A stretch of 23,907 nt of DNA from a virus, in the IMG/VR virus record IMGVR_UViG_3300025697_000904, positions 1 to 23,907 of that record; one strand, written 5' to 3'. Numbering within the stretch: position 1 is the first letter of the stretch; every line of letters starts with the position of its first letter. The translations under genes and the position numbers were made by a program. The notes under the pieces are model-generated. The model had not been told where the DNA came from. It was given only the letters and a program-made list of their open reading frames with translations, and did not search any database. Shown piece after piece: positions 1 to 23,907 of this stretch.

Positions 1-715
1 AATTATCAGTTATCGCAGTTCCACTTGTAAACACAAAATCACTTCCACCAGTCGTGGTCATTATTGTTTTGCCACCACTATAAGCACCAACACTAACAAC
101 ATATTGATATTTATACCCAGCACCCTGTTTATAGCGTAATTTATCACCTTTTGCATATTTTAAAGTAGCGTCAATTGGTTCACTAAAAGTAGTGTCAGAT
201 TCTCTTGTCCAAGTTTGCCTTGCTGGTGTCCAACCACTTGCTATGTCACTATCTGCTATTGCTTTAGGTGTAACTATCTTTCCGTCTTCTGTACCCGTGT
301 TTATTTCTGCACCTGTGGCTTTTAGGGTGGTAACCGCCGCCGTAGTGTGGACTCCTAATTGTGAATGTTCTACCACACCCCAATCAACCATATCGTTCCA
401 CATATTAGAGGTTAAAAGAACCTCTACCACCGCACCTGCATCGTGAGCCTGAGCCGTACCTTCTTCACCTCGGACACAACTTACAAGATTTGTACTCGAT
501 ACAATCCCGATAGATGTTTCTTCTAGTGTTGGTGTTTCTGTACCATTAGCATCTACACGATCTATTACAACCGATACTGCGGTTCCTGTAGGTAAATTCG
601 TGCTAGAACTTAGTGGGATTGTAGTAACCGTATCATCGGCTACTCCACCTGAGCCGATTTGCCCCACCCATCGGCGGGCAACCTTTCGTAATTTGTCTGT
701 TGCTGCAGCAGCCAT
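1..715 (-). CDS. tail fibre / appendage-like structural protein, N-terminal part (runs off left edge)
   Basis: Open frame of 238 codons from an ATG at 715 that continues past the left edge with no stop. The start follows an AAGGAGATAAT leader, a strong ribosome site, and lies 9 bases after the tail nozzle stop. The product begins MAAAATDKLRKVARRWVG and is rich in Thr, Ala, Gly and Val. It contains a stretch around residues 123-153 (HTTAAVTTLKATGAEINTG, then EDGKIVTPKAIADS) of a type common in phage tail fibres and other virion appendage proteins. The rest looks like beta-rich repeats. Its place after the tail nozzle fits an appendage or receptor-binding role. The exact role is inferred, and the receptor-binding C-terminus is outside the window. 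Confidence 0.8.
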   Translation of the reverse strand, partial: MAAAATDKLRKVARRWVGQIGSGGVADDTVTTIPLSSSTNLPTGTAVSVVIDRVDANGTETPTLEETSIGIVSSTNLVSCVRGEEGTAQAHDAGAVVEVLLTSNMWNDMVDWGVVEHSQLGVHTTAAVTTLKATGAEINTGTEDGKIVTPKAIADSDIASGWTPARQTWTRESDTTFSEPIDATLKYAKGDKLRYKQGAGYKYQYVVSVGAYSGGKTIMTTTGGSDFVFTSGTAITDN

Positions 716-724
716 ATTATCTCC

Positions 725-2731
725 TTAATTAGCCCAAGCGGAAGGAATCCTTCTCGGAACGACTGTTCCCCTTGCTTGTAGCGATAAAATTGTAAAGTTG
801 GTATCAGCAGTTGTACTATATACCTTAAATTGGATAGCATAGATTTTGGCACGTTTCTTAATCGCACCTTTAGATATTGCCTGAGTATAGGTCGAGGGGG
901 CGTTGACTACATAGATTGTCCAAGTACCGGCAACCTGTTTGGAATTGGTTTGTGTTCCCGTAAAGCATTGTTTGGTGAAAAGGTCACTCCCTATCCCCGT
1001 AGTAGAACCAAAGCTAGTAATTGTTTTAGTGGCAATAGTGGTAAAACTGTCAGACTTCCCTACTCCGAGAACTTGAAACTTAACTGCACCCTTTGGTCTG
1101 CCAAGTTCGACAATGGCTTCCTTTAGGTTGAAAATGTCTGTCTTGTCTTTTGATATTTTTAGTAAAGGTGAGATATAGGACTGGTTAAATCCTGCTCCTA
1201 AGTCGCTACCAAAGTTCTCTGAAAGTTCTATCAGTTCTGTCCCGCTAGTAGGAATGTATAAGAAATGGGTATTGCCGGCGGTGTCGGTGTAGTCTAGAAA
1301 TTGCTTGGCGCCGTTGTTCCAGTCTACTGCCCAGTTCTTTCTTTCAGTATCGTAGATTATTGTTCTGTCGTTGCCGGCGGAAGTAGTAGGTACTGATATA
1401 AATATCTTAGCGTCGTAGAAGTAAGCACAAATGTCGCTCACCTTACTTGTGATTAAGTTTCTCCAATAAGGTCGAATAATAGCAGACAGTTCATTGGTTC
1501 TTAGTAAGCCGTAGTAGTTCTTCTCTGGTCCTAGTGAAAACCACCCTTTACGATTGGGGAAGGCTATGTCATTGTTGGTCGCCACTACCCCCGCAAGTGA
1601 TTCCGTCCCAAATGAACCTACCACTTTAACAGCCGAAGGAATTGAAAATGATACATCTCCTACCGTCGCTGTAGATATGGTTAGTTGCCAAACCGCACCC
1701 TTACCATCGGGGGTTTTACATAGAACTGTTGGTCTGCCCTCACCTGAACCGCTTTGATAATGCTTGACTGCGATTGGGGTTTCCCGTCCACCTTTCTCAA
1801 GGTTTATCCACCCACCACCATAAAAGTCTGAAAAGTTACCCAAGAACTGTCCCGTGCCTGAAAAGTAAACTGTATACAAAGCATTGGGGTCGTTTGTCGC
1901 CCATATCCTGTTTTCTGAAACACACATAGATTTAAACTTAGGCGCACCAGTAGTGTTTTGCTCCGGTGGAATCACATAAGGATTGATCTCAGTAGTACCA
2001 TTGTCACTAAAGTTCGTATTCGTAGTAGAAGCAAGAAACTCCTCATCCCCCGTTTCATCTGCGACATAAAGTTGATAGCGATTAGCCGTTGCCACTGCAT
2101 CCCAATACCAAACCAATTTATCAGTTGCCGCCGTCCAGGTGTCTCTTTGCTTGTTAACGGTAATATTCGCCTCTGTTGAGCCTACCGTCTCTCCTACGTC
2201 GTTTAAGGCGGTCACTTCTGCGTAATAAGTGAATGATCCGTTTGCCAGTCCACTAGCTACTAGCGAAGCACCTAAATTAGCCGGAGCGTCAATTTCTGTA
2301 TAAGTTGTTAAAACCGTACCGTTGTATCGTGCTAGTGCATCTGTCCCGTTAGCAATGTAAAGATAACCCCCTATCTGCATGAAGTAACAGGTCGTCCCTG
2401 CTGTAAATGTAGCGCCGGTTATTTCTGTTAGAGTTCCACCGTCAGAAGAACTATAAGCCTTTCCCCCTGCTACTGTAACAAGTTCCGTACTACCGTCAGA
2501 TTTAACAAACTCACTAGCACCGTCAGGAGTGGCTGAATGTGTAGCGCCATATTCTTTAGAACCCCACTTAGTCTTCCACACCCCGTCTTGGTCTTGAATC
2601 ATGTTGAAAGACTCAACGGCGTACTTTTTGTCCATCCTGGCTTCGTCGATTAACTTGTTTGTTCCACCATTGAACTTATCAATGTCAATCAAGGTCTTCC
2701 TGGGCATTTTCTTAGGAGTTGAGAATTTCAT
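725..2731 (-). CDS. podovirus-type tail nozzle / tail tubular protein B-like (668 aa)
   Basis: The 668-aa product is beta-rich with almost no long helices. Its N-terminus (residues 20-60, NGGTNKLIDEARMDKKYA followed by ESFNMIQDQDG) resembles nozzle or stabilisation proteins that begin by telling off a virion data list before a beta-propeller (T7 gp12 and P22 gp10 type). Residues about 150-247 look like a fibronectin type III-like insert. It overlaps the upstream adaptor gene by 4 bases (ATGA), so the two are translationally coupled. A fibre-like gene follows 9 bases downstream. Adaptor, nozzle and fibre in this order is typical of short-tailed phages. The assignment rests on sequence character and order, so a generic tail protein remains possible. 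Confidence 0.72.
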   Translation of the reverse strand: MKFSTPKKMPRKTLIDIDKFNGGTNKLIDEARMDKKYAVESFNMIQDQDGVWKTKWGSKEYGATHSATPDGASEFVKSDGSTELVTVAGGKAYSSSDGGTLTEITGATFTAGTTCYFMQIGGYLYIANGTDALARYNGTVLTTYTEIDAPANLGASLVASGLANGSFTYYAEVTALNDVGETVGSTEANITVNKQRDTWTAATDKLVWYWDAVATANRYQLYVADETGDEEFLASTTNTNFSDNGTTEINPYVIPPEQNTTGAPKFKSMCVSENRIWATNDPNALYTVYFSGTGQFLGNFSDFYGGGWINLEKGGRETPIAVKHYQSGSGEGRPTVLCKTPDGKGAVWQLTISTATVGDVSFSIPSAVKVVGSFGTESLAGVVATNNDIAFPNRKGWFSLGPEKNYYGLLRTNELSAIIRPYWRNLITSKVSDICAYFYDAKIFISVPTTSAGNDRTIIYDTERKNWAVDWNNGAKQFLDYTDTAGNTHFLYIPTSGTELIELSENFGSDLGAGFNQSYISPLLKISKDKTDIFNLKEAIVELGRPKGAVKFQVLGVGKSDSFTTIATKTITSFGSTTGIGSDLFTKQCFTGTQTNSKQVAGTWTIYVVNAPSTYTQAISKGAIKKRAKIYAIQFKVYSTTADTNFTILSLQARGTVVPRRIPSAWAN

Positions 2732-3405
2732 CCGTCAAACCCAGGGTCAGTCTCATCCTGAACGCTGTCGTCTTGATAAATGGTCGTCATTATATTTTTA
2801 GTCTTCATTCCCTCTAGTTTCTGAGAAGCTATCACCCCTGCGGTAGTGTCCCCTTCATCTTTTTTAAGTTCTGATAAAGCGTAGTAAACAACAAACATTG
2901 GGTCAGACATATCAAACACGTCGGTTGTAGTGTCCATCTTGGCAGGGTATTTGTAGTAGTTATATCTGATTGTTCCGGCCAATACTGTGCAGTTGGGGTT
3001 AAATTCTAGTGTGGGTGACGCCCCACGAATGAAGTAACACCATCCGCCTGAACTGTTCTCATAAAGTTGTAACTCGTTTCTACTAATTACCTTGTAGGCG
3101 GTTTTATTGGTATTGTCTCCGATCCACACATAACCTGAATTGGGGAACACAAAGTCATCTGGGCAATCGTAACTGTAATCTCCTGCGGCGGCTGTCTTAT
3201 CTCCTGTAGCAGCGTTGTCTAAATTAACAAACAATTCCTCCCAAAGCACCCCTTCTTCCATATTCCAAATGTTGATAGCTATGTTTATAAGGGCAGTCCA
3301 AACTGTATAGTCCTCATCTCCATCGGTAGGTGCGGTTGAATCCGCCTCATATAAAGAATTTATAAAACTGATTGCATCGTCTAGTGTGTTGATTATTTTT
3401 ACCAT
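2728..3405 (-). CDS. head-tail adaptor / tail tubular protein A-like (225 aa)
   Basis: The 225-aa acidic protein has an N-terminal helical part (residues 1-60, DDAISFINSLYEAD and an INIAINIWNMEEGVLWEEL stretch), a middle beta part, and a segment RYNYYKYPAKMD followed by MSDPMFVVYYALSELKKDEG near residues 145-190. This pattern of a YYKYP strand and then a helix is typical of adaptor or gatekeeper proteins that sit under the portal in short-tailed phages (T7 gp11 and P22 gp4 class). It is the first gene of the tail unit and is coupled to the nozzle gene by an ATGA overlap. Its ATG directly follows an 8-base U tract after a terminator-like hairpin, and no ribosome site is visible. Function is inferred from these features. 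Confidence 0.68.
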   Translation of the reverse strand: MVKIINTLDDAISFINSLYEADSTAPTDGDEDYTVWTALINIAINIWNMEEGVLWEELFVNLDNAATGDKTAAAGDYSYDCPDDFVFPNSGYVWIGDNTNKTAYKVISRNELQLYENSSGGWCYFIRGASPTLEFNPNCTVLAGTIRYNYYKYPAKMDTTTDVFDMSDPMFVVYYALSELKKDEGDTTAGVIASQKLEGMKTKNIMTTIYQDDSVQDETDPGFDG

Positions 3406-3432
3406 AAAAAAAACGCCCTAATACAAAGGCGT
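3406..3432 (-). terminator. terminator-like hairpin with U8 tract, abutting the tail adaptor start codon
   Basis: On the minus strand ACGCC (3432-3428) pairs with GGCGT (3417-3413) around a 10-base loop, and G-U pairs can extend the stem by two. Eight U follow and the ATG of the adaptor gene comes next with no gap. It is a good intrinsic terminator for transcripts from the 1307-aa gene. It also lies between the nearest promoter and the adaptor gene, so it may act as an attenuator. Confidence 0.75.
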
Positions 3433-3437
3433 CCTAA

Positions 3438-3452
3438 CCGAGCTTGACTCGG
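3438..3452 (-). promoter_or_regulatory. leader hairpin 1 of the tail unit (5-bp stem, 5-base loop)
   Basis: CCGAG and CTCGG form a perfect 5-bp stem around a 5-base loop. It lies 14 bases after the -10 box and 5 bases before the terminator-like hairpin. The same place in the 8854-8868 region also holds a hairpin with a 5-bp stem and 5-base loop. Confidence 0.5.
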
Positions 3453-3466
3453 CACTAACTAATAAT

Positions 3467-3475
3467 ATTATATCA
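3467..3475 (-). promoter_or_regulatory. candidate extended -10 promoter, TGATATAAT
   Basis: The minus strand reads TGATATAAT, a perfect extended -10 element (TG, one base, TATAAT), in the gap just after the stop of the 1307-aa gene. No convincing -35 box is seen, which extended -10 promoters can do without. The start of transcription would be near 3460, upstream of two hairpins. The same nine bases lie in front of the glycan cassette at 16211-16219. Confidence 0.55.
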
Positions 3476-3491
3476 TGTGTCATTAACTCAT

Positions 3492-6400
3492 TCATACAAG
3501 TTTAATCCCTGGCTGTAAGCCTTGAATCTTGGCAACCTTAATGTTTGGAGTCTTGTAGGTTGGTAGTTTGATTTTCCCCACCTTGGACATTCTTATTTTA
3601 GGAGGAGTTTTAATCTTAAATGTTGGTGGTCTCCTTGTGCCAAACTTAGCGGTCTTGATATTGGGTAGTTTGCCAACCTTCTTGATAGTAATGCTTTTGA
3701 ATTTCTTAGACTTGCCTGAACCACCCAAGGTTTTTGTCTTTCCCCCACTGGTGTACTTGTTAATCTTGATACCAGCCTCTCTTAGCGCCTCTGTAACGCT
3801 CTTAGTCAGAACCTTGCTTTTAAGCATCTCGTCAACCACCTTGTTAAATTCTTCCCCTGTTTTCCCTTCAAGTTGACCCTTGGCCCATTCTGCCCTCTGT
3901 GTGACCAACATCCCTCCACCGGATTTGTAGGAGTCTAACCCTATCTTGAATATCATCTCCGGCTTCTCTTTCTCTATCTCCTTTCTGATCTTGATGGCAT
4001 TGTCCACGTCACCCTGTAACTCGTCTAGGTCAGCGCTACTAATACCGTGTTTAATCTTTATCTTCTTCTCACCGTAACCCTCTACTGTTTTAACAGCGTC
4101 TTCATATAGGATTTTGATTGACTTTAAATCGTCTGGGAGGGGTTCAGCCGCCTGTGCATCAAACCTCCCTGAGTCCTTTTTAGTAGTTGTTTTCTTAGTG
4201 GTCTGATAAGTCTCACCGTAGAACCTCCGTAGTACTGGAATAATGTTGGGGTCTACCTTCTCGCCCTTAGTAACTTTGTCCAAAGTCTCCAGTATCCCGA
4301 CTGGTGTTTTGATCGCACCAGCAAATGTCCCCTCTAGGAAGTTTTTAGCCCTAAGTGGAGAAACGTTGAGTATCTTCCCAATAGCTTTATATGCACCTGG
4401 AGTGTGTTTATACGATTGTTGAGGTGGGGGTTTGTCCTTTAGGTAGTAAGGGACGATCTCTTTTGGTTCACCCTCGGCGGTGGTCCTAAAGGTTGATTTG
4501 TTCAAAAGGTCTTCAAATGCTGGCTTAATGGCTTGGGGCAATATCCCTCCCAAAGTCCTGACCCCAACTTCTTTAAGATTAGAACCCCCTTTTATTACCG
4601 GCAGTCCTTCACTCAACAAACTGGTTGCCATTTCCTTAAACCCTCTGGGGTCATTCCCCGCCATCCAAGCAATTAGTTCTTCTGTGGGATTAGCAACATA
4701 GGGGACCACATTACCCTTGGGGAACTTGGCATAATCTACTTTCCCGTCTTTGGTTCTTCCTTTAACAAACACGAAGTTTGAATCTTTAACCCATGTGGGG
4801 ACTTCATTTATCTCCTCTCGGTGGAACAGGTTGTTATAAAGTGACGTCATAATAGCGGGAATGCCAGCATAAACAGCAAACCGTAACCCAACCTTTTTGG
4901 GATCACTTTTAATTGCCCTTATCAATTTGTCAAAACCTTGTACCCCCACGTTCAAGAAGGGGATAATTGAGTTGGCCGTTTTCATTTTAGCTCCCATGCG
5001 GGCAAAGTCTAGTGTCCCTTCACGTGATTCCATCATCGCTAGTAATGGGTTACCGGTCTTCTTTAACGCTTTCTTATAAAGCCCTAACCTAGTGGGGACT
5101 TCTGAGTATTCTCCCACCACGTCAATCCCTCCGATGGCCCAATCTCTTAGTTGTTTCGCTAGTCCTTTCTTCTGAGTGGCGCCCTCTATCTGTTCTTTGA
5201 TCCCCTTCCTCCCTGACATATTCTCGAAGAAAATCTTTCCTCCCGATTGCATCCATGACTCTACCAACTCATCTGAGCCAGTTTTCTTATAGTTCATTAA
5301 GTGTCCCAAACCCCTGAAGTAATCAAGGAATGGCTTGTACCCATACTTGGAAGTTACCGCCGCATCTAGTTGGTCCTTGAATACGTTTGGAATCATAAAG
5401 TCGATGTTTCTGCCTGTGGCCCCTTGTCGTAGTAGTCTGGCCGGCGCTGAAAGTATCTTTACCAACATTCCAGCAGATTCTTCATTTACCCCTTTTAGAA
5501 CGTCAGCTATCTCTTTCCCTACCTCATAGTGGACTTTCTTGCCATTCTCCCAAACTGAAACAGTAGAACCACTAGCCTTCTGAGCCTTGGAGAACGCATA
5601 CTCAGGGGCTATGTCTTTCAATCCAATGACCGAACTAGCCACCCTGTTCTTGGCTACCGCAGACTCAATCTTATAAGTATCAGCGATAACTGATTCTATC
5701 GGGGACAAGATTTGCCTCTCGGAACCCTTGATCTTCTTGATTACCTGTCCTGCTTGGGCTGTTCTGGTCGGCACTCCTAAGTAGTTATCCACAGTATCCA
5801 TCACTCTTTGGAATGGAACGTAGTATTTGTTTCCTGCCTTAATTGCGTCATAACCCTTCTGGTCAATGAACCCGCTTTCTAGCAACTTATTCAGACCTTC
5901 GTCTTGGTATGTGTATAACTTCTTAGCAACGTCGTCCAGTTGGTTAAGGTCGTACTTGGTCCCCAATGCGTCTATGGTGGCTTGGGCTTTGATGGGATCG
6001 GACCCCTTGACTGTTCTCCCAACCTCGCTAAACCCAATATCCCTTTTAGCTTTCAGGTATATGTCCATGTCCTTAACGGGGGCTACACTGTCTATCTGGT
6101 CTAATATCGGTTGAAGTGATTGTTTGTGTCTTAACTCTGCTGTCCCACCCGCACCTAATAGTTGTCTGGTGGTATAGACTGGCGACTTTGAGGGAAGAAT
6201 GCTTATCTTCTGTTCGGCCTCAATTTTCTTGGCGAGTCGCTCTATCGGCTCAAACCTATTAACCCAATTAGTATAAAGTTCGTTGGCGGACTGTCTGATG
6301 GTCTTTTTAGGCTCTTGAATCGTCCCGATTTCTTTACCCGCTTCTGTTATAATTTGGTCAGATGATTTTAGACTTATATCTTCTATTTGCGGGACTTTGC

Positions 6401-7415
6401 TGGTTGGGGCTTCTGGGACTAATTCTTTGGGACGTTCTATTTTGGCGAAAGTAGTTTCTTCTATCTTTGCCCCCAGGTCTACTTTCCCTGCCTGTGCTTG
6501 CAACCCTTCTGGGCTACTGGCCTTTGCAACGTAACTGTCTACTGATTGTTTTATAGATTTCTGTACCAAGGGGGTTAGTTTAGCCACATCACCTAAAACA
6601 TCTACACCGGCAAAGCCTACATTCAAAACTAGGTTCTCTACTGCTTCACGCTTAATAGCTTCTACATAAGACTCTTTATCCGTTTGGGTTAGTGTGGCCC
6701 AAATGGGGGTTTCTACTAAAGTTTCAACTACCGCCGCCTTAATGAACTTTCTACCTGCTACATCTGCCCATAGCTTAATCCCTTGTTTGAGTGTGTCTGG
6801 TTTGGCTGTTTTTAACGCCTTGTCTGTCAGGGGTTTGAGTACTGGTATATATTTGGCAAACCTTTCCACCAAACCTTGAGTAAGTCGTGTAGTACCGGCA
6901 TTGGCTAGTCCTGCACCGCCACCTTCAAACGCCGCCTCTTTCGTTCCCTTAAAAACTGGTTGTTTCTGTGCAACATTAGAGCCAATCTTAAATAGTGTGT
7001 TTATCCCTGCCCCTCCTAAAGTTGATTTAAGTGCTATTGCTGGATTAGCTAGTCCATAGGTTGTTAATGCACCTTTGGCGCCTGTCTTAATATCCTTGAA
7101 CCTTGCTTGCGTATCAGAAGGGTCAACCCCATAAGTCCTTAACTGCCTATTGGAAATGAACGGATTAGAAAAGGCCATACTTCTACCTAGCGCTGGCACG
7201 GCTTGTTTTAATCTTGTCGCTGTCCTTTGTACTAGGGGTTGGGTTGTCCGTTGAACACTGGCTAGTTTCTGTGCTGTGGGGGTAGACCAAAAGTTCTGAC
7301 CCTTGTTACTTGTGGGGGTTAGATACTTTTTGGGTGTGAACTTACCACGCTGAAACCACCCCTCGTCGTCACTAAGACTGCTCTTAATTCTGTTAGCTAG
7401 GTCTAATAAAGACAT
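3492..7415 (-). CDS. very large polyvalent / internal virion protein with LPD38-like domain (1307 aa)
   Basis: The 1307-aa product begins MSLLDLANRIKSSL after an AAAGGAG ribosome site. Residues 1-350 are Ala/Gly/Lys/Thr-rich with weak helices. Residues about 370-600 form a helical region. Residues about 620-930 carry the pattern of the large polyvalent protein-associated domain LPD38: GKKVHYEVGKEIADVLKG near 625, a NVFKDQLDA segment near 677, then REGTLDFARMG and SIIPFLNVGVQG near 798-828. Such domains occur in large proteins that phages package and inject. Residues 850-870 are hydrophobic. From about residue 1220 to the end there is a very basic tail with repeated KVGK, KLP and KTP units, which could bind DNA or a partner. 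It follows the coiled-coil gene, as ejection proteins do in short-tailed phages. The domain assignment is from memory of the family. Confidence 0.75.
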   Translation of the reverse strand: MSLLDLANRIKSSLSDDEGWFQRGKFTPKKYLTPTSNKGQNFWSTPTAQKLASVQRTTQPLVQRTATRLKQAVPALGRSMAFSNPFISNRQLRTYGVDPSDTQARFKDIKTGAKGALTTYGLANPAIALKSTLGGAGINTLFKIGSNVAQKQPVFKGTKEAAFEGGGAGLANAGTTRLTQGLVERFAKYIPVLKPLTDKALKTAKPDTLKQGIKLWADVAGRKFIKAAVVETLVETPIWATLTQTDKESYVEAIKREAVENLVLNVGFAGVDVLGDVAKLTPLVQKSIKQSVDSYVAKASSPEGLQAQAGKVDLGAKIEETTFAKIERPKELVPEAPTSKVPQIEDISLKSSDQIITEAGKEIGTIQEPKKTIRQSANELYTNWVNRFEPIERLAKKIEAEQKISILPSKSPVYTTRQLLGAGGTAELRHKQSLQPILDQIDSVAPVKDMDIYLKAKRDIGFSEVGRTVKGSDPIKAQATIDALGTKYDLNQLDDVAKKLYTYQDEGLNKLLESGFIDQKGYDAIKAGNKYYVPFQRVMDTVDNYLGVPTRTAQAGQVIKKIKGSERQILSPIESVIADTYKIESAVAKNRVASSVIGLKDIAPEYAFSKAQKASGSTVSVWENGKKVHYEVGKEIADVLKGVNEESAGMLVKILSAPARLLRQGATGRNIDFMIPNVFKDQLDAAVTSKYGYKPFLDYFRGLGHLMNYKKTGSDELVESWMQSGGKIFFENMSGRKGIKEQIEGATQKKGLAKQLRDWAIGGIDVVGEYSEVPTRLGLYKKALKKTGNPLLAMMESREGTLDFARMGAKMKTANSIIPFLNVGVQGFDKLIRAIKSDPKKVGLRFAVYAGIPAIMTSLYNNLFHREEINEVPTWVKDSNFVFVKGRTKDGKVDYAKFPKGNVVPYVANPTEELIAWMAGNDPRGFKEMATSLLSEGLPVIKGGSNLKEVGVRTLGGILPQAIKPAFEDLLNKSTFRTTAEGEPKEIVPYYLKDKPPPQQSYKHTPGAYKAIGKILNVSPLRAKNFLEGTFAGAIKTPVGILETLDKVTKGEKVDPNIIPVLRRFYGETYQTTKKTTTKKDSGRFDAQAAEPLPDDLKSIKILYEDAVKTVEGYGEKKIKIKHGISSADLDELQGDVDNAIKIRKEIEKEKPEMIFKIGLDSYKSGGGMLVTQRAEWAKGQLEGKTGEEFNKVVDEMLKSKVLTKSVTEALREAGIKINKYTSGGKTKTLGGSGKSKKFKSITIKKVGKLPNIKTAKFGTRRPPTFKIKTPPKIRMSKVGKIKLPTYKTPNIKVAKIQGLQPGIKLV

Positions 7416-7424
7416 TAGGCTCCT

Positions 7425-8594
7425 TTAAGCGAATAATCCTCTTTCTTCTTCTGGGTTAGCTGATCCACCGAATACTCTCAAGTTTCCACTTGTATCAACT
7501 TGTGGGGTACTGGCTATCGGCCCTGCTTGTGGTAGTGAAGGATTAAAGCCTGACACTCGTTGAAGGTTGGCCTTTACCTCTGCAATAGAATTGCTGTTAG
7601 TAATTGCCCACTGATCTAGTGCCTGTCTTCTACTGGAAGCCTCTTGGTCAATTTGGCTAAGTTTGGCCATAGCTTGATCTAACAATGATCTTGAAAGATT
7701 AGCCAAATCTGTACCTTTTTGAAGTTGACCACTAGCTTGAGCTTGTCGGACTTGCTGTTGAGCCGAAGTGAACCAGTCGGCTACTTCTCCCAATTTTATG
7801 TCCCTGTCACTTGCTAGTCTTCTTTCCTCATTATCGACTGTAGCTCGTAGGTCGGTCTCCCTCTTGCCTATCTCGGCAACTATGTCAGAAGTTTGACTCA
7901 TCACACCACCCCTAGCTTTAGTACCAAGTTTGGTCAAAGCATAAGAGTACTGATTGGCGGCTGAACTATCTCCTGCTCCTCGTGAGCCAAGATAAATGTT
8001 CCCTGCCATCATGGAATTGCGGATATTCTCCGTCAAGTTCTTTAAGTTCTTCTCCTGATTGGTCATGGCTTTGTCTTCTTGAGTCTGTAAAGCACCCAAG
8101 CCTTGTTGTTCTTGAAGTGCTAAGTCGGATTGTCCTTGAGTGTACTGACTGCCAACGATACCTTCTCTGGCTGTTTGTTGAGTCCCAAGACTAGCCATTT
8201 GTTCATCTAGGGTTTTGAAGTAAGCGTCATAGCCGGAGGTAATGTCACCCCGTACTCTTTCCTCTGCAGCAAGTCTGGCCTGTTCTGCGGCGACATAAGG
8301 GTCTGGTGGACCACCTGTGGCGGCAAAGTCTGCTCTTGCCTCTGGCTCGCCCCATCCAGCATATTGAGACATATCAAAACCACCCCCACCTGAGGAAGTG
8401 CTTGCACCCTGAACACTACCACCATAAGGGGCTGGTTGTGCGGAAGGGGTTATCGACTGAGGCCAAGCTGATTGTGCTGGTGCTTGGTAAGGCGCCGGTT
8501 GTGCCGACGGAGTTGTAGATTGAGGCCAGGAACTTGTTGGCGTGGGAACTGGCGTGGCGTAAGGATTAGTGTTACTACTTGATTGTGGCCACAT
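7425..8594 (-). CDS. low-complexity / coiled-coil virion protein, probable ejection-type protein (389 aa)
   Basis: The start at 8594 has a textbook GAGGAGGT site and follows the stop of the 69-aa gene by one base. Residues 1-75 are Pro/Ser/Gln/Ala-rich with two near-identical 14-residue units (WPQSTTPSAQPAPY and WPQSITPSAQPAPY, 21 residues apart), and the first residues MWPQSSS look like a third, partial unit. Residues about 105-340 are long helices rich in Gln, Ala, Glu and Lys with heptad-like spacing. The C-terminus is again loose. This resembles the smaller internal or ejection proteins encoded next to a giant internal protein in podoviruses. No enzyme motif is visible. Role is inferred from position and composition. 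Confidence 0.6.
   Translation of the reverse strand: MWPQSSSNTNPYATPVPTPTSSWPQSTTPSAQPAPYQAPAQSAWPQSITPSAQPAPYGGSVQGASTSSGGGGFDMSQYAGWGEPEARADFAATGGPPDPYVAAEQARLAAEERVRGDITSGYDAYFKTLDEQMASLGTQQTAREGIVGSQYTQGQSDLALQEQQGLGALQTQEDKAMTNQEKNLKNLTENIRNSMMAGNIYLGSRGAGDSSAANQYSYALTKLGTKARGGVMSQTSDIVAEIGKRETDLRATVDNEERRLASDRDIKLGEVADWFTSAQQQVRQAQASGQLQKGTDLANLSRSLLDQAMAKLSQIDQEASSRRQALDQWAITNSNSIAEVKANLQRVSGFNPSLPQAGPIASTPQVDTSGNLRVFGGSANPEEERGLFA
8424..8528 (-). repeat. in-frame coding repeat, WPQS(T/I)TPSAQPAPY twice
   Basis: Residues 23-36 (8528-8487) and 44-57 (8465-8424) of the 389-aa protein differ at one position only. Units begin 63 bases apart. Such repeats arise by slippage or unequal crossing over and tend to vary in number between relatives. 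Confidence 0.8.
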
Positions 8595-8595
8595 C

Positions 8596-8805
8596 TTAGA
8601 CCTCCTCGTCTAATTCAAGGATGAGTTCTTTGACTCGTGCTAGTTGCTCGGTAGTCTTGTCTATAGAACCGTGCATATTGAGAACTGCTGATAAAGCTCT
8701 TTGATAGATACCTCTACCTGCCATTTCGGTTGATTCTCGTAGCATTAAATCTTTTAACTCGTCCAATAGGACACGTACTTTCTTTACTTTTTTGGCTCTT
8801 GCCAT
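8596..8805 (-). CDS. small basic/helical protein of unknown function (69 aa)
   Basis: The most likely start is the ATG at 8805 (MARAKKVKKVRVLLDEL); a TTG at 8820 would add five residues but touches the U tract of the terminator-like hairpin. The N-terminus is basic (five Lys and two Arg in the first eleven residues), and the rest is predicted helical with an acidic end. No known family is recognised. The gene is first in the unit with the coiled-coil and polyvalent proteins, ending one base before the next ATG, so it is probably co-expressed with internal virion proteins. It could be a small virion or assembly factor. Nothing in the sequence decides this. Confidence 0.6.
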   Translation of the reverse strand: MARAKKVKKVRVLLDELKDLMLRESTEMAGRGIYQRALSAVLNMHGSIDKTTEQLARVKELILELDEEV

Positions 8806-8821
8806 AGTTGTTTTAATCAAT

Positions 8822-8847
8822 AAAAAAACCGCAGAATTAACTGCGGT
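8822..8847 (-). terminator. intrinsic terminator at the end of the glycan cassette (stem 7, U7)
   Basis: ACCGCAG (8828-8834 on the plus strand) pairs with CTGCGGT (8841-8847) around a 6-base loop, giving a perfect 7-bp stem on the minus strand followed by seven U. It lies about 45 bases after the stop of the last glycosyltransferase and 17 bases before the ATG of the next gene. It is the best terminator in the window. Confidence 0.85.
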
Positions 8848-8853
8848 CTGACG

Positions 8854-8868
8854 GGGGATTGGTTCCCC
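8854..8868 (-). promoter_or_regulatory. leader hairpin 1 upstream of the 69-aa gene (5-bp stem, 5-base loop)
   Basis: On the minus strand GGGGA pairs with TCCCC around a 5-base loop. It stands 15 bases after the -10 box and 6 bases before the terminator hairpin, matching the arrangement at 3438-3452. Confidence 0.5.
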
Positions 8869-8883
8869 ACTTATACCTTACTA

Positions 8884-8912
8884 ATATTAGACTTATTTTG
8901 TGGGACTGTCAA
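8884..8912 (-). promoter_or_regulatory. strong sigma70-like promoter, TTGACA-17-TAATAT
   Basis: A perfect -35 box TTGACA (8912-8907) lies inside the last codons of the 366-aa glycosyltransferase gene. After a 17-base spacer comes TAATAT (8889-8884), within the gap. Transcription would begin near 8877 and run straight into two hairpins. It is the only clear promoter for the unit 8805-3492. Confidence 0.65.
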
Positions 8913-9993
8913 GGACACGAAGGAAAAACTCAGCGTAAGCATCCACCCCATCCTTCACCTGCCAATCCTTTTTCGTGGTCTTAAAAGCTTCCTCTCCCAT
9001 TGATTTCCTGTGTTCCTTGTCGTCTATCAGTCTCTTAATTGACCGATACCACTCGATCTCTGTGCTTGCTAAAAACCCATTCTTCCCCTCCTCGATGACA
9101 TTTTCGTATTGTCTCATTCTCTGCCAGACACCAGGTTTCTTGGCGGTGCTACCCTCTATGAACTTGATTGAGGATTTGCACTTGTTGTAAATATTGTCCG
9201 TTAAGGGGGTAACTAGAATGTCTACCTGATCCATGAACACGGGGAACTTCTCACGCACCCACTTATAAAGGTCAACGTCTCCGAAGCCGTGGGTGTACCT
9301 TTGACCCCACCTTTTCTTGTACTTGGGAATCAACGCACCAACCGTCATAAAACTTACATTGGGATATTCCTTTAAGATTCGGTCTAGCCCTTTGTTAAAT
9401 TCGTCGTTTTGTAAGTCCTTGAAATGTGAACTAGAGCCGAAGTGGAGTAACTTAATATCAAGGGTGTCTTTGAACGGGGACCGGTGGCTGTAAAGTTTAA
9501 GATTAACCCTATTAGACATGACTTTTATCCTAGAGGGGTCTTTGCCTGTTTTGTGCATGATTACATTCCGAAGGTACTTGTTGGTGGTAGTAATGAAGTC
9601 AACCTCTTTAGAAATGGCGGTGACGTTGTTTATCCCCTCGCTTCCTTTCTTATAAGCCTGATAAGCCGTGTTGTCCTCGGCCACATCCCACAAATCATCG
9701 TCCATATCTAAAACAATCTTTCTCTTATTCTTCCTGGCCATACAACCCATGATAGCGAAAGCCCAAGCGTTGGTGGTGTAGTTTAAAAAGAGTATGTCGT
9801 GTTCTGCCGTTACCTTAATCCAATCCATCTTCTTGTTTAGCTTGGGATCGTACATGGTAACTTTGAATTTAACCTTACCGTCTGTCCAACCATCTAAAGC
9901 TTCCATAGGTTGAACTACACGGGCAAAATCAACACCACTTGTACGTTCAACGGCTGCGTGACTTGGCATTGCAAAAACCCGAATTATTTTCAT
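8893..9993 (-). CDS. GT4-like glycosyltransferase (366 aa), last gene of the glycan cassette
   Basis: The 366-aa protein has the two-domain layout of GT-B glycosyltransferases. Residues 94-104 (VLDMDDDLWDV) are a segment often seen in group 1 transferases, which move sugars from nucleotide donors. Residues 181-220 (KLLHFGSSSHFKDL and NVSFMTVGAL) form the start of the donor domain. Residues 257-290 (VDILVTPLTDN then SSIKFIEGSTAKKPGVW) match the acidic donor-binding region of GT4 enzymes, with the K276 and E280 pair. ATG at 9993 overlaps the previous stop by 4 bases (ATGA). No signal peptide or membrane segment, so it is probably cytoplasmic. Donor and acceptor cannot be told from sequence. Confidence 0.82.
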   Translation of the reverse strand: MKIIRVFAMPSHAAVERTSGVDFARVVQPMEALDGWTDGKVKFKVTMYDPKLNKKMDWIKVTAEHDILFLNYTTNAWAFAIMGCMARKNKRKIVLDMDDDLWDVAEDNTAYQAYKKGSEGINNVTAISKEVDFITTTNKYLRNVIMHKTGKDPSRIKVMSNRVNLKLYSHRSPFKDTLDIKLLHFGSSSHFKDLQNDEFNKGLDRILKEYPNVSFMTVGALIPKYKKRWGQRYTHGFGDVDLYKWVREKFPVFMDQVDILVTPLTDNIYNKCKSSIKFIEGSTAKKPGVWQRMRQYENVIEEGKNGFLASTEIEWYRSIKRLIDDKEHRKSMGEEAFKTTKKDWQVKDGVDAYAEFFLRVLDSPTK

Positions 9994-10739
9994 TGTGTAG
10001 CCTCAATAAACTGATCTAAACGGAAACTAAATAAGGTTCTTAATGCTTGGTAGTGTTCTCTAAATTTCGCCGTGTCTAGTTTAACATTTTCCTTTATCCC
10101 CCAACTAATACCGTTCATACCGGGTTCGTAATCCTCAAACTTCTTCTTCGTATAGTCAGATGGGATGATAACAATACGACAACCACACAATCTGGCAATT
10201 TCTGTCATGGCGGTACGATGATCGTAGCAATACATAACACTACACTCGTTTAACATGTCTGCTAGTGCTTGTTGGTCTTGGGCAAACTTTCTATCAATAG
10301 GTATGCACTCTTTTGGGTGAACGCTAGAGCTAGGCTTCTTGCCAAAGAATACACACTTTTTGTTTCGTTTCTTCTTCTGGTCTTTAAACAGGTGCATATT
10401 AAGTATGGGTAGAAACATTGTGTGTTCTGGGTCTGTGTTATAAACCAACTTGGAAAAGCTATATATAAGGTCTGTGTCCTCAAACTTAACGGGGCCAGTA
10501 ATTCCATTAGAGGCCATCTCTCCTGGTGGGGCGAGTATATAGCGAACTACTGTGTTGGCTTCGGCTGGGTTGCCATGAGATATTTCTGGGTAAATAGCCA
10601 CAAAGTCTTTGTTCTCGAACTTAGCATTTAAGAAAGCTATCTGGCCTTTGGCTAGCAACCAACCATATAAACCATAGAGGACTCTTATCCCTCCTGATAC
10701 TGGAGAAAATGGTGGGGTGATAATGCTATAAGGTCTCAA
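9990..10739 (-). CDS. glycosyltransferase-like protein (249 aa)
   Basis: The N-terminus (residues 6-24, ITPPFSPVSGGIRVLYGL) carries the Gly-rich loop typical of the acceptor domain of GT-B transferases. Residues about 125-200 (KCVFFGKKPSS, then CSVMYCYDHRTAMTEIARL and GCRIVIIPSD) look like the donor domain, with EIARLCGC in the place where GT4 enzymes have their conserved Glu. At 249 aa it is short for the family (usually 330-400), so part of a domain is missing or compact. The start is TTG at 10739, overlapping the previous stop (TTGA), with GGAG just upstream. It may be a true transferase or a partner of the next gene. Function is moderately sure. Confidence 0.65.
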   Translation of the reverse strand: MRPYSIITPPFSPVSGGIRVLYGLYGWLLAKGQIAFLNAKFENKDFVAIYPEISHGNPAEANTVVRYILAPPGEMASNGITGPVKFEDTDLIYSFSKLVYNTDPEHTMFLPILNMHLFKDQKKKRNKKCVFFGKKPSSSVHPKECIPIDRKFAQDQQALADMLNECSVMYCYDHRTAMTEIARLCGCRIVIIPSDYTKKKFEDYEPGMNGISWGIKENVKLDTAKFREHYQALRTLFSFRLDQFIEATQ

Positions 10740-11479
10740 AGTTCTCCATACTTGACGCTTCGACCTTGATAACCTTGCTTGATTAACCAGTCAGTTACTT
10801 CCTTCGTGAAACCCATCTGTTCAAACTGTAACTTGGGTAGGGCCACTTTCCCTTTAGCGTGGTGGTAAGCCTTTACCTGTTCGTCCATACACATTAACTT
10901 GTCATCCTCTATATAAAACCTTGCTTCCATACCTAAGCTCTTACAACCCAAATAGTTCTTATCTTTGTCCCAAATCAGCTTTTTCATCTTTTTAACAGCT
11001 TTGTTACGATACCAGACCGTGTTTAAAACGTCATTCTCTTGTCGGGTATATAACATGGCGTTCTTGTTTGCTTTTTCCCAAATGTCCCAAAACCCCTTGT
11101 TGGTTGATCCAACTAGCCCTGCTTGGACGTACATCTTCTCATCTATGTCTTCAAAGGTAGCATTCTCATAAATGTTGTAATTCCATACCGCCCCTACTTC
11201 CCAGTCGGTATCTAGTATCTCTGTCAGTCTGCCCGTAATGACTGTATCTGCATCAATGTTGATAACTCTGTCATAGTCTGCAACAAGCAACTTAGCAAAG
11301 GTAGGTTTGGCCATGTAGAAGTTAATATCGTTATCTTTAAACACCTTGTCTACCATGTCCTGTCTAAACACAACCAAATCTATGTCGGGGTGGTACTTCT
11401 TAAAGGAATTGATTAGTACATGTGTACCCACACTAAAGTAGTAGTCATCTGATACGATACTAAAAAATACTGTTTTCAT
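10736..11479 (-). CDS. GT8-like (glycogenin/LgtC type) glycosyltransferase (247 aa)
   Basis: The protein starts MKTVFFSIVSDDYYFSVG, a GT-A nucleotide-sugar fold opening, with helix VLINSFKKYHPDIDLVVF. The metal-binding DxD motif is at residues 76-78 within VINIDADTVITGRL. Residues 122-150 (KMYVQAGLVGSTNKGFWDIW) resemble the family's acceptor-side segment, and KAYHHAKGK near residue 224 matches the late His-rich motif that closes on the donor phosphate. The size is normal for this class. The enzyme would add a hexose from UDP-sugar to a glycan in the cytoplasm. ATGA overlap with the FkbM gene. The exact sugar is unknown. Confidence 0.82.
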   Translation of the reverse strand: MKTVFFSIVSDDYYFSVGTHVLINSFKKYHPDIDLVVFRQDMVDKVFKDNDINFYMAKPTFAKLLVADYDRVINIDADTVITGRLTEILDTDWEVGAVWNYNIYENATFEDIDEKMYVQAGLVGSTNKGFWDIWEKANKNAMLYTRQENDVLNTVWYRNKAVKKMKKLIWDKDKNYLGCKSLGMEARFYIEDDKLMCMDEQVKAYHHAKGKVALPKLQFEQMGFTKEVTDWLIKQGYQGRSVKYGEL

Positions 11480-12129
11480 CTAGTAAATAAAACAATAACA
11501 GCACTCGACTCGTATCTTCGTGCTTTGTAGCCAAGTCTCATCATATATTGAACTAACTCCATAAAGTTAGGATGGTGGAACTCAATCTCAATAGCTTTTA
11601 TCCTATCGGCTACTTTCTTAAACCCCTTACTTCTAAGTATCATGTCTTCTGCACCCTCTACATCGAATTTACAGAAATCAACTGTGTCAATCTTGTTTTC
11701 CTTCATAAAGGTATCAAAGGCATAAGTCTTACATTTGTTTCCACCCTGTCCGTAGTCGTTGGTAAGTGAGTTACAAGTCAGGTTGTTGTCGAGATAGTTT
11801 ATAGTCATCTCTCCGTCCTTGTCAGCTATGGCAGCCTTGAATATCTCTACATTGTCCCATTTGTTAAATTCTTTATTCTTCTTTAGTGCCTCAAAGTGCA
11901 TCTCTGATGGTTCAATAGCATAAAGCTTTTTACAGAAAGTTCTCATGTATTGAGTGACTACTCCTATATTAGCTCCCACGTCGATAACAACCATGTCTTC
12001 CTTTTGGTTGAATATATCAACATATACTCCTTCAAAGTAAATCTCGTTGTAGATATAGGGAATGTATAAGCTGTCGAATGGGATTGGTTTCTTCTCTGTC
12101 CCTGCGGGATAAAATAGTGCTTTTAGCAT
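11476..12129 (-). CDS. FkbM-family SAM-dependent methyltransferase (217 aa)
   Basis: Residues 47-60 (VVIDVGANIGVVTQ) are motif I of the Rossmann methyltransferase fold, followed by an acidic residue at the end of strand 2 (LYAIEPSEMHFEAL). Residues 148-165 (VDFCKFDVEGAEDMILR) match the FkbM signature KxDxEGxE. FkbM enzymes O-methylate sugars in polyketides and surface glycans. The length is usual. The start ATG overlaps the LicD-like stop by 7 bases. In this cassette it would cap or modify a sugar hydroxyl and might hide a receptor. Family is clear, substrate is not. Confidence 0.88.
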   Translation of the reverse strand: MLKALFYPAGTEKKPIPFDSLYIPYIYNEIYFEGVYVDIFNQKEDMVVIDVGANIGVVTQYMRTFCKKLYAIEPSEMHFEALKKNKEFNKWDNVEIFKAAIADKDGEMTINYLDNNLTCNSLTNDYGQGGNKCKTYAFDTFMKENKIDTVDFCKFDVEGAEDMILRSKGFKKVADRIKAIEIEFHHPNFMELVQYMMRLGYKARRYESSAVIVLFTR

Positions 12130-12704
12130 AGTTTTGGTAATTTATAATTATCTAAATCATTAGTACAGACCAGATTGTTAGCGTTGACAGCCCAGTTCCA
12201 TGTAGCCTTTGGTGTTCTCCAATCTTCTCCAAAGTAGTGTGATAGCCACTTTTCAGGATTAGCTGGTGTGTTAAAAGTCCTGCCAAGATATTTGATTTTA
12301 CCAAACTTCTTTAGTTGATATTCAGGCCAAACAAGGTTTAAGTTACTTCCACCATGTTCGTACCTAATCCCCTTCTTTTTCCAAAACTTAGGCATCAGGG
12401 TAAAGTAGTCAGCATCCCAACATCTCTCTTTGAGTTGTGGGCCAAAGAAAGTAAAGTAGTTCTCATACTCATCGTTGGTATCGTTTCTAAAGTATTCATT
12501 GTCTTTTTTAAGTTGTTTATTAAACTTATTGGTAACATCTTCTGCTCGCACCCCTATGTTCAGTTCCCTATCAAAAGTGCTAGTTTGTAGGATATAACCA
12601 CTTCTTATAAGGTGTAATAGGGACGAACCAATGAAAAAGAACTCAACCCCATACTTTTTGAAGTAATCATCTACTCTCAACAAATACTCATCAAATGGTG
12701 TCAT
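12123..12704 (-). CDS. LicD-like / nucleotidyltransferase-fold protein (193 aa)
   Basis: The N-terminal region (residues 22-52: FFFIGSSLLHLIRSGYI and FDRELNIGV) matches the LicD fold: the GTLLG-like Gly-Ser turn followed by a WDDDIDIG-like acidic strand. Here the strand reads DREL-N, so the usual DxD metal site is changed, with only D45 and E47 left. The C-terminal third (YLGRTFNTP, then WLSHYFGEDWRTPK) is the conserved LicD end. LicD proteins move phosphocholine, or in related cases other phospho-groups, from a CDP-linked donor to a glycan. Its neighbour, a TagD-like cytidylyltransferase joined by a 4-base overlap, could make that donor. The activity of this changed active site is uncertain. 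Confidence 0.7.
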   Translation of the reverse strand: MTPFDEYLLRVDDYFKKYGVEFFFIGSSLLHLIRSGYILQTSTFDRELNIGVRAEDVTNKFNKQLKKDNEYFRNDTNDEYENYFTFFGPQLKERCWDADYFTLMPKFWKKKGIRYEHGGSNLNLVWPEYQLKKFGKIKYLGRTFNTPANPEKWLSHYFGEDWRTPKATWNWAVNANNLVCTNDLDNYKLPKLC

Positions 12705-13102
12705 TTTAATCTTGCCCTCCTTAGTGTTGAAGAAATCTCGTCGGTGTGTGGGAAGTAAATAAACTTAACCCCATCAGACTCTAGTCCTCTTTCATAATCA
12801 ATCCAGTTTTCGTCATCATACCAATCGTCACCCACAAACACTTTGTCAAAGCCCAACTTGTCCCATTCATCTATCTTGTTTATTGTGGTTTGTGGAACGG
12901 CCACGTCTACATACTTAATTGCCCTTACTATCTCTATCCTTTCTTTAAAGGGTACTAAAGCCTTCTTACCCTTCTCCTTAACTAATTTATCAGTAGAAAC
13001 CCCTACGATTAGTCTGTCACACAAGGCATTGGCACTTCTAAGGATGTTTAAGTGTCCTATATGAAACAAATCAAATACTCCTGTTGTGTAGCCAATTACC
13101 AC
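12701..13102 (-). CDS. TagD-like glycerol-3-phosphate (or related) cytidylyltransferase (133 aa)
   Basis: The protein has the full nucleotidyltransferase pattern of small cytidylyltransferases: GVFDLFHIGHLNIL at residues 8-21 with the HIGH motif at 14-17, FKERIEIVRAIKYVD near 53-66, VFVGDDWYDDENW near 89-101, and ISSTLRRARLK at 123-133 in place of the TagD ISTT end. Length 133 aa equals TagD (about 130). These enzymes join CTP with a polyol phosphate (CDP-glycerol) or a sugar phosphate. The start is GTG at 13102 preceded by AAGGAG, chosen because an overlap of 7 bases with the previous gene fits the cassette. The exact sugar is not fixed by the sequence. Confidence 0.86.
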   Translation of the reverse strand: MVIGYTTGVFDLFHIGHLNILRSANALCDRLIVGVSTDKLVKEKGKKALVPFKERIEIVRAIKYVDVAVPQTTINKIDEWDKLGFDKVFVGDDWYDDENWIDYERGLESDGVKFIYFPHTDEISSTLRRARLK

Positions 13103-13932
13103 CCTATCTCCTTGTTAAGTCTTAAAAAGCCTTCAACGGGCCAAGGTGTAGGGAAACCAATCTTTTCTTTATATACTAAGTCTAGTGGTAAGTATTTAGT
13201 CGCAATCTCTTTTAGGATAGGTTTATCTATCTTCTGTCCCATAGGGGCTTCCCACATTATTTGTGAGATGCCATTTTCTATATAAGGAAACTCTATCTCC
13301 ATCCCTGCTGTATGACAAGCGTTCACGGCCCTGTCAATTAATGCTGGTGTGTGCATTTCTATTAAGAAACGATACATACCCCACTCTTGCCATTTCTTAA
13401 AAGGGATTTCAACCCCAGTCTCAACTTGTAAGTATCTGCTTCTAAAAGTTCCCTCGTCTGTCATAAAATTCCCTGTCAATAGTTTTGTATAGCCACCAAA
13501 CAATCCGTCTGCTCCCTCTCCTGATGTTATAGTATCAAACCCATCCTTGCTGGCCTGTTTCGCCATTAAGTATAAACATGGTTCATTGGGGTGTAGTCCA
13601 TCGCCTTTGTTTCTAATTAAAAGCTCTATGGTAGCCAGGTATGCCTCTCTTGTAATTAAAACGGGAATCAGTGGTATACCAAGATGTTCTGCTACTCTCT
13701 CCGCAAAGTGTAGTTCGGATTTACCCTCTGTAAAAACTGCCGTATAGGCCACTTCGGGTTTGTTTATGGCTGCTAACAAACTACTATCTAGCCCTCCACT
13801 TAAAAATAAGGCCTCACTCTTGCCTTTTAGCCGTTCTTCAATATCGTCAACATCGGCTCTCTTAACTTTGTCATTAAAATCAATAAGAGATTTGTACTGA
13901 GTTTTTGTGTATCTGAAAGCTAAGTAATCCAT
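13096..13932 (-). CDS. asparagine-synthase-like PP-loop enzyme without glutaminase domain (278 aa)
   Basis: Residues 42-56 (LFLSGGLDSSLLAAI) are the PP-loop SGGLDSS that binds ATP in the AsnB/beta-lactam synthetase superfamily, and residues 137-149 (SGEGADGLFGGYT) are the second signature GxGxDxxFGGY. The order and spacing match the C-terminal half of asparagine synthase. The N-terminal Cys glutaminase domain is absent. Ammonia would need another source or the reaction may be different, for example an amidation or a related ATP-driven ligation. Related stand-alone proteins are known in surface polysaccharide clusters. The gene begins TAATG, overlapping the previous stop by one base. Role in the glycan is inferred. 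Confidence 0.82.
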   Translation of the reverse strand: MDYLAFRYTKTQYKSLIDFNDKVKRADVDDIEERLKGKSEALFLSGGLDSSLLAAINKPEVAYTAVFTEGKSELHFAERVAEHLGIPLIPVLITREAYLATIELLIRNKGDGLHPNEPCLYLMAKQASKDGFDTITSGEGADGLFGGYTKLLTGNFMTDEGTFRSRYLQVETGVEIPFKKWQEWGMYRFLIEMHTPALIDRAVNACHTAGMEIEFPYIENGISQIMWEAPMGQKIDKPILKEIATKYLPLDLVYKEKIGFPTPWPVEGFLRLNKEIGW

Positions 13933-14309
13933 TAAAATAAGTCCTTATATTCTTTTCTATTAGAGCTATCTTTCCAAGAACAGGTCTGTGGTGTTCGCCA
14001 AGAGTCCCCATACCTATGAGCCAAACATGCTTCTGGGTCAGATGGTACTTTAAACTTCCTACCTAAATAGTCTATTGTTTTCCATGTCTTCTTCGGGTAA
14101 TACTTTGGATCCCAGACCAAGCAATGATCGCCTTCTACGTTTTGAAAACAAACCCCTTTTTCCATCCAAATAGGATTCAGGGCTATTCTCGGTTCGTTGG
14201 CGTTAATTGATCCACTTGTTGTCATATACATTTCAGCATGAGGCTTGGGGCCTTTATGAGTATGTTTAAATCTTGATCCAAGTCCTGCCATTGGTATTAT
14301 TATATTCAT
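13932..14309 (-). CDS. chimeric sugar-nucleotidyltransferase N-terminus fused to LicD-like C-terminus (125 aa)
   Basis: Residues 1-24 (MNIIIPMAGLGSRFKHTHKG, then PKP) are the nucleotide-binding opening GxGxRF...KP of sugar-phosphate nucleotidyltransferases. The remaining 200 or more residues of that family are missing. Residues about 45-112 (KGVCFQNVEGDHCLVWD, DYLGRKFKVPSDPEAC, HRYGDSWRTPQ) align with residues about 109-173 of the LicD-like protein encoded at 12123-12704. So this is a short fusion of the start of one enzyme family and the end of another, and neither part has a full active site. Overlaps 4 bases with the previous gene and 1 with the next, so the frame is kept in the operon. 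Either a decayed fusion or a small accessory protein. Confidence 0.75.
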   Translation of the reverse strand: MNIIIPMAGLGSRFKHTHKGPKPHAEMYMTTSGSINANEPRIALNPIWMEKGVCFQNVEGDHCLVWDPKYYPKKTWKTIDYLGRKFKVPSDPEACLAHRYGDSWRTPQTCSWKDSSNRKEYKDLF

Positions 14310-14830
14310 TTTCTCCTCAAACTTATAAACGAGGGGCCATTAAGTTCAAATGCTTCGCTAGTGGCAATCGGGGCTTCCTCTTTAGATTCAGGAAAGTATT
14401 GTCTAATACTGGGAAAACAATCTAACACTCTCTGTGCATCTGGGCTTTGGTGTGTCCAACCATCTTCTTTATAGTCATCATCCCTACCAGCACCTACTAG
14501 AATTACCTTAATCTTGTCGTGGTCAATATAGTTACGAATGAACTCAAAAGGTCTATAAAGGGTAAAGTTGGTAATCGAGTAAAAGACAGGTATCTTGCCC
14601 TGTAGTGCTAGTCCTACACAAATGCCTACCCCTGCTTGTTCTGACGCACCTACGTTTATGACTCTTTCAGGGAAGTCTTCAAAGTGTGAGTCAAACATCT
14701 TGTAACCTAAGTCTGCCGTAACTAGCCATATATCCTCATTACTAGCCATTTCTTTATATAAGGCTCTACCAAAGTAACCCCTCATTGATTCATGTAATGG
14801 ATAGTCTTTTAGTCTTTCTTTACTTTTCAT
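14306..14830 (-). CDS. transketolase, C-terminal (pyrimidine-binding) subunit, short (174 aa)
   Basis: Residues 34-70 (IWLVTADLGYKMFDSHF, then RVINVGASEQAGVGI) give the pyrimidine-domain signature with the catalytic Glu at position 64, which activates the cofactor thiamin diphosphate. Residues 72-100 (GLALQGKIPVFYSITNF) continue the fold. The family's usual third, C-terminal domain is missing. With the preceding gene it forms a split transketolase of about 380 aa in total, much smaller than the 620-680 aa single-chain enzymes. Transketolase moves a two-carbon keto group between sugar phosphates. Start ATG overlaps the previous stop by 4 bases (ATGA). Confidence 0.87.
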   Translation of the reverse strand: MKSKERLKDYPLHESMRGYFGRALYKEMASNEDIWLVTADLGYKMFDSHFEDFPERVINVGASEQAGVGICVGLALQGKIPVFYSITNFTLYRPFEFIRNYIDHDKIKVILVGAGRDDDYKEDGWTHQSPDAQRVLDCFPSIRQYFPESKEEAPIATSEAFELNGPSFISLRRK

Positions 14831-15447
14831 TTTGTTATCTCCTTAAACATTTTTTCATCTAATACAACGTAATGACCGTCTATTCCTTGTATAAACTCTG
14901 GTAGATGGAATAGATTGGGTGCGACTACCATTGTTGGGAAGAATGACTGTAGCCTGTGTTGTAAGTATTGTGTGTCTACTGTACCTAGTGCTGACAATCC
15001 GTTAGCTATAACCGTGATCCTCAAGTTCTCCAATCTCTGTTCGGCTGCAATCCTTAAAGCCTCCCATACTGAGCCTTCTGCACAAGCCCCATCGCTAGTG
15101 ACCAAATAAACGTTAGTTTCTCTATCAGCTAGTGCTAACCCTACTGCAACCGTTTCTGCCTGTCCTAGACTACCTCCTGATACCCAAACACCATGTTCCA
15201 TATCTCTTTCAGCGTGTGTTCCATATCTCTCTGCCATTTCCTCTGCATTACATAGTCCGTGTTTCTCTAAAACTACCCAAAGGGCTAGTGCGGCATGGGA
15301 GTTGCCCAGTACAAAGGGTTCGTCCTTTTTTCGTATCTCGTAAATGCGTTCTATGGTTGGGAGGGTGGTTAGGACTGAGGACAAATGACTCCTTTTCTGC
15401 TTATAGGAAATCTCTACTGCTCGGCGTTCAAGTTTACCTAGACTCAA
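14827..15447 (-). CDS. transketolase, N-terminal (diphosphate-binding) subunit (206 aa)
   Basis: Residues 118-149 (SDGACAEGSVWEALRIAA ending in VIAN) are the thiamin diphosphate motif GDGx(24-27)N, with S in place of the first G. Residues 48-55 (GNSHAALA) match the SKGH-A-L segment and residues 90-98 (SGGSLGQAE) match the GSLGQG segment of transketolases. The start is TTG at 15447 with GAGGAG five bases upstream; it overlaps the end of the epimerase gene by 14 bases. The two subunit genes are coupled, which should give equal amounts. Split enzymes of this type occur in bacterial and archaeal genomes and in sugar clusters. In this cassette it probably makes an unusual sugar precursor, which is an inference. 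Confidence 0.87.
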   Translation of the reverse strand: MSLGKLERRAVEISYKQKRSHLSSVLTTLPTIERIYEIRKKDEPFVLGNSHAALALWVVLEKHGLCNAEEMAERYGTHAERDMEHGVWVSGGSLGQAETVAVGLALADRETNVYLVTSDGACAEGSVWEALRIAAEQRLENLRITVIANGLSALGTVDTQYLQHRLQSFFPTMVVAPNLFHLPEFIQGIDGHYVVLDEKMFKEITK

Positions 15448-16201
15448 CCATCTCCTCGATTGAATCTCTAAGTGACTTCTCTGGTTTCCACCCGAACCTT
15501 CGTGATCTGAAATTGGTCGAAACCCAGTGTTTGGTATCGTAGGGTCTTAAATGGGGTACTTCTGTTAGATTGGCTTTCCTGTGGGTGACGTCCTCAACTA
15601 GCTCTTTAACTTCTTCGTTGGTGTGTTTCTTCCCCCATCCTAGTTCGTATATCCCTCTAGCACCGCTTGTAGCCAAGTTAATTAATCCATTGGTAACGTC
15701 GTCTACGTCTATAAAGTCGTGTGAGGGGGTGGGGACGAAATCCATGTGTTCTCCGTCAAGACAAGACCTTATAAGGGTAGGAATCAAATGCTCTTTCTGC
15801 TCTCCTACTCCGGTAACTGAAAAAGGTCTGACTATACATACAGGGACGTTGTGTTTCTCCATAACCGCTAGTAATATCTCTTCGGCGGCTTTCTTTGTCC
15901 GTGAGTACATAGTCTGCATCGGCAACTTAACAGAAGACGTACTCATAAAAACAAAGCACTTAATATCTGTGGATAGTTGACTGACCATGTGAGCGATGTC
16001 TAAAACATTGGCTTGGACGATCTTCTCGTCCTCGGTGTGGTGAGACATGTTCCCATAAGCGGAAAGAAAGTAGAAGTAATCAAAAGGCAATAACTCGGTA
16101 GTCCGTATCTCTTTGTGAGGGATTGTAGTAACTCCCTCTAGTTTAGCCAGTAGATTTCTTCCTATAAAACCGCCGGCTCCGGTTTCGTATATTCTCGACA
16201 T
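15434..16201 (-). CDS. NAD(P)-dependent sugar epimerase/dehydratase, extended SDR (255 aa)
   Basis: Residues 8-14 (GAGGFIG) are the Rossmann NAD-binding loop GxxGxxG. Residues 87-103 (STSSVKLPMQTMYSRTK) hold the catalytic Ser and the YxxxK pair (Y99, K103). Residues 119-126 (VCIVRPFSVTG) match the RPxxVYG region and DFIDVDDVTNGLINL near residue 165 is the second family signature. It acts on nucleotide sugars (epimerase, reductase or dehydratase cannot be told apart). At 255 aa it is shorter than the usual 300-330. First gene of the cassette, with a TATAAT box 9 bases upstream of its ATG and no ribosome site at normal spacing, so the message may be nearly leaderless. Confidence 0.86.
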   Translation of the reverse strand: MSRIYETGAGGFIGRNLLAKLEGVTTIPHKEIRTTELLPFDYFYFLSAYGNMSHHTEDEKIVQANVLDIAHMVSQLSTDIKCFVFMSTSSVKLPMQTMYSRTKKAAEEILLAVMEKHNVPVCIVRPFSVTGVGEQKEHLIPTLIRSCLDGEHMDFVPTPSHDFIDVDDVTNGLINLATSGARGIYELGWGKKHTNEEVKELVEDVTHRKANLTEVPHLRPYDTKHWVSTNFRSRRFGWKPEKSLRDSIEEMVESR

Positions 16202-16210
16202 CCTAAGAGG

Positions 16211-16219
16211 ATTATATCA
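16211..16219 (-). promoter_or_regulatory. candidate cassette promoter, extended -10 TGATATAAT
   Basis: TGATATAAT on the minus strand (16219-16211) is a perfect extended -10, and an A-rich run lies just upstream, which can aid binding like an UP element. No good -35 is seen. The ATG of the epimerase gene begins 9 bases after the -10 box, so transcription would start only a few bases before the ATG. It differs from the other promoters in having no hairpin leader. Confidence 0.5.
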
Positions 16220-16255
16220 CTTTCTTTTTTTCTTTTGGTTTGGGGAGTAGTCCAA

Positions 16256-16402
16256 TCAAGACTTGCTCTGCCTGTTTTCCTGCAAAGCCCCTTCAACTTC
16301 AGTAGCGGTAATGATCCCACCAGCATCTACAATGTTTACTTTTGACGCTTTCTTGTTTATTACATCAAACTTGCCTGTGATTGGGTTTAGCGTAAGACTC
16401 AT
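16256..16402 (-). CDS. small virion-associated protein of the tail-fibre-like class (48 aa)
   Basis: The gene starts with ATG at 16402 in an ATGA overlap with the 106-aa gene and reads MSLTLNPITGKFDVINK, then KVNIVDAGGIITATEVEGAL. The last segment (xADAGGxxTATxVEGALQE) is a common short motif in phage appendage proteins, where it precedes a helix and fibre. Here the frame ends after QENRQSKS. In the -1 frame a further 22-25 codons stay open to 16212 and read like protein (GKQAEQVLIGLLPKPK, then EKKKVI), so the true product may be longer by frameshift or an indel. Function is a guess from motif and place. Confidence 0.65.
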   Translation of the reverse strand: MSLTLNPITGKFDVINKKASKVNIVDAGGIITATEVEGALQENRQSKS

Positions 16403-16719
16403 GTCCTTATTACACTACTAATTTCATTGTCTGAATTGTAAGCTAGTGTTAGGGTGGCTACTGTGGTTCCTCCCGATCCACCAGTCTTAAACACTGCTGT
16501 TTCAATCTCACCCGCACCGTCACCTGCCGCTACATAGGTCAAGGCAATATAGTCGTAAGCAGTCGGAACTAGGTCTATTGATTGAACCATCCTGTCCATC
16601 GCACCCGTCGTTGCATTGTAAACAAGGGCTTCAAATGTAGGCAGATTAAACTCGGTGTCAAAACCCATGTTTTGCATTTCTTGGGGGGTCTTGGCTGTTT
16701 TAATGTCTTTAGTTGTCAT
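16399..16719 (-). CDS. small phage structural protein, unknown (106 aa)
   Basis: The product contains MTTKDIKTAKTPQEMQN at the start and ends with a segment YDYIALTYVAAGDGAGEIET, then TTVATLTLAYNSDNEISS, which is of the repeating beta type seen in phage virion decoration and tail proteins. It has no Cys, signal peptide or membrane segment. Its start overlaps the end of the 136-aa gene by 11 bases and it is coupled by ATGA to the 48-aa gene. Lying among capsid-linked genes, it probably is a structural or assembly protein. Family not recognised by name. Confidence 0.6.
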   Translation of the reverse strand: MTTKDIKTAKTPQEMQNMGFDTEFNLPTFEALVYNATTGAMDRMVQSIDLVPTAYDYIALTYVAAGDGAGEIETAVFKTGGSGGTTVATLTLAYNSDNEISSVIRT

Positions 16720-17119
16720 ATCGTTTTAAATTAAACTTTGTTTTGTCTACTTTCATTAAAAACTCCACGTAAGCGGCTAAGTTTTCAACCTTAACCACTG
16801 GCCTAGCGTCTTTATTGACTCCGGTTATCTTTTCCATCTTCTTGATAGCTTCCTTGACAGCCCGCTTGTTGTTGGGTAGGTCACCCTTACTTATCTGTTT
16901 GGAGAAGAACTCCTCTATTAGAGTAACTTCCTTTGAGAATCCACCCATTGTCTCCTTCCATGTGTCTCCTAGTTTAAAGTGGTCCACTATGTAGGGGTGG
17001 CTGTTTTCCTTCTCGTAATCAGTATAAGGTACTTCGGGCTTAACCGTCGGCGCCATAGCTTGCTTCTCACCTTTGGGGCTGGTTTCTACTGCCGGTTCTT
17101 GTTTGGTCCTAAATGTCAT
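16709..17119 (-). CDS. phage protein of unknown function (136 aa)
   Basis: The 136-aa protein has a disordered, charged N-terminus (residues 1-30: MTFRTKQEPAVETSPKGEKQ) followed by YTDYEKENSHPYIVDHFKLG and a helical C-terminal half (residues 60-136, EEFFSKQISKGDLPNNKRAV, then MEKITGVNKDARPVVKVENLA, ending KFNLKRYDN). Coupled by ATGA to the preceding basic protein and overlapping the next gene by 11 bases. Position directly downstream of the major capsid gene suggests a head-completion or neck role, but no family is recognised. Confidence 0.6.
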   Translation of the reverse strand: MTFRTKQEPAVETSPKGEKQAMAPTVKPEVPYTDYEKENSHPYIVDHFKLGDTWKETMGGFSKEVTLIEEFFSKQISKGDLPNNKRAVKEAIKKMEKITGVNKDARPVVKVENLAAYVEFLMKVDKTKFNLKRYDN

Positions 17120-17382
17120 ATTCGGTTTAAATAAGTGCCTGGGTCTTTCCTAACGGTCTCGTGTATATCCTTGACGTTATCTGTTCTGCCTGCTCGGTGT
17201 TCTCTTATAAGTGCTTCCCTCATTGACTTAATCTTGCCTGATTCTTTCCTAATTCTATCGGCTGACTCTGTTGCAATTTCACGCACTCTACGATTAGAGC
17301 TTTTCATACCCATTTTAAGTTCTTTAATGTCGCTTGACCTTCCGTCTCGGCGACTTGTTTTTGTTTTAATAAAAAATGTCAT
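17116..17382 (-). CDS. small highly basic protein of unknown function (88 aa)
   Basis: A very basic 88-aa protein (MTFFIKTKTSRRDGRSSDIK, then NRRVREIATESADRIRKESG) with one Met/Arg/Ser-rich helical stretch and no Cys or hydrophobic segment. The start ATG at 17382 follows AGAGGA at good spacing. It is the first gene after the major capsid protein, beyond a hairpin without U tract. It might bind DNA or RNA or the inner capsid face, which is inferred from charge only. Confidence 0.55.
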   Translation of the reverse strand: MTFFIKTKTSRRDGRSSDIKELKMGMKSSNRRVREIATESADRIRKESGKIKSMREALIREHRAGRTDNVKDIHETVRKDPGTYLNRI

Positions 17383-17398
17383 ATATGTTTCCTCTGCA

Positions 17399-17424
17399 AG
17401 GGGTGAGTGCTGAAACCCACCCCT
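17399..17424 (-). promoter_or_regulatory. hairpin downstream of the major capsid gene
   Basis: AGGGGTG (minus strand, 17424-17418) pairs with CACCCCT (17405-17399), a perfect 7-bp stem with a 12-base loop, in the 50-base gap between capsid and the 88-aa gene. There is no U tract, so it is more likely a stabilising or attenuating structure that raises capsid mRNA relative to what follows. Confidence 0.5.
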
Positions 17425-17432
17425 CGTCTTGC

Positions 17433-18386
17433 TTAGACGTCTGTGAATCTAGCTGTTAACAACCAGGAACTGTTAAGTAACTTAGTTGCGTAAGAGCCTG
17501 CCCAAGAGATGATAGAAATTCTACCAGCTGGTGAGTTAGAGTCAACGACGTTAGGCAAAATGTAGAGTTTGGGTTTATCTTTTGCCAAATCATAGGTACC
17601 AAAAGCATTGTCTCCGTGTACATAGGTATAATACCTATTCACTGCTGAAGCTGCGGTTGATTGAGCTTCAATCTTAGATACAAAATCTTTGTTAAGTAAC
17701 CATCTGACTTGATAGAGTTCGCCCATTTCGCCCTTGTATAGCTTTTTAACATCTGAGTACGTTTTGGATGCAATCCAAGTCGTATCTCCCAAAAGTTTAT
17801 ATTTACTATAAGGGTCAGTTTTCCCCATGAACATGCCATCAGGATAAGCCATTGCGTTATTCAATTCTAGTTGTCGTACCATCATTCTGATGTTACAAGA
17901 ATCTAAAACATCGCCTGCAGCGATTGAAGAAACGAAGTGGCCGTTGGGGTAGTACGAAGTACCATTGCCCAATTCAGACCTAACCAAACGGTTAAGGGTC
18001 TGTCCCATGTTTTGTCCTACCAGCTCGATTTTTTCCTTCATGTTCGTGTCGATAGAAACTAAAGACTGGAACTTTCCGGTGTTAACGGTCATACCATACT
18101 CTGAAAGAGTCATGGAAACCGTGCAAGCGGTGATAGCACAAGTGACTGGATTAGAAGCCTCTCCTAAAGGAGTGCTTACTATTCCTAGCGGTTCATAGCG
18201 AGTGAAATTAACGGTGTGTCCTTCGTTGTCCGGATGAGTCCGGTTCTGAGCACCTTCGCTAAGAATAAGAGGATATTCCGATCTGGCCAAAAAGACCTTT
18301 TCGTAATATATACTTATCTCTGCGGATAGGGTACTCGTGATGTTAACGTTGGTTGCACCACTCATTCCTCCACCTACTACTGCCAT
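17433..18386 (-). CDS. major capsid protein, N4-gp56-like family (317 aa)
   Basis: The 317-aa protein shows the layout of the N4-gp56-type major capsid proteins, which have the HK97 fold: an N-terminal helix (LSAEISIYYEKVFLARSEYP), a conserved region RYEPLGIVSTPLGEAS around residues 63-78, CTVSMTLSEYGMTVNTGK near 88-105, a long spine helix (MKEKIELVGQNMGQTLNRLV) and a beta-rich C-terminus ending LLTARFTDV. Length fits. The start ATG has an AT-rich leader with no strong ribosome site. It follows the acidic scaffold gene by 36 bases, the classic scaffold-capsid order. Capsid role is clear, family by remembered pattern. Confidence 0.85.
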   Translation of the reverse strand: MAVVGGGMSGATNVNITSTLSAEISIYYEKVFLARSEYPLILSEGAQNRTHPDNEGHTVNFTRYEPLGIVSTPLGEASNPVTCAITACTVSMTLSEYGMTVNTGKFQSLVSIDTNMKEKIELVGQNMGQTLNRLVRSELGNGTSYYPNGHFVSSIAAGDVLDSCNIRMMVRQLELNNAMAYPDGMFMGKTDPYSKYKLLGDTTWIASKTYSDVKKLYKGEMGELYQVRWLLNKDFVSKIEAQSTAASAVNRYYTYVHGDNAFGTYDLAKDKPKLYILPNVVDSNSPAGRISIISWAGSYATKLLNSSWLLTARFTDV

Positions 18387-18422
18387 ATTTTGTTTTTAAT
18401 GAATAATAGGCAATTTTCAGTC

Positions 18423-19202
18423 TTAGGTCTGTACAAAGCCTAGTTCAGCTTCTAGTTCCTTGATAGACTTTTGGTCTGCGGTTTTATCTTTTGCTTTCAC
18501 TTGGGTAGGTCTAAGAGCGGTTTCTGAGACTTGTTTTGCCAGAGTCTCCTTGGCCTGTCCTACCTTGTTGTCAATCGACCTGTTGTAAGGTTTCATCAGT
18601 CTATCAACAAATTTTTTGACTGATGTCGTATACGGTTTAGCTTTTACGTAAGCCTCCGTTGCGTCATTGACGGTATCTGAAAGTTCTTTATCAAAGGCTT
18701 CTTTGTCAGGGTTCAATTCGGGATAATCCCTCATGACCTGATGAGCTTCGCTGTCAATCTTAGTCAGTGCTGTCTGTTGCTTCATTCGCAAGTCTACGAG
18801 GCTATCGGCTGTCCGCATAACGTCTTGCTTATATTGGTCTGGAGTTACCTCCGAACCTGGCTGAACTTGGGGTGCATAGGGTTTTTGACCCTGAGGTTCA
18901 ACTGAACCTGTAAGTTTCCCAAGTCGTTCAGTCAAAGACTCAACTTTTGCTTCGGCGTCTTTGGCACGACTATTTAACTGACGAACTCTGTTAGAGAGTC
19001 CTTTTTTTGAAGGCTCTTTTGGAGCTTCACTTTCAACCGTTTCGGCTGGTTCTTCTGCGGGCTTGGTCGGCTCCGTCGATTCGACCTCCTCTGCTGGAGT
19101 AACAACTTCCTCGGTAGCTTTTGGTTCTTCTACTGACGGGGTAGCAGGGCTGTCTTCTACCACAGCCGTTTCTTTTACGTCTTTATTTTCAACGTCATCC
19201 AT
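18423..19202 (-). CDS. scaffolding protein-like, acidic (259 aa)
   Basis: Residues 1-70 are extremely acidic and low in complexity (Glu, Pro, Val, Thr, Ala: EEVVTPAEEVESTEPTKP) and residues about 70-100 form a coiled coil (LSNRVRQLNSRAKDAEAK, then VESLTERLG). The rest is helical and charged, ending KELEAELGFVQT. This is the pattern of a capsid scaffolding protein that guides shell assembly and is later removed. It lies directly before the major capsid protein. There is no protease domain, so processing of the head would depend on another gene. Start ATG at 19202 follows AGGTG at long spacing, a weak ribosome site. Confidence 0.78.
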   Translation of the reverse strand: MDDVENKDVKETAVVEDSPATPSVEEPKATEEVVTPAEEVESTEPTKPAEEPAETVESEAPKEPSKKGLSNRVRQLNSRAKDAEAKVESLTERLGKLTGSVEPQGQKPYAPQVQPGSEVTPDQYKQDVMRTADSLVDLRMKQQTALTKIDSEAHQVMRDYPELNPDKEAFDKELSDTVNDATEAYVKAKPYTTSVKKFVDRLMKPYNRSIDNKVGQAKETLAKQVSETALRPTQVKAKDKTADQKSIKELEAELGFVQT

Positions 19203-19262
19203 AATTTTTTACGCACCTGTAAGGTAATGCGATAATACCCAAGCGGATGAATAAATTGCTTG

Positions 19263-19294
19263 ATGTTAGCCACCGATTCGGCGATGACCAACAT
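19263..19294 (-). promoter_or_regulatory. two-part hairpin in the gap before the scaffold gene
   Basis: On the minus strand AUGUUGG pairs with CUAACAU (one G-U pair) and inside it CGCCGA pairs with UCGGUG (one G-U pair). The two non-Watson-Crick positions pair as G-U in minus-strand RNA but would be A-C on the plus strand, so the structure works only in the transcribed strand. No U tract follows. The gap 19203-19302 otherwise holds no gene. Confidence 0.45.
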
Positions 19295-19302
19295 TAAACT
19301 AT

Positions 19303-19503
19303 TTATCTCTTTTTAAGGATCGGATTGCCGTCTTTAGTTTCTCCCACCATGATTTTACCCATGCCAATCCAGATTGCGTGGTGGAGTTCACATGATCTAC
19401 AAACCAAGTAACCCCCTTCTTGACGGTACGAATGCCTGCCCTTGGGAGCAAACGAATATGTCGGATTGTCAAAGTCCAAAACCTCTGTATCTTCATTCTT
19501 CAC
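19303..19503 (-). CDS. small CxxC / zinc-ribbon-like phage protein (66 aa)
   Basis: Reads KNEDTEVLDFDNPTYSFAPK, then GGYLVCRSCELHHAIWIG and KIMVGETKDGNPILKKR. The C-x2-C followed by HH is a possible metal site, though two further ligands are not obvious. Small proteins of this look are found near portal and scaffold genes in related phages. The start is GTG at 19503, which gives an 11-base overlap with the 104-aa gene; a shifted ATG at 19496 opens a different frame that lacks these features. Function unknown. Confidence 0.65.
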   Translation of the reverse strand: MKNEDTEVLDFDNPTYSFAPKGRHSYRQEGGYLVCRSCELHHAIWIGMGKIMVGETKDGNPILKKR

Positions 19504-19807
19504 AAGCGTCCCTGGCGTCCTCTACTTTGTGAACGACCTTATCAAGGACTTCCTTTACCCAATTTATAACAACGGCGTTCTGGCCGATTTCTTTTAAAGG
19601 TAAACCATTGGCTATTGCGTCACGGTTGGCGTCGTTTAGTTGTATGCTTATAGTTTTAATGTACTGGTCAAGTATCTTCCAACCCTTGCCCTTACTCATA
19701 GCATAGAGTGCGGTTTCCTCTACTGTAGCGTCTACGGCCTCGGCTTTCTTCTTTGCTTGGAAGGCTTGAATGTTAAAGATACCTGGCTTTATGGCGTTAT
19801 CTTCCAA
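19493..19807 (-). CDS. small helical phage protein, unknown (104 aa)
   Basis: The start is TTG at 19807 with a near-perfect AAGGAGGT ribosome site 5 bases upstream, overlapping the end of the portal gene by 11 bases. The product (MEDNAIKPGIFNIQAFQAKK, then LNDANRDAIANGLPLKEIG) is helical and mildly acidic. It has no recognised family. It is coupled both to the portal upstream and the Cys-rich gene downstream, so it belongs to the head gene unit. Confidence 0.6.
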   Translation of the reverse strand: MEDNAIKPGIFNIQAFQAKKKAEAVDATVEETALYAMSKGKGWKILDQYIKTISIQLNDANRDAIANGLPLKEIGQNAVVINWVKEVLDKVVHKVEDARDACEE

Positions 19808-21602
19808 CCGGACCTCCTTGTGGTGGGCCTTGTGGCTGTTGACCTGCTTGTTGTGGCGGAACCTGGCCTATGCCCTGCATTTGTTGAAGTGATTGGGTGA
19901 ACTGAGCCATGTCGTTTTGTAGAACTGCGTCTACTCGGTCTTCGTCTTTCATTTCAGTTACAATCTTATCCCAATCTTGTATGCCGGACTTACTAATAAC
20001 ACGTTTAACCATTTCACCTACATTGATGTCTATTCCCCTTTGCTGGGCTGCCTCAATTAGTTGAGGGTTCTTGTTAAACATTTCAATCATGGAGGTTAGG
20101 TTCTTCATCTGCATATCCTCGTCTACTGCGAAGCTGGAACCTTCTACTATCTCATAATCATATAAGACTGAACCCATCTTATTCTTGTTGATATTTAGTG
20201 TGCCTTTCTTCTCATCATACATTTCTGCTACTTCGGGGTATTCCTCAGCCAGTTGCTCGATCTCTTCTTGGAACATTCTGATTTGAGTAGACCCATCGGC
20301 CTTAGTACTCATAAGGTTGACCATTTTCTTAATCACGCCGGAAGTGAATTGGTCCATATAGAACCTATCAGCGTTGTCTCGTGTGTTCTCACGGGCTTGT
20401 TGCATCTTTAATGCTTGGGGTGTTCTTCCGAATCCTGCCTCTGAGTCTTTAGTAACAGAGGTGTCAGTTGTCCCCACTAGGTTTAGAAGTGAGCCGGTGG
20501 CCGCCTGATAGGTGTTGTTGAATGTGGCTATCCCTTGAGGGGAGAGAGATACTGGTTGAACTGAGTTGTTGATTTGATTCCTGACTAACCACTTTCTTGT
20601 AGCTCCATACTTGATAGAACTCATTGAGGCGATATTGTCCTTGTTTACCAGTAAAGGCGGGAAGATTGACATTTTAACTCCATCTAGGTACATGTTCCAA
20701 ACTGAGTTGACTACCTTCTGCATTGAAGCGCCTCGCTCCATGTCTCCCATACCATTCATGTCGTCTAATAGGGGGATTGAATGTTTTTCTACTACCGGCA
20801 GTTCACCGTTATCGTGGGGGTTGTCTATCTCTCTAAACACTTCGTCTATCCCGCCTGACACCATATCGGTCCACTTATCACCTTCGTATTGACTTAGAAC
20901 CTCGTAATATCCGTCGTTGGGTTTGGGTTGGGCGGTGGGGTATTCCTTGCTTTCTCGTTGTCCTTCACTCTCTGCGTCCCGATTAGCCTTATCACCTGAT
21001 GTGTCTTCCATTTTCCTTAGTATCTTGGGTATATTCTTAAAGCCGTCACTTGACTTCTTTCCCTTAACAAGCCCCTCAAAGAATGATTTGGGCTTCCATG
21101 TCCTGATTATGATTTCGTCGCTGTCTAATACTGAAACTGATCCTACTTGGGGGAACACGTCCCTCATGTTTAAGAGCCATATGTCCGGTCCCACGTAACC
21201 ATTCTTGCCGTTTATCGTCCAATCCACCATTCCATAGAACTTTCCATAAATGTTTGAGTAGAGGTCTACCATTCGTAATTTAGTCAGGAAGTCGAATTGA
21301 GCGTTAGCGTTGGGGAGAATGTACTTCTCAAGGGTGAGGTTCATTAGGGCCGAAGCACCTGGATCGTTTTTACTTATCGCTTTTACTTTACCGGTGTGGA
21401 GTTGTGCCATTACCCTATATGATCTTTCAATTAGAAGTGTGGATAACTTGGGGTCGAATACCTGTGATTTGGTCTTATCTGTGATCTGGGTATTTAATTC
21501 ATTGTGGAAAAGCTGTTCCCATGTGTCCCACTGCGCTCTCTTGGTGGCTAGATAATCGTATGAGGCTTGTTTCCTTGTTAGTATCGTTTGTTTTGTAGTC
21601 AT
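19797..21602 (-). CDS. portal protein (601 aa)
   Basis: The start taken is ATG at 21602 (MTTKQTILTRKQASYDYL); a GTG at 21617 would add five residues but lies inside the terminator-like hairpin. The long helical N-terminus, residues about 40-100 (SKVFDPKLST-like region ending in YRVMAQLHTGKVKAI), the wing segment KFYGMVDWTING near 120, and the long helix TSMIEMFNKNPQLIEAAQ near 525 are like podovirus and N4-like portal proteins, which form the 12-part ring for DNA entry. Length 601 fits. The C-terminus is a Gln/Pro/Gly-rich tail (QAGQQPQGPPQGGP). Position after terminase and before scaffold fits well. Confidence 0.82.
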   Translation of the reverse strand: MTTKQTILTRKQASYDYLATKRAQWDTWEQLFHNELNTQITDKTKSQVFDPKLSTLLIERSYRVMAQLHTGKVKAISKNDPGASALMNLTLEKYILPNANAQFDFLTKLRMVDLYSNIYGKFYGMVDWTINGKNGYVGPDIWLLNMRDVFPQVGSVSVLDSDEIIIRTWKPKSFFEGLVKGKKSSDGFKNIPKILRKMEDTSGDKANRDAESEGQRESKEYPTAQPKPNDGYYEVLSQYEGDKWTDMVSGGIDEVFREIDNPHDNGELPVVEKHSIPLLDDMNGMGDMERGASMQKVVNSVWNMYLDGVKMSIFPPLLVNKDNIASMSSIKYGATRKWLVRNQINNSVQPVSLSPQGIATFNNTYQAATGSLLNLVGTTDTSVTKDSEAGFGRTPQALKMQQARENTRDNADRFYMDQFTSGVIKKMVNLMSTKADGSTQIRMFQEEIEQLAEEYPEVAEMYDEKKGTLNINKNKMGSVLYDYEIVEGSSFAVDEDMQMKNLTSMIEMFNKNPQLIEAAQQRGIDINVGEMVKRVISKSGIQDWDKIVTEMKDEDRVDAVLQNDMAQFTQSLQQMQGIGQVPPQQAGQQPQGPPQGGPVGR

Positions 21603-21627
21603 AAAAAAAGCCGTCACTATGGACGGC
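21603..21627 (-). terminator. terminator-like hairpin with U7 tract abutting the portal start codon
   Basis: GCCGTC (minus strand, 21627-21622) pairs with GACGGC (21615-21610) around a 6-base loop, then seven U, then ATG of the portal gene with no gap. Terminates transcripts from the terminase unit, or attenuates those from the promoter at 21676-21705. Confidence 0.75.
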
Positions 21628-21634
21628 CTGTTAC

Positions 21635-21648
21635 ACGCATTAGAGCGT
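21635..21648 (-). promoter_or_regulatory. leader hairpin 1 of the portal unit (4-bp stem)
   Basis: ACGC and GCGT pair around a 6-base loop, 7 bases upstream of the terminator-like hairpin. It is the weakest of the three first hairpins but sits at the matching place. Confidence 0.35.
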
Positions 21649-21675
21649 CATCGGCTAAGATTCTTCTAATAAGCA

Positions 21676-21705
21676 ATATTACACTAGACTGCTAGCGGTT
21701 GTCAA
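21676..21705 (-). promoter_or_regulatory. sigma70-like promoter, TTGACA-18-TAATAT
   Basis: A perfect -35 TTGACA (21705-21700) overlaps the stop of the 62-aa gene; TAATAT (21681-21676) follows after 18 bases. The same pair of boxes is used at 8884-8912 with a 17-base spacer. It would start transcription near 21669, upstream of the two hairpins and the portal gene. Confidence 0.6.
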
Positions 21706-21890
21706 TATTTGTACCGTTTCCTAATCGTGATGTTGAGCGTACTCATATCTGCCACTCCATCCTTTAGCTCTACCACATAGGTTAATTCGCCATAGTCCGT
21801 GGTCTGTATATCCTTCTCAATGACTGCGTGGAGGGCTAAGTTGGGAGACAACAGCTTGTATAAGTTCGTCGTGTTCTCCTGGTTTAACAT
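21702..21890 (-). CDS. small protein of unknown function (62 aa), paralogue of the preceding gene
   Basis: The best start is ATG at 21890 (MLNQENTTNLYKLLSP); a GTG at 21923 would add 11 residues. The region HAVIEKDIQTTDYGELTY, then VVELKDGVADMSTLN resembles HLDIERDIKATKTGIF, then TFTLRANGGSIVDYV of the neighbouring 73-aa protein. The two look like paralogues that overlap in different frames. Both are short, beta-like and of unknown function. They lie between terminase and portal, a place where small head-related genes occur. Confidence 0.5.
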   Translation of the reverse strand: MLNQENTTNLYKLLSPNLALHAVIEKDIQTTDYGELTYVVELKDGVADMSTLNITIRKRYKY

Positions 21891-22038
21891 TTTTGTAGTT
21901 GACGTAATCAACAATACTACCACCGTTTGCTCTAAGTGTGAAAGTGAATATACCTGTCTTGGTGGCTTTTATATCCCTTTCAATGTCTAAGTGCGGAAGT
22001 ACATTGGCCTGCCGGATAGTAAACTCAGTAGTAGCCAT
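21817..22038 (-). CDS. small protein of unknown function (73 aa)
   Basis: Start ATG at 22038 (MATTEFTIRQANVLPHLD) overlaps the end of the terminase gene by 14 bases. Reads IERDIKATKTGIFTFTLRAN, then GGSIVDYVNYKNVKPGEHD. An earlier start at 22080 would overlap terminase much more and is less likely. The gene overlaps the next by 74 bases in another frame. No family recognised. Confidence 0.5.
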   Translation of the reverse strand: MATTEFTIRQANVLPHLDIERDIKATKTGIFTFTLRANGGSIVDYVNYKNVKPGEHDELIQAVVSQLSPPRSH

Positions 22039-23203
22039 CTTGGAATAAATTAGTATCGTCTGGGGCTTCCTCAACGTCATCGTTTGGTTTAAGACTATTC
22101 ATTCCATACCTGACAGCATCCATGGCGTGATTGAATATTACCTCCGGTGTGTTGATTACCTTCCCCTCTTTATCTGTCTGCCATAAGTAGTTTCGGTATT
22201 CCTTTAAGATGTTGAGGGACCGTTTGGTGACACTTATCCTCTGGTCTTGAACGTATTGAATACCCTGATTGACTGACCCCTGGCCTTTGGGGGAGGGGAT
22301 CATACTTACCCCGTAACTGATTATCTCGTCTATTGACTTGGGTTCTGCACTATCAGCCACACTTAACGCAGTCGTTTGGTTGTTTATGACATCGGCTAGT
22401 TGCTTGTTGGATAGCCCCTTCTGATAGAGTATCTCGTCTAGTATGTAACCCCCGTTATAGAAGTAAATGGCCACAATCGCACTAGGGTCATTACTGTACC
22501 CGAAGTCCAACCCATACCTCTCAAGTCGTGCCTCATGGGGTATGTCCTTTACTATCGCCCAATCCTTGTAGACTCTACCCTCTGCTTCACCTAACTGACC
22601 CAACCCATACACCAACCACCAGTTCTTGTTTCCCTTCCTCCTCTCTATTGAATCAACGATTGACTGGGATAACCCCTCATTGTCCTTGTAGGTTAAGATT
22701 ACAAAATCCACATCATCTCTCTTTCCTTTGATGTCTGTGTAAAACCAAAACTCACTCGTTGGGTTCCAGTCTAGCCATATCTCATCCTTAGTCCTGATCT
22801 CTAACTGATCGAATGTCTCTAAGGGAATGTTGTTGGCCTCGTTTATAAAAAGCCTGTGTCTCCTAGGGCCACGCACCTTGTATGGCATGTCTAGTGAAAA
22901 GAACTCTATTATGCTCTCTGTCTCGAAAGTATAAGTAAAATTAGACTTATTCCACCTACCTGGATCAAAATAACCCTGTTGTTCCATTATATCTAAGAAG
23001 TCTCTCATGGCCCCTCTTTTAAGATGCGGCATTGACTCGGAAGTAATTGACGTGATCGTGGATTTCTTGTCTCGTTGGGCCTTGTCTATCAATATCTGAA
23101 TAATAGAGATAGTCTTGGTGGCCGAAGTACCACCCGCTATACCCTTAATTCTCTTCTTTAGTTTGTTTAGCTTTTTGAGACCGGTTGTTATTATGTAGGG
23201 CAT
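22025..23203 (-). CDS. terL: terminase large subunit (392 aa)
   Basis: The packaging motor: it cuts concatemeric DNA and pumps it into the prohead at the portal. Residues 24-31 (GGTSATKT) form the Walker A loop, 118-124 (LFINEAN) the Walker B strand with the catalytic Glu, and WLDWNPTSEFWFY at 143-155 the coupling motif. The RNase H-like nuclease follows with acidic residues D233 (GLDFGYSNDP), D284 (SVADSAEPKS) and D362 (NHAMDAVRYG). At 392 aa it is on the short side (usually 420-600) but both domains are present. It overlaps the small subunit gene by 59 bases in another frame. Confidence 0.93.
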   Translation of the reverse strand: MPYIITTGLKKLNKLKKRIKGIAGGTSATKTISIIQILIDKAQRDKKSTITSITSESMPHLKRGAMRDFLDIMEQQGYFDPGRWNKSNFTYTFETESIIEFFSLDMPYKVRGPRRHRLFINEANNIPLETFDQLEIRTKDEIWLDWNPTSEFWFYTDIKGKRDDVDFVILTYKDNEGLSQSIVDSIERRKGNKNWWLVYGLGQLGEAEGRVYKDWAIVKDIPHEARLERYGLDFGYSNDPSAIVAIYFYNGGYILDEILYQKGLSNKQLADVINNQTTALSVADSAEPKSIDEIISYGVSMIPSPKGQGSVNQGIQYVQDQRISVTKRSLNILKEYRNYLWQTDKEGKVINTPEVIFNHAMDAVRYGMNSLKPNDDVEEAPDDTNLFQDGYY

Positions 23204-23477
23204 CTAAAAGTGGTTGGGGGTTGATAATAGAGACTTTGGTGTTTTGTCTTGGCATGCCATCCATCCGGTTGAATATTTCTTTTACTGCGGTCATGTCTCC
23301 CCTCTCTGCTAGTTGCATTACCCTCTTCACAACAGCATCCTTCACCTTTCCATTCCCATCCTCGTCTTTCATGTCAGCATACTTCTCCAATAGTCCACTC
23401 CATGTCCATTTTCTTTTTGGTCTACCTGTTGGATTTGCTATCTGTCCTTTCTTGAATGATGTTTGATTTTTTCCCAT
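23145..23477 (-). CDS. terS: terminase small subunit (110 aa)
   Basis: Starts MGKNQTSFKKGQIANPTGRP, a common opening of phage small terminase and related DUF5681-type proteins, followed by helices (WSGLLEKYADMKDEDGNG, VKRVMQLAERGDMTAVKEIF) and a loose basic C-terminus. It recognises the packaging site and loads the large subunit. ATG at 23477 directly follows the TAA of the upstream gene and has GGGA a few bases upstream. The large subunit starts within its last 59 bases, so the two are strongly coupled. Confidence 0.85.
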   Translation of the reverse strand: MGKNQTSFKKGQIANPTGRPKRKWTWSGLLEKYADMKDEDGNGKVKDAVVKRVMQLAERGDMTAVKEIFNRMDGMPRQNTKVSIINPQPLLDALHNNNRSQKAKQTKEEN

Positions 23478-23654
23478 TTATTTCCCTTTTTCCACACTTA
23501 CTTTTAATAATGTGTTTGGTGGTATCTTCAATAAATCTGCCACCTTGCCTGCCTCGTATTCTCCTACATCAAAAGTTACAGCTATTGTCCCATCTACCCT
23601 TGGTCCTGAAATCTTTACTTTGTCGGCAGTAAACTCCACACCATATTCTATCAT
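23478..23654 (-). CDS. small protein of unknown function (58 aa)
   Basis: Frame from ATG at 23654 (MIEYGVEFTADKVKISGPRV) to a TAA that touches the next ATG. The frame stays open upstream to 23774 with no ATG, GTG or TTG, and reads LGTKTLSIYSLTSPLF there, so an unusual start further upstream is possible. It has a compact beta-like composition ending LLKIPPNTLLKVSVEKGK. No family recognised. Confidence 0.5.
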   Translation of the reverse strand: MIEYGVEFTADKVKISGPRVDGTIAVTFDVGEYEAGKVADLLKIPPNTLLKVSVEKGK

Positions 23655-23763
23655 GCGGTGATTGTGCGGGTCTGGCCTTTTGAAGAGGGGACTGGTTAGA
23701 GAGTAGATGGAGAGTGTTTTTGTGCCTAGTTGTTCTTGGGGGATATACCCTTCCGATAGGGGA

Positions 23764-23895
23764 CTATGCTTTCTCTACCTTTTCCTTTAGCTCCTCAAGC
23801 ATTTCCATTATCTTTTGTATAGTTCCTAGTATTAGTTCTCTGCCGGACTCCTCGATTTCCTTTTTATCCTCTGGGGTTAGTTTAGTTTCGTCCAT
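23764..23895 (-). CDS. small charged helical protein (43 aa)
   Basis: ATG at 23895 follows AAGGAG at good spacing. The product (MDETKLTPEDKKEIEESGRE, then LILGTIQKIMEMLEEL) is a short amphipathic helix, likely a coiled coil, ending in TAG. It is the first gene visible at the right edge. The 109 bases from 23655 to 23763 show no separate gene. Function unknown. Confidence 0.5.
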   Translation of the reverse strand: MDETKLTPEDKKEIEESGRELILGTIQKIMEMLEELKEKVEKA

Positions 23896-23907
23896 TCTTC
23901 TCCTTAC

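Follow-up and report, generated by a model that had tools for sequence, protein, structure and literature searches.

A fixed sugar-gene unit in phages with probable Patescibacteria hosts may give virions or host cells an unusual sugar coat

Phages of Patescibacteria are, to our knowledge, almost unknown in culture. Among the phage genes that possibly change a surface glycan are the Gtr serotype-conversion cassettes of prophages, which depend on a membrane flippase and a membrane transferase (glucosyltransferase). Closer to virion genes, two glycosyltransferases suggest capsid glycosylation in mycobacteriophage Maravista (PMC11256854), and in Patescibacteria phages the O-antigen nucleotide-sugar genes galE, rmlB, rmlD, manA, gmd and rmd have been counted singly (PMC12911398), with transketolase unmentioned in the main text of that paper. 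A literature search found no paper on a 'split transketolase', nor any combining FkbM with phage sugar genes.

Here we describe a multi-gene sugar unit in a phage sequence of 23,907 nucleotides, the whole of which we call the window (positions 1 to 23,907 of IMG/VR virus record IMGVR_UViG_3300025697_000904). The unit resembles mycobacteriophage virion glycosylation in that soluble, phage-encoded glycosyltransferases lie near virion genes in both; it differs in comprising a full pathway, which extends to enzymes for sugar precursors, a methylation step and a block for phospho-decoration, and in belonging to another phage group. The Patescibacteria-linked phages of PMC12911398 likewise carry nucleotide-sugar genes, but single genes were counted there, whereas the present unit is fixed, multi-gene and equipped with a split transketolase. 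Unlike Gtr cassettes, it encodes no membrane protein, and thus neither a membrane flippase nor a membrane glucosyltransferase. The features of the locus are as follows.

16256-16402, minus strand: tail-fibre-like gene stub, 48 codons
16211-16219, minus strand: promoter-like element TGATATAAT, extended -10, predicted from sequence, 9 bases 5' of gene A
15434-16201, minus strand: gene A, NAD-dependent epimerase/dehydratase (SDR), 255 aa (PF01370, 5e-17)
14827-15447, minus strand: gene B, transketolase N-terminal (ThDP) chain (PF00456), kept in all members
14306-14830, minus strand: gene C, transketolase pyrimidine-binding chain (PF02779, 3e-20)
13932-14309, minus strand: 'gene' D, in-frame deletion scar, sugar nucleotidyltransferase start fused to a LicD-like gene end
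13096-13932, minus strand: gene E, asparagine-synthase-like, synthetase domain only (PF00733, 6e-33)
12701-13102, minus strand: gene F, TagD-like cytidylyltransferase (PF01467)
12123-12704, minus strand: gene G, putative LicD/FKRP-like transferase (Foldseek on a low-confidence model)
11476-12129, minus strand: gene H, FkbM methyltransferase (PF05050; TIGR01444 above cut-off)
10736-11479, minus strand: gene I, GT8-like glycosyltransferase (PF01501, 6e-4, below cut-off), kept in all members
9990-10739, minus strand: gene J, putative glycosyltransferase of a new family, role from context, kept in all members
8893-9993, minus strand: gene K, GT4 glycosyltransferase (PF13692 above cut-off; phrog_7162, glycosyltransferase)
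8826-8849, minus strand: intrinsic terminator 3' of gene K, 9-bp stem followed by a T run

A first-pass annotation had described an eleven-gene glycan cassette inserted as a moron between virion genes. All 11 ORFs were indeed located on the minus strand at 16201-8893, overlapping at every junction as described (14, 4, 4, 1, 7, 4, 7, 4, 4 and 4 bases), although only ten of the genes look intact, 13932-14309 being a scar left by an in-frame deletion. The setting among virion genes was also borne out: Terminase_3, LPD38 and SU10 adaptor domains occur among the surrounding genes, and the capsid found there is a distant relative of Bacillus phage Page-type head proteins. Across the lineage the order A-B-C-(variable block)-H-I-J-K is conserved, flanked by head/fibre genes and by '389' and internal virion genes. 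The '389' protein, which adjoins the sugar unit, contains a Ser/Thr/Pro/Ala-rich stretch, and Ser-Pro repeats are present in fibre-region proteins of the relative L111.

The proposed epimerase and split transketolase stand, with PF01370, Transketolase_N and Transket_pyr all exceeding Pfam cut-offs. The GxxGxxG and YxxxK motifs of A are invariant across 11 members. The ThDP- and pyrimidine-binding domains lie on separate, adjoining genes, B and C, and among PDB entries C best matches the C-terminal chain of a split transketolase from Carboxydothermus (6yaj, 2e-17). The SDG..N region and a catalytic-type Glu (GASEQA) are conserved in all members, while the C-terminal transketolase domain is absent from the pair. 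B and C together form a split transketolase that keeps its catalytic motifs and may be active.

Only D-G, in the middle of the unit, varies among members. Gene D was rejected as a working enzyme: genome G737 has both parent genes, the sugar nucleotidyltransferase and the LicD-like gene, intact with a methyltransferase between them, and D residues 19-125 share 47% identity with the LicD-like end, as befits a fusion scar. Genes E, F and H carry the Asn_synthase, CTP_transf_like and FkbM domains above Pfam cut-offs, in agreement with their first annotation as asparagine-synthase-like enzyme, TagD-like cytidylyltransferase and FkbM methyltransferase; E is 68-71% identical to its counterparts in L116 and L115. 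Gene F is TagD-like only, scoring 86.5 bits on the TIGR01518 equivalog for glycerol-3-phosphate cytidylyltransferase against a cut-off of 165.4, and its PDB matches include both ethanolamine-phosphate and glycerol-3-phosphate cytidylyltransferases. The LicD-like label of G is tentative: its top 13 Foldseek matches are all FKRP (E 0.02-0.2), but the model has a mean pLDDT of only 53 and a Pfam search gave no match. Among the genomes compared, E-F-G is confined to the window's population, G003 and G013. The G003 unit also contains an MT-A70 methyltransferase, seen in this one member only.

Three glycosyltransferases had been named, of which K clears the Pfam cut-off as a GT4 enzyme. Gene I is GT8-like only, at 20.0 bits for PF01501 against a curated cut-off of 24.3, and a tblastn search with its protein returned no matches. 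Gene J matches no Pfam or PHROG family, and its predicted structure is a poor model that gave no usable fold match; we regard it as a putative new glycosyltransferase family.

The candidate promoter at 16211-16219 was found again as an extended -10 element, TGATATAAT, without a good -35, and promoter-like sites lie 9-26 bases 5' of gene A in 10/12 members (single p 0.004-0.055), while consensus promoter matches across the whole region are at chance level (18 found against 21.1 expected). The terminator, first placed at 8822-8847, was confirmed as a 9-bp stem at 8849-8826 plus a T run, and terminators occur at the post-K junction in 6 of 10 genomes. Since both signals recur, the sugar unit seems to be a fixed, autonomous transcription unit with its own predicted promoter and terminator, so that late co-expression with the virion genes is not implied.

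In possessing such signals, and in placing accessory-type genes between virion genes, the unit resembles phage morons; unlike them, it is fixed in its lineage rather than present or absent. The annotation had called for a search of other phage and metagenome contigs for this gene set at the same position and for a comparison of composition and codon use with the flanks, and had named the same genes in all relatives with matching composition as evidence against insertion. The latter is largely what we found. The core (epimerase, split transketolase, FkbM, GT8-like, J and GT4) occupies the same site in all eight site-spanning relatives retrieved through TerL, capsid or gene 668 and in three fetched through sugar genes, giving 11/11 relatives that span the site (fragment L039 is ambiguous), and none of the collinear relatives examined was free of the cassette. 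What comes and goes is the D-G block, along with individual genes, an HNH gene and, further upstream, the gene for the tail fibre. Cassette codon use is like that of the flanks (z between -1.3 and 1.9), and dN/dS of 0.016-0.175 in the cassette genes indicates purifying selection. A recent moron, inserted whole into a phage able to work without it, might explain the terminator, the promoter-like element and a mild GC dip in window genes C-J (0.37-0.41, where most of the flanking genes have 0.44), but the relatives show no cassette-wide GC break, and the occupied site in every spanning relative, the purifying selection, the flank-like codon use and the single phage clade formed by the transketolase make that account extremely improbable; for the core it was rejected on conservation. 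It can still hold for E-F-G, with its distribution limited to three populations or genomes. Judged across these genomes, the core sugar unit is a permanent part of the phage lineage and not a recent arrival. Distance correlations between genes are low even for structural genes (portal-capsid 0.00) and thus cannot decide whether cassette and virion genes were inherited together. A DNA-level search of the phage collection gave no matches, and all capsid tblastn matches fall below 60% identity.

The phage TKn+TKc pairs form one clade (support 0.995), with prophage G590 as sister and chromosomal G601 next; Patescibacteria being the only phylum sampled for hosts, the pair is nearest, among those sampled, to Patescibacteria prophage and chromosomal sugar clusters. 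G590 has an integrase adjoining chromosomal genes and carries the same sugar genes. The order epimerase-TKn-TKc recurs in many Patescibacteria chromosomal triads, whose TKc is 43-53% identical to the window's, but they lie next to genes for GT2, methyltransferase and large proteins that are probably membrane-bound, and FkbM-GT8-J-K does not adjoin the triad. Sister phage G012 and a Levybacteria chromosomal sugar island share GT8 (67.5% identity), GT2 (47-64%), FkbM (56%) and J (53%). Capsid relatives in Patescibacteria genomes, by contrast, are rare and distant (2/380), and the link to the host is indirect. From the sugar-gene relationships the lineage probably infects Patescibacteria, and the best reading of the pathway is a long-fixed, host-derived glycan pathway of that lineage.

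Both purposes first suggested, virion glycosylation and a change of the host coat, remain as readings. We lean, at slightly short of an even chance, towards a self-contained glycan operon whose product is attached to virion proteins as a host-like coat. The epimerase and split transketolase would produce or modify an activated sugar of an unusual kind, the three soluble transferases (GT8-like, J and GT4) would assemble a short oligosaccharide, and FkbM would methylate it; in this phage a phosphate-linked group might come from the TagD-like enzyme and LicD/FKRP-like transferase, and an amide from the asparagine-synthase-like enzyme, before the glycan is joined in the cytoplasm to virion proteins. 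Cytoplasmic attachment is most likely because a hydropathy scan found no membrane segments in the cassette proteins and no lipid-carrier transferase, flippase, polymerase or membrane-protein gene was recognised in the unit, whose soluble transferases are encoded together with virion genes. The virion reading also draws on the unit's constant place among those genes, on the Ser/Thr/Pro/Ala-rich stretch of '389' and on the Ser-Pro repeats of the L111 proteins. The wider proposal that Patescibacteria phage virions in general wear a host-type coat, made by a lineage-wide host-derived pathway with split transketolase and J and altered in its outer decoration by a fast-changing D-G, is rather unlikely.

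The main rival is that the same enzymes remodel the glycan on the envelope of the infected host, perhaps for exclusion of rival phages, avoidance of re-adsorption of progeny to debris, or the clinging of a small host to its partner cell. In the class to which the Levybacteria genome belongs, bacterial homologues of A-B-C sit in chromosomal envelope-sugar clusters alongside genes for GT2, methyltransferase and membrane proteins, which would suit a host-surface role equally well; the epimerase and transketolase genes of G590 adjoin its integrase, the O-antigen sugar genes of Patescibacteria phages have been interpreted as adhesion aids (PMC12911398), and the unit has its own promoter-like element. 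Against this stand the unit's lack of genes for any membrane protein, flippase or polymerase, its fixed position among virion genes, and the finding that most members have no recognisable integrase, which makes lasting lysogenic conversion unlikely for those members. We hold host-surface remodelling to be a serious contender, if on balance improbable. Far less probable is a target away from any surface, either phage DNA, for instance with a base that carries sugar, or a free metabolite, for instance a nucleotide sugar feeding replication: the transferases are all soluble and the G003 unit holds MT-A70, but that gene is in one member only, and FkbM, TagD and LicD-type enzymes typically serve glycan assembly. 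DNA hypermodification was rejected, as the core has no base-modifying enzyme.

A sugar pathway common to phage, prophage and bacterium offers a sequence marker tying an uncultured phage lineage to Patescibacteria hosts. It also exemplifies how viruses of one lineage can retain an entire glycan pathway among their core modules, not as passing cargo. Through this unit an unusual sugar may come to cover virions or host cells, and the pathway predicts what either surface should carry, making its purpose testable. Upstream of gene A, where relatives have a tail-fibre-like gene, the window keeps only the 48-codon stub, the N-terminus of which resembles fibre starts in L095-L097, L099 and L100.

The window, though an entire IMG/VR virus record, is a fragment (23,907 bases). 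Its minus-strand genes run from TerS, TerL, portal, scaffold and capsid through three small genes to the sugar unit, 3' of which lie genes '74' and '389', an LPD38 protein (1,307 residues), an SU10-type adaptor, '668' and a tail gene. The sugar genes and the overlaps at their junctions, as listed in the first-pass annotation, were matched exactly when the ORFs were re-examined. That annotation had also read the eleven genes as a moron, a cassette inserted between virion genes with a candidate promoter and a terminator. Relatives were retrieved through three anchors outside the cassette (TerL, capsid and gene 668). All eight anchor-found genomes spanning the site (G001-G006, G736 and G737) carry, in this order, the epimerase (A), the split transketolase (B and C; chains TKn and TKc), a variable stretch, the FkbM methyltransferase (H), the GT8-like gene (I), the putative glycosyltransferase of a new family (J), the GT4 gene (K) and '389'. 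No spanning relative without the core was found among these or the three genomes added by sugar-gene scans (G012, G013 and G014), a sample biased by the search, and the 11 ORFs are in line with the flanking genes in codon use (z -1.3 to 1.9). For the core genes, a recent moron is refuted by this same-site conservation.

Mean pairwise identity of the cassette proteins (53-63%) is comparable with that of portal (62%) and scaffold (52%). Between G001 and G002, dN/dS is 0.016-0.175 for cassette genes and 0-0.30 for structural genes, except '389', whose 0.59 is by far the highest among the genes compared. A conserved phage sugar pathway in the window's lineage is real. The exact terminal repeats (114-127 bases) of G001, G002, G013 and G736 (36.6-39.9 kb) are consistent with complete genomes. 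At the cassette site of a more distant relative (L193) lie different sugar genes, GT4-like and cytidylyltransferase, and a fragment (L039) has a methyltransferase and an apparent glycosyltransferase 3' of a long fibre gene, ending too early to show the rest of the site. Transketolase is absent from 17 records that share TerL but mostly have different structural genes.

Two relatives are mosaics. L084 has a cassette identical to the window's and portal and scaffold genes just 82-90% identical, and in L085 the capsid is 97% identical and divergence begins directly past it. G001 and G002 (L088 and L091) are 93-99% identical across most structural and sugar genes; since their TerL genes differ strongly amid this similarity (28% versus 65% identity to the window's), terminase exchange is indicated by the sequences.

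Genes D to G form a patchy block, with E (asparagine-synthase-like), F (TagD-like) and G (LicD/FKRP-like) found nowhere outside the window's population, G003 and G013. G737 has instead a nucleotidyltransferase (242 residues), a methyltransferase and a LicD-like gene (191 residues). The N-terminus of the window's D resembles the start of that nucleotidyltransferase (MNIIIPMAGLGSRF), and from residue 19 D corresponds to the final 107 residues of the LicD-like protein (47% identity); judged by this composition, D is therefore a deletion scar, and it is common to L082 and L084. Extras in other members are a methyltransferase of TylF type, an MT-A70 enzyme, a hexapeptide transferase or another FkbM gene; the MT-A70 methyltransferase lies at L116:15141-15689, between J and K in the G003 unit. 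Selfish elements have also visited the sugar unit. K of L115 bears an insertion with a LAGLIDADG domain (L115:13898-16039) that looks like an intein, and an endonuclease gene absent from the window is present in L001/L082, otherwise 99.9% identical. In most relatives a tail-fibre-like gene stands between '106' and A, and the window retains a stub of it; in L083, of the window's population, an extra deletion near 4751 truncates '106' at its end and leaves little of the stub. The two features are:

L001:11040-11534, HNH/NUMOD3 endonuclease gene, 164 aa, exactly at the E/F junction (window 13096-13102)
16402-16256, minus strand, fibre stub of the window, 48 first codons, at the site of the relatives' full gene

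The claim that the unit has its own promoter-like element and terminator holds. Ten of 12 members carry a site like the proposed promoter element, TGATATAAT, or one with -35 and -10 boxes, 9-26 bases 5' of gene A (p 0.004-0.055 each when compared with random 90-base stretches drawn from that genome); because AT-rich intergenic DNA raises such scores, this recurrence is suggestive of a promoter. Terminators follow K in six of ten genomes, and autonomous transcription of the unit is the suggestive moron-like feature that survives.

Ties of the pathway to Patescibacteria are probable. When genomes were scanned with the J family, the single match was in a Candidatus Levybacteria genome, on a contig with a long sugar island and with chromosomal genes that look by eye like mreB and topA. 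Identities between G012 and this island are 67.5% for GT8, 47-64% for GT2, 56% for FkbM and 53% for J; the GT8 of G012 is 53% identical to the window's GT8-like protein. Close TKn relatives (E below 1e-58) occur in 17 of 281 genomes of the class of the Levybacteria genome, with TKc adjoining in nearly all and an epimerase frequent. In one of these 17, the Patescibacteria genome G590, the genes lie within an apparent prophage (contig C2, about 459-487 kb; L142-L144) whose tyrosine integrase (PF00589) adjoins chromosomal genes. The order is integrase, epimerase, TKn, methyltransferase, TKc, terminase and portal, with GT, GT8 and FkbM genes beyond, near the capsid region, unlabelled virion genes being assigned by eye and position. 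A TKn+TKc tree groups all phages in a single clade (0.995), with the G590 prophage as sister (0.947) and chromosomal G601 next (0.932). Since only Patescibacteria were sampled beside the phages, an origin of the transketolase genes in that group is likely, short of proof. Capsid relatives were found in 2 of 380 Patescibacteria genomes, both distant, one with a GT2-like gene two genes past the capsid.

The purpose of the pathway we infer. Judging by their families, the epimerase and split transketolase, whose motifs are intact, would yield an activated unusual sugar, followed by three transferase steps and then methylation. In the window phage the TagD-like and LicD/FKRP-like pair would add a phosphate-linked group; the match of G to FKRP was consistent across 13 chains in a fold comparison with a weak predicted model. 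Because hydropathy gave no membrane segment in any cassette protein, an acceptor in the cytoplasm, for instance a virion protein, is favoured, the main alternative being a host envelope glycan reached via host machinery. Virion-type Ser/Thr/Pro/Ala-rich sequences adjoin the unit, at the N-terminus of '389' (7425-8594), as a repeat, and in fibre-region proteins of L111 (L111:2518-6787), with long Ser-Pro-Ser-Ala repeats. The latter adjoin extra sugar genes (UDP-sugar dehydrogenase and GT2) and are plausible O-glycosylation targets.
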